DNA of 64,000 nucleotides from positions 2,592,001 to 2,656,000 of the forward strand of contig NZ_AP022842.1 in the NCBI RefSeq assembly GCF_011398925.1, read 5' to 3'. This DNA is from Bacillus sp. KH172YL63. GTDB taxonomy: Bacteria; Bacillota; Bacilli; Bacillales; Bacillaceae_B. Positions within the stretch are counted from its first letter, which is position 1. Each line of letters begins with the position of its first letter. The position numbers and the translations under genes are program-made. Below are positions 1 through 64,000 of the stretch, one piece after another. Under the pieces are notes generated by a model, which was given only the letters and a program-made list of their open reading frames with translations, ran no database searches and was not told the origin of the DNA.

Positions 1-320
1 TATGGATTGGCATATGCCTGCTGGTCCTTCGCCTTCATTTGGTATGGATTGTATTCTTTTTGCTGAAGAGGATTTTCAAAATATGGATTCATTTGCTGAG
101 GCTGGGGCGGAAAACTTTGTTGATAATGATTTACCCCATTCCCCGGTCCTGAATAATGGCCATCGAAAGAAGGTAAATAATTCAACTGATAACCTCCATA
201 ACTCGGCGGCCTCATCCCCTGTGAAGGATAGTTCATCACCTGTCCCATGTTCATTTGCTGTTGATTGTAATATGGATGATAGTGGTTAGGCATCTGCCAT
301 GTGTATTGTGAAGAATTCAT
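1..320 (-). CDS. yppG: YppG-like Tyr/Gln/Pro/Asn-rich protein (3' end outside window)
   Basis: The reading frame opens at ATG 320 behind a G-rich ribosome site (ggggggct) and stays open to the left edge, so at least 106 residues are visible and the C terminus is missing. The protein starts MNSSQYTWQMPNHYHPYYNQ and is very rich in Tyr, Gln, Asn, Pro and Met, with no hydrophobic segment, a composition typical of YppG and of spore-associated low-complexity proteins. It is divergent from yppF, as in B. subtilis. The assignment rests on composition and position. Its function is unknown. Confidence 0.7.
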   Translation of the reverse strand, partial: MNSSQYTWQMPNHYHPYYNQQQMNMGQVMNYPSQGMRPPSYGGYQLNYLPSFDGHYSGPGNGVNHYQQSFPPQPQQMNPYFENPLQQKEYNPYQMKAKDQQAYANP

Positions 321-531
321 ACTTAGCCCCCCTACTTCATAATGGTTACTATACATTATGATTCCACTGAACCGATGGTGAATCCACCCATAAACATAAT
401 TCGACAAGAACGAGAAGAATGTCGGAAGTTACACTATTCTCACAACTTAGTGAAAGGGTTTTCTATGATAGGATAGAGGTATAGAACAGCTTGTTGTTTT
501 GCATGAAATATAAGATTTGGGAGGAATGAAG

Positions 532-714
532 ATGAACCTGAATGAACTGATGAATCGATATGAGAGCAGTAAACAATATCAAGCAACAGATCACCAAGAA
601 CTTCTGACGATGGCCAAAAAACTTTATATTTCGAATGAGATTTCTTTTCATGATTACAGAGATTTAACAAAGCAGATCAACATCGAAGAAACACACGTCA
701 TCCATACGCCATAA
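532..714 (+). CDS. yppF: YppF family small protein
   Basis: This 60-residue protein starts at ATG 532, six bases after a clear gggagga site; a TTG at 517 and an ATG at 526 lie in or on that site and are poorer starts. It is charged and mostly helical (MNLNELMNRYESSKQY...), with no signal peptide or membrane segment, and its length matches YppF of Bacillus. It is monocistronic, divergent from yppG and followed by a strong terminator. The function of the family is not known. Confidence 0.75.
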   Translation: MNLNELMNRYESSKQYQATDHQELLTMAKKLYISNEISFHDYRDLTKQINIEETHVIHTP

Positions 715-736
715 ATGGAAGACATTTAACCAAATG

Positions 737-793
737 AAAATCCGGACGAGGACTCGATATCTTTATGAGATACGAGCCCGTCCGGATTTTTTT
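737..793 (+). terminator. Rho-independent terminator of yppF
   Basis: A 12-bp stem (aaaatccggacg with cgtccggatttt) encloses about 30 bases that can fold further, and it is followed by a run of T. It sits 22 bases after the yppF stop and between convergent genes, so the A-run/T-run symmetry could serve yppE on the other strand too. Confidence 0.8.
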
Positions 794-811
794 ATTGCAT
801 CTCTGCAAGCT

Positions 812-1168
812 TCATCCTTCGTTCAGAAAGTCACACTGTGTAAGGAGGACGTATGAAACAGATTGGTAGTGACTGATGAAACGGTTGTAACTCGATTCCG
901 GGAAGAAACAATGTACAGACAGCATTTCGATATTGTCATACGTATTCAAAACCTGGGGCAGATGAATATGTTTTGGCTTATGTTCCCTGATCCATTGCAT
1001 CGACCATTCTTTCCATGCGTCATTCTTTTCCTTTACTGTATCAGCAAAAGGCTTCACTTCAGTGTAAAAGTCTCCTTTTTCTCCTGATTCTCTTCTACTT
1101 TTATATTCGCTCATCATCTTTTCGACAAGCATGATGAGTTCTTCTGTAACTTGCTTCAATTCTTTCAA
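812..1168 (-). CDS. yppE: YppE family protein (DUF1798)
   Basis: This is a 118-residue soluble, helical, charged protein. The chosen start is TTG 1168, eight bases after ggagg. Upstream in-frame sequence to 1228 encodes an unlikely run (YFLFLFIFKLEVCF) that overlaps this ribosome site. The length agrees with B. subtilis YppE (about 120 residues), a four-helix-bundle protein of unknown role. Recognisable features are the N-terminal helix with VTEELIMLVEKM and a conserved central W-x-EWSMQWI stretch. It is convergent with yppF and lies just downstream of a small coiled-coil gene, in the usual ypp cluster. Confidence 0.75.
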   Translation of the reverse strand: MKELKQVTEELIMLVEKMMSEYKSRRESGEKGDFYTEVKPFADTVKEKNDAWKEWSMQWIREHKPKHIHLPQVLNTYDNIEMLSVHCFFPESSYNRFISHYQSVSYVLLTQCDFLNEG

Positions 1169-1239
1169 AAAACAGACCTCCAACTTAAAAATAAACAAAA
1201 ATAAAAAGTAGCGATGAGCTACTTTCATATAAAGTCAGT

Positions 1240-1494
1240 TTATGACGTCTTATAAGATAATTCAAGTTTTTGTAAGGCAAAAGTCTTTTCTCTATGTCTG
1301 ACGGGACCTTTAATTGCAGCAGTATTCTTTTCGAGTGCACTCAGCTGACAATCCATTTTAAATATCCCTTCCTCTAAAGCCTTACATCCATCCTTCTCTT
1401 CAACCGAAATCCGGTCATGCAGATTCTGCTCTAATTGATTGAGACTTTCTTCGATTTCAGCTAATTTCAACATAATATCTTGTTTTGGAAGCAT
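1240..1494 (-). CDS. Small coiled-coil protein of unknown function (yppD position)
   Basis: This 84-residue protein starts at ATG 1494 behind ggtggga with normal spacing; an extended frame to 1569 lacks a ribosome site. Residues 8-50 form a heptad-like coiled coil (LAEIEESLNQLEQNLHDRI), and there are no membrane segments. It lies 71 bases upstream of yppE, probably in the same transcript, where B. subtilis carries yppD. I cannot show homology to YppD from sequence alone, so no symbol is given. Confidence 0.6.
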   Translation of the reverse strand: MLPKQDIMLKLAEIEESLNQLEQNLHDRISVEEKDGCKALEEGIFKMDCQLSALEKNTAAIKGPVRHREKTFALQKLELSYKTS

Positions 1495-1684
1495 GAGAAT
1501 TCTCCCACCTTTTTTTTGGATTAATACAGTAATTCTCCCTTTAAAGGCACTTCCCTTCCCCACTGACAAAACTAGAAGTGTTTCGCCAAAGAAAGTGCAA
1601 AACGGACATCCAACCCTAAATGTTTCGACAGTCCTGTATAAAAGGACGTTAAAGCAAAAATACTAACAATGGAGGTGTTTCATG

Positions 1685-1798
1685 ATGAAAAATCAAAAGG
1701 ATCAACAAACCAAAAGGGCAACAGCCACAAACAGAACGGAAACAAAAGCATCTAAAGGGAATCCTAAATTAGAAGGCGAAAACAGACCTTCCACTTAA
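1685..1798 (+). CDS. sspM: Small acid-soluble spore protein M (SspM-like)
   Basis: This 37-residue Lys/Thr/Gln-rich peptide starts at ATG 1685, seven bases after a perfect ggaggtg; ATG 1682 is the alternative. It ends in GENRPST, nearly identical to the GPNRPST end I recall for B. subtilis SspM, and has the same basic, hydrophobic-poor composition. SspM is a minor forespore-specific SASP of unknown role. A possible sigma-G-like pair (TGTATA at 1635, AATACTA at 1659, 18-bp spacer) lies upstream. It would place transcription initiation inside the ribosome site, so I do not list it as a promoter. The gene is followed by a very strong hairpin. Confidence 0.75.
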   Translation: MKNQKDQQTKRATATNRTETKASKGNPKLEGENRPST

Positions 1799-1802
1799 TG
1801 AA

Positions 1803-1855
1803 TGAAGTTGAAAAGGCCAATGCGCGGTAACTGCGCATTGGCCTTTTCAACTTCA
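1803..1855 (+). terminator. 22-bp perfect hairpin between convergent sspM and yppC
   Basis: Two perfectly complementary 22-base arms (1804-1825 and 1833-1854, core aaaggccaatgcgc) flank a 7-base loop. The right arm ends directly at the yppC stop codon. The U-run is only ccttttc inside the arm, but stem stability and position between convergent genes suggest a bidirectional terminator. Confidence 0.65.
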
Positions 1856-2869
1856 TTATCCCCAAGGGAAAATCCTTCCGACCGCCCCTTTGACCTTTGC
1901 AACTAGCCGGAGCTGGGATTGTTTATGAAGAAACCATTCTGTCAATACGATTTCAGGGAGGCGCGCAGGCTCTCTGTACCAGCCGGGATTTACTCCCCCT
2001 TCCCTCCACCAGTCTGTCCGCTCTTGCCAGTGATGGGGAATCACTTCATACACCTCTCTCAGTTTCGGGGTGTTTGTCCCAGGTGCCGCCTCACAGTACA
2101 TTTCATAATCTGTCCTTGATCCCGTATGCTCCACCTCCAAAGCAAACTCCGTGAAGGACGGATGATATCTTGGATCGAATAATACCTTATACAGCAGATT
2201 GCCAAGGAGGATCCGGTTATCGACTTTCCGGAAACCATGGACACTGCTCCCGAACAATTCCCCCTGAAGGGTCGGAAACAAGACGGAACTGAAATGCAAA
2301 TGGTCCTCAATAAAGAATAGCGACGTGCCGAATACCCTTCCTTTATATACCTCGTGCTCAATGACAGGCTGCTGGATGATATGCTGCTCATTGATAATGA
2401 GTGATTGCACCAGCCTGTCCCCGTCCCTATAGTCCCAGTAATGATTCCATTCCTCTTCCATAAATCTTGAAATACGAAAATCCCTGCACAGGTGAAACAT
2501 TTTTCTACCATATATCGTCGAATAGTGATAAAGAAGGAGCTGAGCAAAGGCATCTTGAAAAATGCTCCAATTCGCCCTTTCATATGTCATAAACAAAACA
2601 TCCCTTGTGCGAGGACCGAGGAGGCGCAGGAAGACATCACTTTTCAAATCAGTCATATTCCACCCTGCATTCCGTGAAACCATCGCAGCAAGGAACGACC
2701 ATTTGATATCAGGATGAAGAAGGTAAAAGTTTTGATATGCCATCGTCCTTGATATATTATCTTGATTGAAAGAATTCACCAGGGAAGTGACTTCACCGAT
2801 CCACTCACCTGTACGTTTAGGTTCAGGGATATAGGGTAAAAAGCGATAAGTATTGTTGAATTTTTTCAT
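1856..2869 (-). CDS. yppC: DUF2515 family protein YppC
   Basis: This 337-residue protein matches the size and character of B. subtilis YppC (DUF2515). It is soluble and aromatic-rich, with conserved-looking blocks such as ISRTMAYQNFYLLHPDIKWSFLAAMVSRNAGWNMTD near residue 40-75 and a C-terminal GWYREPARLPEIVLTEWF block. No catalytic motif, signal peptide or membrane segment is evident. It is divergent from recU across a 114-bp promoter region, the same arrangement as in B. subtilis. Its function is unknown. Confidence 0.85.
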   Translation of the reverse strand: MKKFNNTYRFLPYIPEPKRTGEWIGEVTSLVNSFNQDNISRTMAYQNFYLLHPDIKWSFLAAMVSRNAGWNMTDLKSDVFLRLLGPRTRDVLFMTYERANWSIFQDAFAQLLLYHYSTIYGRKMFHLCRDFRISRFMEEEWNHYWDYRDGDRLVQSLIINEQHIIQQPVIEHEVYKGRVFGTSLFFIEDHLHFSSVLFPTLQGELFGSSVHGFRKVDNRILLGNLLYKVLFDPRYHPSFTEFALEVEHTGSRTDYEMYCEAAPGTNTPKLREVYEVIPHHWQERTDWWREGGVNPGWYREPARLPEIVLTEWFLHKQSQLRLVAKVKGAVGRIFPWG

Positions 2870-2983
2870 CCTTCCATCCCCTTAATCAGATTACTTATAG
2901 CGTGATGTGATTTGTAAACAATTATTCACACATATTGGAGTGGTTTCTGTTATGATATAGATTAGTCTGCGAGGTGGATTACC

Positions 2984-3592
2984 ATGAAATTCCATTACCC
3001 GAATGGAAAGAAATATGTGGAAGCAACACTACCCTCAAAAAAACCAAGAGCTAAAACGAAACAGGTATCGTACAGCAATAGAGGGATGACATTAGAAGAA
3101 GATATCAATGAAACGAATCAGTATTATTTGACCTTTCACAAAGCGGTCATCCATAAAAAACCGACGCCTGTTCAAATCGTGGATGTCCATTACCCTTCAA
3201 GGAGTGCTGCCGTCATCAAGGAAGCCTATTTCAAACAGCCTTCCACTACTGACTACAATGGCGTGTACAAGGGAAGATACATTGATTTTGAAGCGAAGGA
3301 AACGAAGAATAAAACTTCTTTTCCACTTAAAAATTTTCACGAGCACCAAATCCGCCACATGGAAGCGGTCGATGCACAAGAAGGGATTACGTTTGTGTTA
3401 ATCCGCTTTTCTGTCACTGAAGACGTTTTCCTTCTCCCATACGGTCCTTTAAGGTATTTTTGGGACCGGATGCTTGAAGGAGGAAGGAAATCCATCACAC
3501 GGGATGAACTGGAGGAGAAAGGGATCCTGATTCCGCTCGGCCTGCATCCGAGGGTCGATTATTTAAAAATAGTCCATCAGTTATATTTTTAG
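2984..3592 (+). CDS. recU: Holliday junction resolvase RecU
   Basis: RecU cuts four-way DNA junctions during recombination and chromosome segregation in Firmicutes. The 202-residue product has the family's nuclease core: Asp90 in [10 protein letters not shown], then D101-F-E103-A-K105 (IDFEAKET), which form the metal site of this PD-(D/E)xK-type enzyme, followed by HEHQIRHM. Length and N-terminal stalk (residues 1-35, basic, [11 protein letters not shown]) agree with B. subtilis RecU (about 206 residues). The start ATG follows gcgaggtgg. It lies 104 bases ahead of ponA, the conserved recU-ponA pair coupling recombination and cell-wall genes. Confidence 0.97.
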
Positions 3593-3696
3593 TTAGATGA
3601 AATTGGGTTAATCTATATTTTGTCTCATTATGAGTAGTATATTTTTAATCTTAGACAATACTAAAAACACAGAAGATTTGAAAGTGAGGAAACAAT

Positions 3697-6387
3697 ATGG
3701 CTGGTCAATATAAGTCAAGGGAAGAAAAACGCCTGGCCCAACAAAAGTCAAAATCCAAAAAGAGCAATAGAAAAGGCTCAATGGTGAAGCGTGTCATTAT
3801 ATCATTATTTATCATCGGCATCATCGGAATGCTCGCTGGAGCAGGCTTGTTTGCTTACTACGCGTCAAGTGCGCCGAAGCTTGATGAAAAGTTATTGAAA
3901 GATCCGATTGCTTCTGAAATATACGATATGAACGGAGATCTGATTACAACGGTCGGAAAGGAAAAACGGGAGTATGCGAACTTCGATGATATTCCACAGG
4001 TCATGCAGGATGCAGTTCTTGCGACCGAGGATAACCGTTTCTACAAACATAACGGAATCGATCTGATCCGTCTCGGCGGAGCGGTCATTGCCAACGTAAC
4101 AGGCGGTTTCGGATCTGAAGGTGCTTCCACGATCACCCAGCAGGTCATTAAGGGCTCGTTCTTAAGCCCCGAGAAGACGCTGAAAAGGAAAGCCCAGGAA
4201 GCATGGCTTGCTTTGAAGCTTGAGCAGGAATACACGAAGGAAGAAATCTTTGAAATGTATTTCAATAAAGTGTATATGTCTGCAGGGATCAACGGGATGG
4301 CAACGGCTGCAGATTACTACTACGGCAAAGACATCCAGGACATTAAATTGCATGAGGCGGCACTGATTGCCGGACTTCCTCAAAGTCCTAACAATTATAA
4401 TCCTTTCAAATTCCCTGAAAAAGCGGAAAAAAGACGGAATATCGTGCTTTCCTTAATGGCTCAGCACGGCAAGATTTCAGAAAAAGAAAAAGAAGCGGCT
4501 CAGGCAATCCCGATCACAGAAGGATTGGTATCTGCTGAAGATATCAAGGAAAAGAGCAGCGATAAATACCCTGCCTTCGTTGATGCCGTCATCGATGAAG
4601 TACAAGATATGGGTGACTACAACTTATTTTCCGACGGTTTGAAAGTGTATACGACAGTCGATCCAAATGCCCAAAAACGCTTGGAAGAGATTCTTGCAGG
4701 TGAAGCCACAAGCTTCAACTATCCTGAGGCTGCAGAAGAACCTATGCAGGCAGGTGTGACCCTCCTCGATACGAAAACCGGGGAAATCCGGGCAATCGGA
4801 GGCGGTCGTGAACAGGATCCAGAAGTAAAACGAGGCTTCAACTATGCCATCGATTCAAAACGTCAGCCAGGATCCACTATCAAGCCATTGCTTGATTATG
4901 CCCCTGCCATTGAGCATTTGAAATGGTCGACGTACCATATTCTGAAAGATGAGCCTTATAAGTACTCTAACGGCACGGAATTGAATAACTATGACGGCCG
5001 TTTCAAAGGTCCGATCACGATCCGGGAAGGGCTCTGGGATTCACGGAATATCACCGCCCTCAAAGCATTCCAGGAAGTCGGTCCTGAGAAAGCAGAGGAT
5101 TTCGTCAATGGACTCGGATTGAAATTCGATCATTATTATGAATCTGCCTCTATCGGCGGCGTGACGCCAGGCGTGAATTCAGTACAGATGGCCGGTGCAT
5201 ATGCGGCGTTCGGTAATGAAGGAATCTACAACAAGCCTCATACCGTATCGAAAGTCATATTGCGGGACGGTGAAACAGAAATAAAGCACGACGAGAAACC
5301 ACAACCTGCGATGAAAGAATACACAGCGTACATGATTTCTGATATGCTGCAAAGCGTCATCGATCATCCTCAGGGAACAGGAAAATTCGCTAAAGTACCG
5401 GGCCTCCCGATGGCAGGGAAATCAGGTACGACGAACTACTCTGAAAAAGAAAGAGAGAAATATGGCATTGCAAAAACAGGGGCACCTGACTCATGGTTTG
5501 TAGGCTATACAACGAATTATACAGCAGCCGTATGGACGGGATATAAGACACAATCGATTCCGCTCTCCCCTACTGACCGACGTGTCGCTCAATATATCGT
5601 CAGTGATTTGATGAGCTACGTCCACGACGGGGTCGATACACCTGACTTCCATAAGCCGGACAGTGTAGTGGAATCAAAAGTGGAAATCGGAAGCAACCCT
5701 CCGAGACTGCCAAGCGAATATACGCCTGATGACAGAATCATCACCGAATTATTCGTAAGGGGTACGGAACCTTCCAAAGTATCTAAGGAATACGATAAAA
5801 TTGACTCCCCTTCCAACCTGAAAGGGAAGTTTAATAAAAAAGATCAAACAATCACACTTGGCTGGGATTACGGAAAAGGAAAAGATGTGACGTTCGAAGT
5901 ATCTGTTTCCATTAACGGTGAAGCGAAACAAGTACTGACAACAACAGATAAAAAAGGTTTGAATGTTGAAAACATCCAATCCACGGGCGCATTCATGTTT
6001 GAAGTAGTGGCCATTTCCGGAGATCAGCGCAGTAACCCTGCATCTGTAACGGTGGAAGTAAAAGCCGAGAAAGATGATGAAGACAATGCAGGTGAAGAGA
6101 ACGAAGGAAACAACGAAGATGGAAACGGAAATGACCAAGGAAATGAAAATGGTCAAGACAACGAGAATGAAGACAATTCCGGCGGAGAAGGTGGAAATTC
6201 AGGTGGTGACGACGGCACAGCACCTCCTGAAGGAGACGGCACCGGGTCTGACGACGGTACAGGCGGCTCAGGTGGCGATACCGGAGGAAATACCGGCACC
6301 GGGTCAGGTACGGGATCAGGCAGCGGATCCGGAACGACAAATGGTACACCAGCCACTCAATCCGACTCCAGAAGATCACAGGAATAA
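3697..6387 (+). CDS. ponA: Class A penicillin-binding protein PBP1 (transglycosylase/transpeptidase)
   Basis: This is a bifunctional peptidoglycan synthase of 896 residues. It has a basic cytoplasmic tail, one membrane anchor (about residues 30-53), a GT51 glycosyltransferase domain with catalytic Glu111 in ATEDNRFYKHNG, and a transpeptidase domain with Ser393 (GSTIKP), S449-R-N451 and K575-SGTT. After residue 690 comes a fibronectin-III-like module (about 695-785). It is followed by a tail of about 110 residues made of Asp/Glu/Asn/Gly and then Gly/Thr/Ser repeats. All catalytic motifs are intact. The TAA stop at 6385-6387 is directly followed by the 3' end of a group II intron on the opposite strand, which separates the gene from its terminator at 8281-8321. 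Confidence 0.97.
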   Translation: MAGQYKSREEKRLAQQKSKSKKSNRKGSMVKRVIISLFIIGIIGMLAGAGLFAYYASSAPKLDEKLLKDPIASEIYDMNGDLITTVGKEKREYANFDDIPQVMQDAVLATEDNRFYKHNGIDLIRLGGAVIANVTGGFGSEGASTITQQVIKGSFLSPEKTLKRKAQEAWLALKLEQEYTKEEIFEMYFNKVYMSAGINGMATAADYYYGKDIQDIKLHEAALIAGLPQSPNNYNPFKFPEKAEKRRNIVLSLMAQHGKISEKEKEAAQAIPITEGLVSAEDIKEKSSDKYPAFVDAVIDEVQDMGDYNLFSDGLKVYTTVDPNAQKRLEEILAGEATSFNYPEAAEEPMQAGVTLLDTKTGEIRAIGGGREQDPEVKRGFNYAIDSKRQPGSTIKPLLDYAPAIEHLKWSTYHILKDEPYKYSNGTELNNYDGRFKGPITIREGLWDSRNITALKAFQEVGPEKAEDFVNGLGLKFDHYYESASIGGVTPGVNSVQMAGAYAAFGNEGIYNKPHTVSKVILRDGETEIKHDEKPQPAMKEYTAYMISDMLQSVIDHPQGTGKFAKVPGLPMAGKSGTTNYSEKEREKYGIAKTGAPDSWFVGYTTNYTAAVWTGYKTQSIPLSPTDRRVAQYIVSDLMSYVHDGVDTPDFHKPDSVVESKVEIGSNPPRLPSEYTPDDRIITELFVRGTEPSKVSKEYDKIDSPSNLKGKFNKKDQTITLGWDYGKGKDVTFEVSVSINGEAKQVLTTTDKKGLNVENIQSTGAFMFEVVAISGDQRSNPASVTVEVKAEKDDEDNAGEENEGNNEDGNGNDQGNENGQDNENEDNSGGEGGNSGGDDGTAPPEGDGTGSDDGTGGSGGDTGGNTGTGSGTGSGSGSGTTNGTPATQSDSRRSQE

Positions 6388-8277
6388 TCGAGTAGGAGGG
6401 GATGATTAATCCCCGACCTCTCACACCACCGTACGTACCGATCGGTATACGGCGGTTCAATCAAGATGGTTGACGAAGACTTTCATACCTACCGATAAGA
6501 CTTAGGAGCCCTTGGCGATTCCAAAAGGAATTGCCAAGGGTTCTGTGTAGTATTGGACTTTGTGCGACCCTCCAATATCCCCTTCCGGGTATTTCCCCAT
6601 TCATATGCCTTCCATTTTGGAACGCCGAGCGCAATGAGGTTACGGACTTTAGTTTTCGGCAGTTTCCACTGCTTCCACAGACACATTCGCAATCTTCTTC
6701 TGATCCATGCATCCAGGTATTTTAGGAAGCTGTGTGTATCAGCCAGCTGAAAATAGCCGATCCATCCCATTAAATATTGGTTCAGCTTTCTGATTCGTCC
6801 CTCCATCGACCATCCTGAAGATCTGGAAGTTAGATAACGGATTTTCTGTTTCAACCGTTTTATACTTTGGGAGGCAACTCTGACTTTTGGTTTACGATTC
6901 GATGTAAAACTAAAGCCAAGGAACGTTCTTCTCCAAGGTCGGTCCACCGCAGATTTCTTTCGGTTTACCTTCAGTTTAAGTTTCTTCTCAAGAAACGTTG
7001 TCACTGAAGTCATCACCCGGTTACCGGCTTTTGGCGAACGGACAAAGATATTACAATCATCTGCGTACCTTATAAAACGTAGCCCCCGTTTCTCTAATTC
7101 CTGGTCCAGCTCATTCAAAATGATGTTAGAAAGCAATGGACTGAGAGGTCCGCCCTGTGGCGTACCTTCCTCGCTTTTCACCTTTACACCTTCTATCATA
7201 ATTCCTGCATTGAGGTAAGAACGAATCAGTTTCAGAAGTGCTTTGTCCTTTACTTTCTTCGCCAGAAGACCCATGAGCTTATCATGATTCACTCTGTCAA
7301 AGAATTTCTCTAAATCTATATCGATAACCCAGCGATATCCTTCCCGGATATACATCTTCGCTTTTCTAACGGCGTCATGGGCACTCCGATTTGGTCGGAA
7401 CCCATAACTATGATCAGAGAAGGTCGGCTCGTATATCCCGGAGAGTATCTGGGCAATTGATTGTTGAATCATACGGTCTGTCACCGTTGGGATGCCTAAC
7501 AACCGGACGCCGCCGTCTGGTTTCGGGATTTCGATTCGACGTACCGGGTCCGGCTTGTAGGTTCCCCCAAGGAGATTCTTGCGAATCGACTGCCATTCGC
7601 GCATGATATGCGATCGCAGGTTTTGTACGGGCATATCATCCACGCCATGGCTTCCCTTATTACGTTCTACACGTTTCAGTGCTTCAAGCATATTCGGTTT
7701 AGACAGAATCATATTCATCAACATCACTGATATTCCTTTCCTTCGTGTGTCACGTTTCCTCTTTCGATGGCCCTGCCTCACACTTCCACCAGCCCTCACG
7801 GAATTCACCGTTACCTCTAAATGGACAGCTCTTTTCAGATTGTCTGTGAGTCTCTCAGTTACCATGAGCCAGGTCGTGACACTCTCTTGATTGTTCAGTC
7901 CTTCCCGGCTTCCTCGAGAAAAGCCGGTACTATGACCTCGGCTGACTTCTGGCGGTTCAGCGGAGAATCGCTTCTCCGGTTACCAAGTGTTCAAGGCGTA
8001 TCCGCCAGATCTCCCCGGGTAAGAGTGTAATCTTTCCCTCCATCTATCCGCCTCATTTACTTTCTGCACCTTCGACAGTTCGGACTTCATCTTGTATTGC
8101 AGACTCATCCAGTGCAACAAGCCTTATATGAGATTCGTGTTCCCCGGACCGGAGGTTTGCCGCCCGCTTCCTTCAGATTCCAGGTCACCCCGGACACCCT
8201 TGCGTTAAGCTAACCGCTACAACTGTCTTCACGGCTCGGGACTCTCACCCTATAGATTACACCCATGCCGGGCGCAC
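6387..8277 (-). mobile_element. Group IIC (bacterial class C) self-splicing intron
   Basis: Read on the minus strand, the element opens with GTGCGCCCGG at 8277 (group II 5' consensus GUGYG). It has about 550 bases of ribozyme sequence before the reverse-transcriptase gene, and ends with a domain V-like hairpin (about 6424-6465, gaaccgccg...cggtggtg) and a domain VI hairpin (about 6396-6420, ggggattaatcatcccc). It terminates as ...ctactcgat at 6387 or 6388. The 5' exon is the hairpin at 8281-8321 followed by tttcgtt. Insertion just 3' of a terminator stem is the hallmark of class C introns. Removing the element restores the ponA stop codon followed within a few bases by that hairpin. Boundaries are exact to about one base at the 3' end. 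Confidence 0.9.
6489..7724 (-). CDS. ltrA: Group II intron reverse transcriptase/maturase (LtrA family)
   Basis: This intron-encoded protein supports splicing and retrohoming. The 411-residue form starts at ATG 7724 (MLMNMILSKPNM), behind aaggaaagg. The frame stays open to 7865, so a longer form of 458 residues is possible, but that extra part lies in ribozyme sequence. The reverse-transcriptase domain shows RLLGIPTVTDRMIQQ, DIDLEKFFDRVNHD, TPQGGPLSPLLSNI and the catalytic RYADD. The maturase (X) domain follows with LNQYLMGWIGYF. There is no C-terminal HNH endonuclease, as expected for class C. All key residues are present, so the protein looks functional. Confidence 0.95.
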   Translation of the reverse strand: MLMNMILSKPNMLEALKRVERNKGSHGVDDMPVQNLRSHIMREWQSIRKNLLGGTYKPDPVRRIEIPKPDGGVRLLGIPTVTDRMIQQSIAQILSGIYEPTFSDHSYGFRPNRSAHDAVRKAKMYIREGYRWVIDIDLEKFFDRVNHDKLMGLLAKKVKDKALLKLIRSYLNAGIMIEGVKVKSEEGTPQGGPLSPLLSNIILNELDQELEKRGLRFIRYADDCNIFVRSPKAGNRVMTSVTTFLEKKLKLKVNRKKSAVDRPWRRTFLGFSFTSNRKPKVRVASQSIKRLKQKIRYLTSRSSGWSMEGRIRKLNQYLMGWIGYFQLADTHSFLKYLDAWIRRRLRMCLWKQWKLPKTKVRNLIALGVPKWKAYEWGNTRKGILEGRTKSNTTQNPWQFLLESPRAPKSYR

Positions 8278-8280
8278 AAC

Positions 8281-8321
8281 GAAAGGCAACGGGAGAACTC
8301 CTCCCGTTGCCTTATTTTTTT
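8281..8321. terminator. Bidirectional terminator split from ponA by the intron
   Basis: The 11-bp stem ggcaacgggag/ctcccgttgcc has a 5-base loop and flanking A and T pairs. On the plus strand it is followed by attttttt, a strong terminator that fits ponA. On the minus strand it lies directly after the ypoC stop and is followed by tttcgtt and then the intron. It is therefore both the original ponA terminator and the class C intron target. Confidence 0.9.
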
Positions 8322-8815
8322 CTATATTTTTTTAACGCGACCTGCTTGGCAAATAGTTTATGGTGTTCAGTAAAAAGCTGTGAAAGCTGAACATAAGCGT
8401 GATAAATGGATGCATTGGAACGAATGAAACTCAACCTTTCCGCTGCATTCACCGGCTTGATTGGCAGGCTATCTATCTTTCTCTCCCAATCCTTCAGCTG
8501 GACCGGCTGGCGGTTACTCCAGAATAAGAACATTAGAAATGCAGCAATCTCCCTTTTCATACTTTCACCGGTATGCTTGGAGCGGGATTTAAACAATGAC
8601 TTGAGCTTCTCCTCTTCTTCTTTCCAGCATGAGAGGATTGAAGGAATGGCATCCTCGGGCTGGTTCCATGGGCGGACGTCCAGTTCGATTCCATTGTAAT
8701 GGCGGATTTCAAAAGAGAACAGCGTGTGAACCGCCAAGTCCAACTCCACCACATCACTTGTGAAAAAAAAGGGATCCTTCAGCTCCTCTGGGACATTTAA
8801 TACGGACATACTCAT
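8312..8815 (-). CDS. ypoC: YpoC family protein
   Basis: This 167-residue soluble protein starts at ATG 8815, overlapping the nth stop codon as ATGA, so it is probably translationally coupled to nth. An in-frame extension to 8875 would run inside nth. Typical features are the N-terminal PEELKDPFFF and a central REIAAFLMFLFWSNRQPV helix. Length and position after nth match YpoC of B. subtilis (about 160 residues). No function is known. Its stop codon abuts the terminator stem targeted by the intron. Confidence 0.8.
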   Translation of the reverse strand: MSMSVLNVPEELKDPFFFTSDVVELDLAVHTLFSFEIRHYNGIELDVRPWNQPEDAIPSILSCWKEEEEKLKSLFKSRSKHTGESMKREIAAFLMFLFWSNRQPVQLKDWERKIDSLPIKPVNAAERLSFIRSNASIYHAYVQLSQLFTEHHKLFAKQVALKKYRKK

Positions 8816-9468
8816 ACCTTCGCCTTCTTTTTGAGTCTCTTTTGTCCTTCCCTGCACAAGTCCACCAATGGACATACCTCACATTGAGGTGATTGGGCCT
8901 TGCAGTGATAGCGGCCAAAAAAGATTAAGCGGTGATGGGTTTCCGACCATTCTTCCCGGGGAATCTTTTTCATCAGCGTCTTTTCCACTTCCAATACACT
9001 GTCTTTCCACCTGCAGATCCCCAGTCTTTTACTGACTCTCTCTACATGGGTGTCAACAGCTAAAGCCGGCACACCGAATGCAACGGACACGACGACATTC
9101 GCGGTCTTTCTCCCCACTCCAGGAAGCTTCACGAGATCTTCATGGCTTTCCGGCACCTCTCCACCATATTCGGTCAAAAGGATTTCGCACAGCTTGCGTA
9201 TGTTCTTTGCTTTGTTCCGATACAGGCCGATTGAGCGGATATCCTGCTGCAATTCTTCCAATGATACGGCTATGTAGTCTTCAGGCCGCTTATATTTTTC
9301 AAACAGACCTTTTGTTACCTTATTGACAAGTGCATCCGTGCATTGGGCAGATAACAGCACCGCAATGACGAGTTCGAACGGATTTTCATGACGGAGTTCA
9401 CAATGGGCATCCGGGAACATCCTTCTCATTTCATCCAGGCATATAGTGATTTGTTTTTTATTTAACAT
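8812..9468 (-). CDS. nth: Endonuclease III (DNA glycosylase/AP lyase)
   Basis: Nth removes oxidised pyrimidines and nicks abasic sites in base-excision repair. The 218-residue product has the helix-hairpin-helix LPGVGRKTANVV with catalytic Lys121, Asp139 in AVDTHVERV, and the 4Fe-4S cluster cysteines C189, C196, C199 and C205. ATG 9468 (MLNKKQITICLDEM) is chosen because it follows ggaggt and aligns with the B. subtilis start; upstream in-frame codons to 9516 are not needed. It lies downstream of dnaD and is coupled to ypoC, the conserved dnaD-nth-ypoC order. Confidence 0.97.
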   Translation of the reverse strand: MLNKKQITICLDEMRRMFPDAHCELRHENPFELVIAVLLSAQCTDALVNKVTKGLFEKYKRPEDYIAVSLEELQQDIRSIGLYRNKAKNIRKLCEILLTEYGGEVPESHEDLVKLPGVGRKTANVVVSVAFGVPALAVDTHVERVSKRLGICRWKDSVLEVEKTLMKKIPREEWSETHHRLIFFGRYHCKAQSPQCEVCPLVDLCREGQKRLKKKAKV

Positions 9469-9502
9469 GAATCGATTTACCTCCATTTTGTCAGGGAGAC
9501 AT

Positions 9503-9580
9503 TGCTCCTTGGCCATATAGAAAACAGCTCTTCAAGTAAAAGGACTGAACGCCCACTGTATGAACGTCAGTCCCTCTCTA
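9503..9580 (-). terminator. Terminator-like hairpin between dnaD and nth
   Basis: On the minus strand a ggactgacg...cgttcagtcc stem is followed by TTTTAC, 10-40 bases after the dnaD stop. It lies inside what is normally one operon, so it may act only as a partial terminator or as a processing site. Confidence 0.4.
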
Positions 9581-9583
9581 TTT

Positions 9584-10294
9584 CTATTGCTCAAGCCAAT
9601 TGTAAAATGGTACTGATTTTCGCTTTTGAGATGCCGGGGCATCATTTGGCGCCGGCGTCTTTTGATGTGAGCGGAAACGTTGGCTCTGATTGCGGGCATC
9701 TTCGATCGTCTTGACCCCATTTTTCTTCCATTCAAAAAGGATACGATCAATATATCTGAAGTTCAATTTCCCAGAAATGACGGCTTCCCTTAATGCTGCT
9801 TTGATGATGGTGGCATTATGATCATCCTGATCCAGCCACATGGCGAGCGTCTCACATTCCAGCGGGGAAAGCGGACGGCCAAATTCTTGCTCAAAAGTCG
9901 AATAAATATCAGCTTCTTCTTCCATCGACTGTTGCATTTGTTTCATCTTCGAATCCTGAATCACGAATTCAGCCATCTTTTCCCACAGGGGATTGAGTGA
10001 ATACTTCTCAAAAAGGATGCCTTCTGCAGAATGACCTTCCTCAATCGCCAGGTATTGCTGTTGAATCAGCTTTCGCAGAAGGGATGAACAAAATTCGCTT
10101 GAAAGACTCATAGGTTTGGAAAGCTCTTCAGGTGTCGGAAAATGATTGCCTTTTTCCAGATGACCATAAATATGAAGAAGCAAAACAAATTCACTTTCAT
10201 TCAAACCCATCTCATGATAATTCGATAATAATAATTGCGGGATATTCAGTGTCCCCTCTTCTATCCAGGACACCATCAAACGTTTATAATCCAT
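9584..10294 (-). CDS. dnaD: DNA replication initiation protein DnaD
   Basis: DnaD remodels DNA and helps load the replicative helicase at oriC and at restart sites in Firmicutes. The 236-residue product has an N-terminal winged-helix domain (about 1-125) and a C-terminal DnaB/DnaD domain with the diagnostic YIDRILFEWKKNGVKT near residues 182-197, then a basic, disordered tail. The start ATG follows gaggtg. It is transcribed toward nth and downstream of asnS, as in B. subtilis. Confidence 0.96.
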   Translation of the reverse strand: MDYKRLMVSWIEEGTLNIPQLLLSNYHEMGLNESEFVLLLHIYGHLEKGNHFPTPEELSKPMSLSSEFCSSLLRKLIQQQYLAIEEGHSAEGILFEKYSLNPLWEKMAEFVIQDSKMKQMQQSMEEEADIYSTFEQEFGRPLSPLECETLAMWLDQDDHNATIIKAALREAVISGKLNFRYIDRILFEWKKNGVKTIEDARNQSQRFRSHQKTPAPNDAPASQKRKSVPFYNWLEQ

Positions 10295-10427
10295 AATCGG
10301 TACACCTCACTCATAAGTATATCATGATTAACTCTATGTGGACATGGCTATGGATTAGAAGAAATTTGGAAAAAAAGGACGTTTTAACTCTTTCAGCATT
10401 CTCCTGAACCGGACTGCACACACGAGG

Positions 10428-10475
10428 AAAGAAAAGAACCGGCCAGGATCGCCTGTTGGCAATCTGACCGGTCCG
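10428..10475 (-). terminator. Rho-independent terminator of asnS
   Basis: On the minus strand accggtcagattgcc pairs with ggcgatcctggccggt (one wobble, one bulge, 4-base loop), and the stem is followed by TTCTTTTCTTT. It lies 12 bases after the asnS stop. Confidence 0.8.
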
Positions 10476-10486
10476 GGTTCGGTTTA

Positions 10487-11779
10487 TTATGGATATAAGC
10501 GGTTCAACAGACGTGGGAATGGGATGGTTTCCCTTACGTGATCCACTCCGCTGATCCAGGCAACTGTTCTTTCGAGTCCAAGACCGAAACCTGAATGAGG
10601 TACAGAACCATATTCTCTTAATTCCAAGTACCATTTATATGCATCGGTCGCAAGCTCATGCTCTTCAATGCGGCGCTTCATAAGCTCTGCATCATGGATT
10701 CGCTCCGAGCCACCGATGATTTCTCCATAGCCTTCAGGCGCAATAAGGTCGGCACACAGCACGACATCATCACGATCTGGATCAGGCTGCATGTAGAACG
10801 GCTTTAATGATGTCGGGTAATGGGTGATGAATACCGGCTTATCATAGCTCTCTGCGATCGCCGTCTCATGTGGCGCACCAAAGTCGTCTCCCCACTCGAT
10901 ATCATCAAAACCTTTTTCATTTAATAATGTAAGGGCATCATCATAGGTGATGCGAGGGAAAGGTGCCTTGATCTGTTCTAATTTAGAAGTATCCCTTCCT
11001 AATCTCTCCAGCTCAAGCTTGCAGTTTTCCAATACCGATTGAACGATATAGGATACATATTGCTCCTGCACTTCCAGGTTATCTTTAAAATTATAGAAAG
11101 CCATTTCAGGCTCAATCATCCAGAATTCAATCAAATGACGGCGTGTCTTTGATTTTTCAGCCCTGAAAGTCGGGCCGAAAGAGAATACTTTCCCTAATGC
11201 CATAGCGGCTGCTTCCATGTACAGCTGCCCGCTCTGAGAAAGATATGCATCTTCTTCAAAATACTTTGTGGCAAATAACTCAGTCGTACCTTCAGGCGCA
11301 CTTCCAGTCAGGATCGGCGGATCTACCTTAACAAATCCTTCTTGATTGAAAAATTCATAAGTGGCACGGATGATTTCGTTACGTACTTTCATAACAGCAT
11401 GCTGTTTACGGGAACGAAGCCATAGGTGACGATGATCCATCAAGAACTCTGTACCGTGTTCTTTCGGTGTAATTGGATAATCCACTGCTTCATGGATCAC
11501 TTCAACGCTCTTTACCTGCAGTTCATATCCGAATGGTGAGCGTGAGTCTTCAGAAACCGTTCCAGTCACATACAGGGATGTTTCCTGTGTTAACGATTTA
11601 GCTTTTTGGAACATTTCCTCTTCTACTTCACTTTTCACGACAACACCCTGAATGAATCCAGTTCCGTCACGAAGTTGAAGAAAGGCAATCTTCCCACTTG
11701 AACGTTTGTTGGCAAGCCAAGCCCCGATGGTGACTTCTTCCCCGACAAACTTACTTACTTGCGATATAGTAGTTTTCAC
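10487..11779 (-). CDS. asnS: Asparaginyl-tRNA synthetase
   Basis: AsnRS attaches asparagine to tRNA-Asn in the cytoplasm. The 430-residue product, the same length as B. subtilis AsnS, has an N-terminal OB-fold anticodon-binding domain ([21 protein letters not shown]). The class II catalytic core follows, with motif 2 ([19 protein letters not shown]) and motif 3 ([15 protein letters not shown]). The upstream 145 bases hold the aspB terminator and no T-box features (no AGGGTGG core), so T-box control is unlikely. It is followed by a good terminator. Confidence 0.97.
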
Positions 11780-11883
11780 AATATTTTCCCTCCAAAAAAC
11801 GTAAGACGCTTATGTATCGATATTTATTATACATTTACCGGTACACCGTCGCAATAGATTGAGTAAAACGAGATCATTTTAAG

Positions 11884-11914
11884 GAAAAAGCAGACCGGTT
11901 ATTGACGGCCTGCA
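11884..11914 (-). terminator. Rho-independent terminator of aspB
   Basis: A gcaggccg...cggtctgc stem (one G-U pair) is followed by TTTTTCC on the minus strand, 11 bases past the aspB stop. Confidence 0.75.
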
Positions 11915-11924
11915 AACCTCTCAC

Positions 11925-13115
11925 TTATTCACTTTTATTTACGACAAATTCATGCATACGGCCGATTGCTTTTTCTAGTGCGTCAAGGCTTGTAGCATAG
12001 GACAAGCGGATATTGTCGTCTGATCCGAAACCTGAACCAGGAATCACCGCAACCTTCGCTTCTTCAAGCAAAGCTTTCGTAAAGGCATCGACATCATCGT
12101 ATCCTGTCATTTTAGCGGCTTTTGAAACATTCGGGAATAAATAGAACGCACCTTGTGGCTTTAAGCAATGAAAACCGGGAATGGCGTTCAACTTATCGAT
12201 GACAATATTCAAGCGTTCTTCAAATGCAGCCCTCATTTCCTCTACCGGCTGTTGATCGCCAAGATACGCAGCGATTGCCCCATATTGGGAGGTTGTTGTT
12301 GGATTCGAGGTCGAGTGGCTGGCAAGATTGGTCATCGCTTTAATGATGGTTTGATTCCCTGCTGCATAACCAATTCTCCATCCGGTCATGGAATGGGATT
12401 TCGACACCCCGTTGATGACGATGGTTTGTTCCTTTAACGCTGAAGATAATTCTGCAATGGACGTATGAGAATGCCCGTCGTACACAAGCTTTTCATAAAT
12501 TTCATCCGATACGATCAAGATGTTGTGTTCCAAACACACTTCACCGATCTCCTGTAATTCCTCTTTGGAATACAGCATGCCTGTCGGGTTGCTTGGCGTA
12601 TTGAGAATGACCGCTTTCGTACGGGTTGAAATGCTTTCCTTTAATTGTTGAGGTGTAATTTTATATTCATTTGCTTCTTTTCCTTCCACAATCACCGGAT
12701 TCCCGCCGGCAAGCTTCACCTGCTCAGGATAGCTGACCCAATATGGCGTCGGGATGACCACTTCATCTCCATCATTCAGGATCACCTGAAATAATGTATA
12801 CAGGGCGTGTTTTGCCCCGCTTGTTACAATGATCTCCGATGGTGAATAGGACAGATTTTGATCGGTTTGGAACTTTTGGATAATCGCGTCCTTCAAGGCA
12901 GCCGTGCCTCCGGATGGCGTATATTTCGTATGGCCTTCCGTCATCGATTCGTATGCAGCCTGGATGATGTGCTGCGGGGTATTGAAGTCCGGTTCACCTG
13001 CCCCAAGGCCGATCACATCGATCCCCTGTGACTTCATTTCCTTTGCTTTCGCGGTAATCGCTAAAGTAGTAGATGGTGTTAATGCACTCACTCTGTCAGC
13101 TAACGTAAATTCCAT
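11925..13115 (-). CDS. aspB: Aspartate aminotransferase
   Basis: AspB is a fold-type I PLP enzyme interconverting aspartate/2-oxoglutarate with oxaloacetate/glutamate. The 396-residue product has PLP-lysine Lys239 in GVSKSHSMTGWRIGY, the phosphate-binding SGAKHALY, NTPSNPTG and SDEIYEKL, all as in B. subtilis AspB. ATG 13115 follows aggggga; the in-frame extension to 13160 overlaps ypmB. It is downstream of ypmA and ypmB in the conserved order. Confidence 0.96.
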   Translation of the reverse strand: MEFTLADRVSALTPSTTLAITAKAKEMKSQGIDVIGLGAGEPDFNTPQHIIQAAYESMTEGHTKYTPSGGTAALKDAIIQKFQTDQNLSYSPSEIIVTSGAKHALYTLFQVILNDGDEVVIPTPYWVSYPEQVKLAGGNPVIVEGKEANEYKITPQQLKESISTRTKAVILNTPSNPTGMLYSKEELQEIGEVCLEHNILIVSDEIYEKLVYDGHSHTSIAELSSALKEQTIVINGVSKSHSMTGWRIGYAAGNQTIIKAMTNLASHSTSNPTTTSQYGAIAAYLGDQQPVEEMRAAFEERLNIVIDKLNAIPGFHCLKPQGAFYLFPNVSKAAKMTGYDDVDAFTKALLEEAKVAVIPGSGFGSDDNIRLSYATSLDALEKAIGRMHEFVVNKSE

Positions 13116-13132
13116 TGACTTATTCCCCCTGA

Positions 13133-13609
13133 TCATAAGTTTTCGATCTTCCTCCACCATTCTCCGGTAGAAAATAATAGATAGAAATAATTTAAATTGT
13201 CCTGGTTATCCAAATACGTAATTTCCCACACCGGGCCAACCGATTCATAGCCCAATCGGACCGATAGAACTTCTTTAGGCTGCTTCTCATCTCTTAGTTT
13301 ACTGAGGGCCTGATCTTTTGATAGACCATCTGCCCATTTCCGTTCAACAATCTTCCCTTTTTCATTCGGTATCCAAGCTACCATCGTCTCATTATTGCTG
13401 TTCTTCCCGGTCACAACCACATAGGGCTTTGAACCATTGTAAAAGCTGGTGTTTTCCACTGACTCAATTGACGTTTCTTTCTCGACCCTTAAAAGGGCCT
13501 TCTCTATCTTCAGATCCAGGGGATTACGGGAAGTCTGGTAGAGCAGAATCGAAGCTGCAGTGCCTATGACGATGAATACGGCTGCGGCGATTGTTATCCA
13601 TTTTTTCAT
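13133..13609 (-). CDS. ypmB: YpmB, membrane-anchored PepSY-like protein
   Basis: This 158-residue protein has an N-terminal membrane anchor (residues 4-24, WITIAAAVFIVIGTAASILLY). Its extracytoplasmic part resembles a small PepSY-like domain (VTGKNSNNETMVAWIP, LSVRLGYESVGPVWEITY). ATG 13609 is preferred over 13618 because of its ribosome-site spacing. It sits between ypmA and aspB. Function unknown. Confidence 0.85.
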   Translation of the reverse strand: MKKWITIAAAVFIVIGTAASILLYQTSRNPLDLKIEKALLRVEKETSIESVENTSFYNGSKPYVVVTGKNSNNETMVAWIPNEKGKIVERKWADGLSKDQALSKLRDEKQPKEVLSVRLGYESVGPVWEITYLDNQDNLNYFYLLFSTGEWWRKIENL

Positions 13610-13621
13610 ATCAATCACTCT

Positions 13622-13792
13622 TTATGTACGATAAATTGTTAGTACTGCTTGATTTTGATCTTCCGGATCTAATGCTAAACCAAACATATAATCATCTTTT
13701 TTTAACGTTCTATTCAATGTATCCACGATTTTATATAAATTATCCGTGTATTCGATACGGACGGTGGAAAGTATTTCAATTCGGCTCTCCAT
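13622..13792 (-). CDS. ypmA: YpmA family small protein (DUF4264)
   Basis: This 56-residue protein starts at ATG 13792 (MESRIEILSTVRIEYTDNLY) behind a strong aaaggagga site and ends at TAA 13622, just before ypmB. Length and C-terminal ...VLTIYRT agree with YpmA of B. subtilis. It is a soluble alpha/beta protein with the conserved block MFGLALDPED. No role is established. Confidence 0.85.
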   Translation of the reverse strand: MESRIEILSTVRIEYTDNLYKIVDTLNRTLKKDDYMFGLALDPEDQNQAVLTIYRT

Positions 13793-14011
13793 GGTGCTCC
13801 TCCTTTATGATGCTCGGGTGTATTCGTTTGTTTTCATTCTGACATGAAAACTCTACACATATTATAACAACATTGAGCACCGATATGGTAGAGGTTATCA
13901 TAAAAATGAAACGGATGCCATAAGCTTATAGGCTGTTTTCCGTATACGCCGCTGCTCATAATCAGATTCCGGCTCAAGCACTCTTTGCAACAATCCTTAA
14001 GGAAATACTGT

Positions 14012-14056
14012 CAAAAAAGGAACCTGCACCTTTCCGAAGAGACGGCACAGGTTTCT
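14012..14056 (-). terminator. Terminator after the ComEC-hydrolase-like gene
   Basis: On the minus strand aacctgtgcc pairs with ggtgcaggtt (two G-U pairs) around a 13-base loop and is followed by ccTTTTTTG. It starts 22 bases after the stop at 14078. Confidence 0.75.
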
Positions 14057-14077
14057 TTCTGTTCAACCTCTGACTTT

Positions 14078-14899
14078 TTACGCTCCGTCCCTGTTGTCAA
14101 AGGTGAGCACTTCATAATTCCTGCGGTTGAATTTCACTGCAATCAGACCATGCTGACCTGTCAAATACAGGTCGATCCAAGCCTCATTGATCGCTTCAAG
14201 CATGTCACCATTGAGAAGCTTTTCTTTCGAACGGTAGAGGATCGCCGTCTGGGGATCAATATGCTTCAATAAGCGGTGAGACATGTTTTCCGCTTTGGAA
14301 TGAAGGGGAATCTTCACGATATTAACGTTCTTAAGAGAATGGGTCAACAACACTTCTTCCCCGTGGGCGGATTGTGAACTGAGCCACAGGAAACGATGAT
14401 GGAAGAAGGTGATGGAAAAATCCAACCCCTCCCCTTCATCGCTCCCCTCATGCAAAACATTCATGACCAGTCCTTCTGAAACTGTATAGGTTTGACCTTC
14501 TTCGAGTCGGCGTGTTTGCTGTGAAAGTCCCTCAGAAATGGAGGGGGCCAGTGTCTTCCCGATGATCAACTCATCCACACTGTACCTTTTCATCAATTCC
14601 TTGATCATATCCTCATGAACTTCACTTTTCTCTGTGATGACAATGGCTTTCAAATTTTGAATTTGAAGCTGTTTCAAGTAGTAATAAAGCTGATCCTTTT
14701 CCTTTATGGTTCCCGTATTGATCAGGTAATTTCCGCCGGATGATAAATGGATCACGGCTACCTCCCCGTGTAATACCGGCAGAAAGCTTATTGCATATTC
14801 CTCTTTTGTGATATGCAAATCCACCTGCGGGACTTTCATCCCCAGCACAGTCGCATGGGTAAGGAAAAAAGTAAGCATGACCGTTATGATGACTTTCAT
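14078..14899 (-). CDS. Secreted ComEC/Rec2-type metallo-hydrolase-like protein lacking the metal site
   Basis: The 273-residue product has a signal peptide (residues 1-20, MKVIITVMLTFFLTHATVLG). The rest follows the layout of the metallo-beta-lactamase domain of ComEC: VAVIHLSSGGNYLINTGT (44-64), IVITEKSEVHEDMIKEL (86-102) where the HxHxDH site should be, FLWLSSQSAHGEE (170-182) where the LTGD aspartate should be, and IVKIPLHSKAENMSHRLLKHIDPQTAILY (194-222) where ComEC has PHHGS. None of the expected metal ligands is in place, so it is probably a non-catalytic, extracytoplasmic binding protein. It lies between dinG and ypmA, where B. subtilis has no such gene. The homology is inferred from motif order. 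Confidence 0.65.
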   Translation of the reverse strand: MKVIITVMLTFFLTHATVLGMKVPQVDLHITKEEYAISFLPVLHGEVAVIHLSSGGNYLINTGTIKEKDQLYYYLKQLQIQNLKAIVITEKSEVHEDMIKELMKRYSVDELIIGKTLAPSISEGLSQQTRRLEEGQTYTVSEGLVMNVLHEGSDEGEGLDFSITFFHHRFLWLSSQSAHGEEVLLTHSLKNVNIVKIPLHSKAENMSHRLLKHIDPQTAILYRSKEKLLNGDMLEAINEAWIDLYLTGQHGLIAVKFNRRNYEVLTFDNRDGA

Positions 14900-14966
14900 T
14901 TTATATCCTCCAATGATTTCATCTCCCCATTAGGTTGCGTTAAGGAATGAAATTTATCACAGAGGA

Positions 14967-17777
14967 TTAGAGCCAGTCTTCGATCCAGGACACGAGATCA
15001 TACAGGTCCCCTTCCCTCATCTCCATCGAAGGTATCGACTTTAAGAAAGCATTACCGTATCTCGTGGTCATGATTCTTCTGTCGTATACAATTACAATCC
15101 CACGATCACTGCTTCTTCGGATCAGCCTGCCGACCCCCTGTTTAAAACGGATGATTGCTTCAGGTAACGAATGGGCCGAAAACGGATTCTTTCCTTCCGC
15201 TTTGAGAATATCTGATTTCGCTTGGGTGACAGGCTCGTCAGGAGGGGAAAATGGCAATCTGACCATGGCAAGGCAGGAAAGGTCTTCTCCCGGTATATCC
15301 ACCCCTTCCCAAAAACTGCTCGTCCCGAAGAGAATCGCCTTATCGAAGCGCTGGAAGTTCTTTGTCAGGCGGCTGCGGCTGCCTGAGGTAATCCCCTGCG
15401 CCATCAGTACGTATTCCTCCAACAATCCGCTTTCCTTCATAAGCTCATACGTCTTTCTCAGCATGTCATATGAAGTGAAAAGGATAAGCATTCTTCCTTT
15501 TGTCGCCTGTGCCACACCAATCAAATGAGAGCTGATCGCTTCGATATATTCTTCAGCCTGAACCTGCTGGATTTCAGGGACATCGGTCGGAACGAACAGC
15601 CTTGACACCTCATTGTAATCAAAAGGTGAAGATAGCTGCAGTTTTTTGACCCCCATGCCGGCAAGCCCTATCTCATTCAGGAAATATTGGAAAGAGCCGC
15701 TGACAGTCAGTGTTGCCGAAGTCAATACGACGCTTTTCTTTTTCGTGAATATCTCGTCCTGCAGATTCCTGTCGACCGTGACCGGCTGCGCCTGTATGGA
15801 TAGGCTGTTTGGAAGGGATCTTGTGTCACCGTCCAGCCAGAGTACATGATCATCAAAATCCTTGATAAACACCCTTTGCAGATTCATCTTCAATTCAGAC
15901 CAATCGACTAAAAAGCTGTGGAATTCTTCAACGAGGGCCTTTTCCTTGTCGGCGAGCTTAAGCTTTTTATCCTTGATTTCCTGAAGGATGTTTTGACATT
16001 CTTTTTCAATATACTTCATGCCGGAAATGACACGCTCCATCGCCATGATGACCGGCTGCCAATAACTGCTCTTCTTCATCTCCGCCGTGATTCTGAGCTG
16101 GATTTTCTGTACCCCGTGCCTTTTCTTGGCCTTTTTATAGAAAACACTGGTCAGGACCGTCATCGCTTCTTCCAGATCCTGATAGAACTGGCCGATACGT
16201 GCATCAATCTCGAATGGATGATGGCCCATTTCCACTGAATGTCCTGTAATCATCTGATCCAGACGATAAAACAACTGCTTATGATCCAGCATCCCTAATT
16301 GAGCGGTTGTGAATTTAATCGATAAGTAATCCAGTACAACCCCAAGGTGCTGCCTTGCCGATTTTTCGAGATGATGCGCTTCATCGATCACCAAATGATC
16401 ATAAGAAGGAAGCATGCTGCTTTCCTTCACCATGTCCATCAGCAGCATAGCGTGATTTGTAATGATGATATCTGCTTCCTGTGCTTTTTTCCTGGCAGAG
16501 AGGTAGAAGTCCTTCCCGACCCACGGATCTTTCGTATGAGAAAGATGCCAGCCATCATGCTTTAAGCGATTCCAGAACAATTGCCCGCCAGATGTGAGGT
16601 TAAGTTCATCGCTATCACCCGACTCTGTCCGTGTCAGCCATACAAGGATTTGCATCTTGGTGAGGACAACGTCATACTGCGTTTCATCCTCTCTCAGGGA
16701 CTGTTCGAATTTAAACAAGTTTATGTAATGATTTTTCCCTTTTAACAGTACTGTTTTGAAAGGGAACGGACACATTTTTTCCATGAGTTTGATTTCTTTA
16801 CGGAGCAGCTGTTCCTGCAGCTGGATCGTGTAAGTACTGATGACCACCTTTTCACCTGTTTGTTTGGCAAAAAGAACGGAAGGCCATAAGTATCCCAGTG
16901 ACTTCCCGACCCCTGTACCTGCTTCGATGACGATATGCTTTGATTCGTAGAAGGAGTTTTGAATTTCTTCCATCATCTGAATCTGCTGCTCCCTTTTTTC
17001 ATAGAAAGGAACATGCCGGGAGAGATATTCCTCTATATTAAATGCTTCCGGATCAAGAACGTCCATGGGGGCTTCATCACTCGGTGAAGCATCCTTCTTT
17101 TTTAAAGCAATGCCCCGATAGACTTCCATCTCAGCCGGGAGATCGTCTACATGCCGTTGCTTTTCACTTACGATTCCATCAAATAATAACGACAGATCGC
17201 TCTTCAGGTGGTATGAAAGCTTGTAGAGTTTCTCCAGGGTGACCATTGGGAGCTTTGACAGCTCTTCAATGAAGTAAAGAAGAATCTCAGCCGTTACATA
17301 AGCATCACTATCTGCCTGATGGGGTCTCACGTGGCTTAAATCCAGTGAATTTGATAATTCACTCAATTTAAAGCTGTCAGCAGAAGGCAACACCACTTTT
17401 GCCAATTCCACCGTATCAAACGACGGTCCTTTGAAAGGGTTATAGCCTGCTTCTTCTAATTCAGCCTGAAGAAATGAAAGATCAAATTGGACGTTATGGG
17501 CAACGAACACCCCTTGATCCAGAATTTCAAGGATCTTTGGTGCAATTTCATGAAATGCCGGGGCATCCTTCACCATGTCGTCATTGATCCCGGTTAATTC
17601 CTCAATGAAAGCAGGAATGGGTTTACCTGGTGAAACAAATGAGGTGAACTGATCAATGATTTTTCCACCTTCTATAATAACCGCTGATATTTGAATGATT
17701 TTTTCTCCACGTTTTGGAGAATTTCCTGTTGTCTCCAAGTCCACGACAACGAGTTTGAATGGGTACATTTTCTTCAC
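14967..17777 (-). CDS. dinG: DinG-family exonuclease/ATP-dependent helicase
   Basis: This 936-residue protein fuses a DnaQ-type 3'-5' exonuclease to a superfamily 2 (XPD-like) helicase domain. The exonuclease carries D13 and E15 in VVDLETTG, HNVQFDLSFL, and HQADSDAYVTAE. The helicase has Walker A EAGTGVGKSLGY, VIDEAHHLEKSAR and a C-terminal GVGRLIRRSSDRG motif VI. The length matches B. subtilis DinG (about 931). There is no cluster of four cysteines between helicase motifs, so it lacks the Fe-S domain of E. coli DinG. The start is GTG 17777; ATG 17768 is equally possible. Confidence 0.93.
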   Translation of the reverse strand: MKKMYPFKLVVVDLETTGNSPKRGEKIIQISAVIIEGGKIIDQFTSFVSPGKPIPAFIEELTGINDDMVKDAPAFHEIAPKILEILDQGVFVAHNVQFDLSFLQAELEEAGYNPFKGPSFDTVELAKVVLPSADSFKLSELSNSLDLSHVRPHQADSDAYVTAEILLYFIEELSKLPMVTLEKLYKLSYHLKSDLSLLFDGIVSEKQRHVDDLPAEMEVYRGIALKKKDASPSDEAPMDVLDPEAFNIEEYLSRHVPFYEKREQQIQMMEEIQNSFYESKHIVIEAGTGVGKSLGYLWPSVLFAKQTGEKVVISTYTIQLQEQLLRKEIKLMEKMCPFPFKTVLLKGKNHYINLFKFEQSLREDETQYDVVLTKMQILVWLTRTESGDSDELNLTSGGQLFWNRLKHDGWHLSHTKDPWVGKDFYLSARKKAQEADIIITNHAMLLMDMVKESSMLPSYDHLVIDEAHHLEKSARQHLGVVLDYLSIKFTTAQLGMLDHKQLFYRLDQMITGHSVEMGHHPFEIDARIGQFYQDLEEAMTVLTSVFYKKAKKRHGVQKIQLRITAEMKKSSYWQPVIMAMERVISGMKYIEKECQNILQEIKDKKLKLADKEKALVEEFHSFLVDWSELKMNLQRVFIKDFDDHVLWLDGDTRSLPNSLSIQAQPVTVDRNLQDEIFTKKKSVVLTSATLTVSGSFQYFLNEIGLAGMGVKKLQLSSPFDYNEVSRLFVPTDVPEIQQVQAEEYIEAISSHLIGVAQATKGRMLILFTSYDMLRKTYELMKESGLLEEYVLMAQGITSGSRSRLTKNFQRFDKAILFGTSSFWEGVDIPGEDLSCLAMVRLPFSPPDEPVTQAKSDILKAEGKNPFSAHSLPEAIIRFKQGVGRLIRRSSDRGIVIVYDRRIMTTRYGNAFLKSIPSMEMREGDLYDLVSWIEDWL

Positions 17778-17924
17778 TGCCTTTATATAAATCCTGCATC
17801 ATACTCTTATGATTTCTAAATAAGTGTACCATAATTCAATGTCGATGACACCAAAAGGGGTGGGGGCGTGAGGGCTGCATACAGCAAGGCTGAAATGAAG
17901 GAAATGATCCGTCAGTCTCAACAT

Positions 17925-17981
17925 ATAAAAAAATCCGGACGATCCCGACATTCATTGATGAAAGTCGGATTCGTCCGGATG
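17925..17981 (-). terminator. Rho-independent terminator of panBCD
   Basis: On the minus strand atccggacgaatccgac pairs with gtcgggatcgtccggat and is followed by TTTTTTTA. It lies about 115 bases after the panD stop and ahead of dinG, so dinG needs its own promoter. Confidence 0.85.
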
Positions 17982-18095
17982 ATGATGAGAACCAGTTGTT
18001 TGCGGAAGGCAGTTCCCTGCTTTAATATGGCTTCTCCTTCCACCTCAATCATTCAACAGCTAACCGAGGCGAAACTGTCAGGTCCTTTCGTATAA

Positions 18096-18479
18096 TTAAT
18101 AGACTGTCGCTTCAGGCTCTGTCCCAATCATATCGATGATCGTATTGTTTTCACCCATGATCGCCACTTTCGGGATATGATCATGTACCATTTCTTCTGC
18201 AACGAGTTTATAAGAGATAATGATGACGATATCGCCTTTTTGGACAAGTCTCGCGGCAGCACCGTTCAAACAGACGACACCGCTCCCTCTTTCACCAGGG
18301 ATGATATATGTCTCGAGGCGTGCACCGTTATTATTGTTCACGATTTGAACCTTTTCGTTCGCCATCATGCCGACAGCATCCAGGATATCCTGATCGATTG
18401 TAATGCTTCCCACATAATTCAGGTTCGCTTCTGTTACCGTTGCCCTGTGGATTTTCCCACTCATCATTGTTCTATACAT
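18096..18479 (-). CDS. panD: Aspartate 1-decarboxylase
   Basis: PanD makes beta-alanine for pantothenate. The 127-residue proenzyme has the self-cleavage site Gly24-Ser25 in YVGSITID, which creates the pyruvoyl group, and YKLVAEEM near residue 90. The length is the same as B. subtilis PanD. The start overlaps the end of panC by 8 bases, so panC and panD are coupled. It is the last gene of panBCD. Confidence 0.97.
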
Positions 18480-19341
18480 GTGAATCCTCCTCTGTCCCTA
18501 CACTGATGATGATATTGTCGATTAATCTTGCATGTTTAAATTGAACGGCCATGGCGATGATGACGTCGCCTTTAAGCTCATTCAAACTTTTCAATTCGGG
18601 ATATGAATGTACTTCTATATAATCGATGATTCCTGATGTATGATCATGGATATAAGAAGTAATCATTGAAATGATGTCTGAAGGGTTGCGCTCCCCCGCT
18701 TCAATCTGCATCTTCGCCTTTACAAGGCTTTTGTAGATACAGGGCGCTTCTGCTCTTTCTTCTTCAGACAGGTATACATTTCTTGAACTTTTCGCCAACC
18801 CATCGCTTTCGCGGATGGTCGGTACCCTGATGATCTCGACCGGGAAGAAATAATCGCTTACTAGCCCTTCCACTACGGCAACCTGCTGGGCATCCTTCAA
18901 GCCGAAATAAGCGCTGTCAGGCTGAACGAGGTGGAACAGTTTCGTCAACACCGTGACCACACCGTCAAAATGACCTTCCCGCTTTCGTCCGCACATGACG
19001 CCGACCCGCTCTTTCACATTCATGACAATTGACTGTACGCCAGGGTAGATCCCTTCCACTTCAGGTATGAACAAGATGTCAACACCTGATTCGGCCGCCA
19101 ACCTCGAGTCCCTTTCAACGTCACGGGGATAACGGTCAAAGTCTTCATTCGGTCCGAATTGAAGTGGATTGACAAATATGCTCATGACGACAACATCATG
19201 ATTACTTCGCGCTTCCTTCACAAGAGTGAGGTGTCCTTCATGGAGGAAACCCATCGTCGGGACAAATCCTATAGATGCACCCTTTTTCTTCAGATGACCT
19301 ATCTCTTTTTGTAAATGGGTGATTTCCTTGATTATGTTCAT
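18472..19341 (-). CDS. panC: Pantothenate synthetase (pantoate-beta-alanine ligase)
   Basis: PanC joins pantoate and beta-alanine with ATP. The 289-residue product shows the adenylylation motif [14 protein letters not shown] (HxGH), [27 protein letters not shown] and the KMSKS-like KSSRNVYL. Its start overlaps the panB stop as ATGA. Confidence 0.97.
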
Positions 19342-20177
19342 TTAGATAATCCTCCATACAGCGCCTGAAGCTCCTCATCACCCATGGTAAAAGATTGGGC
19401 ATCATCCGGAAAGCTCTCGGCTTTCACTTCAGCTATATATGTGGCAATTCCGGAGCGCATGATCTCTGTGACATTGCTGTATTGTTTGACGAATTTCGGT
19501 ACCCGGTCCACTCCAAACGTGACAAGATCATGAAAAACCAACACTTGACCGTCGGTATCCCTTCCTGCCCCGATACCGATTGTCGGAATCTTTAACGCTT
19601 CTGATACTTCTTTGGCAAGTTGTTTCGGTACACACTCAAGGACCAGGGCAAATGCCCCTGCTTCTTCACATTTTCGTGCATCTTCAATCAACTGCCTGGC
19701 TGCTTCGGCTGTCTTCCCCTGTACTTTGTATCCGCCTAGGACACCGACGGACTGTGGGGTCAACCCTAAATGTGCCACGACCGGAATGCCTGCAGAAGTC
19801 AGGGATTGGATGCGGTCGATGACATGTCCGCTTCCTTCCACCTTCACTGCATGTGCGCCTCCCTGCTGAAGGATCTCTGCAGCTGTCTTCAGGGTTTCTT
19901 CCCTTGATAGATGGTAAGACATAAACGGCATGTCCGTCACGATGAACGTGTCTTTCGCCCCTCTTTTAACTGCCTTCGTATGATGAATCATATCTGCAAC
20001 AGTTACAGGCACCGTTGAATCATAGCCCAATACGACCATGCCGAGGCTGTCGCCGACAAGAATGACATCGATCCCTGCTTCTTCCGCAATTTTGGCGGTC
20101 GGATAATCGTATGCCGTCAACATCGAAATCTTTTTCTTTTCGTTTTTCATTTTGAGAAAATCTGTCGTTTGTTTCAT
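19338..20177 (-). CDS. panB: 3-methyl-2-oxobutanoate hydroxymethyltransferase
   Basis: PanB forms ketopantoate from ketoisovalerate and methylene-tetrahydrofolate, the first committed step of pantothenate synthesis. The 279-residue TIM-barrel protein has [26 protein letters not shown] (metal and substrate site), VKVEGSG and [10 protein letters not shown] with the catalytic Glu, and [17 protein letters not shown]. The ATG follows gaaggagg. The gene is preceded by a leader of about 210 bases with terminator-like structure, so expression of panBCD is probably controlled at the RNA level. Confidence 0.97.
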
Positions 20178-20388
20178 AGTATCCTCCTTCTTTTCAGTCA
20201 GAGGTGACGAAAAACAATGAAAGCACTTTCATATTTAGAACAAAAAAACCTCCTGAAAAATGACAGAAGGATCATAAGTGTAAGATATCATTGTTTCGAC
20301 CCTCTGTCCCAGTCCACAATGGATCAAGGCAGAAATTGTATTTATAGCATTTGTTTGACGCAGGGTGCAGTTCCAAGGATACTGCCCA
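20178..20388 (-). promoter_or_regulatory. Structured 5' leader of panBCD with terminator/antiterminator (candidate pan RNA motif)
   Basis: On the minus strand the arms ccttctg (20270-20264) and caggagg (20255-20249) form a hairpin followed by seven T (20248-20242), an intrinsic terminator about 65 bases ahead of panB. Upstream, gacagaggg (20308-20300) can pair over 9 bp with ccttctgtc and would then block the terminator stem. A further hairpin gcagt...actgc lies near the start of the leader. The published pan motif RNA occurs upstream of panB in Firmicutes, including B. subtilis; I could not check its two conserved bulged adenosines here. The ligand, if any, is unknown. Confidence 0.6.
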
Positions 20389-20393
20389 AAGAA

Positions 20394-20402
20394 ATTATAC
20401 CA
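20394..20402 (-). promoter_or_regulatory. Candidate extended -10 promoter of panBCD
   Basis: TATAAT at 20399-20394 is preceded by TGG (extended -10, TGnTATAAT). No good -35 is visible at 17-18 bp (tacttc). Position upstream of the structured leader supports it. Confidence 0.45.
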
Positions 20403-20403
20403 T

Positions 20404-20437
20404 ATTAAATGGGATGGAAGTACAAGTTTCGCTTCCA
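20404..20437 (-). terminator. Hairpin after birA
   Basis: A perfect 10-bp stem gggatggaag/cttccatccc with an 11-base loop lies 15-45 bases after the birA stop. The trailing atttaatat is a weak U-run, and the hairpin overlaps the panB promoter region. Confidence 0.5.
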
Positions 20438-20449
20438 TCCCTCTTCCTC

Positions 20450-21433
20450 TTATATATTCACTTCAATATCCGCAGAATATATCTGGTGCACGGTACCTGA
20501 CGAGTCTTCTATTTTCAGCACCCCGTCCTCCGTGATGCCTAAAGCACGTCCTTCTATCGTACCGTTGATCGTCCGGGCACGAATCCTTTTCCCAATGCTG
20601 ATGGCGTAACTTTCCCATAACAGCTTGATCGGCGTGAATCCTTCTTTCATATAAAGAGAATACAGCGCTTCGATCCGCTCTAACACTTTCTGGACAACCT
20701 CTGCCCTTGAGATATGTTCACCTTTTTCAAGTGAAAGGGAAGTGGCAATTCCCTGTATTTCGTCGGGGAAGTGCTCACTCTGTTGATTAACATTCATTCC
20801 AATCCCGATAATGATCGAATTGATTTTATCCGATTCAGCCTGCAATTCCGTCAGGATTCCGGTCACTTTCTTTCCGTCAATGAGAATATCATTCGGCCAT
20901 TTGATCTGCGGCTCAAGGCCTGTTGCTTCCTCGATCGCCTGAACGACTGCGACTGCTGTGATAAGCGTGAACTGGGGAGCCTTTTGCGGAGGGAGTAACG
21001 GCTTCAGAATCAGACTCATCCAAATCCCGGTCCCCTTCGAAGAATGCCACTCCCTCATCAGCCTGCCCCTGCCTGCAGTCTGTTCATCCGCTATGACAAG
21101 GGTCCCTTCGACTGCTCCATCACTCGCCAGCATATGAGCGATTTTCTGGGTGCTTTCAACCGTTTCTTCGTAATGGATCACGGTCCCCAACGTCTTCGTC
21201 CCAAGGCCGAGCCGGATGTTGTTCCCTGAGACTCCGTCTGGTGTTTCAATGATCCGGTATCCTTTTTTCCTTACAGCTTCCAGCACAAACCCTTCTTTGC
21301 GAAGTTCTTCGATATGCTTCCAAATCGCCGTCCTGGAACAGCCTGCGATATCTGCCAGTGCCTGTCCAGAAAGGAACTCCTGATTCGATTCCGACAACGC
21401 TTGCAGGACCTTCTTTCTTATAGTCGATTGCAT
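20450..21433 (-). CDS. birA: Bifunctional biotin-protein ligase / biotin operon repressor
   Basis: The 327-residue product has an N-terminal winged helix-turn-helix (residues 1-65, DIAGCSRTAIWKHIEELRKEGF), the catalytic GRGRLMREWHSSKGTGIWMS, KWPNDILIDGKKVTGIL, and a C-terminal SH3-like domain. It biotinylates carboxylases and represses biotin genes when loaded with biotinyl-AMP. ATG 21433 follows ggagg, inside the 3' end of cca, so the two genes overlap and are probably coupled. Confidence 0.95.
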   Translation of the reverse strand: MQSTIRKKVLQALSESNQEFLSGQALADIAGCSRTAIWKHIEELRKEGFVLEAVRKKGYRIIETPDGVSGNNIRLGLGTKTLGTVIHYEETVESTQKIAHMLASDGAVEGTLVIADEQTAGRGRLMREWHSSKGTGIWMSLILKPLLPPQKAPQFTLITAVAVVQAIEEATGLEPQIKWPNDILIDGKKVTGILTELQAESDKINSIIIGIGMNVNQQSEHFPDEIQGIATSLSLEKGEHISRAEVVQKVLERIEALYSLYMKEGFTPIKLLWESYAISIGKRIRARTINGTIEGRALGITEDGVLKIEDSSGTVHQIYSADIEVNI

Positions 21434-22623
21434 TCCTCCAGCCACCTCCTAATCTGATTTTTATCATTGGTGATTATTTCATCAAGGACTGCTATTTCAA
21501 TGTCTGAGAGAAGCTCTTTTACCCATGGTCCGCCACTTAGATTCGTCCAGCCCATTAAATCCTTACCCGTTACGGCCAGCTCCTCCCTTGATGTAATCGA
21601 TAACCGGCGGTATGCTTCCCTGATTTGTTCTTCATCCGACCGGCTATCGGCTTTCATACACCCGTAGACCGCTTCCACATTCAATGCAGCAACCAGGCCT
21701 GCCCTGTAAAGCAGAGCATTAGACCAGCCCGATTCAATTCTGTGTCCGAGGATTTCAAGTTCTTTGCAGCGCTCCTTGACCGTTTTCGTCGGCAGTCTCC
21801 AACCTTTTAAAAACGTCTGGGGATCTTTCATCTTCATCTCAGCCAATAGAAGGAGCCAGGATTTATCTCCACTCAAATAACCCACTGATGGCAAATCCGC
21901 CACTTTTTCCAACGCTTGCTTATAAGGAGAAAGGGAAGGGAGTTCTTGATAAAGATTTGTCTTTGTGAGAAGCTTCAAAGCCTCCTGAGAAAACGGACCA
22001 GACAGTAATTTCTGAAATTCCATCGTCTTTCTCTCAACCGCTATGTGGCCCAGCAGCTGAGAGTGCTCTGTCATTGCATCCATTGTAGCCCAATCGAGGC
22101 TAAAGCCCAATTGACTGACAAACCTGACTCCCCTCATCATCCGCAGTGCATCTTCTGAAAATCTTGAATGTGGAGACCCTACCGTACGGATTAATTTGTT
22201 ATGTATATCCCGCTGACCATGAAAAGGATCATATATTTTCCCTTCACTATCCATGGCCATACTGTTCATGGTGAAATCCCGGCGGGTCAGGTCGCCATCA
22301 AGAGAACGGATGAATTCCACCTTGTCAGGCCTCCTGAAATCAGCGTACGCAGATTCTGTACGGAAGGTGGTGATTTCATAATCACTTCCTTCATACATCA
22401 CGAGTATCGTGCCATGTTCGATGCCCACATCGACAGTTCTCGGGAAAATCTCTTTCATCTCTTGAGGGAGGGCAGAAGTGGCGATATCTACATCATTGAT
22501 CGGCCTGCCCAGTATATAATCCCTGACAGATCCCCCAACGAAATAGGCCTCATAACCTGCATCTTCAATTTTTTTCAATACCGGTACAGCTTTTTGAAAA
22601 ATTTCCGGCAACACTTTACACAC
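21418..22623 (-). CDS. cca: CCA-adding tRNA nucleotidyltransferase
   Basis: This enzyme adds or repairs the 3' CCA of tRNAs. The 401-residue class II enzyme has YFVGGSVRDYILGRPINDVDIATSA (nucleotidyltransferase head with the DxD metal site), TFRTESAY, RRDFTMNSMAM and EDALRMMRGVRF. The GTG start at 22623 has a weak ribosome site (gcaggt). It is downstream of bshA, within the bshB1-bshA-cca-birA run found across Bacillus. Confidence 0.95.
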   Translation of the reverse strand: MCKVLPEIFQKAVPVLKKIEDAGYEAYFVGGSVRDYILGRPINDVDIATSALPQEMKEIFPRTVDVGIEHGTILVMYEGSDYEITTFRTESAYADFRRPDKVEFIRSLDGDLTRRDFTMNSMAMDSEGKIYDPFHGQRDIHNKLIRTVGSPHSRFSEDALRMMRGVRFVSQLGFSLDWATMDAMTEHSQLLGHIAVERKTMEFQKLLSGPFSQEALKLLTKTNLYQELPSLSPYKQALEKVADLPSVGYLSGDKSWLLLLAEMKMKDPQTFLKGWRLPTKTVKERCKELEILGHRIESGWSNALLYRAGLVAALNVEAVYGCMKADSRSDEEQIREAYRRLSITSREELAVTGKDLMGWTNLSGGPWVKELLSDIEIAVLDEIITNDKNQIRRWLEECNRL

Positions 22624-22656
22624 CTGCTTTTATCATGGGCTCAGCCAACGATCGTT

Positions 22657-23781
22657 TTATTTCAGTACTTCATGATAAATACGCTCATACTGTTCGACAA
22701 TCTTACTGGAATGAAACGTCGACCGTGCAGTGGTAAGGGCATTCTGAGAAAGCTCTTTATGGAGCGTCTCATCCTTCAGGACTTCGAGAGCCTTCCGGGT
22801 GACTTCCGTGATATTCCCCACTTCACAAATAAAACCGTTCCATCCATCCCGGATCACTTCAGGTATGCCGCCGACATTTGTTCCGATGCCCGGAACCCCG
22901 CAGGCCATCGCTTCGAGGGCAACCAGACCGAAGCTCTCCTTTTCAGAGAGGAGCAATTTAAGATCACTGATTGAATAAAGCTCCTCCAGATTATCCTGTT
23001 TCCCCAGGAATAGTACTTTATCCTTCAGTCCAAGCTCTCGTACCTGCCTGCATATGACCGTCATTTCAGGTCCGTCCCCTACGAGCAGGAGCTTTGCGGG
23101 AATCTCAGACTGAATACGGTGAAAGGCCGCAACTACATCCGTCACTCTTTTTACCCCTCGGAAGTTCGAGACGTGGATGATGACTTTTTCATCATCCTTG
23201 ATCCCGTATTCTTTCTTCAGGTGATGGGAATCGACTGCCCGGTACACACGTTCGTCAATAAAGTTATAAACCGTCTCAATGTCTTTATCCGGTTGGATCA
23301 AATCATATGTTTGCTTTACGAGGGCAGAAGAAACAGCGGTCACTACGTCTGATTTTTCAATCCCGAAACGGATCGCACCGGTTAATGATGGATCATACCC
23401 AAGCACGGTAATATCTGTCCCATGCAGGGTCGTGACAATTTTCACGTCTTTTCCTGCCATCTGTTTGCCGAGGATCGCACATACAGCATGGGGGATGGCA
23501 TAATGGACATGAAGGATATCAAGGTTCTCCCGCTCCGTCACTTCTGCCATTTTATTCGCAAGTGCTAGGTCGTAAGGAGGGTATTGGAACACCGAATATT
23601 GACTCACTTCCACTTGATGAAAATAAATATTATGATACATCTTATTCAATCTGAACGGAATGCTTGATGTGATGAAATGGATTTCATGGCCTCTTTCAGC
23701 CAATAACTTTCCGAGCTCTGTCGCCACGACGCCGGATCCCCCGACAGTCGGATAGCAGGTTATTCCTATTTTAAGTTTCAT
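22657..23781 (-). CDS. bshA: N-acetyl-alpha-D-glucosaminyl L-malate synthase (bacillithiol step 1)
   Basis: BshA transfers GlcNAc from UDP-GlcNAc to L-malate. The 374-residue GT4 glycosyltransferase has [24 protein letters not shown] at the N terminus, [12 protein letters not shown], and the donor-site motif [29 protein letters not shown] near residues 282-310. It is 4 bases downstream of bshB1, so the first two bacillithiol steps are co-transcribed. Confidence 0.95.
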
Positions 23782-23785
23782 ACTG

Positions 23786-24487
23786 TTATTCTCCTAACAA
23801 ATCATGATGCAAGATAAGGGATTGATGGGAGAAGAAACCTTCTGCATATCGCAATCCTGCATCTTTCCCGATCATACGCTCCCTTGCCGCCACCGCTTCG
23901 ATATACCCGTCCGTCAATGGCGTCATCACGCCGTCTGTCCCTTTGGCAAACTGGCTTTTATAAGCCTCCAGACTTAGGACCTTCTTCTCCATGAACCCTT
24001 CAATATCCACCACAAAATCCGGCTTATGAAATCCGTTGATCATATAAAAGAAAAGGTTCTCTGCCTTATGACCAGGGATGCTTGAATGGAATTTCCTGAT
24101 TCCAGCAGAGAAAAAAGCTTCTTTCACCAATCTCGAAGCGTTTCCGTGGTCCGGGTGACGATCCTGTTCATACGGAGCGAATATCGCTTTCGGTTTATAC
24201 TTCCTTATCACATTTACAACTTTCTTGATATTGTCATCTGTTATGTATATGCCCCTGTCGGGAATATCCAGCGTTTCCCGTTTATATGCTCCCAGTACGC
24301 GGGCAGCTTTCAAGGCTTCTTCTTTCCTGAGTGGAACGGAACCATTGGATGAAAGCTCTGCCTCAGTAAGGTCGCATATCACAATTTTCTTCCCAACTGA
24401 CGCGTACTTCGCCAAAGTTCCGCCCATTCCGATTTCCACATCGTCTGCATGTGCCCCGAATGCCAGAATATCTGTTTGGTGCTCCAC
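23786..24487 (-). CDS. bshB1: Bacillithiol biosynthesis deacetylase BshB1 (LmbE/PIG-L family)
   Basis: BshB1 removes the acetyl group from GlcNAc-malate. The 233-residue zinc enzyme has the AHADD signature at residues 12-16 (H13, D15, D16) and [17 protein letters not shown] as the second metal-ligand block. The start is GTG 24487 behind ggagga. It lies between mgsA and bshA, the standard arrangement. Confidence 0.95.
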
Positions 24488-24488
24488 A

Positions 24489-24896
24489 CTACTCCTCCTT
24501 ATCCGTGATGACGCTTCTCCATTCGATATCCCCTTTTTCTAAGCCTCTGACCAGCACTTCCGCTGTCCCCATATTGGTGGCAAGCGGAACCGCGTACACA
24601 TCACACAGCCTGATCAAGGCAGATACATCAGGTTCATGGGGTTGTGCCGTTAAGGGATCCCTGAAAAACAGGATGAGATCCATCTTATTATTTGCGATAT
24701 AAGACCCGATTTCCTGGTCTCCCCCAAGCGGACCTGAACGGAATCGATGGACGGATAGACCGGTTTCGTCCTGTATCCGTTTCCCTGTCGTACCTGTCGC
24801 AAAGAGGGAATGCTTCTCAATGATTGATTTATAAGCCAATACAAAGCGAATCAGATCATCTTTTTTCTTATCATGAGCAATCAATGCAATATTCAT
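24489..24896 (-). CDS. mgsA: Methylglyoxal synthase
   Basis: MgsA converts dihydroxyacetone phosphate to methylglyoxal, relieving phosphosugar stress. The 135-residue product has [37 protein letters not shown] (catalytic Asp) and [21 protein letters not shown] 24896 is preferred over 24905 because aagga is eight bases upstream and it aligns with the usual [11 protein letters not shown] start. It lies between dapB and bshB1 with almost no gap. Confidence 0.96.
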
Positions 24897-24907
24897 CACA
24901 CTCATCC

Positions 24908-25678
24908 TTAGTCTAAAATATTTTCTAATCCATATACCAGTGTGTCTAACTTCATGACGGTTTCAACCGAGACTTTTACGCCTGACATGAAGCTTCCCCG
25001 ATTGAATGAATCATGGCGTATCGTCAGTGTCTGGCCTTCTGCCCCGAACATCACTTGCTGATGGGCAAGCAGCCCCGGCAGCCTGACGCTGTGGATATGC
25101 ATGCCGTCGACATCGGCGCCCCTTGCACCAGGGATCGTTTCCTTCTCATCAGGATGTCCCTGCTTCTTTCCTTCCCTGACTTCCTTTATCATTTCAGCTG
25201 TCTTCACAGCTGTTCCTGATGGCGCATCCAGCTTTTGATCATGATGAAGCTCCAAAATCTCCACATCCTTGAAATATTTCGCTGCAAGCTGGGAAAATTT
25301 CATCATCAGTACTGCGCCAATCGCAAAGTTCGGCGCGATGATGCATCCTAATGACTTCGATTGTGCAAGCTCTTTCAATTCCTCCAGTTCATCCGTGGTG
25401 AATCCTGTCGTACCCACGACTGGTCTGACCCCGTATTGTAGAGCTGTTTTCGTATGATGATAACCGACTTCCGGAGTGGTCAGGTCAATCAATACATGTG
25501 GTGCCTCTTCCTGAAAGCATGATTCAATATCTCCATATACCGGGACATCCCCTAATGGCAGTTCCTTATGGTCGATGACGCTGATGAGTGTAAAATGCTC
25601 CGTATCATTTACCAACTGAACGGCTTCCTTACCCATTCTTCCCCTAGGTCCTGCAATGGTAACCTTAATTTGATCCAT
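24908..25678 (-). CDS. dapB: 4-hydroxy-tetrahydrodipicolinate reductase
   Basis: DapB acts in lysine, peptidoglycan diaminopimelate and spore dipicolinate synthesis. The 256-residue product has the NAD(P)H-binding [22 protein letters not shown], and the catalytic/substrate block [26 protein letters not shown] 25678 follows ggtgggg and overlaps the end of ypjD. It heads the dapB-mgsA-bshB1-bshA run. Confidence 0.96.
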
Positions 25679-26015
25679 CTTCATCCCCACCTTCTATTCT
25701 AGTCCAGCGATCTTTATCTCTTGTATTAAATTTATGCATCACACGATCGTGGGCTTCCTCAAGGCTGATATCAAGTGAGTTCGCCAGACAAATGACGACA
25801 AACAGGAGATCCCCGAGCTCTTCCTCAATCGTTTTTTCTTTTTCGCTCTTCTTTTTTGGCTTTTCACCGTAGTGATGATTCACTTCCCTGGCTAGTTCAC
25901 CGAGCTCCTCGCTCAGCCTTGCAACCATTGCCAACGGACTGAAATATCCTTCTTTAAATTGACTTATGTATTGATCCACTTCGTTTTGCATTTGTTGCAT
26001 CGTTTTTTGATCCAT
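25665..26015 (-). CDS. ypjD: MazG-like nucleotide pyrophosphohydrolase YpjD
   Basis: The 116-residue all-alpha NTP pyrophosphohydrolase has the metal-binding pattern [16 protein letters not shown] (ExxE) and [16 protein letters not shown] (ExxD). Proteins of this family hydrolyse (d)NTPs, possibly damaged ones. The length and link with dapB match B. subtilis YpjD. It is divergent from the YitT-type gene. Confidence 0.9.
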
Positions 26016-26105
26016 ATAAGAAGCCTCACTCCTTCATTATCTCCTATCATGTTAGCTAAATCCTGCATGATTTACAAATATAAAGATTGATTTGTGAACT
26101 CTTGA

Positions 26106-26134
26106 TTGCCAGTTTGTTTTTCTTCTTATATAAT
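26106..26134 (+). promoter_or_regulatory. Sigma-A-type promoter of ypjC
   Basis: TTGCCA (26106-26111), a 17-bp spacer and TATAAT (26129-26134) give a near-consensus promoter, with the start site expected near 26141 and the ypjC ribosome site at about 26162. Confidence 0.75.
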
Positions 26135-26176
26135 GTCTCTGTCAACGAGATAATACAATAAAGGAGGGTATCGCTG

Positions 26177-27046
26177 ATGCTCGGCTTACGTTTGAAGAAT
26201 ATTCTGTTCATTTTATTAGGTTCCGCTATTTTTGCTTTTGGCCTTGTCCATTTCAATATGCAAAACAAGCTGGCAGAGGGTGGGTTCACAGGAATCACAC
26301 TTATCTTTTATTTCTTATTCGATATCGACCCGTCCTACTCCAACCTGGCTTTAAATATACCTCTATTCTTTTTGGGATGGAAGCTGCTCGGGAAGAGAGC
26401 TTTCTACTATACCGTCATTGGTACTGTTGCGTTATCGGTATTTCTTTGGATATTCCAGAGGTTCCAAATGACGATCAATCTTGAGGGTGATTTATTTCTC
26501 GCCGCGTTATTTGCCGGAGTGTTCATCGGAATAGGGCTCGGAATCATATTTCGCTATGGAGGAACGACCGGGGGCGTTGATATCATTGCAAGACTTGCCC
26601 ATAAGTACATAGGCTGGAGTATGGGTAAGACAATGTTCATGTTTGATGCCGTCGTCATCGGTGCATCCCTTGTGACTTATCTTGAGTACCGGGAAGCGAT
26701 GTATACATTGGTGGCAGTATTTGTGGCGGCCCGGGTCATTGATTTCATGCAGGAAGGCGCCTACTCTGCAAGGGGAGCGATGATCATTTCAGAAAGTAAT
26801 GAGGAAATCGCGGACGCCATCAATGAAAAGATGGACCGCGGTGTGACAGTCTTAAGGGGACACGGATCATTTACGAAGCAGGAACGTGAAGTGCTTTACT
26901 GCGTTGTAGGAAAAAATGAGATCGTCCGACTTAAAAATATCATTACAAGCGTCGATCCCCACGCATTCGTCTCCGTGACCGTCGTGCACGATGTACTTGG
27001 AGAGGGATTCACACTGGATGCTGACAAGAACCCTTTACATGATTAG
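26177..27046 (+). CDS. ypjC: YitT family membrane protein YpjC (DUF161/DUF2179)
   Basis: This 289-residue protein has five or six membrane segments in residues 1-175 (for example NILFILLGSAIFAFGLVHF) and the family motif FRYGGTTGGVDIIARL. A cytoplasmic DUF2179 domain follows at the C terminus (RGVTVLRGHGSFTKQEREVLYCVV). The ATG follows aaaggaggg. It is the only plus-strand gene in this part, as in B. subtilis. Transport or regulatory function is unknown. Confidence 0.9.
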   Translation: MLGLRLKNILFILLGSAIFAFGLVHFNMQNKLAEGGFTGITLIFYFLFDIDPSYSNLALNIPLFFLGWKLLGKRAFYYTVIGTVALSVFLWIFQRFQMTINLEGDLFLAALFAGVFIGIGLGIIFRYGGTTGGVDIIARLAHKYIGWSMGKTMFMFDAVVIGASLVTYLEYREAMYTLVAVFVAARVIDFMQEGAYSARGAMIISESNEEIADAINEKMDRGVTVLRGHGSFTKQEREVLYCVVGKNEIVRLKNIITSVDPHAFVSVTVVHDVLGEGFTLDADKNPLHD

Positions 27047-27052
27047 CTCTAT

Positions 27053-27097
27053 ACAAAAAGCAGCTGGACCCGTTAGCGGGCCCAGCTGCTTTTTATT
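27053..27097. terminator. Bidirectional terminator between ypjC and the YugP-like gene
   Basis: Stem aaaaagcagctgg...ccagctgcttttt with inner gaccc/gggcc pairing sits between convergent genes, and the A/T arms can serve both strands. Confidence 0.85.
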
Positions 27098-27099
27098 GA

Positions 27100-27780
27100 T
27101 TAATCTTCTCCATTCATTCCTGTGAAGATCAAGATAAGCCTTAACAGTTCAATAACTGCCACAGCCGCTGCTGCAACATACGTCATGGCTGCTGCATTCA
27201 ATACTTTACGTGCATGCCGTTCTTCCTCGTTACGGATCAGACCGAGCGATACAATCTGGTCCATCGCACGGGAAGATGCATTAAATTCAACAGGCAGTGT
27301 GATTAATTGAAAAACAACCCCTGCCGCCATAAGAATGATCCCGAGAAGGAACATACCCGTCATTTGGGTAAACATACCGATCAGCAAGAAGATCCAGGAC
27401 ATATTCGACCCGATGTTCGCTACCGGTACAAGTGCGTGCCGGAATCTCAGGAACGCATAGCTTTCTGCATCCTGGATCGCATGTCCGACTTCATGGGCTG
27501 CAACTGCGGCTCCTGCTACAGAGTGGCCGTGATAATTATCGGGAGACAAAGCAACCGTTTTGGTGATCGGGTTGTAATGGTCACTCAAAAAGCCTCTGCC
27601 TTCTACCACTTTGACGTCATACAGGCCGTTTTCGTCAAGAATCCGCCTCGCCATCTCCCTACCGGTCATGCCTGAAGTGGTGGCTACCCTGGAATATTTC
27701 TTAAAGGTACTCTTCACACGCATCTGAGCACCTATTGGAATCAACGCTATCAGTAAAAAATAAATCAAAAATCCTGCCAT
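27100..27780 (-). CDS. yugP: YugP-like membrane zinc metallopeptidase
   Basis: This 226-residue protein has membrane segments at about 4-22, 120-150 and 195-220, and the zinc-protease signature HEVGHAIQ (AAHEVGHAIQDAES) in the middle. It is the DUF/peptidase family of B. subtilis YugP (about 225 residues). ATG 27780 follows ggaggt; the frame extends to 27843 into ypjB territory without a better site. In B. subtilis yugP lies elsewhere, so its position between ypjC and ypjB is a synteny difference. The substrate is unknown. Confidence 0.88.
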   Translation of the reverse strand: MAGFLIYFLLIALIPIGAQMRVKSTFKKYSRVATTSGMTGREMARRILDENGLYDVKVVEGRGFLSDHYNPITKTVALSPDNYHGHSVAGAAVAAHEVGHAIQDAESYAFLRFRHALVPVANIGSNMSWIFLLIGMFTQMTGMFLLGIILMAAGVVFQLITLPVEFNASSRAMDQIVSLGLIRNEEERHARKVLNAAAMTYVAAAAVAVIELLRLILIFTGMNGED

Positions 27781-27839
27781 TATCGCAATAACCTCCAGAT
27801 GATTAGATACATAAATTTTATAGTTCCCCAAACGCTCTG

Positions 27840-28631
27840 TCAATTTTTTTGACGCTCGGATTTTTTCCCTTCATCCCGTCCCTTATACTTTCTCCAACCT
27901 ACGTAAGATAATGTAGAGACGATGATACTGCCTGTTGAAATGATGACCCACCACAGGGACGGATCCGCTTCATCTTCCGTCATATTTTCAAATAAGTCGT
28001 GGAGATCTGTCTCAAGGGAAGCAAGTTCACTCATCGTTTCCGTGCTCTCTAACACATCCTGGCGGTAGTGATCCAAGTATGAGATCCGTGCCTCCAATGA
28101 TTGGGATCTTTCCACCGGGATATCCAGCTTGATGCTCGGCTGAATGATATTATATTTGGATAAAAATACATTCAATGTCGTGTGGTAGGCTTCTTCATTC
28201 CCATTTTCCGCAGCCTGTTTCACCCCATTGAAGGCTTCCATGATCGGATCCTCCATTTCGACCCAGAGAGGCTGATAACGGCTGTTCAATGCATCCATCA
28301 CCAGACGAAATTTCGTCATGGCGTTCACTTTTTGCTCTAAGTCAGCAGAAGTCTGATTGATACTCTCTACCGCATGATTATGTGAAATGGTAAGGATCCG
28401 GAGCTCATCCATGGAAAAAGAACGTTGGACGTTTAAAGAAGCAAATTCATCTGAAAAATAAACCAACAGCTGTTTCGCTTCTTCATATTTCCCAGCCTTG
28501 GTCATTTGCAAAGCCTGATCGGCGATATCATCCAGTTCGTTCATCGGAGACGTCGATTCAACTGCATTTAATGGCTGCGGCACTACTATAAGAAAAAAGA
28601 AAAGCGTAATCATGAATTGGATAAACTTCAT
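27840..28631 (-). CDS. ypjB: Sporulation protein YpjB
   Basis: The 263-residue product has an N-terminal signal peptide (MKFIQFMITLFFFLIVVPQPLNA), a helical extracytoplasmic region of about 190 residues, and one C-terminal membrane segment (about 228-247, LWWVIISTGSIIVSTLSYVGW) with a short basic tail. It matches the topology and length of B. subtilis YpjB, a sporulation-associated protein of unclear mechanism. Its ATG follows ggggggac. It is adjacent to ypjA as expected. Confidence 0.88.
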   Translation of the reverse strand: MKFIQFMITLFFFLIVVPQPLNAVESTSPMNELDDIADQALQMTKAGKYEEAKQLLVYFSDEFASLNVQRSFSMDELRILTISHNHAVESINQTSADLEQKVNAMTKFRLVMDALNSRYQPLWVEMEDPIMEAFNGVKQAAENGNEEAYHTTLNVFLSKYNIIQPSIKLDIPVERSQSLEARISYLDHYRQDVLESTETMSELASLETDLHDLFENMTEDEADPSLWWVIISTGSIIVSTLSYVGWRKYKGRDEGKKSERQKN

Positions 28632-28694
28632 ACTTGTCCCCCCTAAAACTACTAATAAAGTTTATGAAGAGGTGGACAAGAGTAGACCAATTAA

Positions 28695-29294
28695 TCAATC
28701 CAACGTAGAGCCAAGTGACAAACGGGTCGTCCTTTGGGTGAAGTAATACGCAATGGCGATGGACAAGATACTCAGCCAGAAAGTGAAATACCCGATATGC
28801 TGGATGTACATATATAATTTCGAATATACAGGGAACTGCATGTAGACATAGTCAATGATGTCATTATGCACCGTCCATACGGCCCCGACAGCAAGATGCC
28901 AAAGTTTCACTCTGTAAAATGATGAATACAGGATCCCCTGGATCGCCATTGCCCCGTGGGAGGCCATCAACATATATCCTTCCCAGGGCAAATCACCTGA
29001 AACCCACAGCGTCAATACATTCATGATCATCGCCCAGACGCCATACTTAAATAAAGTGATGATCGCCAACACCTCAAAAATCGGCCAGTTCCGATTCATT
29101 AAAAATGCAATCAGCACAAAGCAAAAAAACAGACTCGCCGTCGGGCTGTCCGGAACAAACAAAAAAAATTGCGAGGGGGTATTTCGTAATTGGGGGATAT
29201 ACCATATGTATCCATAAACAGTACCAAGTACGTTTATTACCAATAAAAGCCATAAAAAAAGCTTATTTCTTAAAATAGTCATGATCCAGAGCAT
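28695..29294 (-). CDS. ypjA: DUF1405 family membrane protein YpjA
   Basis: This 199-residue protein has six predicted membrane helices and the conserved start FLWLLLVINVLGTVYGYIWYIPQL, with VWTVHNDIIDYV in the fourth loop. Length and location beside qcrC match B. subtilis YpjA. The ATG follows gagagga. Function unknown. Confidence 0.88.
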   Translation of the reverse strand: MLWIMTILRNKLFLWLLLVINVLGTVYGYIWYIPQLRNTPSQFFLFVPDSPTASLFFCFVLIAFLMNRNWPIFEVLAIITLFKYGVWAMIMNVLTLWVSGDLPWEGYMLMASHGAMAIQGILYSSFYRVKLWHLAVGAVWTVHNDIIDYVYMQFPVYSKLYMYIQHIGYFTFWLSILSIAIAYYFTQRTTRLSLGSTLD

Positions 29295-29316
29295 GAATGA
29301 TCCTCTCTTTCAGGTA

Positions 29317-29350
29317 GAAAAAAAGAGCCAACATGAGCCGGCCCTTTTTT
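29317..29350 (-). terminator. Rho-independent terminator of qcrABC
   Basis: On the minus strand aaaaaaagggcc pairs with ggctctttttt around a 10-base loop, starting a few bases after the qcrC stop. Confidence 0.8.
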
Positions 29351-29355
29351 TCATA

Positions 29356-30126
29356 CTATTCTTCTAATCCAGAAATGAATTCAGAGAGCTTTTGCAACTC
29401 TTCATCCGTCCCTTTGAACAAACCTCCAGGCATACCTGGCGGCTTACCGTTCTTTGCGATGTCAGCTACTTCTTCTGGAGATAGTCCAGTTCCGATTAAG
29501 GATGGACCTGCTCCACCTTGAAGATTTTCACCATGACAGTTGATACAGCCATTTTTCTGATCTGCAAAGATTTTGTATCCTTCAGATTCCTTATCGATAT
29601 CCACTTCAGCACGGATTTTCCCTTGTTCCTTAGCTGCCTCCCAATCATGGTTGACAACCGATTCCCAAGTAAGGAAATACGTAGCTGCGAGTGCCAATAA
29701 CATGAAACCTACAGCAAGCGGACGTTTTGTCGGACGACGTTCAGGTCCTTTATCGATGAATGGTGCAAGTAAAAGCGCTCCAAACGCGATTCCAGGAATG
29801 ACGAACGCGCCAATGACATTGTAAGGTCCAGATGCATACGTATACTTAAGTAATTGGTATAAGAATAAGAAATACCAGTCAGGTAATGGAATATATCCAG
29901 TGTCCGTCGGATCGGCAATACGCTCTAGCGGCGATGGATGAGCAATCGTCAAGCATAGATAACCGATTAGGAAAACAGCTCCAACCAACCATTCTTTCAA
30001 TAAGAAGTTCGGCCAGAAAGCTTCTGTTTTACCAGGGAACTCCGAATAGTCTTTCGGTATATTCGGCTTTCTGTCTGCAGGAACACGGGAGTCCCCTACA
30101 AACTTCATCCCTTTTCCTCGATGCAT
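29356..30126 (-). CDS. qcrC: Menaquinol:cytochrome c reductase cytochrome b/c subunit
   Basis: QcrC combines a subunit IV-like membrane part (three or four helices in residues 40-155, with IPLPDWYFLFLYQLLKY) with a C-terminal c-type cytochrome domain whose haem is bound by C194-IN-C197-H198, followed by a GGAGPSLIGTGLS loop. With QcrA and QcrB it forms the bc-type complex that oxidises menaquinol. The start and 256-residue length are as in B. subtilis. It is last in the operon. Confidence 0.97.
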   Translation of the reverse strand: MHRGKGMKFVGDSRVPADRKPNIPKDYSEFPGKTEAFWPNFLLKEWLVGAVFLIGYLCLTIAHPSPLERIADPTDTGYIPLPDWYFLFLYQLLKYTYASGPYNVIGAFVIPGIAFGALLLAPFIDKGPERRPTKRPLAVGFMLLALAATYFLTWESVVNHDWEAAKEQGKIRAEVDIDKESEGYKIFADQKNGCINCHGENLQGGAGPSLIGTGLSPEEVADIAKNGKPPGMPGGLFKGTDEELQKLSEFISGLEE

Positions 30127-30170
30127 AGTGTCCCCCTCCTTTTATTAGGTTCATTACTTACCATTGAATC

Positions 30171-30845
30171 TTATAGTGGTCCAGAAATACCTTGCTTACG
30201 GATCATCAGGAAGTGAGCTCCCATCAATCCAAGCAGTGCAGCAGGCAAGAAGAATACATGAATCGCGAAGAAACGAGTCAGCGTCTGAGCTCCAACAATA
30301 TGAGCGTCACCGGCCAACAGCATTTTCACCTGATCTCCAATGAATGGAGTGGCTCCTGCGATTTCAAGACCTACCTTCGTTGCGAATAGCGCTTTCATAT
30401 CCCACGGCAATAAATAACCCGTGAATCCAAGCCCTAACATAACGAAGAAAATAAGCACGCCAACAACCCAGTTCAATTCACGAGGTTTTTTGTATGCACC
30501 TTGGAAGAATACGCGCAGTGTATGTAAGAACATCATTACGATAACCAAACTAGCTCCCCAGTGATGCATTCCGCGGACGATTTGTCCGAAAGCAACTTCA
30601 TTTTGCAGATAATACACAGATTCCCAAGCGTTCTTAATATCTGGAACATAGTACATTGTCAAAAACATTCCAGATAAAATTTGAATGACGGTTACGAAGA
30701 AAGTCAATCCACCGAAACAGTAAACAAACGCTGAAAAGTGATGCGCCGGATTTACGTGTTCAGGTACTTCGTGATCCGCGATATCGCGCCACATAGGCGT
30801 AATGTCTAAACGCTCGTCAACCCAATCATAGATTTTGTTCAGCAC
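30171..30845 (-). CDS. qcrB: Menaquinol:cytochrome c reductase cytochrome b subunit
   Basis: This 224-residue cytochrome b6-type protein has four membrane helices and the haem-ligand histidines in MHHWGASLVIVMMFLHTLRVFF and FFAIHVFFLPAALLGLMGAHF, plus GYLLPWDMKALFA of the quinol site. It starts at GTG 30845 behind agggggcg. It is nearly identical in layout to B. subtilis QcrB. Confidence 0.97.
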   Translation of the reverse strand: MLNKIYDWVDERLDITPMWRDIADHEVPEHVNPAHHFSAFVYCFGGLTFFVTVIQILSGMFLTMYYVPDIKNAWESVYYLQNEVAFGQIVRGMHHWGASLVIVMMFLHTLRVFFQGAYKKPRELNWVVGVLIFFVMLGLGFTGYLLPWDMKALFATKVGLEIAGATPFIGDQVKMLLAGDAHIVGAQTLTRFFAIHVFFLPAALLGLMGAHFLMIRKQGISGPL

Positions 30846-30858
30846 AGATTACGCCCCC

Positions 30859-31368
30859 TTACTTAACAAATTTATTTGGTTCAGGTTGTCCAAGATATAA
30901 AATCCCGTCTTTTTCTTTTGTTGGATATGAATCCAACGGTGCCGTCGGTGGAGTACCAGGTACGTTTTTACCGTTTTTGTGATAAAGTCCACCATGACAT
31001 GGGCAGTAGAACATTTCTTTGTCATCTGGATTTCCATTCCAGTTAACAGTACAACCAAGGTGTTTACAAACTGGTGAAAGTGCAATGATTTTGCCCTCCT
31101 GGTTTTTATAAACCCAAGCAGTTTGTGTCACTTCTGATGTGTACCACGCATCTTTCTGCTCATAAGAGAAGTCGACGCGTACTGGTTCATTCGTTAATTC
31201 TGATACCTTTTGCTTTGTCGCTTTAAAATCTCCCGCAGCTTCCGTTTTCAACACTGGATCCACTGCAAAGCGAACCATCGGCATTAACATTCCCGCCGCC
31301 ATGAAACCGCCTACACCCGTAAGAGTATAGTTAAGGAATTGACGTCTAGATACACGATGTTTGCTCAT
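30859..31368 (-). CDS. qcrA: Menaquinol:cytochrome c reductase Rieske iron-sulfur subunit
   Basis: The 169-residue product has a twin-arginine-like N terminus (SRRQFLNYTLTGVGGFMAAG) with the membrane anchor, and a Rieske fold. The 2Fe-2S ligands are C101 and H103 (CKHLGC) and C122 and H125 (CPCHGGLYH); C106 and C124 can form the stabilising disulfide. ATG 31368 follows gggggaaaagg. It is first in qcrABC, behind a good sigma-A-type promoter. Confidence 0.96.
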   Translation of the reverse strand: MSKHRVSRRQFLNYTLTGVGGFMAAGMLMPMVRFAVDPVLKTEAAGDFKATKQKVSELTNEPVRVDFSYEQKDAWYTSEVTQTAWVYKNQEGKIIALSPVCKHLGCTVNWNGNPDDKEMFYCPCHGGLYHKNGKNVPGTPPTAPLDSYPTKEKDGILYLGQPEPNKFVK

Positions 31369-31440
31369 CCTTTTCCCCCCTCTATCGTAAGGTAAGTCCG
31401 TCGGACATATTTCGCACAAATATAAAACTAGGACATAACT

Positions 31441-31469
31441 ATGATATATTAAACTCTATACAAGGTCAA
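31441..31469 (-). promoter_or_regulatory. Sigma-A-type promoter of qcrABC
   Basis: On the minus strand TTGACC (31469-31464), a 17-bp spacer and TATCAT (31446-31441) form a good promoter, about 75 bases ahead of qcrA. The leader contains a small palindrome gtccgacggac (31407-31397) that could be an operator or hairpin. Confidence 0.7.
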
Positions 31470-31508
31470 TAACTGTCTGTTCTAAAAGATGGAAACAATG
31501 TGAAGTTT

Positions 31509-31973
31509 TTATGAATTTTTTTGCCATTTTTGTACAATCACATTCAGCAGTTGTTTCACCTGATCTTCCATGATCGAGTGCTTATACTGATCATCAAGAT
31601 TCTCAAGGGGAATGGAAGGAACCCAGATCAAGCGGTCGTCCATCCTTTCTTCTACTTGTTTCCATCCGCTGTCAGCTGTTAAGTAGAAGATATGCTTCAC
31701 GCCGCTCTCACTCAATTCTCCTGCCCAAAGCGACAGCCTGGATACGTCGTCCTCTTTTCCCCCGTTCATTCTGTAAGTAAACGCCGGCGTCATCATCATC
31801 CTGCCTTTGAACTGCTTTTCAAGATGCATGGTGAGTAGATTGATAAATTCCGATTGTGCACCAGAATTCCTGATATCATCACCGAAGTCCACGGGGATCA
31901 ATGGGATGACCGCCGTATCTATGTATGCTTTTTCCGCTTCAAACACTTCAATATCTTTCACATTCCAATTCAT
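31509..31973 (-). CDS. ypiF: YpiF family protein (DUF2487)
   Basis: This 154-residue soluble alpha/beta protein begins MNWNVKDIEVFEAEKAYIDT and has IPVDFGDDIRNSGAQSEFINLL and HIFYLTADSGWK, matching YpiF in length and position upstream of qcrA. The ATG follows gaggg. Function unknown. Confidence 0.85.
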   Translation of the reverse strand: MNWNVKDIEVFEAEKAYIDTAVIPLIPVDFGDDIRNSGAQSEFINLLTMHLEKQFKGRMMMTPAFTYRMNGGKEDDVSRLSLWAGELSESGVKHIFYLTADSGWKQVEERMDDRLIWVPSIPLENLDDQYKHSIMEDQVKQLLNVIVQKWQKNS

Positions 31974-32135
31974 GTCATACCCTCACTTTATGTCTATTGT
32001 CACTCCCATCATATCATTTTATCTCCTTGCATATAAAGCGATTTCACTTCAGTGCGGGAAACGCCCGTCTTATGCCAGCCCTGCCGCATATTTCTAGTAT
32101 GCTCCAACGGCAATCAAACTATATAAAATGACCAT

Positions 32136-32171
32136 AAAAAAATCGAATGAAGAGCTCCCTCTTCATTCGAT
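32136..32171 (-). terminator. Rho-independent terminator of ypiA-ypiB
   Basis: Stem atcgaatgaagag/ctcttcattcgat with a short ggag loop is followed by TTTTTTTA on the minus strand, beginning directly after the ypiB stop. Confidence 0.85.
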
Positions 32172-32174
32172 CAT

Positions 32175-32714
32175 TCACGTTAAGCTATTCAATTCCTTCG
32201 TCAATTTCTTGAAGGTCGTTTCATCCCCCGAATCCAGCGCTTGATCGATCTGCTTCAACAAGCGGTCACGTTGAAACGATTGGAGGCTGTTCTTTAAGAA
32301 TTGCTCTGCGACAATCCGGTCCTTTTCATTGATTAATAAATATTTCGGCATGAAAGGATTTTCTTCAAGCACAGCAGCAAATTGGTAACTGGAATTCGCC
32401 TTGCTGAAATTGAGCTGTATATAGATGTCTTCATCCTTGTTCAGCCGGATATCATGGAAAGACTTTTCAGCATCGGTCGTCATGATGTTTTCTTTATAAA
32501 ATCTGAATGGCACATCTTCCACACAATGAGTCGACATCACCAAACCTCGCGGACAATATTGCGACTCTTCCACAAAATGAACCTTTTTCATTAACTGGTC
32601 ATGACTCATCAGATAATTCAATATCCATACACATTCTCTTCTTTTTAATTGATAACGGTTCAAAAACCAGCGGATAAATTCTTTCTTCTCGTTGACAGAA
32701 ACAGGGGTGGTCAT
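32175..32714 (-). CDS. ypiB: YpiB/ReoY family protein (regulator of MurA degradation)
   Basis: The 179-residue product belongs to the UPF0302/ReoY family. In Listeria, ReoY supports ClpCP-dependent degradation of MurA, and B. subtilis YpiB (ReoY) and YpiA act in the same pathway. Visible family features are [25 protein letters not shown] and [16 protein letters not shown]. The start ATG follows ggaggg. The C-terminal 40 residues are helical and charged. It is downstream of ypiA and ends at a strong terminator. Confidence 0.88.
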
Positions 32715-32827
32715 GGTTTTCCCTCCTCTGCAGAATTTTTTTCAGTTCTTTCTCTCATTGGTCCATCAGTCAAAATGCGTGTATCCCCTCAGACGTCCAC
32801 TTTGCTTGTTCAGCCCACCGACACCGG

Positions 32828-34087
32828 TCAGTCTTGTAATCTTTCAATCAAATCCTGCCATTCGTCATTCGAAGGATCCATTTCAATCAGGTGTTTATAT
32901 ACTTCTACTGCTTCACCCCTGAGTCCTTCTTCTACTAAAAATTGTCCGTACTCTATTAAAAACTCTTGATGATTCTTAAAATAAGTATATGCAATACGGT
33001 ATTGTTTTAATGCATGATTATATTGTTCAAGCCCCTCATATGCTTTTGCAAGATCCCAGTTGATCTGTGGTTCTTCTTCCCCTTCAACCGTGATCATCCG
33101 GGCTATTTCCAATACATCTTCAAACCTGTCATGGGTAAAGAAAAATTTATTGATCACAAGTGCAGCTTCCAAATACCCGGGATCAAGCGCCAGCGCTTCC
33201 CTGAGAAATGCTTCAGCTTCCGTCTCCAGACCAAGTTTCAAGGAAATTTTCCCTCCGAATAAATTCAATTCCTTATTGAACTCATCCTGTTTGACTCCCT
33301 CCTGAACTGTTTCCAGGCTTTCCTGAAGCCGCTCTTCCCGTTCATATGATTGAGCCAACAGTAAATATACAGAGTGATATTCAGGGTCGAGCTCCCTGAC
33401 CGCTTCAAACTTTTCAATGGCCTTCTCATAGAAGCCTGCCTGATAAGCCGTAAAAGCATATCCGAACAGTGTATTGATTTCCAGGTGGTCCTCGATCGCT
33501 TTTTCGTAATGGGTGAGCGCTTCTTCAAATGCACCACCCACACTATAAGCTTCCGCCAGCCTCTGATGGACATTCGTACCACCGATTTCGGTCGTTCCTT
33601 TGCCAATCAGTGTTTGATAATGTCTGATCGCCTCAAGGAACCTGCCTGTTTCGGAATATAACTCCCCGAGCCCGAAATCAATGACCGGTTCTTCAGGCAA
33701 CAGCTTTTTCGCCTGCAGCAGCTTTTGTTCACTCACTTCAAATAATCCCTGCATTTGGTACAGGTCAGCCAATAGTAATAAAGCCCTTGGATAACTCGGG
33801 TCTTCTTCATCGATTTCCCCGAGCTTGTCGATGGCATCTTCTTCAAGGTCCATCTCTACTAGCACTTCTCCAAGCTCAATCAAAAGCTCTCCCTCACCCG
33901 GGTAATAGATGAGGAGATTTTCATACAGTTCCTTGGCTTCTTCCAGGAACCCCAAATGGTGCAATTCTTCTGCCAAACTATATTTTTCTTCGTGGCTTCC
34001 GAATTTCAACACTTGATTATAGTGTTTCTTCGCATCTTCTAATTTTCCTTCCTCCAAGGAAGATAACATTTGTTCAGCGTATGACAT
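32828..34087 (-). CDS. ypiA: TPR-repeat protein YpiA
   Basis: This 419-residue protein consists almost entirely of tetratricopeptide repeats (for example LRGEAVEVYKHLIEMDPSND and YEKAIEKFEAVRELDPEYHS), acidic overall and with no signal peptide. In B. subtilis, YpiA and YpiB take part in regulated MurA turnover. The ypiA-ypiB pair is preserved here with a 113-base gap. Confidence 0.9.
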   Translation of the reverse strand: MSYAEQMLSSLEEGKLEDAKKHYNQVLKFGSHEEKYSLAEELHHLGFLEEAKELYENLLIYYPGEGELLIELGEVLVEMDLEEDAIDKLGEIDEEDPSYPRALLLLADLYQMQGLFEVSEQKLLQAKKLLPEEPVIDFGLGELYSETGRFLEAIRHYQTLIGKGTTEIGGTNVHQRLAEAYSVGGAFEEALTHYEKAIEDHLEINTLFGYAFTAYQAGFYEKAIEKFEAVRELDPEYHSVYLLLAQSYEREERLQESLETVQEGVKQDEFNKELNLFGGKISLKLGLETEAEAFLREALALDPGYLEAALVINKFFFTHDRFEDVLEIARMITVEGEEEPQINWDLAKAYEGLEQYNHALKQYRIAYTYFKNHQEFLIEYGQFLVEEGLRGEAVEVYKHLIEMDPSNDEWQDLIERLQD

Positions 34088-34123
34088 GGTCCATCCCTTT
34101 CTTTATAAAAAGCTTGTATTCAT

Positions 34124-35023
34124 TTAAGTGAAGTAACCGGGCGTCTGGATGATCAATTCAACACCCGCTCCCGGATAAAAATAGCCTTTATCATTTACAA
34201 ATTGATACTTCCCTTTGTTCATTGTACATTTTAGCACATGATGATCATTCAGGGATGATAATGGCTCATCGCCCAATTCTTCATGAGATTTCATATAAAG
34301 GTTATAACTTAATTCTCCACCAGCAAGAAAAGTTCCTCTATGGGGATATATACCAATTTTTTTCAGTGCATCCAAAGTCATTGGTTTATTTTGGGGAATT
34401 TCGTACGAAAGATGTGGAATTCTCTCCGAATCCATCGAAGTTTGCCATATTTTAAGATGCTTCATTTTCGTTTTATTGTCCATGGGTGTCGAAAAAAAGG
34501 GGACAAAAGTAATAGGGTAATCATACAATAAACCTTTTATCCATCCCCATGGAATGCTTTTGAACGATTCCAGCTCGTCTATCCGGATCCAGATGACAGG
34601 GACTCTGTGACGCTTGCAGGATCGTATGATGGATGGCGTGATGAGTTTCGGCTGCAGAATCAGCCCAATCGTGTAATCCAGGGGGCAGTTGATCAAAGAG
34701 GTCTTCCGTTCTTGAAGTTGTTTCATGAATTCATATTCATACGACAGGGAAAATGCTGTCAATACCGTAGTACAGCCTTTATGAATGAACTTACTGAGAT
34801 AATATTCCTTGACTGAAGGGAAATTCCCACCCTCCGGCACATCCAAATCACACATCACATGCCCCGGTGTCATCATGAAGGGTGAAACATCCATCCTCAT
34901 ATGACGGTAATAGGCAAAACTGTCCCGCAGCGCTGACACTTTATGATCTTCCACCAGCATTGAAGTCTGAATGACTTTCTCCTCTTTTACCCAATTTGCA
35001 TTTTCTATGATATAGGTACCCAC
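34124..35023 (-). CDS. Degenerate amidohydrolase-like protein of unknown function
   Basis: This 299-residue product starts at GTG 35023, eight bases after aaggaagggg; the frame runs on to 35125 but covers the aroA terminator. Its layout recalls cytosolic amidohydrolases such as dihydroorotase or NagA. There is an N-terminal strand region (YIIENANWVKEEKVIQTSMLVEDHKVSALR), TPGHVMCDLDVPEGG at 52-66 where PGxIDxHxH should be, KGCTTVLTAFS at 82-92, and a C-terminal GIYPHRGTFLAGGELSYNLY at 224-243. The HxH pair and other metal ligands are absent, so catalysis is doubtful. It lies between aroA and ypiA. The assignment is by motif order only. Confidence 0.5.
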   Translation of the reverse strand: MGTYIIENANWVKEEKVIQTSMLVEDHKVSALRDSFAYYRHMRMDVSPFMMTPGHVMCDLDVPEGGNFPSVKEYYLSKFIHKGCTTVLTAFSLSYEYEFMKQLQERKTSLINCPLDYTIGLILQPKLITPSIIRSCKRHRVPVIWIRIDELESFKSIPWGWIKGLLYDYPITFVPFFSTPMDNKTKMKHLKIWQTSMDSERIPHLSYEIPQNKPMTLDALKKIGIYPHRGTFLAGGELSYNLYMKSHEELGDEPLSSLNDHHVLKCTMNKGKYQFVNDKGYFYPGAGVELIIQTPGYFT

Positions 35024-35087
35024 TCTGCCATCCCCTTCCTTTATAGACAAGCTATGAAAGAAGAGAAGCAGACATGCAGACTGAACA

Positions 35088-35127
35088 CAAAAAGAAGCGG
35101 TGGCAGGTCTCATATCCCCTGCCACCC
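35088..35127 (-). terminator. Rho-independent terminator of aroA
   Basis: A perfect 9-bp stem ggtggcagg/cctgccacc with a 10-base loop is followed by gcttcTTTTTG on the minus strand, just after the aroA stop. Confidence 0.8.
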
Positions 35128-35137
35128 CTTGATTCAG

Positions 35138-36436
35138 TTATGATTCATTCCCCAGCAGCAGATCAATATGATCAAAAAATTGAGGATAAGATATTTTCAC
35201 AGCCTCTGAACCGTCAAGATAAACGTCTGAGTCGGTCAATAGAGACGCAACGGCAAGCGTCATCCCGATGCGGTGATCTCCCCATGAGTGGACTTCTCCA
35301 CCGTGCAGTTCTGTCTTTCCATGGATGATCATGCCGTCATCCGTCCCTTCTATGTCTGCACCTAGTTTACCGAGCTCCTTTACGACCGCATCGATGCGAT
35401 TGGTTTCCTTCACTTTCAGCTCCTCTGCATCTTTGATAACAGTCTTGCCGTTTGCCTGGGAGGCCAGCAGGGCAATGACAGGAATTTCATCAATCAGTGA
35501 GGGAATGAGCTCACCGCCGATTTCGATCCCGGTCAATTCTGATGATTGCACCACAATGTCTCCAATCGGTTCGCCTGACTTGGTGTGCTCAATCACCTCA
35601 ATCGCGGCCCCCATCTTCTTCATGACCTCGATAATCCCGATTCTCGTTTCGTTCAGTCCGACATTTTTCAAGCGGACGCTGCTTCCGGGGACGATGGCAG
35701 CCGCCACCATAAAGAAGGCCGCAGATGAAATATCACCAGGCACATAAATGTCTGTGCCTTTAAATACTTGTCCACCCTTCACCTTGATTGTATCGCCTTC
35801 TCTTTCTACAGAACCCCCGAACTCGACAATCATTTTCTCAGTATGATTTCTTGTCTTTTCCGGCTCGACGATTTCAGTCGTTCCTTCAGCTTGCAGGCCT
35901 GCAAGGAGGATGGCTGATTTCACCTGTGCACTTGCTACAGGCAATGAATAGCGTATGGCCTTCAGGTTCCCCCCTCTGACCGACAGGGGCGTGTAGTTGC
36001 CCTCTGATCGCCCATCAATGTTCGTGCCGAACTGTCTTAACGGGATCGTCACTCTGTTCATCGGCCGCTTTGCAATCGAATCGTCCCCGATCAGGACAGA
36101 GTGAAACGGTCTGCCAGCCAAGATCCCCATAATCAAGCGTGTCGTCGTGCCTGAATTTCCTACGTCGAGTATATCTTTCGGTTCCTTTAAGTGATCCCAG
36201 CCTTTTCCGTGGACGACCACTTCATCTTCTGATACATCAATGTCGACACCCAGCTTACGAAAACAGGAAATGGTACTCAGACAATCTTCTCCCATCAGGA
36301 AATTATGAATGACCGTTTTCCCTTCCGCTATCGAACCAAACATGATGGACCGATGGGAAATCGATTTATCTCCAGGCACTTCAAGCTTACCTTTCAGCCC
36401 TCTTTTAGGATTTATCAGTCTTTTAGTCTCTTCCAT
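35138..36436 (-). CDS. aroA: 3-phosphoshikimate 1-carboxyvinyltransferase (EPSP synthase)
   Basis: The penultimate step to chorismate. The 432-residue product has the signatures [35 protein letters not shown] and the C-terminal LKVKETNRI and [33 protein letters not shown] lies in the middle. It is called aroE in B. subtilis. ATG 36436 follows gagggtg; ATG 36451, overlapping the tyrA stop, is the alternative. Confidence 0.96.
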
Positions 36437-36447
36437 CTTATTCACCC

Positions 36448-37551
36448 TCATCCCAATAATAATTCATAGCTAGTATATAGATTCAAACATTTTACAGCTC
36501 TGTCCCGGTCTGCCGAAGTTTGAAAACTGATGACCAGCACTCCGTATATGTCTTCTCTCGTCTCCATGATTCTGATATTAGTCAATGAGATTTCTTCCTT
36601 CGCCAGATACCCGGTCACTTCGGAAATCACCCCGGGATAATCGGGCACATTCACATAAAGATCATAAAATGAAGGGATGGCCCCTTTTTCAAGGATCGGC
36701 AGGTCATCCCGAAATGTTTTTGCTTCTTGAAAGTAATCATGGATTTTCTCAGAATCGCTTGCCGAGATGATTTCCATGACCTCATCCATCTCTTTCTTCC
36801 AATCGTCAAGAAGCGACAGCAATACGTTCTTATTTTGAAGCGTGATATCCTTCCACATCGTCGGGTTTGAGGAAGCGATCCGGGTGATATCCCGGAATCC
36901 ACCTGCTGCGAGCCTCCTTAGATGAGGATGCCCTTCAGAAGAAGCCTTCGCCTGCCGTACGAGGGAAGCAGCCACCACATGTGGGAAATGACTGATCATA
37001 CCCGTCAATTCATCATGTTCATGAGGCTCGACGATTAGGAATTTTGCATGTGTCCCTTTCAGCCATTCTTTCAGCTCATCCACTGTTTTTTCAGGCGTAT
37101 CGGCACCGGGAGTCAACATGTAAAAGGCATTTTCAAACAGGATCTCTTTCGCAGCGGCCACCCCGCTCTTATGTGATCCTGCCATCGGATGACCGCCGAT
37201 GAATGAAATCCCTTTTTCGATCAATGCTTCAGCACTGTTCATGATCTGTGCTTTTGTACTTCCTGTATCCGTGATCAATACACTCTCTTTAAGGGAGAAT
37301 GCTTGAAATTGCTCAATGATCTTTTCTGTCTGAAACACGGGCGTAGAGACGACAATTAAATCTGCTCTTTCGGCGCCCTCTTGCAATGAAACAGCGATGT
37401 CGTCGATGACTCCTAACGATTTCGCCAACTTTACTTCTTTTTGGTTCACATCATACCCGATGATCACAGATTCGGGATGTTCTTTTTTTATTACCAGGGC
37501 CAGGGATCCTCCAATCAATCCCATCCCAATGACCAACACCGTCCCGTTCAT
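36448..37551 (-). CDS. tyrA: Prephenate dehydrogenase
   Basis: TyrA oxidatively decarboxylates prephenate for tyrosine synthesis. The 367-residue product has an N-terminal NAD-binding motif [49 protein letters not shown], and a C-terminal ACT domain (about 295-367), probably for tyrosine feedback. ATG 37551 follows aggagggc; the extension to 37596 crosses a terminator hairpin. Confidence 0.95.
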
Positions 37552-37573
37552 AGTTGCCCTCCTCATCTGGTTT

Positions 37574-37610
37574 GAAAAAAAGCCGGAAAGGACCACATTC
37601 CCCCTCCGGC
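37574..37610 (-). terminator. Terminator-like hairpin between hisC and tyrA
   Basis: On the minus strand gccggagggg...cctttccggc is followed by TTTTTTTTC. It ends 23 bases ahead of the tyrA start, directly after the hisC stop. No promoter is obvious in the short gap, so partial read-through is expected. Confidence 0.65.
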
Positions 37611-37620
37611 ATTCCCCCGT

Positions 37621-38721
37621 TTATGCACGGTTTTGAAGGACTAAAAACTCCTTCATATTCTCAATCACTTGTTCATTTTGTTCAGTGGACCCGACTGTCA
37701 CCCTGACTGTATGAGGATAGCCCAATGCTTCTCCAGATCTTACGATGAATCCCTTGCTCATCAGATATTGGAAAACTTCATCACCGCTCACGCCAAAATC
37801 GATGAGAACAAAGTTTGCCTGTGAAGGAAAGTAGTCCAGTCCATGCTCCCGGCAGAAGCTATAATACTGTTCGAGTCCTTTTCTATTATGCTCCCGGCAC
37901 TCTTCGATGAACGACTGATCCTCTATTGAGGCAGCAGCGGCACCTTGTGCGAGTGCATTATTATTGAATGGTTCACGGATTGGCTCAAGCTTTCCGATCA
38001 CTTCCTGACTCGCGACCCCAAATCCGATCCTGAAGCCCGCAAGCCCGTAAGCTTTGGAGAAGGTGCGTGTGATCAGTAATTGAGGATAAGATTTCAATAA
38101 TTCCATTGAATCGTAATAGTCCTCTGCCACGACGTACTCGTAATAGGCTTCATCCAATACAACCAGTACATGGGAAGGAACCGAGTCCAAGAAGGAGACG
38201 AGTTCATCCTTCCTAATATATTCCCCGGTTGGGTTATTCGGTGAACACAGCCAAACGACTGAAGTGGTTTCATCGATTTCTTCCAACATGAGTGGCAGTT
38301 GATGCCGTCCTGCCGAATCAAGTGGCACTTCTCTTATTTCTGCCCCTTCCACGATGGCATTGTGCTTATATTGAGGAAAAGTCGGTGTTGCCATCACTGT
38401 ACTTTTGTCCCGGTCAAGCAGTGCCCTTGAGATCATTTGTATCACTTCGTCAGATCCATTTCCGAACAGCAGCTGACCCGGATCAACCGACAGATGTCCA
38501 GCCACTGCCATACGCAATTTCTTTGCATAACCATCTGGATAAATCGCGTGGGAAAAGTCGTTCGATTTGAGAAACGAATCTACGTTTTTCGAGCAGCCGA
38601 ACGGATTTTCATTTGATGCAAGCTTTACAACTTTCTCCAGATTGAACATTGCCTTGACATCATCCATCGTTTTGCCGGGCTGATACGCTTTGAGATTTTG
38701 AATCTGAGATTTCCACTTCAT
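37621..38721 (-). CDS. hisC: Histidinol-phosphate aminotransferase
   Basis: This PLP enzyme of histidine synthesis in Bacillus also transaminates aromatic keto acids. The 366-residue product has LASNENPFGCS, GNGSDEVIQMI, CSPNNPTGEYI and the PLP lysine in TRTFSKAYGLAGFRIGFG. It is placed with the aro genes as in B. subtilis. The 48 bases upstream, toward aroH, hold no trp genes. Confidence 0.95.
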   Translation of the reverse strand: MKWKSQIQNLKAYQPGKTMDDVKAMFNLEKVVKLASNENPFGCSKNVDSFLKSNDFSHAIYPDGYAKKLRMAVAGHLSVDPGQLLFGNGSDEVIQMISRALLDRDKSTVMATPTFPQYKHNAIVEGAEIREVPLDSAGRHQLPLMLEEIDETTSVVWLCSPNNPTGEYIRKDELVSFLDSVPSHVLVVLDEAYYEYVVAEDYYDSMELLKSYPQLLITRTFSKAYGLAGFRIGFGVASQEVIGKLEPIREPFNNNALAQGAAAASIEDQSFIEECREHNRKGLEQYYSFCREHGLDYFPSQANFVLIDFGVSGDEVFQYLMSKGFIVRSGEALGYPHTVRVTVGSTEQNEQVIENMKEFLVLQNRA

Positions 38722-38769
38722 GTTTAACTTCCTTTCAGTCTATTTCAATTTAAATTACAGCGACTAGTA

Positions 38770-39129
38770 TTACTTAAGGTCAGGCCGTAGACTGACCGCT
38801 TTTTTCATATAGATATGTTGGATATCCTTTTGGGGTGTTGATGTCTGATAATGGATCATCACCCTGATGCAAAGGGACAGGCCCTGTGGAATATCCAATT
38901 CTTGCATACACATGACAGGTACATATTTCCACTCTTCAAAACGCCTTAAAGCTTTTGCAGGAAATACACTTGTGATGTCCTCGGTTGCGGAAATGAAGAC
39001 CGAAGCCACATTTTCCGGCTTGATGTCATTATGTATGATCATTTCTTTTAAGAGATTTTCAGTTGAAAGGAGAATGTCCTTTTCATCATCCCGATCTGCT
39101 GTCGTCGCACCCCGAATTCCCCTGATCAT
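38770..39129 (-). CDS. aroH: Chorismate mutase (AroH class)
   Basis: This monofunctional chorismate mutase makes prephenate. The 119-residue product has MIRGIRGATTADRDDEKDI, the active-site region SATEDITSVFPAKALRRFEEW, and CIRVMIHYQTSTPQKDIQHIYMKKAVSLRPDL, as in the trimeric B. subtilis enzyme (127 residues). It is a little shorter at the C terminus, where the B. subtilis tail is flexible. The ATG follows gggagagtgg. Confidence 0.95.
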   Translation of the reverse strand: MIRGIRGATTADRDDEKDILLSTENLLKEMIIHNDIKPENVASVFISATEDITSVFPAKALRRFEEWKYVPVMCMQELDIPQGLSLCIRVMIHYQTSTPQKDIQHIYMKKAVSLRPDLK

Positions 39130-39178
39130 TCTTCCACTCTCCCTTATTTATGATAATTCCCTTATTTAAAGCGGAAGC

Positions 39179-40261
39179 TTACAGACTGCGAATAAAATCA
39201 TCCGCTTGCCTTAAGTCCTCCACTGAAACATTCATCAGCGTGGGTTCGCCAATATCATTTAACAATACAAAAACAGGCTGTCCATTTTTTGACTTTTTAT
39301 CATATTTCATCCCTTCATATAACATATCAAAGGTGATGCTTGAAGATATGGTCAAATCATAACCGAGGGATGATATCCACTCAATGAATGGGTCCAAATC
39401 AAATGAAAGGTTGCAGTATTGTCTGCTGAGGTATAGTGCAAAAACCATTCCAATCATGACCGATTCCCCGTGGGTTCGATTGCCATAGCCGCTTGCACTC
39501 TCAACTGCGTGACCATACGTATGGCCGAAATTCAAGAATGCGCGGACACCGGCCTCCCTCTCATCTTTCGATACAATTTCTCCCTTCACCCGTATCCCTT
39601 TCAAGAGGCAATCCATAAGGAAGTCCTGATCTATTTGGTCAGCTCTCTGGAAAGAATGCATCAAGTCAGTCAAGAAGTCATTGCCTGATAAAAAGGCATG
39701 TTTGATCACCTCAGAAATGCCTGACAAGACTTCTTTTTCCGGTAATGTCGCAAAGTATTTCAGGTCAAAAAACACTGCTTCAGGCTGAAAAAACTGTCCA
39801 ACCATGTTTTTTCCCAGCGGGTGATTGATCGCAACCTTCCCACCAACAGCACTGTCATGGGCAAGGATTGTCGTAGGTACACCTATGAACGGGATTCCTC
39901 TCATATAGGTGGAAGCGACGAAACCTGCCAAATCACCAATCGCGCCGCCTCCAAAGGCAATGACCAGTGCGCTCCGGTCGACATTGTTACTCAGCCCATG
40001 GGTGATGGCATCTTCATATACAGCAAAGCTTTTAGCCTTCTCCCCTTGAGGTGCCAGATACGTCGTCATAGCGAAGTATTGCTGCAATCGCTGTTCGAAT
40101 TCCCGGCCATGGATGTTATAAACCTCTTTATCAGCAATCAGCCAAAGCTTTGAAACTGCAGGGAAAGACTTTTTTATAAAAGAAACAATATCATCTGTCA
40201 TACCCTTGCCGATCTTCACATCGTAAGTTTTCGATGCGGTTTGAATGGTTACTTCTCTCAT
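39179..40261 (-). CDS. aroB: 3-dehydroquinate synthase
   Basis: The second shikimate-pathway step. The 360-residue NAD- and zinc-dependent enzyme has ALVIAFGGGAIGDLAGFVASTYMRGIPFIGVPTTILAHDSAVGGK and the metal-binding LNFGHTYGHAVES. It starts directly after the aroC stop (3-base gap), so the two are co-transcribed. Confidence 0.97.
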   Translation of the reverse strand: MREVTIQTASKTYDVKIGKGMTDDIVSFIKKSFPAVSKLWLIADKEVYNIHGREFEQRLQQYFAMTTYLAPQGEKAKSFAVYEDAITHGLSNNVDRSALVIAFGGGAIGDLAGFVASTYMRGIPFIGVPTTILAHDSAVGGKVAINHPLGKNMVGQFFQPEAVFFDLKYFATLPEKEVLSGISEVIKHAFLSGNDFLTDLMHSFQRADQIDQDFLMDCLLKGIRVKGEIVSKDEREAGVRAFLNFGHTYGHAVESASGYGNRTHGESVMIGMVFALYLSRQYCNLSFDLDPFIEWISSLGYDLTISSSITFDMLYEGMKYDKKSKNGQPVFVLLNDIGEPTLMNVSVEDLRQADDFIRSL

Positions 40262-40264
40262 TTA

Positions 40265-41437
40265 TCAGTACTCCTTGGAGGCTTGACGTTGTCGTTCAAT
40301 CTCTTCTGCGAGTTTCTCAAATTGATCGCTATTGAATTGTTCAACGATGGCGCTCGCAAGTTCCCATGCAACGACCGCTTCAGCGACTACGCTTGCAGCG
40401 GGCACTGCACAACTGTCCGATCTTTCGATGCTTGCCTTAAAAGGTTCCTTCGTTTCGATATCGACACTCTGTAAAGGTTTGTACAACGTAGGGATTGGCT
40501 TCATGACCCCTTTCACACGGATTGGCATACCGGTTGTCATGCCACCTTCAAATCCGCCTAGACGATTCGTTTTCCGGTAATATCCTTTTTCTTCACTCCA
40601 GGCAATTTCATCATGAACTTCACTTCCAGGCTTCCTGGCCATTTCAAAGCCCAATCCGAATTCCACACCTTTGAAAGCGTTGATGCTCATGACGGCCATG
40701 GCGATTTTGGCATCGAGCTTCCGGTCGTAATGCACATAACTGCCGACTCCCTGCGGCATGCCTTCAACGAGTACTTCGACCACTCCGCCGATGGAATCTC
40801 CATTTTGTTTCGCTTCGTCGATTAAATCCATCATTTTCTGCGCAGCATCTTCATCCAGACAGCGTACAGGCGACGCTTCCGTCACTTCCCGTACCTCATC
40901 GATGGAATCGTACGCTAGTTTCTCTGATTTGATTCCTCCGATTTCGAGCACATGCCCGACCACTTCAATGCCCAGCAGTTTCAATAATTTCTTTGCGACT
41001 GCGCCTGCTGCCACCCTGACGGTCGTTTCCCTTGCTGAAGATCTTTCAAGTACATTCCTTAAGTCTCTATGTCCATATTTCATTCCGCCGACAAGGTCTG
41101 CATGACCTGGTCTCGGTCTTGAAATCTTTCTTTTCACTTCGTCTTCCTGACCCTCTTCAAGTGGTTCGATCCCCATCACTTTTGTCCAGTGGGTCCAGTC
41201 TTTATTTTCCACCACAAGGCCTACAGGTGAACCAAGGGTTTGGCCGTGCCTGACCCCGCCTACAATGGAAGCACGGTCTGTTTCGATTTGCATTCTTCTG
41301 CCCCGGCCGTGTCCTTTTTGCCTTCTTGCCAGATTCTCATTGATATCCTCGGCTACCAACGGCATTCCCGCAGGTAGTCCTTCAATGATTGTTGTTAGTT
41401 GCGGTCCATGTGATTCTCCAGATGTTAAGTATCTCAT
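40265..41437 (-). CDS. aroC: Chorismate synthase
   Basis: The final step to chorismate, FMN-dependent. The 390-residue product has the three family signatures [40 protein letters not shown] with RPGHAD just before, and [16 protein letters not shown]. It is called aroF in B. subtilis. ATG 41437 follows ggggga. It heads the aroC-aroB-aroH run. Confidence 0.97.
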
Positions 41438-41548
41438 TTCGCTTTCCCCCTTCAACTCGCTAAAGAATTATGTACCAATATAACATAGATTTTATATTCA
41501 TTCCTAGTATAATCGTTTAAATAATTTTCTAAAAATATGATTAATGGC

Positions 41549-41650
41549 AAAAAAACGATGTGAATCCGTCATGTCCCAAAGAGACTGCTGTACCCATCAT
41601 TGTTATGATAAGGCACGGCTCTTTTAGGACGATGAAGATTGACATCGTTA
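41549..41650 (-). terminator. Long hairpin terminator after cheR
   Basis: About 100 bases fold into one extended hairpin. The outer arms are aacgatgtcaatc and ggattcacatcgtt, then gtcctaaaagag with ctctttgggac, gccgtgcc with ggtacagc, and an inner tatcat/atgatg. On the minus strand it is followed by TTTTTTTG. It begins only a few bases after the cheR stop and separates it from aroC. The length is unusual for a plain terminator. Confidence 0.7.
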
Positions 41651-41653
41651 TTT

Positions 41654-42499
<846 letters not shown>

Positions 42500-42515
42500 T
42501 TAAGTTCATTTTCAT

Positions 42516-42547
42516 AGAAAAAGCAAGCTGTCCCAAAACAGCTTGCC
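42516..42547 (-). terminator. Rho-independent terminator of ndk
   Basis: On the minus strand gcaagctgttttgggacagcttgc forms a stem (gcaagctgt with acagcttgc) followed by TTTTTC, about 40 bases after the ndk stop. Confidence 0.8.
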
Positions 42548-42586
42548 CTTCATCTCATATAAAACGGAAATTCCGTAATAGCTATA

Positions 42587-43033
42587 TTAGTATACCCACT
42601 CATTCATTAGCTTGGCGTATTCAACAAGTTCTTCTTCCTTGAAGAATAATCCAATTTCTCTAACAGCGCTTTCAGCAGAGTCAGAGCCGTGGATGATATT
42701 CTTTCCGACTGTCAGTCCGAAATCACCGCGGATCGTTCCTACCGCTGCATCTTTAGGATTTGTAGCACCCATCATCCCACGTGCCGTTGAGATCACGTTT
42801 TCACCTTGCCACACCATGGCAAATACAGGACCGCTTGTGATGAAGTCAACCAGTTCCCCGAAGAAAGGTCTTTCTTTGTGTTCGCCATAATGCTCTTCTG
42901 CAAGTTCATTTGAAATGCTCATTAATTTGGCCCCTACAAGTTGGAAGCCCTTTTTCTCGAATCGGGATACGATATCGCCGATTAACCCTCTTTGTACACC
43001 GTCTGGTTTTACCATTAAAAACGTCTTTTCCAT
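42587..43033 (-). CDS. ndk: Nucleoside diphosphate kinase
   Basis: Ndk equilibrates nucleoside di- and triphosphates through a phosphohistidine. The 148-residue product has [15 protein letters not shown], the active-site His115 in NIIHGSDS, and [20 protein letters not shown] 43033 follows aggagtgggg; the frame to 43078 lacks a site. Confidence 0.97.
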
Positions 43034-43136
43034 CTTCCCCACTCCTAAATTATGTATGTATAGAAGTCCTAAGGACATCCCACGAAAATAGTAACACTGA
43101 TTGGGGGTTTTGGCAACGTTTCCATTTTAAATTTTC

Positions 43137-44099
43137 TTAATATTTTCTCTTGCCAATAAAGTTCGCGATATTTTTCAAGGTTTTCTTCACACGGTTGTAT
43201 GGAAGATGGTCCAGATCCTTCAGCGCCCTGTCCAAATACATTCCGCTCAATTGGTGTGACCGCTCGATGGCATCTGTCGAAAGGATGGATGAGATGATCT
43301 CTCTCATTTCTTCGCGGGAAGTATATTCGGTCACCTTTTCGATCTTCGCTTTTAACTGGGGATCCTCCATCGCATAGAGAATCGGAAGGGTGATGTTCCC
43401 TTGCCACAGATCGCTTCCGGCAGGCTTCCCAAGTTCTTTTTCGCTTGCCGTTAAATCCAGGATATCGTCTGTGATCTGAAAGCTCATCCCCACATTGTAA
43501 CCAAACCGGTACAGTCGTCGATGAACTTCTTCAGGCGCACCCGATGAAATGGCGCCAAGCTGGCAGCTCACAGCGATCAAGAGGGCTGTTTTTCGTTTGA
43601 TTCGCAACAGATAATTTCGGAGATTTTGCTCAAAGTCATACTTATCCTCGATTTGAGCGATTTCTCCCTTGCACAGCTCCACTAAAGTGTGGGAGAGGAT
43701 CTGATGGGCCTCTGGACTTTTGATTTGGGTCATGTACTCAAGCGCCCTGGCAAAGATATAATCTCCGGTATACATGGCGATACGATTATCCCACTGGGCC
43801 TTGATCGTCGGTTTTCCCCTTCTTAATTCAGCGTCATCAATGACGTCATCATGGACAAGGGAAGCCATATGCATCAATTCCAGTGCCACAGCCACGTTCT
43901 TAACAATGTTGATGTCATATTGTCCAAATTTAGCCGACAATAATACAAAAACAGGGCGGATCCTTTTACCACCTGCCTGGAGGAGGTGAAGGGAGGCTTC
44001 TTGTAAGAGATCAGATTCGGACTTGATCGCCACTTCCAATTCCTTTTCAATTTCATCGATATCCGTCTTAAGAAACGAATACATCCTGTTTAGCTTCAT
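43137..44099 (-). CDS. hepT: Heptaprenyl diphosphate synthase component II
   Basis: This is the catalytic subunit of the two-part synthase that makes the C35 side chain of menaquinone-7. The 320-residue product has GGKRIRPVFVLLSA, the first aspartate-rich motif HDDVIDDAELRRG and the second FQITDDILDLT. It works with HepS (44835-45668). ATG 44099 follows aggtgg. It overlaps no other gene and follows menG by 28 bases. Confidence 0.96.
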   Translation of the reverse strand: MKLNRMYSFLKTDIDEIEKELEVAIKSESDLLQEASLHLLQAGGKRIRPVFVLLSAKFGQYDINIVKNVAVALELMHMASLVHDDVIDDAELRRGKPTIKAQWDNRIAMYTGDYIFARALEYMTQIKSPEAHQILSHTLVELCKGEIAQIEDKYDFEQNLRNYLLRIKRKTALLIAVSCQLGAISSGAPEEVHRRLYRFGYNVGMSFQITDDILDLTASEKELGKPAGSDLWQGNITLPILYAMEDPQLKAKIEKVTEYTSREEMREIISSILSTDAIERSHQLSGMYLDRALKDLDHLPYNRVKKTLKNIANFIGKRKY

Positions 44100-44127
44100 A
44101 ATTTTTCCACCTATTTTTACGAATTTC

Positions 44128-44829
44128 TTACTTTTTACCGGAGTGCATGGCCGCAACGCCACCGCTATATGGCTTTACAGTGATCTCTTTGAAACCTGCT
44201 TCTTTAAACATGTCTGCCAGTTCCTTCATGCCCGGAAAGTCCCGTGCAGATTCCTGGAGCCAGGAATATTCAGAGAAACTCTTCGCAAACAGCTTCCCAA
44301 ACAGGGGCATCACAAAGCGGAAATACATATAATAAAGCTGTTTGAAACCGAACATGGTAGGCTGGGAGGTTTCAAGACAGACAACCATGCCGCCTGGCTT
44401 CACGACACGATGCATTTCTTTGAGGACATGCAGGTAATCAGGTACGTTCCTCAGACCGAATCCAATCGTGACATAATCAAAGGAATTGTCGTCAAAAGGC
44501 AGCTCCATTGCATTTCCATGGATCAGCTCAATATGATCGAGGTGGGATTCTTTCACTTTCTCTTCTCCGATTGAAAGCATGTTCTGACTGAAATCCAAGC
44601 CGATAACCTTTCCGGTGTCCCCGACTTCCTCGCCTATTGCCAATGTCCAATCTGCAGTGCCGCAGCATACGTCGAGAGCCGATGCACCTTTCTTGACGTC
44701 CATATGCTTCATCGTTTCTTTTCTCCATTTTTTATGCTGCTGGAAACTGATCACCGAATTCATTTTGTCATAATTGGAATAAATCTTTTCAAATACTCCA
44801 TGGACTCTTTGTTCTTTGGACTGCTGCAT
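44128..44829 (-). CDS. menG: Demethylmenaquinone methyltransferase
   Basis: MenG (UbiE family) carries out the last step of menaquinone synthesis. The 233-residue SAM-dependent enzyme has [35 protein letters not shown] (SAM site), and [28 protein letters not shown]. It lies between hepS and hepT, so three menaquinone genes sit together. Confidence 0.96.
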
Positions 44830-44834
44830 TTCGT

Positions 44835-45668
44835 TTACCCTTCTTCCGCGTATAGTTTGGTCATTGGTTCAGGCTCAGTGAATGGAAACAACTCCACCAT
44901 CATCTTTTTGGAGAACGGGGTGTCCGACTCCATTCTTTTCAGCTGGGTGTGAATCGAATCCTTCACCTGACCGATCAATCCATCCAGTTGTGCGATCATC
45001 ACTTGAGTGCGTTCCTGTATAAAGAGTGCATCGGTTTCTTCGTCCCCGGCATGATTCATGACCGCAGCCAAGGCCTTGATAAAACTCGTGTACTCAGAAT
45101 GTTGGAGGCAAACCTTCTCTTGGACAAGCTTCTTGTAAAGGAGGGCTTCTCCGACCACCCCGATCCACTTATCATCTTCAAAGAAGGAATAAAATGCCGA
45201 AATGATGGCAGACTCCCGTTTCTTTAACTCATTCATGAGTCCGTCAAGATCAGGCAGTTCGTTCTTGTATATGGAAATCTTACTTTCATTCACTTCTTTA
45301 ATCGCTTTCGCTAAATATGCTATCAGGTCTACATCACTTGTTTCTGCAAGAATCTTATAATACAGACTGCTGAAGTATACGCCAGCAAGTACGGTCAGCT
45401 GTCTTTCCTTCAGAGATTCCCGATCAGAGATTGTAACCTTTTCATGGGTATCTAGGGCTATCTGCAATAACATGGCAGTCGAAATCCACTGCATCACTTC
45501 TTCATCCACGGTTCGCCCTTCACGCATGAAAGGCATGAGCAGAAAATAAATCCGGTCACGATCGATATAAGGCTGATCGATATACTCCTTCAGATAAGAG
45601 TGATGCAACTGCTCTTCTATGTATTGATGAATGATATTCGCTTGATGGTTACAATCAATGAATTTCAT
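44835..45668 (-). CDS. hepS: Heptaprenyl diphosphate synthase component I
   Basis: This is the regulatory, non-catalytic subunit of heptaprenyl diphosphate synthase. The 277-residue all-helical product lacks DDxxD motifs, as expected, and has the family region [20 protein letters not shown] and [21 protein letters not shown]. Length is somewhat above B. subtilis HepS (about 250). TATAAT-like sequences lie at 45728-45723 and 45783-45778 on the minus strand, without clear -35 partners. It is directly upstream of menG. Confidence 0.9.
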
Positions 45669-45786
45669 ACCCTTTCGTCCCCATTTCTACTATGTATCAG
45701 TCTAAAAATTTCAGCATTAAATATTATACCATAAAATTCCCCATCATAGGGAACGAGTCTTCACCGGCATACGGCTGATTATAACA

Positions 45787-45828
45787 AAGGGGACGACCAA
45801 GAAGCTTCACTCTTCTTGATCCGTCCCA
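45787..45828 (-). terminator. Hairpin between mtrB and hepS
   Basis: A 15-bp stem gggacggatcaagaag/cttcttggtcgtccc (one mismatch) is followed by CTTTGTTAT on the minus strand. It is a probable mtrB terminator with a weak U-run. Confidence 0.6.
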
Positions 45829-45859
45829 CCCGATACCCGAGCCTTGACCGGCTGCAGCA

Positions 45860-46084
45860 TTATTTCTTGTTATCGCTCTCCACTTCACCGTAGCTGGTCA
45901 CGATCGTAGCTTTTCCTCTTACTTTGATCGCAGAAGTATGATCTGTAAACTGGGCAATCATCACTTCTCCTTTATCAAGCTTCTCTGAATGATGAAATCG
46001 GGTATCCGTCCCTCTTGTCAGGCCGATCACATTCACACCGTCTTCAATTGCTTTAATGACAATATAATCGTTTGAGCTCATCAT
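45860..46084 (-). CDS. mtrB: trp RNA-binding attenuation protein (TRAP)
   Basis: TRAP forms an 11-mer ring that, with bound tryptophan, binds (G/U)AG repeats in trp leader RNA. The 74-residue product has [25 protein letters not shown] and [11 protein letters not shown], which include the RNA-contacting lysines and arginine (KLDKGE, KxR). It is downstream of folE (mtrA), the classic mtr operon. ATG 46081 is an alternative start. The trp operon is not in its usual place at 38.7 kb, so the target must be elsewhere. Confidence 0.96.
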
Positions 46085-46093
46085 GGGTCACTC

Positions 46094-46660
46094 CTAATTC
46101 TTGATAAAAGTAAGAACTTCGTTGCGCGCCTGGGCATCTTCTTTGAAAGAGCCCCTTACAGCCGTTGTCACAGTACTTGATCCAGGCTTCTTCACGCCTC
46201 GCATTGTCATGCACATATGCTCGGCCTCTACGACGACCATTGCACCATATGGTTCAAGGGTTTCCATGATTGTATCTGCTACCGTTGAGGTGATTCTTTC
46301 CTGCAGCTGAGGACGCTTCGCGACAGACTCTACCGCTCTCGCCAGTTTACTCAAACCAGCCACGCGGCCATCCCGCGGGATATATGCGACATGAGCTTTC
46401 CCGTAAAAAGGCACAAGATGATGCTCGCACATGGAATAGAATGGAATATCCTTCACAAGTACCAATTCTTCATGATCTTCACTGAATATTGTCTCAAAGT
46501 ATTCTTTCGGGTCATGATCGAGGCCTGAGAATACTTCTGCATACATCTTAGCCACACGTTTTGGCGTATCTAATAATCCTTCTCTATTAGGATTCTCTCC
46601 AATAGCTTCTAATATTAACCGAATCGCTTCTTCTATTTGGCCGTGATTGACTTCTGCCAT
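46094..46660 (-). CDS. folE: GTP cyclohydrolase I
   Basis: FolE (MtrA) makes dihydroneopterin triphosphate for folate. The 188-residue zinc enzyme has [19 protein letters not shown] (metal ligand and active-site residues), [19 protein letters not shown] and [21 protein letters not shown]. Only 9 bases separate it from mtrB. Confidence 0.97.
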
Positions 46661-46705
46661 ACTGTTGTCCTCCTATAGTAACTTAAAGAAATAGTAACAT
46701 TGTTA

Positions 46706-46734
46706 ATATTAGCACAAGCCTATAATGTCATCAA
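46706..46734 (-). promoter_or_regulatory. Candidate sigma-A promoter of folE-mtrB
   Basis: On the minus strand TTGATG (46734-46729), 17 bp and TAATAT (46711-46706) lie about 45 bases ahead of the folE start. Confidence 0.5.
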
Positions 46735-46836
46735 AGACTAGTGCTTTAGAAGTTTTATCATAATACAAAAAGGCCGGGAAGAGAATAAATTCACTTACAT
46801 ATTTTCTTAATAGGGGGTGAATAGTATAAAAAGACA

Positions 46837-46868
46837 CAAAAAAAAAGGCCGCATAAACATGCGACCTT
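46837..46868 (-). terminator. Rho-independent terminator of hbs
   Basis: Stem ggtcgcat/atgcggcc with a gttt loop is followed by nine T on the minus strand, about 25 bases after the hbs stop. Confidence 0.9.
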
Positions 46869-46890
46869 CCGTTCCGCTCAAAGTATGTAA

Positions 46891-47163
46891 TTATTTTACA
46901 GCTTCTTTAAGCGCTTTACCTGGTTTGAAAGCAGGTACTTTGCTAGCTGAGATTTCGATCTCTTCACCTGTTTGTGGGTTGCGACCTTTACGGGCTGCGC
47001 GCTCACGTACTTCGAAGTTACCGAATCCGATTAATTGTACTTTATCACCGTTTGCAAGTGAATTTTGAATTGTATCGAAAACAGCGTCAACCGCTTTAGT
47101 AGCGTCCTTCTTAGATAGCTCAGCAGCTTCTGCAACAGCATTGATTAGTTCTGTCTTATTCAT
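46891..47163 (-). CDS. hbs: DNA-binding protein HU
   Basis: HBsu is the main nucleoid-associated protein. The 90-residue product has the HU signature [24 protein letters not shown] covering the DNA-binding arm, and ends [11 protein letters not shown] 47163 follows ggaggtga. The 350 bases upstream contain AT-rich promoter-like sequence (for example TAGACT, 17 bp, TAAAGT) but no clear-cut consensus. Confidence 0.97.
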
Positions 47164-47514
47164 GCCATTCACCTCCTCCCAAGGAAATGTCTCAGTCATG
47201 ATTCATTTACTTTAATATCATTAGTAAACAACTTTAGCGAATTCTATACATAAAGTCTAGAAAAAACGCTTGAAAACGTTGCTGAATCAATATTCAACAA
47301 CAATTCTGTTAAAAGATTATCACAATAGAATCACCTTAGCAAGAATAAATCAAGAAATAATGGGAATCTTTTCTTATTTGAAACACAAATGTAATAGAAA
47401 CGCCATCAAACCCTTTATTCTCGCAGTCTCTCCAACTTATCACTTCCGTTCGGAGACTGCAACTTTTATCCTCCTGGCCAGGTACTCTATCTACCTTCCC
47501 GACCTTGCTTCAGC
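47164..47514. other. Intergenic region upstream of hbs
   Basis: This stretch of 351 bases has no convincing coding frame. It must hold the hbs promoter(s). Near 47428-47470 an imperfect inverted repeat (gcagtctcc...ggagagactgc on the minus strand) follows the small gene at 47515 but has no U-run. Confidence 0.5.
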
Positions 47515-47772
47515 TTAAACATCCGGCTCCCTCTCCCTGGATGGGATGTATACCCAGTCCTCGTGCCGGACACCTCCCCATTCCTTTATAAATACCGATA
47601 CAGAGGGATTTCTCTTCGCTTTCATTTTGACTTTCCACTGACCCTTCCCAATGAAATTAATAAATATACAATGCGGGAATACCAGGTATTCTATTTTCCC
47701 GTGCACGGAAAATGTTTTTTGTCGACTATGTAACCATACAATTTCGACCTCTGTCGGACGGGTAGATTTCAT
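47515..47772 (-). CDS. Hypothetical protein between spoIVA and hbs
   Basis: This 85-residue frame runs from ATG 47772 to TAA 47515. The product is basic and rich in beta-prone segments (VEIVWLHSRQKTFSVHGKIEYLVFP, KVKMKAKRNPSVSVFIKEW), with no signal peptide or membrane segment. The ribosome site is weak (gagag). I do not recognise the family. The strand, regular amino-acid composition and gap-filling position support a real gene, but it could be spurious. Confidence 0.45.
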   Translation of the reverse strand: MKSTRPTEVEIVWLHSRQKTFSVHGKIEYLVFPHCIFINFIGKGQWKVKMKAKRNPSVSVFIKEWGGVRHEDWVYIPSREREPDV

Positions 47773-47868
47773 GAAAAACTCTCAGGAGATAAAACCTTTG
47801 CAATAACGTGTTCCATCATCCCTCTCCCGCTTATCCTCAGCACAAATAAGAAATCCGGCTACAGTTAA

Positions 47869-47897
47869 AGAAAAAAAAGACCTTCCGGGGAAGGTCA
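47869..47897 (-). terminator. Rho-independent terminator of spoIVA
   Basis: Perfect stem gaccttcc/ggaaggtc with a two-base turn is followed by eight T on the minus strand, immediately after the spoIVA stop. Confidence 0.9.
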
Positions 47898-47905
47898 ACA
47901 GATTT

Positions 47906-49384
47906 TTATAATATGATGGCGATCAATCCACCGGATCCTTCGTTGATGATTCTTTCGAGCGTATCTTTGAGTTTGTATCGGGCATTTTCAGGCATAAGTG
48001 AAAGCTTTGCTTGAATGCCTTCCCTTACAATCGAACTTAGGCTTCTGCCGAATATATCTGAATTCCAGATCGAAAGTGGGTCATCTTCAAAATCCTGCAT
48101 CAAGTAGCGCACAAGCTCTTCGCTCTGTTTTTCGGTGCCGATGATCGGTTCGAATTTAGACTGTACATCCACCTTGATCATGTGAATCGATGGTGCCACC
48201 GCCTTCAAACTTACGCCGAATCTGGATCCCTGTCTGATGATTTCAGGTTCATCGAGGCTCATATCATTCAATGACGGAGCAGCGATCCCGTACCCGGTCT
48301 GTTTCACCATCCGAAGTGCATCGGAGATTTGATCGTATTCTGCTTTTGCGTGGGCAAAGTCCTGCATCAGCTCTAGAAGATGATCTTTCCCCCTGATTTC
48401 CACCCCGACGATTTCTTTCAACACCTCATCGTACAGCTCATCAGGCGCATACAGGTCAATCTCCGCAATCCCCTGCCCCATATCGATCCCTGCAAGTCCT
48501 GCACGTTCAATATGATCGAATTCACTGAAGTGGTGAACGACACGGTCCACATCCCGCAATCGTTTAATATCCTTCACTGTCTCCTTTACAGCTTCCTGAT
48601 AGTTCTGTCTCAACCAGTGCTCTTCCTTGAGAACCATCACCCAGCTCGGAAGATTCACATTCACTTCCAATACTGGGAATTCAAACAGAGCTTCCCTTAA
48701 CACACTGAGTACGTCCGAATCTCTCATGCTCTCCACACTCATCGCAAGGACAGGTATATCATATTTATCCTGAAGCTTCACTCTCAGGTCTTCTGTCTCC
48801 GGTGCATGGGGCCTAGCCGAGTTGATCACCATGATAAACGGCTTACCGACTTCTTTCAGCTCTTCTATGACCCTTTCCTCGGCCTCGATGTAATCACCCC
48901 TGCCAATTTCCCCGATGGAACCGTCTGTCGTCACGACGACCCCGATCGTGGAATGCTCCTGAATGACCTTCCGGGTGCCGATCTCGGCGGCTTCATGAAA
49001 TGGTATCGGTTCTTCATACCATGGCGTGTTGATCATCCTAGGACCATTCTCATCCTCGTATCCTTTGGCCCCCGGGACTGTATATCCTACACAATCTACC
49101 AATCTCACATTCACTTCAAGCCCTTCATCCACATGAACGGAGATCGCTTGATTCGGGACAAACTTCGGTTCGGTCGTCATGATTGTCCGTCCGGCTGCGC
49201 TTTGTGGCAGCTCATCCTGCGCTCTCGCCCGCTCTGATTCACTCGCGATGTTAGGAAGGACAACCAGTTCCATAAATTTTTTGATGAACGTTGATTTACC
49301 TGTTCTTACTGCTCCTACCACACCTAAATAGATATCTCCGCCAGTTCTTTCGGCAATGTCTTTAAATAGATCGACTCTTTCCAA
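47906..49384 (-). CDS. spoIVA: Stage IV sporulation protein A (coat basement-layer ATPase)
   Basis: SpoIVA polymerises on the forespore surface with ATP hydrolysis and anchors the spore coat. Starting at TTG 49384 behind gggaggg gives 492 residues, the same as B. subtilis. Walker A GAVRTGKST has Lys30, and the sequence is highly conserved throughout, ending NEGSGGLIAIIL, with the C terminus needed for SpoVM interaction. Further in-frame codons to 49399 are the ribosome site itself. It is monocistronic with its own terminator. Confidence 0.97.
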   Translation of the reverse strand: MERVDLFKDIAERTGGDIYLGVVGAVRTGKSTFIKKFMELVVLPNIASESERARAQDELPQSAAGRTIMTTEPKFVPNQAISVHVDEGLEVNVRLVDCVGYTVPGAKGYEDENGPRMINTPWYEEPIPFHEAAEIGTRKVIQEHSTIGVVVTTDGSIGEIGRGDYIEAEERVIEELKEVGKPFIMVINSARPHAPETEDLRVKLQDKYDIPVLAMSVESMRDSDVLSVLREALFEFPVLEVNVNLPSWVMVLKEEHWLRQNYQEAVKETVKDIKRLRDVDRVVHHFSEFDHIERAGLAGIDMGQGIAEIDLYAPDELYDEVLKEIVGVEIRGKDHLLELMQDFAHAKAEYDQISDALRMVKQTGYGIAAPSLNDMSLDEPEIIRQGSRFGVSLKAVAPSIHMIKVDVQSKFEPIIGTEKQSEELVRYLMQDFEDDPLSIWNSDIFGRSLSSIVREGIQAKLSLMPENARYKLKDTLERIINEGSGGLIAIIL

Positions 49385-49446
49385 GAGATTCCCTCCCATC
49401 TTATATTCCAGGGATGTTTCATCCGTGTATTCTGTCTCACATTCTA

Positions 49447-49477
49447 TATTTATGATGTTGTCCCAATGACTTATGAC
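49447..49477 (-). promoter_or_regulatory. Candidate sigma-E-type promoter of spoIVA
   Basis: On the minus strand GTCATAAG (49477-49470), a 15-bp spacer and CATAAATA (49454-49447) partly match the sigma-E consensus (kmATATT, CATACAnT), about 65 bases ahead of the gene. B. subtilis spoIVA is known to be sigma-E dependent. Confidence 0.35.
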
Positions 49478-49587
49478 TATAAATATGCTTTTTTTCCCCT
49501 CCTTATGATGAAAAGTTGAATGTATTATGTCTCTGCATTTATGAGCGTTAATTTGATGAAGGTGCCTATAAAGGATGACATAAAAAT

Positions 49588-49630
49588 AATAACCCTTCCC
49601 TTACAATATATTTTGCAAGGAAAGGGTTAT
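49588..49630 (-). terminator. Rho-independent terminator of yphF
   Basis: Stem ataaccctttccttgcaa/ttgtaagggaagggttat is followed by TATTTTTATG on the minus strand, directly after the yphF stop. Confidence 0.8.
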
Positions 49631-49632
49631 GC

Positions 49633-50343
49633 CTAATTTGTCATAAAGACCGGTTCGTTATTTTCATCAATGGTATATGGCAGTGAATATGCAGGTACAA
49701 AGAGCGAGTCTTTCACAAGCATATCCCGGATATCGTCACCTTCGTTATAGGTTTCATCACTTTCATTAAGCTTTTCAAATAAGTCCATGGAATAATCAAC
49801 AAATATGTCACCGTCCCCATTAATGACCAGGGGCAGGTTTTTACTTGAATACGGGCTGTTTACATAGACTTCCTCATCATAACCAAGCTCTTTATAGTTG
49901 AGTGTATACACATTGTTTGCCACTTCCTCTTTAAAGGGAGGATAATCCTTTGCCTGAATCCTGATTTTCAATTCCCGGATTTGCTCTGCGATACGTAAAT
50001 CAAATATTTTGACTGAAGGATCTTCTTCAACGTCCACTAAAACATATTGAAAAATCCCGCCGTTTTCAAACGCATTACCTGGTATATCAGGCAGATATCT
50101 TGGCGAAAGCTTCCGGAAATCAATCGGATACTTCTGATAAACAGGTGTATCCTGGTCCCTGGTCTTGATGGGAAGCAGTCCGCTGTTATCCATTTGGTAA
50201 CTGTCTACTGCCTCTTGTGCAGCTTTCACCTGGGTATCATAAGGGATCTGGTTTTGGCTCAGATTTTCCTCAGGATACATACAGCCTGAAAGAATACTCA
50301 TCGTAAGTATGAGGGAAATTGCGGTTATACATAAGCGCTTCAA
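49633..50343 (-). CDS. yphF: YphF-like lipoprotein
   Basis: This 236-residue exported lipoprotein has a lipobox: the signal peptide LKRLCITAISLILTMSILSGC gives a lipidated cysteine at residue 21. The mature part is acidic and aromatic-rich (YQKYPIDFRKLSPRYLPDIPG, VNSPYSSKNLPLVINGDGDIFVDY). TTG 50343 follows gaaagga at about nine bases; TTG 50361 is the alternative. Position between spoIVA and yphE matches YphF of B. subtilis. Function unknown. Confidence 0.8.
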   Translation of the reverse strand: MKRLCITAISLILTMSILSGCMYPEENLSQNQIPYDTQVKAAQEAVDSYQMDNSGLLPIKTRDQDTPVYQKYPIDFRKLSPRYLPDIPGNAFENGGIFQYVLVDVEEDPSVKIFDLRIAEQIRELKIRIQAKDYPPFKEEVANNVYTLNYKELGYDEEVYVNSPYSSKNLPLVINGDGDIFVDYSMDLFEKLNESDETYNEGDDIRDMLVKDSLFVPAYSLPYTIDENNEPVFMTN

Positions 50344-50372
50344 TCTAAAACGTCCTTTCAATCGGGCGGCAC

Positions 50373-50570
50373 CTAATTGGTCGGTCCGCTGAATACTATA
50401 TAAATCATCATAAGCCCGCCAGCGATCATCAATATGTATGCTGTGAAAGCGGTGATAAACCGAAAAAATTTCTGTTTGATCTTATATCTGCTAAAATAGA
50501 TCGCCAATATGGCAAAAAACATGAATCCCATTGATGCAAACGAAACCCACATCTTCATCATCGAATCCAA
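50373..50570 (-). CDS. yphE: YphE, DUF2768 family membrane protein
   Basis: The 65-residue protein has two membrane helices (about 8-26 and 40-60), a basic loop SRYKIKQKFFRF, and matches DUF2768/YphE in length. The start is TTG 50570, seven bases after ggaggg. It lies between gpsA and yphF as in B. subtilis. Function unknown. Confidence 0.82.
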   Translation of the reverse strand: MDSMMKMWVSFASMGFMFFAILAIYFSRYKIKQKFFRFITAFTAYILMIAGGLMMIYIVFSGPTN

Positions 50571-50654
50571 ACTGCATCCCTCCTGTTAACGAATGTATTA
50601 TATCATAAGAGTTTTACTTAGGAATAGAAAAGATTGGTTGTTCAAGAATCTGTT

Positions 50655-50686
50655 AAAAAGGCCGTGCACGTATGCACGGCCTTTTC
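50655..50686 (-). terminator. Second terminator hairpin downstream of gpsA
   Basis: Perfect 13-bp stem aaaaggccgtgca/tgcacggcctttt with a 4-base loop; on the minus strand the arm ends in ccTTTTT. Confidence 0.8.
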
Positions 50687-50694
50687 CCGCCCCG

Positions 50695-50759
50695 CAAAAA
50701 AAGAGCGCCTCATGTATTTTGACATCACTTGGGATGATGTCAAAATACGAGAGGTGCTC
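50695..50759 (-). terminator. Long hairpin terminator downstream of gpsA
   Basis: Arms of about 25 bases pair: gagcacctc with gaggcgctc, and gtattttgacatca with tgatgtcaaaatac, around a 7-base loop. Seven T follow on the minus strand. It lies 160 bases after the gpsA stop. Confidence 0.8.
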
Positions 50760-50919
50760 TAAATAAGGGAGACCTACCCATCCATAGGCAAAGCTGTATA
50801 TATTCATCACAGTGTATGCAGGAGGAACATAGTTCGCATCCTCGAATGCCCATATATACAAGAATAATTACTTGTTTTTTCCAAAAAGGAAAGGCAGGAC
50901 TCCTGCAGGTTCATGGTGA

Positions 50920-51966
50920 TCAGGTTAAACGTTCACCCAGAATATTCACAAGGTCTTCCATTTCGTTCGTTTTGACACGTCCCATTAAATGGTCCACCGC
51001 TTCTTTTGCATCTACTTTATTGAATAGGACATCGTACAGGGCATTGGTAATCGGCATATTCACCTCATACTTTTCAGCAAGCTGGTGCCCTGCTTTGGTG
51101 GTTCTTACACCTTCTACCACCATCCCCATGTTTTCCAGGACCTCATCAAGATTATGACCCTTTCCAAGCATATTTCCCGCCCTCCAGTTCCTGGAGTGGA
51201 CGCTCGTACAAGTCACAATCAAATCACCAATCCCGGTTAACCCTGAAAACGTCAATGGATTCGCGCCCATTTTCGTCCCTAGACGGGCGATTTCTGCCAG
51301 TCCGCGTGTGATGAGGGCGGCTTTGGCATTATCACCATAACCAAGCCCGTCTGTTATTCCGGCAGCAAGCGCGATGATATTTTTTAAGGCCCCGCCGATC
51401 TCCACACCGAGCATATCGGGATTTGTATACACACGGAAATTCATATTCATGAATAAATCCTGGATCTCTTCGGCAGCTTTCATATCCTTCGAAGAGACTG
51501 TAACGGTGGTCGGATGTCTCAGGCTGACTTCTTCAGCATGACTTGGCCCGGACAATACCACAACAGTATGCAGATTCTCAGGTTGCATTTCATCTTCGAT
51601 CAGTTCCGAGATCCTCAACAGTGAATCAGGTTCGATTCCCTTGCTGACATGGACCACAGTCAACGGACCATGCTGAACCTCCTGAATTTGACCGAGAACG
51701 CCCCGGATCGCTTTCGTCGGAACAGCGAGGATGATCGTGTCGACACCTTCCAATGATTGACCAAGATCATGAAATCCCTGTATGGTTTCAGGCAGCTGAA
51801 TCCCTTTTAAGTACTTTTGATTCGTATGCTGCGTGTTGATTTCATCGATTTGTTCTTTCTTGTGTCCCCAGATCCTGACGTCTACGCCGTTATCTGCAAG
51901 GACCATGGCAAGCGCCGTCCCCCAGCTTCCTGCACCTATTACCGTTACTTTTTTTGAATTCTTCAT
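50920..51966 (-). CDS. gpsA: Glycerol-3-phosphate dehydrogenase (NAD(P)+)
   Basis: GpsA supplies sn-glycerol 3-phosphate for phospholipids. The 348-residue product has [29 protein letters not shown], the catalytic-region [22 protein letters not shown] and [15 protein letters not shown] 51966 follows aaggtgg; the frame upstream overlaps der. It is co-directional and adjacent to der. Confidence 0.97.
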
Positions 51967-51982
51967 TTTTACACCCACCTTA

Positions 51983-53293
51983 TTATTTTCTAGCACGGGC
52001 AATAATACGAATAGGAGTTCCTTCAAATCCAAATGCATCACGAATTCTATTTTCAAGGAATCGCTCATAAGAGAAGTGCATCAATTCAGGATCATTTACA
52101 AACACAACGAATGTAGGCGGCTTAACGGCCACTTGCGTTGCATAATAGATTCTTAATCTCTTGCCATTATCCGTAGGAGTAGGATTCATGGCAACCGCAT
52201 CCATGATGACTTCATTCAGGACGCTTGATTGAACGCGCATTGCGTGGTTTTCACTTGCTGTGTTGATGATTGGCAGCAGCGTGTGGATGCGTTTCTTTGT
52301 TTTGGCAGATAAAAAGACGATCGGTGCATAATCAAGGAATTGGAAGTGTTCACGAATATTCTTTTCCCATTTATTCATTGTCTTTTCATCTTTATCAACA
52401 GCATCCCATTTATTGACGACAATCACAACTGCACGGCCTGCATCATGGGCATACCCAGCGATTTTCTTATCTTGTTCGATGATTCCTTCTTCACCGTCAA
52501 TGACCGCTAAGACGACATCTGAACGCTCAATCGCTCTGAGGGCACGTAGCACACTGTATTTTTCAGTGGTTTCATACACTTTCCCTCTTTTTCTCATCCC
52601 GGCAGTGTCGATGATGACATAGTCCTGTCCATCATACGTATAGGACGAATCGATCGCGTCCCGGGTCGTACCGGCAACATTGCTGACGATTACGCGGTCT
52701 TCTCCCAACAACGCGTTGACCAAGGAAGATTTCCCGACATTCGGTCGGCCGATCAGGGAGAATTTGATGACATCTTCCGCATACTCCTCTTCTTCTTCTT
52801 GTTTGAAGTTCTTCACCACTTCATCAAGCAGGTCTCCAAGCCCCAAACCGTGTGATCCCGAGATCGGGTACGGCTCGCCGAATCCGAGTGCATAAAAATC
52901 GTAAATCATTTCTCGCATTTCCGGATTATCGATTTTGTTGATTCCAAGGACAACCGGTTTTTTGGAACGATATAGGATTTTTGCCACGATTTCATCCGCT
53001 GCCGTCACGCCTTCACGACCGTTCGTCAGGAACACGATGACGTCTGCTTCGTCGATGGCGATCTCAGCCTGCTGCCTGATTTGATCCAGGAATGGTTCAT
53101 TCCCGAGCTCGATTCCACCTGTATCAATAATATTGAATTCATGCGTCAGCCACTCGGCAGAACTATATATACGGTCTCTTGTCACTCCAGGAACATCTTC
53201 AACGATTGATATTCTTTCGCCGACTATTCTATTAAAGATCGTGGACTTCCCAACGTTTGGACGTCCTACGATTGCTACCACTGGTTTTGTCAC
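51983..53293 (-). CDS. der: Ribosome-associated GTPase Der (EngA)
   Basis: Der is an essential tandem GTPase for 50S ribosome assembly. Starting at GTG 53293 ([18 protein letters not shown]), six bases after aagggtg, gives 436 residues, the B. subtilis length. Two G domains are visible, each with GRPNVGKS and NKxD (NKIDNPE, NKWDAVD), followed by the KH-like C-terminal domain ([38 protein letters not shown] region). Confidence 0.97.
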
Positions 53294-53379
53294 GTTATTC
53301 ACCCTTTCTGTAAGAAGATATCCTTTTCTTACATTTCCTCATTTTTACCTTTTTCAACCATTTTCATTTCGGACTATGC

Positions 53380-53427
53380 ATAAGAAGGACTGACCCTTAA
53401 GGTATTGTTTCCTTATGGGACAGTCCC
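53380..53427 (-). terminator. Terminator after the YIEGIA-partner gene
   Basis: On the minus strand ggactgtcccataagg pairs with ccttaagggtcagtcc around an 8-base loop, followed by TTCTTATG; weak U-run. It lies about 40 bases past the stop at 53468. Confidence 0.6.
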
Positions 53428-53467
53428 CTAACTTTAGTATTTTATCAATAAAAAGTTAAACTAGCAA

Positions 53468-53659
53468 TCAATGTTTTACAATGATGAATAGCCCGTCGTC
53501 TATTTCGTGGGCGATACCGTCCAGGATCGCCTCCAGGTTTGCGCATATTTTTTGACATTCTTCGTCTGTTTGACAATAGTAAACACTTGTGCCGCCCAGT
53601 ACCTTTTCTTTAGTAGTCGTGACAGTGGCAAGGATGAATTTTTGGATGGTCGTGCTCAT
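53468..53659 (-). CDS. Small capping-complex subunit for the YIEGIA protein
   Basis: This 63-residue cytosolic protein (MSTTIQKFILATVTTTKEKV) has three clustered cysteines (YYCQTDEECQKICANLEAIL) and no membrane segment. It overlaps the end of the YIEGIA gene by 4 bases (ATGA), so it is translationally coupled. Its length and context match the family annotated as capping complex subunit for YIEGIA, which occurs only with that partner in spore formers. The name describes an inferred association; biochemical function is not established to my knowledge. Confidence 0.75.
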   Translation of the reverse strand: MSTTIQKFILATVTTTKEKVLGGTSVYYCQTDEECQKICANLEAILDGIAHEIDDGLFIIVKH

Positions 53660-54552
53660 TTCAATTCACTCCCCTCCTTGTTGGCTTTTGATTCTGAGGG
53701 CATTCTGATTGCATTTTCAAGGGTTGGAACCTGTCCGAGAATCGCGATTGCCTTTTCGACATCTTTACGTTGCGGAAGGACGAACACCCCGATCCTGCCA
53801 TCATCCAGATCCCTTTTCGCAAGCGGCGTCAAGGCCGGTGTGCCAGAGTCCTTGAAGATGCCCAGTGAAGTCGACATATCATGTAGAATGGCTTGACGTT
53901 GACCGAGGTTGGCAAGTGTTGATCTTGCATCAAAGGACTTTGGTGAAAGAATGAACCCCATCCCATATTTCAGTATTTCTTCCTGCCTGACCTTCAGCCC
54001 GATATTCATGATATAAATATTATCTACATATAAGCCTGCCCCTTCAAAATGGGGTTTAACATATTCAATGTTTACGATATCCTTCAACCGGCCGCCGGAC
54101 ATCAATTTATGTGCAAGCAACATGCATAGTCCGCTGATCAACAAAGCGGCATAAATATTAAATATGATATAAGCAATCGTAGCGAGGAGGGATGTGAAGA
54201 TGACTAGATAATTCCTGCTTTCAAAAGCAACGGCAATCCCCTCGATATAGGTAGCTCCCCTCGGCACCAGCTCATATGCATCTAATTCAGTGAGCGTATT
54301 TCTCTCCATATTCCGTACATCCCTGAACTGGGAAGCTGCAACGGTCAAGAAGGTGATGGCCGTAAAGTTTTCTTCCAAGAGTGCCGGGATCGCGATGGTC
54401 CCGAGCCCGGCTGCGATGAACCCCAACGCTATGTGAATGATTTTCCCATGCAAATATGTAGGATATTGACGATAATCTGTACGCAACATGAAAATTCTGG
54501 TCAGTGTCCCCACCACCACTCCGAAAATCACAGGATAAACATATACATTCAT
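53656..54552 (-). CDS. yphB: YIEGIA-domain membrane protein (YphB-like)
   Basis: This 298-residue protein has membrane helices at about 4-22, 38-58 and 115-145, and the diagnostic TYIEGIAVAFESRNYL near residue 102. The C-terminal cytosolic half (about 150-298) has LSPKSFDARSTLANLGQRQAILHDMSTSLGI and ends in an acidic/basic tail. The family is confined to endospore formers. It overlaps yphA upstream by 4 bases and its small partner downstream by 4 bases, a tight three-gene unit. Confidence 0.82.
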   Translation of the reverse strand: MNVYVYPVIFGVVVGTLTRIFMLRTDYRQYPTYLHGKIIHIALGFIAAGLGTIAIPALLEENFTAITFLTVAASQFRDVRNMERNTLTELDAYELVPRGATYIEGIAVAFESRNYLVIFTSLLATIAYIIFNIYAALLISGLCMLLAHKLMSGGRLKDIVNIEYVKPHFEGAGLYVDNIYIMNIGLKVRQEEILKYGMGFILSPKSFDARSTLANLGQRQAILHDMSTSLGIFKDSGTPALTPLAKRDLDDGRIGVFVLPQRKDVEKAIAILGQVPTLENAIRMPSESKANKEGSELK

Positions 54553-55163
54553 AAGTTTTTCATTTCCCCTTTACTACTCTGTGTCTTGAAGTTCAATAAA
54601 AGATTCACCTCTCCGAGTACTTTCAAGGCGATGAGCACGCCGAACGATACGGCGAGCGTATCAAGGTATGCATGGCCCCCAATTGAATAAGTGAAACCAA
54701 TCTTGATCAACGGAATTCCGAGAAAGAATTCACCGATCAGACTGCCCATCACAATGACGACGGACCGTCTCTTGGCATGATCCGGGTGCCCATAGAAAAT
54801 GAGAGCCAGGATCACCATTCCGGCAGCCACGATCCACCTTTGTTCAATGGGGATAAGTACAGGATCATAAATGGCGATGAACCCTATCCCCGCATAAAAC
54901 ATCCCGACTGTCAGAACTGCAATCAGCATGTACATTTTTTCATGAACATACAATTTTCTTATGTAATAGAAACAAATAAGAGCAAAAACAATGGCAGGAA
55001 CTGCAATCTCAAGGGATTCAAACCTGACCCCAAATGGATACACAACAATCAGGAGCAAGCACAGGAAAGATGCCATAAAACGACCAGGGTGCGCTTTATC
55101 TAATAAAAATGTCGTATACACCCAAATCCCCCACATCAGCCATAAAAACAATATCCCACTCAA
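54549..55163 (-). CDS. seaA: Spore envelope assembly protein YphA/SeaA-like
   Basis: This 204-residue integral membrane protein has six or more helices (for example FLWLMWGIWVYTTFLLDKAHPGRFMASFLCLLLIV). Size, context and the C-terminal YSIGGHAYLDTLAVSFGVLIALKVLGEVN match YphA of B. subtilis, renamed SeaA for its role in spore envelope assembly. It is first in the seaA-yphB-partner unit. Confidence 0.8.
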   Translation of the reverse strand: MSGILFLWLMWGIWVYTTFLLDKAHPGRFMASFLCLLLIVVYPFGVRFESLEIAVPAIVFALICFYYIRKLYVHEKMYMLIAVLTVGMFYAGIGFIAIYDPVLIPIEQRWIVAAGMVILALIFYGHPDHAKRRSVVIVMGSLIGEFFLGIPLIKIGFTYSIGGHAYLDTLAVSFGVLIALKVLGEVNLLLNFKTQSSKGEMKNL

Positions 55164-55271
55164 CTGGTGACCCTCCTTCCTTATTATCTACATTATGGAA
55201 AATCTTTATGTATCTCATTCATGTATGAATCAACTTTTCTAAGAAAAAATATGGATGGGAGGTGTGGACCG

Positions 55272-55394
55272 ATGGGCAAAGATCGCCAAGAGAAGAAATT
55301 AAAACAAAGTAAAAGAGTGGAATCAGACCGAGATCAAGGCTTGCATTTTAACGGGGCAACAAGTCTTGAAGCGAAAAAAGGTACGACAAAATAA
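55272..55394 (+). CDS. ypzI: YpzI family small protein
   Basis: This 40-residue protein, MGKDRQEKKLKQSKRVESDR..., is highly charged and hydrophobic-poor. The ATG at 55272 follows gggaggtg by seven bases. The sequence GKDRQEKKLK...RVESDRDQ is the hallmark of YpzI, a small Bacillus protein of unknown role. It is divergent from seaA. Confidence 0.85.
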   Translation: MGKDRQEKKLKQSKRVESDRDQGLHFNGATSLEAKKGTTK

Positions 55395-55437
55395 AAGGCT
55401 GTTCGTAAACATTGTGGCTTTTAAAAAAGTCAGATGC

Positions 55438-55564
55438 GGTTGATTTCCGCTCCAGATGCTCGCTTTCCGCGGGGCTGGCGGTGAGCCTCCTCGGACTTCG
55501 TCCTGCGGGTCTCACCTGTCCAGCGGTTCCCGCAGGAGTCGAGCATCTTCCGCTCCAATCAACC
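55438..55564. repeat. 127-bp GC-rich palindromic intergenic repeat
   Basis: The outer arms ggttgatt and aatcaacc pair. The next nine bases on each side carry the same motif tccgctcc, so they do not pair and form a symmetric internal loop. Then gatgctcg pairs with cgagcatc. Inside are further complementary blocks: gcgggg-type with cccgc, ctgg with ccag, ggtgag with ctcacc, and cggac with gtcctg, ending in an apical ttc loop. The block is clearly richer in GC than its flanks. I recognise closely similar sequences between genes in many Bacillaceae genomes. It is the only copy in this window. Confidence 0.8.
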
Positions 55565-55756
55565 ATCGAAGATAAAAACCGGAAATTCAATGAATTAACT
55601 GCTTATTCATTTTTTGAAGAGTAGTGATTTACGTCAATGAAGCACATTGCCCTTGATTCATTGCTATGGGAATTTTTTCATCCCATAGTCTCTAATTTCC
55701 GAAGGTGCTCACATGTTCGTCTAATAATAGAAACAATCAATGCGAAAAGAGCCAAA

Positions 55757-55803
55757 TAAAAAGAGAGCGGGCTTCCAATTATGGAAACCCGCTCTCTTTT
55801 TTA
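55757..55803 (-). terminator. Rho-independent terminator of fni
   Basis: Stem aaaagagagcggg...cccgctctctttt with inner ttcc/ggaa pairing directly follows the fni stop and is flanked by A and T runs on both sides. Confidence 0.85.
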
Positions 55804-55804
55804 T

Positions 55805-56857
55805 TCATTCTTTTCTTTTACTGTATTGATCAGGATACATACCTCTGACCTTAAGCCAGTGGTACACCCCGCCTGACAGGATGAGTGGTACATACTGGAG
55901 GTCCTCGATCCTTGAACAGCCGAGCGCACACATCAGGAACCTGATGTCCCCATGAATGCTGTTCACTTCCTGGATTGTCTCTTCAAGACCTTTTTCTACC
56001 AGGTTCCTAAGAATTACCCCCGCCATTCCTGCAGCAGATGCCCCCAGACTTAAAGACTTTACAATGTCCAGGCTGTTTTGAATACCGCCTGAAGCGAGCA
56101 CCGGTTTCGTGGAGGCTGTTCGGCATTCTGCAATGGATACCGCCGTCGGAATTCCCCACCCGTCAAAAAAGTCCAACATCCGGTCTCTGCGTTTATTTTC
56201 AATTTTGGAGAAATTCGTTCCTCCAAAGCCGCCTACATCAATGGCTGAAATTGAAGTATCCTCCAAATCGGCTGCAGTTTCCCGGCTGATTCCGAAGCCT
56301 GTTTCTTTCACAATGACAGGAACAGATAGGTCCTCTGCTATCAGGCCGATCCTTTCAATCGCACCCTTGAAATCCCGATCTCCCTCTGGCATCGTCAGTT
56401 CCTGTATGACATTCAGATGGATCTGTAAAGCATCGGCTTCAAGCATCTCCACAGCATCTCGTGCTTGTTGAACGGTGGCCTCGCTCCCTAAGTTGCCGAG
56501 TATGACTCCGTCAGGGTTACATCTCCGCATGATTTGATACGTTTCCCGTTCAGCAGCTTCTTTCAAAGCCGACATCTGAGATCCTGACGCAATGGCCATT
56601 CCGGTTTCACGTGCAAGGATCGACAGCTCTTCATTGATCTTTAAAGTGGAATCTCCACCGCCACCTGTCATAGCGTTGATAAAAATTGGCGAACTTAAGG
56701 TAAGTTCGCCAATTCTCGTGGATAGATGAACATCATCTACCGCTATATTCGGTAAGCTTTGGTGGACAAAAGCCACTTCATCAAATCCAGTTAGCCGCTG
56801 CTGACCTGTTGATAAAGCATAATTAATATGATCTTGCTTTCTTTGAGCTCTTGTCAC
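55805..56857 (-). CDS. fni: Isopentenyl-diphosphate delta-isomerase type 2
   Basis: Fni is an FMN-dependent IPP/DMAPP isomerase. The 350-residue product has INAMTGGGGDSTLKINEEL, ASGSQMSALK, LHLNVIQELTMPEGDRDF-like substrate residues, VKETGFGISRETAADL and GGFGGTNFSKIEN, and ASGGIQNSLDIVKSLSLGASAAGMAG near the flavin phosphate site. The start is GTG 56857. It is 12 bases downstream of the S1-domain gene. Confidence 0.96.
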   Translation of the reverse strand: MTRAQRKQDHINYALSTGQQRLTGFDEVAFVHQSLPNIAVDDVHLSTRIGELTLSSPIFINAMTGGGGDSTLKINEELSILARETGMAIASGSQMSALKEAAERETYQIMRRCNPDGVILGNLGSEATVQQARDAVEMLEADALQIHLNVIQELTMPEGDRDFKGAIERIGLIAEDLSVPVIVKETGFGISRETAADLEDTSISAIDVGGFGGTNFSKIENKRRDRMLDFFDGWGIPTAVSIAECRTASTKPVLASGGIQNSLDIVKSLSLGASAAGMAGVILRNLVEKGLEETIQEVNSIHGDIRFLMCALGCSRIEDLQYVPLILSGGVYHWLKVRGMYPDQYSKRKE

Positions 56858-56869
56858 AATTCATCACCA

Positions 56870-58000
56870 TTACTTCAGATCTTTTAGTTTGTCTCCAATC
56901 ATTTCTCCCAATTGGAATCCGGTGCTTTCTTCCGGCATTTCATAATCCGTGATTTCTTCTTGTTTTTCTTCAAGTGCCTTGATGCTTAGAGATAATCGTT
57001 GTTCATTCTCATTCACATCGAGCACCTTTACCTTGACGTCCTGATTTTCTTTCAGGACTTCGTGAGGCGTACCGATATGCTGGTGAGAAATTTGAGAGAT
57101 ATGAACAAGTCCTTCTACACCAGGCAACACTTCAACAAAGGCCCCATAAGATACTAAGCGTTTGACAACACCTTCGAGCACAGCGCCTTTTGGTGCTTTC
57201 TCAGAAATTTCACTCCATGGTCCAGGAAGTGTTTCTTTAATGGATAACGAGATGCGTTCATTATCACGATCAACACTTAACACCTTCACCTGAACTTTTT
57301 GACCTTCTGTCACAACGTCAGACGGTTTCTCCACATGCTCATGGGACAATTGAGAGATATGGACAAGCCCGTCAACTCCGCCGATATCAACGAACGCCCC
57401 GAAATCGGTAATGCGCTGAACAGTCCCTTCCAGGACAGCTCCCGTCTCAATATCAGTCAGAAGCTGTTTCTTCTGCTGTTGTTTTTCAGCTTCTACCACT
57501 GCACGATGGGATAAGATCAGACGGTTCTTCTCCTGATCAAGCTCTACAATCTTGAATGTTAATGTTTTATCCTTATAGTCAGAGAAATCCTCGACATAAT
57601 AATCCTCAACCAATGAAGCCGGCACAAATCCCCTTACGCCAAGATCCACTACAAGACCGCCTTTTACAACGTCTTTGACCTCAGCTTCAAATACGTCACC
57701 GTTTTCGAAGCGGGATTTCATTTCTTCCCAGGCTTTTTCAGCATCCACTTTACGCTTTGAAAGCACAAGCAGTTCTTCTTCCACTTTCGTCACGATTAAC
57801 TCCAGTACATCCCCTTCACTGACTACATCAGAAGCTTTTTCGATATGAAGGCTTGAGAGTTCACTAATTGGAATGATGCCATCCACTTTGCTATCTTGAA
57901 CGTCAACTAAGACTTGCTTTTCTTCAACCTTAGTGACAGTCCCTTTAACTTTTTCACCAATTTCAAGGTTTTTCACTTCAATTCCATTCATGTCTTCCAT
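56870..58000 (-). CDS. rpsA: S1 RNA-binding domain protein (RpsA homologue, YpfD)
   Basis: The 376-residue product carries four consecutive S1 domains (about 15-85, 98-170, 188-258, 273-345), each with VDGIIPISELS- or VDGLVHISQLS-type motifs. It resembles ribosomal protein S1 but is shorter than the six-domain E. coli form; in Bacillus this homologue (YpfD) is dispensable. ATG 58000 follows aaggaggag. It lies between plsC and fni. Confidence 0.93.
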   Translation of the reverse strand: MEDMNGIEVKNLEIGEKVKGTVTKVEEKQVLVDVQDSKVDGIIPISELSSLHIEKASDVVSEGDVLELIVTKVEEELLVLSKRKVDAEKAWEEMKSRFENGDVFEAEVKDVVKGGLVVDLGVRGFVPASLVEDYYVEDFSDYKDKTLTFKIVELDQEKNRLILSHRAVVEAEKQQQKKQLLTDIETGAVLEGTVQRITDFGAFVDIGGVDGLVHISQLSHEHVEKPSDVVTEGQKVQVKVLSVDRDNERISLSIKETLPGPWSEISEKAPKGAVLEGVVKRLVSYGAFVEVLPGVEGLVHISQISHQHIGTPHEVLKENQDVKVKVLDVNENEQRLSLSIKALEEKQEEITDYEMPEESTGFQLGEMIGDKLKDLK

Positions 58001-58122
58001 TATGTACTCCTCCTTAATCCATGACTGCAAAGATTTTGATAATTGCAACACTTCGCAATTTAAAATATTCTTTCTACTAACTTCTAATAAATACACCTTT
58101 TTGTCAAGCGGAAAACCTTATC

Positions 58123-58704
58123 TTATTCATGTGCATGTATGAGGTCTTCAATACACTCCATGATGATTTCAGTCGTTTTCTCCGCATTGAGTTTGTCTTG
58201 TCGGATACTTTCCATAGGAATCGGCGGGCCAAATACAACCTTTAATTTTCTGAAGGGTTTATAAGGTCCGATGATCGCACACGGTACGACCTTTGCATCG
58301 GAACGGAGTGCGAAAAAGCCTGCACCGGCTAACCCCTTGCCAATTTTTCCTGTTTTACTTCTAGTACCCTCTGGAAACAAACCTAAAACATCTCCCTCTT
58401 TCAGAACCTTAAGTCCTTTTCTGAGGGCTTCCCTGTCACTCATTCCCCGCTTGACAGGGAATGCACGCAGATCAGGCAGCAGCTTGCCGAGGACCGGCAC
58501 GCGGAAAAGTTCTTCTTTTGCCATGAAAGAGACAGGCCTCGGTGCAGAAATCCCGACAACCGGGGGATCCAGATTATCAATATGGTTGGCACAAAGCAGA
58601 ACGCCGCCTTCTTTCGGGAAATGCTCGGTCCCCTGAACCTCTATCCGGTATAGAGGGGACAGTATCGATTTAACCAGACCTCTCGCAAAGGTATATAAGT
58701 TCAC
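58123..58704 (-). CDS. plsC: 1-acyl-sn-glycerol-3-phosphate acyltransferase (PlsC family)
   Basis: This enzyme forms phosphatidic acid in phospholipid synthesis. The 193-residue product has a short hydrophobic N terminus, the catalytic H(X)4D motif in CANHIDNLDPP, FMAKEELFRVPVLGKLL, and FPEGTRSKTGKIGKGLAG. The GTG start directly follows the cmk stop. B. subtilis carries its plsC elsewhere; here, as in several other bacilli, the acyltransferase follows cmk. Confidence 0.92.
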   Translation of the reverse strand: MNLYTFARGLVKSILSPLYRIEVQGTEHFPKEGGVLLCANHIDNLDPPVVGISAPRPVSFMAKEELFRVPVLGKLLPDLRAFPVKRGMSDREALRKGLKVLKEGDVLGLFPEGTRSKTGKIGKGLAGAGFFALRSDAKVVPCAIIGPYKPFRKLKVVFGPPIPMESIRQDKLNAEKTTEIIMECIEDLIHAHE

Positions 58705-58705
58705 T

Positions 58706-59374
58706 TTAACCTTTCCTTTCTACTAACAGCATGATTTGTTCCACCACTTCCGGGATTGACAGGGAAGTGGTATCGATTTCGGTCGCATCCTCCGCTTTTT
58801 TCAGCGGTGCAACTTCTCTTTCCGAGTCAATTTTGTCCCGGAGCGCGATTTCCTCTTTCAACTTTTCCAAGTCACTCGGGAATCCCTTTGAAAGGTTTTC
58901 ATCATGTCTGCGCTGGGCTCTTTCATCTACGCTCGCAAGCAGGAATACCTTCACCTCGGCATCAGGGATGACGTGCGTTCCGATGTCCCTTCCGTCCATT
59001 ACGACAGCCCCTTCTTTCGCGAGCTGCTGCTGTCTGTTGACCATTTCTTCCCTTACTTCTGAATGCACGGCAACATGGGACACAGAATTCGTCACGGCTG
59101 CTTGTCTGATTGCATCCGTTACGTCATTGCCATCCAGGAATACAAGCTGGCCCTCTTCAGACGGTTCCAGCTCGATTGTCGTTTGAGATAATAGATCCTT
59201 TAATGCACTTTCATCATGCAGATCTACATTTTCATTCAAAGCTTTATACGTTAAAGAGCGGTACATCGCCCCGGTATCAATATAAAGATAAGATAATTTT
59301 CCTGCTACGATTTTCGCCACAGTACTTTTCCCTGCCGCCGCAGGACCATCGATTGCAATTCTTAATTTCTTCAA
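58706..59374 (-). CDS. cmk: Cytidylate kinase
   Basis: Cmk phosphorylates CMP and dCMP. The 222-residue product has the P-loop [30 protein letters not shown], and [25 protein letters not shown] 59374 is preferred because aggtgg is five bases upstream; GTG 59383 overlaps that site. It is coupled to plsC. Confidence 0.96.
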
Positions 59375-59502
59375 TTCATCCACCTACTAACATTCCTATT
59401 AATTTTCTTACCCATTTTAACATAAATCTCCCGATTGGTTTATAGATTCTTTGTTTAGAATCTTCTCTGTATGAGAACAAGCTTATCCAGTGAGCACCCC
59501 AC

Positions 59503-59532
59503 GAAAAAGAGCAGGCATCAATCCCCTGCTCT
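59503..59532 (-). terminator. Rho-independent terminator of ypfB
   Basis: Stem agagcagg/cctgctct with a 9-base loop is followed by TTTTTC on the minus strand; its first arm lies in the last codons of ypfB. Confidence 0.7.
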
Positions 59533-59715
59533 ACCTGAAATGGTTTCAACGATTTCACTGTATTCCATTTTCTCCACCCCTTCATAAAAGACGATTTTAT
59601 GAAGGCTTGGAATCATATCGGTCTCTTGAAAGAGAACCTGGACGACAATCAATAAAATAAAATGAATAATGGCCAGTTTGATCAAAATCCGTTCAATGGT
59701 TTTCAAAGACCTCAC
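59518..59715 (-). CDS. ypfB: YpfB family small membrane protein (DUF5359)
   Basis: This 65-residue protein has one N-terminal membrane helix (about 8-30, ILIKLAIIHFILLIVVQVLF) and an acidic exposed tail. The GTG start at 59715 follows aaggaaag. Length and position between the PilZ gene and cmk match YpfB. Function unknown. Confidence 0.78.
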   Translation of the reverse strand: MRSLKTIERILIKLAIIHFILLIVVQVLFQETDMIPSLHKIVFYEGVEKMEYSEIVETISGRAGD

Positions 59716-59758
59716 CCTTTTTCTTTCCTTAGAAAAAGTATGTGCCTTTTAAAGGGTT

Positions 59759-60406
59759 TTATTCAAGCTGACCCTTTTTTCTTAAATCCAATTGTCTTTC
59801 AAAGCAGTATCTTAAGATGAGCTGCCGCTGATTTTCCGTTAAATGGACGAATTCTATGCTCGCAGCCTTGTAAGGATCTTTTTCAAATACTCTTATGACC
59901 TTTCCTTTGATCTGTACATACTGACATTCACCTGTTTGCATCGGAAGAACGATGACAGTCGTGATTTCTTTACCATCCTGCAGCTCCATGCCTTCCCTTA
60001 CTTTGACCGCACAGCCCCCTGCGCTGAGGTCCTCAGTGATTGTGGGGTGGTATGCCCCATTGATCTGCAGCGATATATTCGTGTGGGCTTCAACCCGGAC
60101 GAATTGCCTTCTTTGGATCTTGATCAGCCCTTCCTCCCCAGGGTAATGGAGATGGATCATCGGGATCTTGGCTAGTTTACGGCCCACAACTTCGGTTTCG
60201 AACATCATCACAGTATGCTCGTTTATGACAAAGCTTGCTTTTAGCTGGGTTCCATCTATGAGAAAAATGGCTTTTTCCGTTTTGGTGTTGATCGGATAAT
60301 CAATGTATATCCCCTCCGTGCCCATTTCAACGACCCGGCATCTGTATTTTTCGAAAGTATCATTATGTAAAGGTTCCAACTGTAATACGGTGCCTGTTTT
60401 TATCAT
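59759..60406 (-). CDS. ypfA: PilZ-domain c-di-GMP receptor (YpfA/MotI-like)
   Basis: The 215-residue product has an N-terminal YcgR-like domain (1-95) and a PilZ domain with the c-di-GMP motifs RRQFVR (RxxxR) at about 99-104 and DLSAGG (D/NxSxxG) at about 126-131. In B. subtilis the orthologue (MotI, DgrA) binds c-di-GMP and disengages the flagellar stator MotA. Both motifs are intact, so binding is likely. Confidence 0.92.
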   Translation of the reverse strand: MIKTGTVLQLEPLHNDTFEKYRCRVVEMGTEGIYIDYPINTKTEKAIFLIDGTQLKASFVINEHTVMMFETEVVGRKLAKIPMIHLHYPGEEGLIKIQRRQFVRVEAHTNISLQINGAYHPTITEDLSAGGCAVKVREGMELQDGKEITTVIVLPMQTGECQYVQIKGKVIRVFEKDPYKAASIEFVHLTENQRQLILRYCFERQLDLRKKGQLE

Positions 60407-60738
60407 AGTCCTAAACTCCCACTTCCCATTTTATGTATCTTTATTATGTCATGACAATCGTCACCTTTCCACCTCTTTTTTATAAACGCTGTTTGATAGA
60501 AAATGTAGTGGAACGCAGTTGTTTTCCTTTAAAGATTTTCCCCCAGAAAGCATGGAAATCAATTGGCGTTCAGCAGCCGAAATGAAGCATGCTGTTAACA
60601 AAAAAATCCTATCGACCCTCGATTTTCAATCAGAAAATCACAGGGTCGTTCGGATTTTTTCTCATTCCAAGCTTAAAGCTATGCCAATATACCCGCGAAG
60701 ATAATCATAAATTGTTTAGGGGCTTGCAGACTTCTCAC
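60407..60738. other. Intergenic region between ypeB and ypfA
   Basis: These 332 bases hold the ypeB terminator and, at 60512-60575, a loose inverted repeat (gaacgc...gcgttc). No supported gene is visible; the ypfA promoter must lie here. Confidence 0.5.
60597..60664 (-). terminator. Terminator of sleB-ypeB
   Basis: On the minus strand aaaaaatccgaacgaccc pairs with gggtcgataggatttttt, with inner gattttc/gaaaatc pairing, and a T run follows. It lies 75 bases past the ypeB stop. Confidence 0.85.
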
Positions 60739-62085
60739 CTATACTACCTCTTCATATATCGGCTCTGCATTTTTCAGTTTTTCTACTTTTTCTTCTTCAG
60801 CTGTTTGTGCATTGATAAAGATTCTGTAGGTATCTTTTCCAAGCTTGCCTAAAAATTCGTAGCAGAGGACTTCTTCATTCAAATCGTTCACGATCACCGC
60901 TTTTCGCTCTTCCATGATCTTCAGATTAGGATTGGCGGTCTCTCGTGCCTCTGCCTTCGTGATTGCAGGCTTCTTCAATTCTCTTATGTGATTATTCGTC
61001 AAGTATTCTTCAGCGGCGAAGCCGACTATCTGCCCATTATCCAATGCCACTTTTATTTTGACTGAGTCCGGATAAATCCTCACTCCGTCCAATACGGTCA
61101 CATAGGTAAAGATTCCGATCTTGTCATATTGGGCACTTTCATATAACTCAAGGTTTTTAAAATTATTTTCCTTTAAAAATGCAGTCGCTTTTTCCGCCGC
61201 CTGATTCAAGCTGATTTTCACATTCTTAATTTCACGGTTGTTGATATACCAGATCGGATATCCTCCTTTTTGAGTGACATCCATGCTTGCTTCTGTATTT
61301 CCGTTTCCAATCGAGACGCTGTAAAATTTATAATCTGAACCCTTTCCGCTTTTGGATACTTTCGCGTCCTTCGATTTTGATATTCCGGAATACTTACGGA
61401 GGATCTGCACTGCCTCTTCTTTTGAGATTTGTTCGCCTTTCAACTTTTTAAAATTTTGATTCTTTCTTTCGCTGTTCACGGATGTTGTTGTACCGAAACT
61501 CGCTTCATCATAACCAGTCACGTTTTTCTCCACGGTCTTGAAGCCGTCGATAATCGTATTATCTGCCTGCTCATCTCCTGACGCCAAGGCAAGTTCAACA
61601 TCCATCCAGCGTAGATTGTTCTCTATGACGAGGTGTTGAACCTTACGTAATTGATTCTGAATGTCGGCACTTTGTTTATACAAATGTTCAAGTGATTGAT
61701 ATTCTTTTTCTGTCAGCGGGTTTTTATCAAGGTCCCTTACAGCCACCCGGTAGCTGAAATCTCCGATATTGCTCAGGAATTCTTCCGTTTTGTTAAAAGG
61801 GAGCAGGGTCAGTGGGAGCTGACCTACATCGCTATGAGCCTGTGAAGTCAGTCTCCATACATCTGCAAGAGCAGGGGATAATGATTTCCTCGAATTCATC
61901 GCAAGTGTGGCACCGATTTTGTCATGTAGAAGATCCATTTGATAGGTTAACTCATGGAATGCCCTTTGATAGTTATTCTCGGCATTGATCAAAATGGCAT
62001 TCTTCTCCTGATGCTCCTGGTATCCCCAGAAGGCAGTACCGGCAACGCCGAGGACGAGTACGGTAATTAGTATGATTCGCAGCAA
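60739..62085 (-). CDS. ypeB: Germination protein YpeB
   Basis: YpeB is needed for stable assembly of SleB in spores. The 448-residue product has an N-terminal membrane anchor (residues 2-20), a helical middle (QEHQEKNAILINAENNYQRAFHELTYQMD), and C-terminal PepSY domains, ending EEKVEKLKNAEPIYEEVV as in B. subtilis. TTG 62085 lies six bases after aggtgg; ATG 62091 abuts that site and is the alternative. It is 8 bases downstream of sleB. Confidence 0.96.
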   Translation of the reverse strand: MLRIILITVLVLGVAGTAFWGYQEHQEKNAILINAENNYQRAFHELTYQMDLLHDKIGATLAMNSRKSLSPALADVWRLTSQAHSDVGQLPLTLLPFNKTEEFLSNIGDFSYRVAVRDLDKNPLTEKEYQSLEHLYKQSADIQNQLRKVQHLVIENNLRWMDVELALASGDEQADNTIIDGFKTVEKNVTGYDEASFGTTTSVNSERKNQNFKKLKGEQISKEEAVQILRKYSGISKSKDAKVSKSGKGSDYKFYSVSIGNGNTEASMDVTQKGGYPIWYINNREIKNVKISLNQAAEKATAFLKENNFKNLELYESAQYDKIGIFTYVTVLDGVRIYPDSVKIKVALDNGQIVGFAAEEYLTNNHIRELKKPAITKAEARETANPNLKIMEERKAVIVNDLNEEVLCYEFLGKLGKDTYRIFINAQTAEEEKVEKLKNAEPIYEEVV

Positions 62086-62099
62086 TTTCATCCACCTCT

Positions 62100-62939
62100 T
62101 TAACTACAGAATATGTGCTTTCCGATTTTTTTGATTTGCGGCCGTGACCAGATCCATTTGCTTGTTGCAGTTGCTGGATTGAAGTAGTACAGTGCACTTG
62201 AAGAAGGATCCCAGCCGTTGATTGCGTCGAGGACAGCTTCTTTCGCCCTGTCATTCGGCGTCAGCCAGATTTGTCCGTCGGCAACAGCCGTAAATGCACC
62301 GGGCTCGAAGATGACGCCAGCGGCTGTATTCGGAAAGGACGAACTGTCAACACGGTTAAGGATGACAGCAGCCACCGCCACCTGTCCTTCATACGGTTCA
62401 CCCCTTGCTTCCCCATATACGGCATTCGCCATCAATTGGATATCATTCTGGGAGAACCCATTTGGTGTATTTACCGCCGTAGGTTTTGAAGGCGTCGCTT
62501 TCTCACTGCTATCTGAAGCGGATTTTCCGCTATCAGGTGTACTTTGTTTGCTCATATCGGTACCGCCATAGTGGCTGAATTTATTTCCTTTTTCTATCTG
62601 CTCTTTTACAAACTGTTTATTGTACTTCGAGGCCTTTACTAATTTATCTTTTGTTTCCTTTCCGGCGAGTCCGTCGATCGGAAGCCCGAACTCATATTGG
62701 AAGTTTCTGAGGGCCCAGTATGTTCCCCACCCAAACACCCCATCAATTGCGCCATTATAGTAACCGATATATTGAAGCCTGGACTGAAGCTCAATGACAT
62801 CTTCTCCTGTAGCCCCATGTTGAATGACTTGATTTGTGAATGCGTCCGCCCTTTTACCCTCAGTGGAAATCATCAAGAGTGAACAGAGAAGCACCATGAC
62901 GACAGATGTTGAAACCACTTTGAAACGATTATTCATCAT
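62100..62939 (-). CDS. sleB: Spore cortex-lytic enzyme SleB
   Basis: SleB is a lytic transglycosylase that degrades cortex peptidoglycan containing muramic lactam at germination. The 279-residue precursor has a signal peptide (1-33), a peptidoglycan-binding domain (about 40-95, LQSRLQYIGYYNGAIDGVFGWGT), a Ser/Thr/Lys linker with AAVNTPNG-like low complexity, and a Hydrolase_2 domain with the catalytic Glu in NAVYGEARGEPYEGQVAVAAVILNR and a C-terminal cysteine. The ATG follows tggaggt; ATG 62936 is possible. It is coupled to ypeB. Confidence 0.96.
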   Translation of the reverse strand: MMNNRFKVVSTSVVMVLLCSLLMISTEGKRADAFTNQVIQHGATGEDVIELQSRLQYIGYYNGAIDGVFGWGTYWALRNFQYEFGLPIDGLAGKETKDKLVKASKYNKQFVKEQIEKGNKFSHYGGTDMSKQSTPDSGKSASDSSEKATPSKPTAVNTPNGFSQNDIQLMANAVYGEARGEPYEGQVAVAAVILNRVDSSSFPNTAAGVIFEPGAFTAVADGQIWLTPNDRAKEAVLDAINGWDPSSSALYYFNPATATSKWIWSRPQIKKIGKHIFCS

Positions 62940-63074
62940 GCATTAACCTCCATATATTCAATTATCATTAACTCTAGTTTTTGTAGAGGTTCCCATTTTA
63001 TACAAATCTCCTCACAAAAAGCATTTTCGCAAAAGCTGGCGACCAACAGCCCAATAACAGCCGGGTTGAAAAAA

Positions 63075-63110
63075 ACAAAAAAAGACGCTCCCATAAGGAA
63101 CGTCTTTAAA
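63075..63110 (-). terminator. Rho-independent terminator of prsW
   Basis: Stem aaagacgttcc/gggagcgtcttt is followed by TTTTG on the minus strand, overlapping the end of prsW. Confidence 0.8.
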
Positions 63111-63789
63111 TAATTTCATTTTCCAATTCAGTTTTATACTTGTTTTCTGTCAGTCTGTTGGCACTCTTCACTTTCTTCAGTCCCAGCCACCACAGGAAAA
63201 GCATGAACGGTACCATATAATAAACCCAGTTCGTTTCCGCTAAGAAGATATAATTGTACGTTCCGTGCAATATAAAAGGAATCGTCATGGCAAGGAACAG
63301 CCATTTTCTTCTTTCTTCCTTTGAAGAGAATTTGGCCTTCCCCAAATAATACCCCATAATGACACCGAACAGGGCATGACTGGATACAGGAAGCAAAGCC
63401 CTTCCGAAAGCGTGCTCCACTCCGTTGGCGATCAAGTAAAGGATATTCTCTACTGTCGCAAATCCCAATGAAACACTTGCCCCGTAAATGATGCCATCAT
63501 AAGGGTCATTAAAATCAACATGCTGAAATATCGCAAACATTAATATAAACCACTTAAAAAATTCTTCCAGGAAACCTGAGGAGATAAAAGCTGTGGACCA
63601 ATTGGAGCCGATGATTCCTTCGACTTCCAAGACATATTGTAAAAACATGATCGGAAAAGTAATGAGGGCCCCGTACATAAACGTTTTGAACACCAATGCA
63701 ACAGGTTCCGCCTCGTATTGATCACGTAAATAAAAGTAACTTAACAATGCTAATCCTGGTGCTATACCCGCTGATAAAATCACCAGCAT
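63106..63789 (-). CDS. prsW: Membrane protease PrsW
   Basis: PrsW performs site-1 cleavage of the anti-sigma factor RsiW, activating sigma-W under envelope stress in B. subtilis. The 227-residue polytopic protein has about seven membrane helices, the catalytic-site motif EEFFKW near residue 72, [10 protein letters not shown] and [13 protein letters not shown]. The start ATG directly follows the ribosome site aaaagagg. It is divergent from the asparaginase gene. Confidence 0.93.
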
Positions 63790-63879
63790 AAAAAAGTCCT
63801 CTTTTCTTTCGGTTTTCTTAATCGTATCATGTTAAAGTAGGATTGGAAACAGGAATTTACATGGTTGGAGGAATGAACG

Positions 63880-64000
63880 ATGAAGAAAGATATATTGGTC
63901 ATACATACTGGGGGAACCATTTCGATGATGGAAGATGCACAGACAGGCGCTGTGACACCAGGGAAGGAAAACCCTCTCTCTGTTCAAACATCCATCGTCT
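63880..64000 (+). CDS. ansA: L-asparaginase, N-terminal part (runs off window)
   Basis: The visible 40 codons start at ATG 63880 behind ttggagga and encode MKKDILVIHTGGTISMMEDA, with the type I/II asparaginase active-site motif HTGGTIS (catalytic Thr). The rest lies beyond the right edge, so whether it is AnsA or another asparaginase cannot be decided; the symbol is provisional. Confidence 0.85.
   Translation, partial: MKKDILVIHTGGTISMMEDAQTGAVTPGKENPLSVQTSIV

What the first reader, a model, noticed from the sequence alone, without database searches (positions are those of the whole stretch)
55438..55564. 127-bp palindromic element with a conserved symmetric internal loop
The sequence shows nested complementary arms interrupted by a block that carries the same motif, tccgctcc, on both sides and so cannot pair. 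This looks like selection for a defined structure and not only for palindromy. The block is GC-rich against AT-richer flanks, and open reading frames run across it on both strands, which can mislead annotation. I recognise very similar sequences in intergenic regions of many Bacillaceae, but know of no assigned function. Options are a non-autonomous mobile palindrome (REP/MITE-like), a protein-binding site, or a structured RNA.
Basis: partly seen in the sequence, partly recalled or inferred. Interest (0 to 1): 0.72.

Follow-up and report, generated by a model that had tools for sequence, protein, structure and literature searches.

The report
Hairpin core of a mobile element
The 127-base palindrome is the folded heart of a 357-base "hitchhiker" transposon parked in a gene's stop signal, and the same heart recurs inside small transposons with different ends in many families of Bacillus-type bacteria, where it seems to be kept as a DNA hairpin rather than as an RNA.

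Summary
The palindrome at 55438-55564 is real but is not the mobile unit. It is the core of a 357-bp non-autonomous transposon (MITE), 55397-55753, with imperfect inverted ends, a perfect 8-bp duplication (AAATAAAA), and a position in the T-tract of an intrinsic terminator. The genome holds 80 core places and 109 such ends; one pair of ends frames an IS1595-family transposase gene, the candidate mover. A relative lacks the insert.
The core recurs in 36/36 genus genomes and 102/398 sampled genomes of the class (21 families; some matches weak), in at least three shells with different ends. Cross-family cores show massive compensatory change (42/47 pairs; 41/47 unfitted), while the TCC/TCC loops mostly stay unpaired. 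Among changed pairs, G-T and A-C are equally rare, which points to folded DNA rather than RNA; three fixed T-G pairs were left out of that test. Within this genome cores diverge about a quarter as much as the rest of the shell; at three orthologous sites in relatives they do not consistently do so.
Shown: ends, duplications, empty sites, target preference, covariation. Inferred: trans-mobilisation; a DNA hairpin as the selected form. Its partner is unknown.

The parts
55389..55396 (.). left target-site duplication AAATAAAA
   Evidence: identical 8 bp on both sides
55397..55753 (+). whole 357-bp MITE, shell A
   Evidence: alignment of 30 copies with flanks, ends and duplication, empty orthologous site in relative G021
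55397..55419 (+). left terminal inverted repeat, two T short of the consensus GGCTGTTTTCGTAAACATTGTGGCT
55438..55564 (+). palindromic core (127 bp here, 128 bp as a rule)
   Evidence: covariation
55446..55453 (+). left half of the symmetric internal loop: TCC-GC-TCC, middle pair covarying
55549..55556 (+). right half of the symmetric internal loop: TCC-GC-TCC
55565..55728 (+). AT-rich right arm of the shell, fast-diverging
   Evidence: 9.7% mean divergence from consensus against 2.6% for the core (29 copies)
55729..55753 (-). right terminal inverted repeat GGCTCTTTTCGCATTGATTGTTTCT
55754..55761 (.). right target-site duplication AAATAAAA
55762..55803 (.). intrinsic terminator (hairpin with A/T tracts) into whose T-tract the element went; limits by eye
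   Evidence: sequence; terminator test -32.2 kcal/mol beside the right end of this copy (L001)
55805..56857 (-). gene that ends at the terminator: 350-aa FMN-dehydrogenase/IMPDH-like protein; isopentenyl-diphosphate isomerase type 2 by my reading (recalled)
   Evidence: Pfam
55272..55394 (+). YpzI-like small gene on the other side
   Evidence: PF14140, E 1.6e-22

Best explanation
The block is the hairpin core of a 357-bp MITE with IS1595-type ends. An IS1595-family transposase acting in trans (the genome keeps one candidate 1.5-kb autonomous copy with similar ends) cuts at the terminal repeats and inserts the element with an 8-bp duplication, preferentially in the T-tracts of intrinsic terminators, where it should do little harm. 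The core is a module that is not tied to this shell: the same core is carried by MITEs with different ends across the class. Its arms drift but stay Watson-Crick complementary, and TCC/TCC loops, bulges and three T-G positions are mostly kept imperfect. So what is kept is an imperfect DNA hairpin or cruciform, most likely a structure that a replication, repair or transposition protein meets on single-stranded DNA and that helps an element carrying it to spread or persist. Shown: ends, duplications, copies, empty sites, target preference, covariation, balance of G-T and A-C among varying pairs. Inferred: trans-mobilisation, and folded DNA as the functional form. Unknown: the protein partner.
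For: 109 end sequences in this genome, 0 for the reversed control; 29 of 40 copies have both ends within 5 of 25 mismatches, 24 of those 29 with at least 6/8 duplication (the window copy is outside the 29 because of its 2-T gap, but has 8/8). IS1595 gene between matching ends with duplication AAATAGAA. Site empty in G021. Terminator abutting the right end in 14/29 and the left in 5/29 copies, against 0-3/29 at displaced points. Core in 36/36 genus genomes and 102/398 of the class, inside shell A, shell B (GGCT[GC]TGTTAAA; 8/8 duplications in L087, L129, L139, L150, L158) and shell F (AGGCTGGGACA ends). Covariation: 42/47 pairs, 405 cells against 76 +/- 8.5 shuffled and 22-76 slid; unfitted alignment 41/47, 378 against 40-78 slid. 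Loop middle paired in 74/84 (permuted mean 55, max 63); outer 3x3 without a standard pair in 70/84, inner likewise 70/84. G-U 41, A-C 47 against 3404 Watson-Crick.
Against: No transposition was observed for shell A, and the IS1595 element's ends differ at some bases. Shells A and B might be one family with drifted ends. The G-U/A-C test leaves out three pairs that are T-G on the top strand in 68-74 of 84 rows; counted in, G-U would far exceed A-C. Arm complementarity could also be kept by template-switch mutation. At orthologous shell-F sites the core is not consistently slower: core/shell/flank identity 0.90/0.78/0.87, 0.97/0.95/0.97, 0.73/0.71/0.90, 0.64/0.78/0.91 in four comparisons at three sites. 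In 14 f32 loci none keeps the exact TTCCGCTCC on either arm (best 1 mismatch in L403, L405, otherwise 2-4) although the core model still matches. In 3 of 27 relatives (L246, L248, L256) a core-like match lies between the two flanks of the window locus, so that intergenic region was hit more than once or earlier.
Confidence: 0.7

Rival explanations
1. The core has no function: it is a neutral palindrome whose arms are kept alike by template switching and copy-to-copy gene conversion, riding in MITEs.
For: Cores in this genome are 95-96% alike pairwise while shell parts are 76-90%; identities of core and shell do not correlate (though no two parts do); a shared complex variant occurs on either arm (GCAGCGAG left in L021, L036, right in L035); at three orthologous shell-F sites the core is not consistently slower than the shell.
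Against: Template switching should erase the TCC/TCC loops, bulges and T-G positions, yet these persist in most of 84 cores.
Confidence: 0.25
2. Structured RNA made from the element (riboregulator, stabiliser or sRNA).
For: Strong fold on both strands, z -6.6 and -7.5; extensive covariation; three fixed T-G pairs would be G-U wobbles in a top-strand RNA; orientation bias relative to neighbouring genes.
Against: Among the other pairs G-U is 41 and A-C 47 of 3627 cells (15 of the 41 at the outermost pair); 56 and 60 unfitted. 21 tRNAs of the same loci give G-U 27 of 445 (ARAGORN may not draw A-C). No Rfam match at gathering scores. A terminator precedes the element in many copies.
Confidence: 0.13
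3. REPIN-like element mobilised by a RAYT tyrosine transposase acting on single-stranded hairpins.
For: Three RAYT-like genes in this genome (one of three over the NCBIfam cut-off); in the class sample RAYT (E<=1e-13) and core co-occur: 33 both, 17 RAYT only, 69 core only, 279 neither, p 1e-10 (not corrected for kinship).
Against: No core within 1.5 kb of the three genes by motif or by the covariance model; target duplications and TIRs; 69 of 102 core genomes lack a strong RAYT; within the own order 12/21 against 5/17, p 0.11.
Confidence: 0.1
4. The core is or strengthens a transcription terminator, so that elements dropped into terminators stay harmless.
For: Insertion next to terminators; shell F elements replace a terminator-like stem-loop and bring one of their own.
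Against: The core has no T-tract of its own (sequence); shell F carries a separate ordinary terminator-like hairpin besides the core.
Confidence: 0.12

Closest known systems
MITEs of IS1595-family insertion sequences
   Same: TIRs shared with an IS1595-type element in the same genome, 8-bp AT-rich duplications, no transposase gene
   Different: Carries a conserved GC-rich hairpin core that also occurs inside MITEs with other ends; preference for terminator T-tracts
EFAR palindromic repeats of enterococci (De Gregorio et al. 2009; named in passages of PMC3733652; details recalled, paper not seen)
   Same: As I recall, EFAR elements are modular palindromes that replace most of a target stem-loop; shell F here does that
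   Different: I had no EFAR sequence to compare; shell A inserts beside a terminator with a duplication instead
BOX/RUP/SPRITE repeats of pneumococcus (PMC3049150, passages seen)
   Same: Structured repeats described as parasitic non-autonomous elements, BOX modular; SPRITE enriched near 3' ends of genes
   Different: Reported mainly from pneumococcus and near relatives, BOX-type also from S. suis; here one core spans 21 sampled families in different shells
REP/REPIN with RAYT (PMC3733652, passages; otherwise recalled)
   Same: Imperfect palindromes, many copies; hairpin as the key (recalled)
   Different: 127 bp instead of 20-40 bp, no RAYT next to it, TIRs and target duplications
bcr1 of the Bacillus cereus group (named in PMC3733652, passages)
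   Same: Short mobile repeat in Bacillaceae
   Different: Specific to one species group by the cited title; sequence not compared

Membership tests
MITE | terminal inverted repeats | tested here: met
   29 of 40 copies with both ends at no more than 5 of 25 mismatches
MITE | target-site duplication | tested here: met
   10 of 29 perfect, 24 of 29 at least 6/8; window copy perfect
MITE | empty sites in relatives | tested here: met
   G021 for the window locus; four shell-F loci present or absent among G011-G013
MITE | no transposase gene inside | tested here: met
   only 70- and 80-aa frames overlap the element, at a 60-aa minimum
IS1595-derived MITE | ends shared with an IS1595-family element | tested here: met
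   L217 501-2021, PF12762 E 4.6e-16 and NF033547 E 1.5e-60; both ends within 2 mismatches of the pattern
IS1595-derived MITE | moved by that transposase | not testable with these tools
   needs a trans assay
ISL3-derived MITE (first guess) | ISL3 element with the same ends | tested here: not met
   no PF01610 in this genome, 6 of 36 in the genus; copies L201, L202, L207 have other ends
REPIN/RAYT | RAYT gene flanked by the repeat | tested here: not met
   3 loci of 3.3 kb, no core by motif or by model at E<=1
REPIN/RAYT | insertion without target duplication (criterion recalled) | tested here: not met
   duplications present
structured RNA family | match to a described family | tested here: not met
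   Rfam gathering scan of the window: 3 hits, none here
structured RNA family | G-U pairs commoner than A-C on one strand | tested here: inconclusive
   varying pairs: 41 against 47, 56 against 60 unfitted; but three fixed T-G pairs were left out
EFAR | sequence homology | not tested
   no EFAR sequence at hand

The most novel reading that the evidence does not exclude
The core is a self-standing selfish DNA structure, an imperfect single-strand hairpin read by one dedicated or host enzyme throughout the class, which has colonised several unrelated MITE families (a parasite of parasites) and is refreshed among copies by conversion, so that it stays pristine while its carriers decay.
Probability: 0.25. 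Interest if true: 0.85.

Novelty: new variant of a known kind. Interest (0 to 1): 0.62.

Why it matters
A quarter of the sampled genomes of the class carry this block, and reading frames across it can be called as genes (2 of 14 plasmid matches lie under a "hypothetical protein"). If one DNA hairpin is shared by transposons with different ends, then something other than the transposase selects internal structure in MITEs. That makes a testable case for a common host factor or a second layer of mobility, and an example for telling DNA-level from RNA-level covariation.

Tried and rejected
ISL3 origin, my first guess from the ends and the 8-bp duplication: rejected. RAYT/REPIN: adjacency fails and co-occurrence is loose. 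Structured RNA: see the G-U/A-C balance and its caveat. Separate histories of core and shell by correlation: uninformative, because no two parts of the element correlate. A further shell in family f19 (ends GTCAATTTCATAATTA) is clear in only 2 of 14 copies (L359, L360), so I do not count it; a GACTGTAGACA-type shell is only suggestive. Phages: no match; plasmids: 14 records, at most 38% of the element covered, mostly the core. Literature: ten searches showed me no paper naming this element; I saw listings of all and passages of three papers (PMC3733652, PMC3049150, PMC2614493). A search for four stretches of its sequence gave 0 papers. Subscription journals are mostly not held.

Caveats of sampling: the 40 copies were the best by core similarity, which flatters the core; 46 of 80 places score at least 134 bits. 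The genus and class counts are matches on either strand and capped. Alignment A4 (84 matches from 79 chosen sources) is fitted to the model, hence the unfitted repeat. In one search I dropped L093, L104 and L109, 51 of 53 rows passed. RAYT presence at E<=1e-13 is my cut; weaker hits (97 of 147 genomes with a match) I took for IS200/IS605 relatives. Empty-site limits are by eye.

Full report
OBSERVATION. The palindrome at 55438-55564 is present as described and folds far better than shuffled sequence (z -4.7, 0 of 200). The repeated block TTCCGCTCC sits on both arms. Its middle two bases pair with each other across the stem; the TCC triplets on either side face TCC. This copy is one G short of the usual 128-bp core.

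THE REAL UNIT. Aligning 30 copies with their flanks showed similarity running beyond the palindrome on both sides to a pair of inverted ends. In the window the element is 55397-55753, 357 bp, flanked by AAATAAAA on both sides. Of 40 copies examined, 29 have both ends with no more than 5 of 25 mismatches; their duplications match 8/8 in 10, 7/8 in 8, 6/8 in 6, fewer in 5. The window copy is not among the 29, because two T are missing from its left end. A search for the end pattern gave 109 sites in the genome and none for the reversed control. At the orthologous site of G021, the relative with the best match, the element is missing and the two flanks lie about 33 bp apart. In 3 of the 27 relatives' loci (L246, L248, L256) a core-like match does lie between the flanks, so this intergenic region was hit more than once or earlier.

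THE LIKELY MOVER. Orphan pairs of ends led to a 1521-bp element (L217 501-2021; genome 2354276-2355796) with the duplication AAATAGAA and a 286-aa protein of the IS1595 family (PF12762, E 4.6e-16; NF033547, E 1.5e-60). A second pair of ends, 813 bp apart, encloses a 140-aa ORF without Pfam match, with duplication ATTTCAAA. That this transposase moves the MITE is inferred from the shared ends. An ISL3 origin was tested and dropped.

WHERE IT LANDS. The window copy sits in the T-tract of the terminator of a 350-aa FMN-dehydrogenase-like gene. Among 29 copies a terminator (my test, -8 kcal/mol or better) abuts the right end in 14 and the left end in 5; at points displaced by 60-400 bp the count is 0-3 of 29. 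Over all 40 it is 15 and 7. In ORF-based context of 40 copies (ORFs of at least 100 aa, not curated genes) both neighbours point leftward relative to the core in 19, rightward in 8, mixed in 11, undetermined in 2.

THE CORE IS WIDER THAN THE SHELL. The covariance model finds the core in 36 of 36 genomes of the genus, 14-92 matches each, capped, at 80 distinct places in this genome, and in 102 of 398 genomes sampled from the class, 35 of 146 genera, 21 families by my count of the rows, some only weakly. That the class is Bacilli is my inference from the named records. Elsewhere the core lies between other ends: GGCT[GC]TGTTAAA, mostly 179-190 bp with 8-bp duplications, and AGGCTGGGACA.../...TGTCCCAGCCT. 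In G011-G013 (G013 against G011 96.3%, against G012 91.3% in aligned DNA) four loci of the last kind are present in some and absent in others, a difference of about 265-300 bp. At all four the empty site reads, by eye, as a terminator-like stem-loop (imperfect in one) whose hairpin the insertion replaced.

STRUCTURE UNDER CONSTRAINT. In 84 cores, 42 of 47 pairs changed on both sides, 405 cells against 76 +/- 8.5 in shuffles and 22-76 with partners slid. On an unfitted MAFFT alignment it is 41 of 47 and 378 cells against 40-78 slid. The middle dinucleotide of the loop is GC/GC in 42, GT/AC in 23, AC/GT in 9, other in 10; 74 of 84 pair, against a mean of 55 and a maximum of 63 in 10,000 permutations. 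The outer 3x3 flank has no standard pair in 70 of 84, the inner in 70 of 84. So the loop is kept unpaired while its centre is kept paired.

DNA OR RNA. Leaving out three pairs that are T-G in 68-74 of 84 rows, counted cells are 3404 Watson-Crick, 41 G-U (15 of them at the outermost pair), 47 A-C, 135 other. An RNA from the top strand should show G-U well above A-C, one from the bottom strand the reverse. Twenty-one tRNAs from the same loci have 27 G-U in 445 pairs (that program may not draw A-C). Equal rarity among varying pairs fits a DNA hairpin or cruciform. The three fixed T-G pairs cut the other way: in a top-strand RNA they would be ordinary wobbles. There is no Rfam match at gathering scores.

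RATES. In 29 copies mean divergence from consensus is 2.6% for the core, 5.2% and 8.4% for the ends, 9.7-9.9% for the rest of the shell; the choice of copies by core similarity flatters the core. Duplication copies differ at 13-17% of sites, implying about 7-8% neutral change per copy. So the core in this genome stays young. Selection before or after insertion, or conversion between copies, could do this. Orthologous shell-F sites in relatives do not settle it: core/shell/flank identity 0.90/0.78/0.87 and 0.97/0.95/0.97 at two sites, and 0.73/0.71/0.90 and 0.64/0.78/0.91 at a decayed third.

FUNCTION. My commitment: an imperfect DNA hairpin recognised, as single strand or cruciform, by a replication, repair or transposition protein, which aids spread of any carrier. 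This is inference. RAYT enzymes are the obvious candidates and the genome has three RAYT-like genes, but no core lies within 1.5 kb of them, and although core and RAYT co-occur in the class sample (33/17/69/279), 69 of 102 core genomes lack a strong RAYT. Exceptions count too: none of the 14 printed f32 loci keeps the exact loop motif on either arm.

NOVELTY. MITEs, IS1595 elements, repeats at terminators and modular palindromes are known kinds. A single structure-constrained core in MITEs with different ends across 21 sampled families is not described in anything the ten listed searches showed me. I file it as a new variant of a known kind.

Noticed in passing
L222-L226, L229 (own genome, of 17 regions fetched); L112: A second palindrome (GAAAAGCGGAGGCGGCT...) is nested inside the core; in L222, L224, L225, L226 and L229 the printed junction is the same or one base different (after GGACAGT)..
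   Followed up: partly
L220 490-2560; L219 1900-3830: An element with DUF772 and DDE_Tnp_1_6 proteins (IS1182-type by my reading) sits in the apical loop of a core with GACTTCGTC on both sides; a DDE_Tnp_1 element sits at GGTGAGACCC of another. Cores are landing sites for other elements.
   Followed up: partly
L218 501-1313: 813-bp element with the same ends and an 8-bp duplication carries a 140-aa ORF, lipoprotein-like by eye: possible passenger capture.
   Followed up: no
L219 501-610, L221 501-610: Two 110-bp elements keep both ends and only the outer left arm of the core, possibly by recombination between GATGCTC repeats.
   Followed up: partly
L324, L325, L326: Three solitary RAYT-like genes (NF047646, 75.7-82.4 bits, cut-off 80) in this genome, with no core beside them.
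   Followed up: partly
window 7898-8194 (-): Group II intron pieces (Rfam D1D4-1 and D1D4-3).
   Followed up: no
window 20300-20388 (-): pan motif (Rfam RF01749).
   Followed up: no
L116 (JAGGRA010000054.1): Core on a contig labelled Pseudomonas sp. ISL-84: possibly a mislabelled or contaminated Bacillus-type assembly.
   Followed up: no
G000, 46 places of at least 134 bits: Core strand is minus 18, plus 5 in the first half of the contig and plus 15, minus 8 in the second, as expected if orientation follows gene direction and the origin lies at the contig start (not tested).
   Followed up: partly
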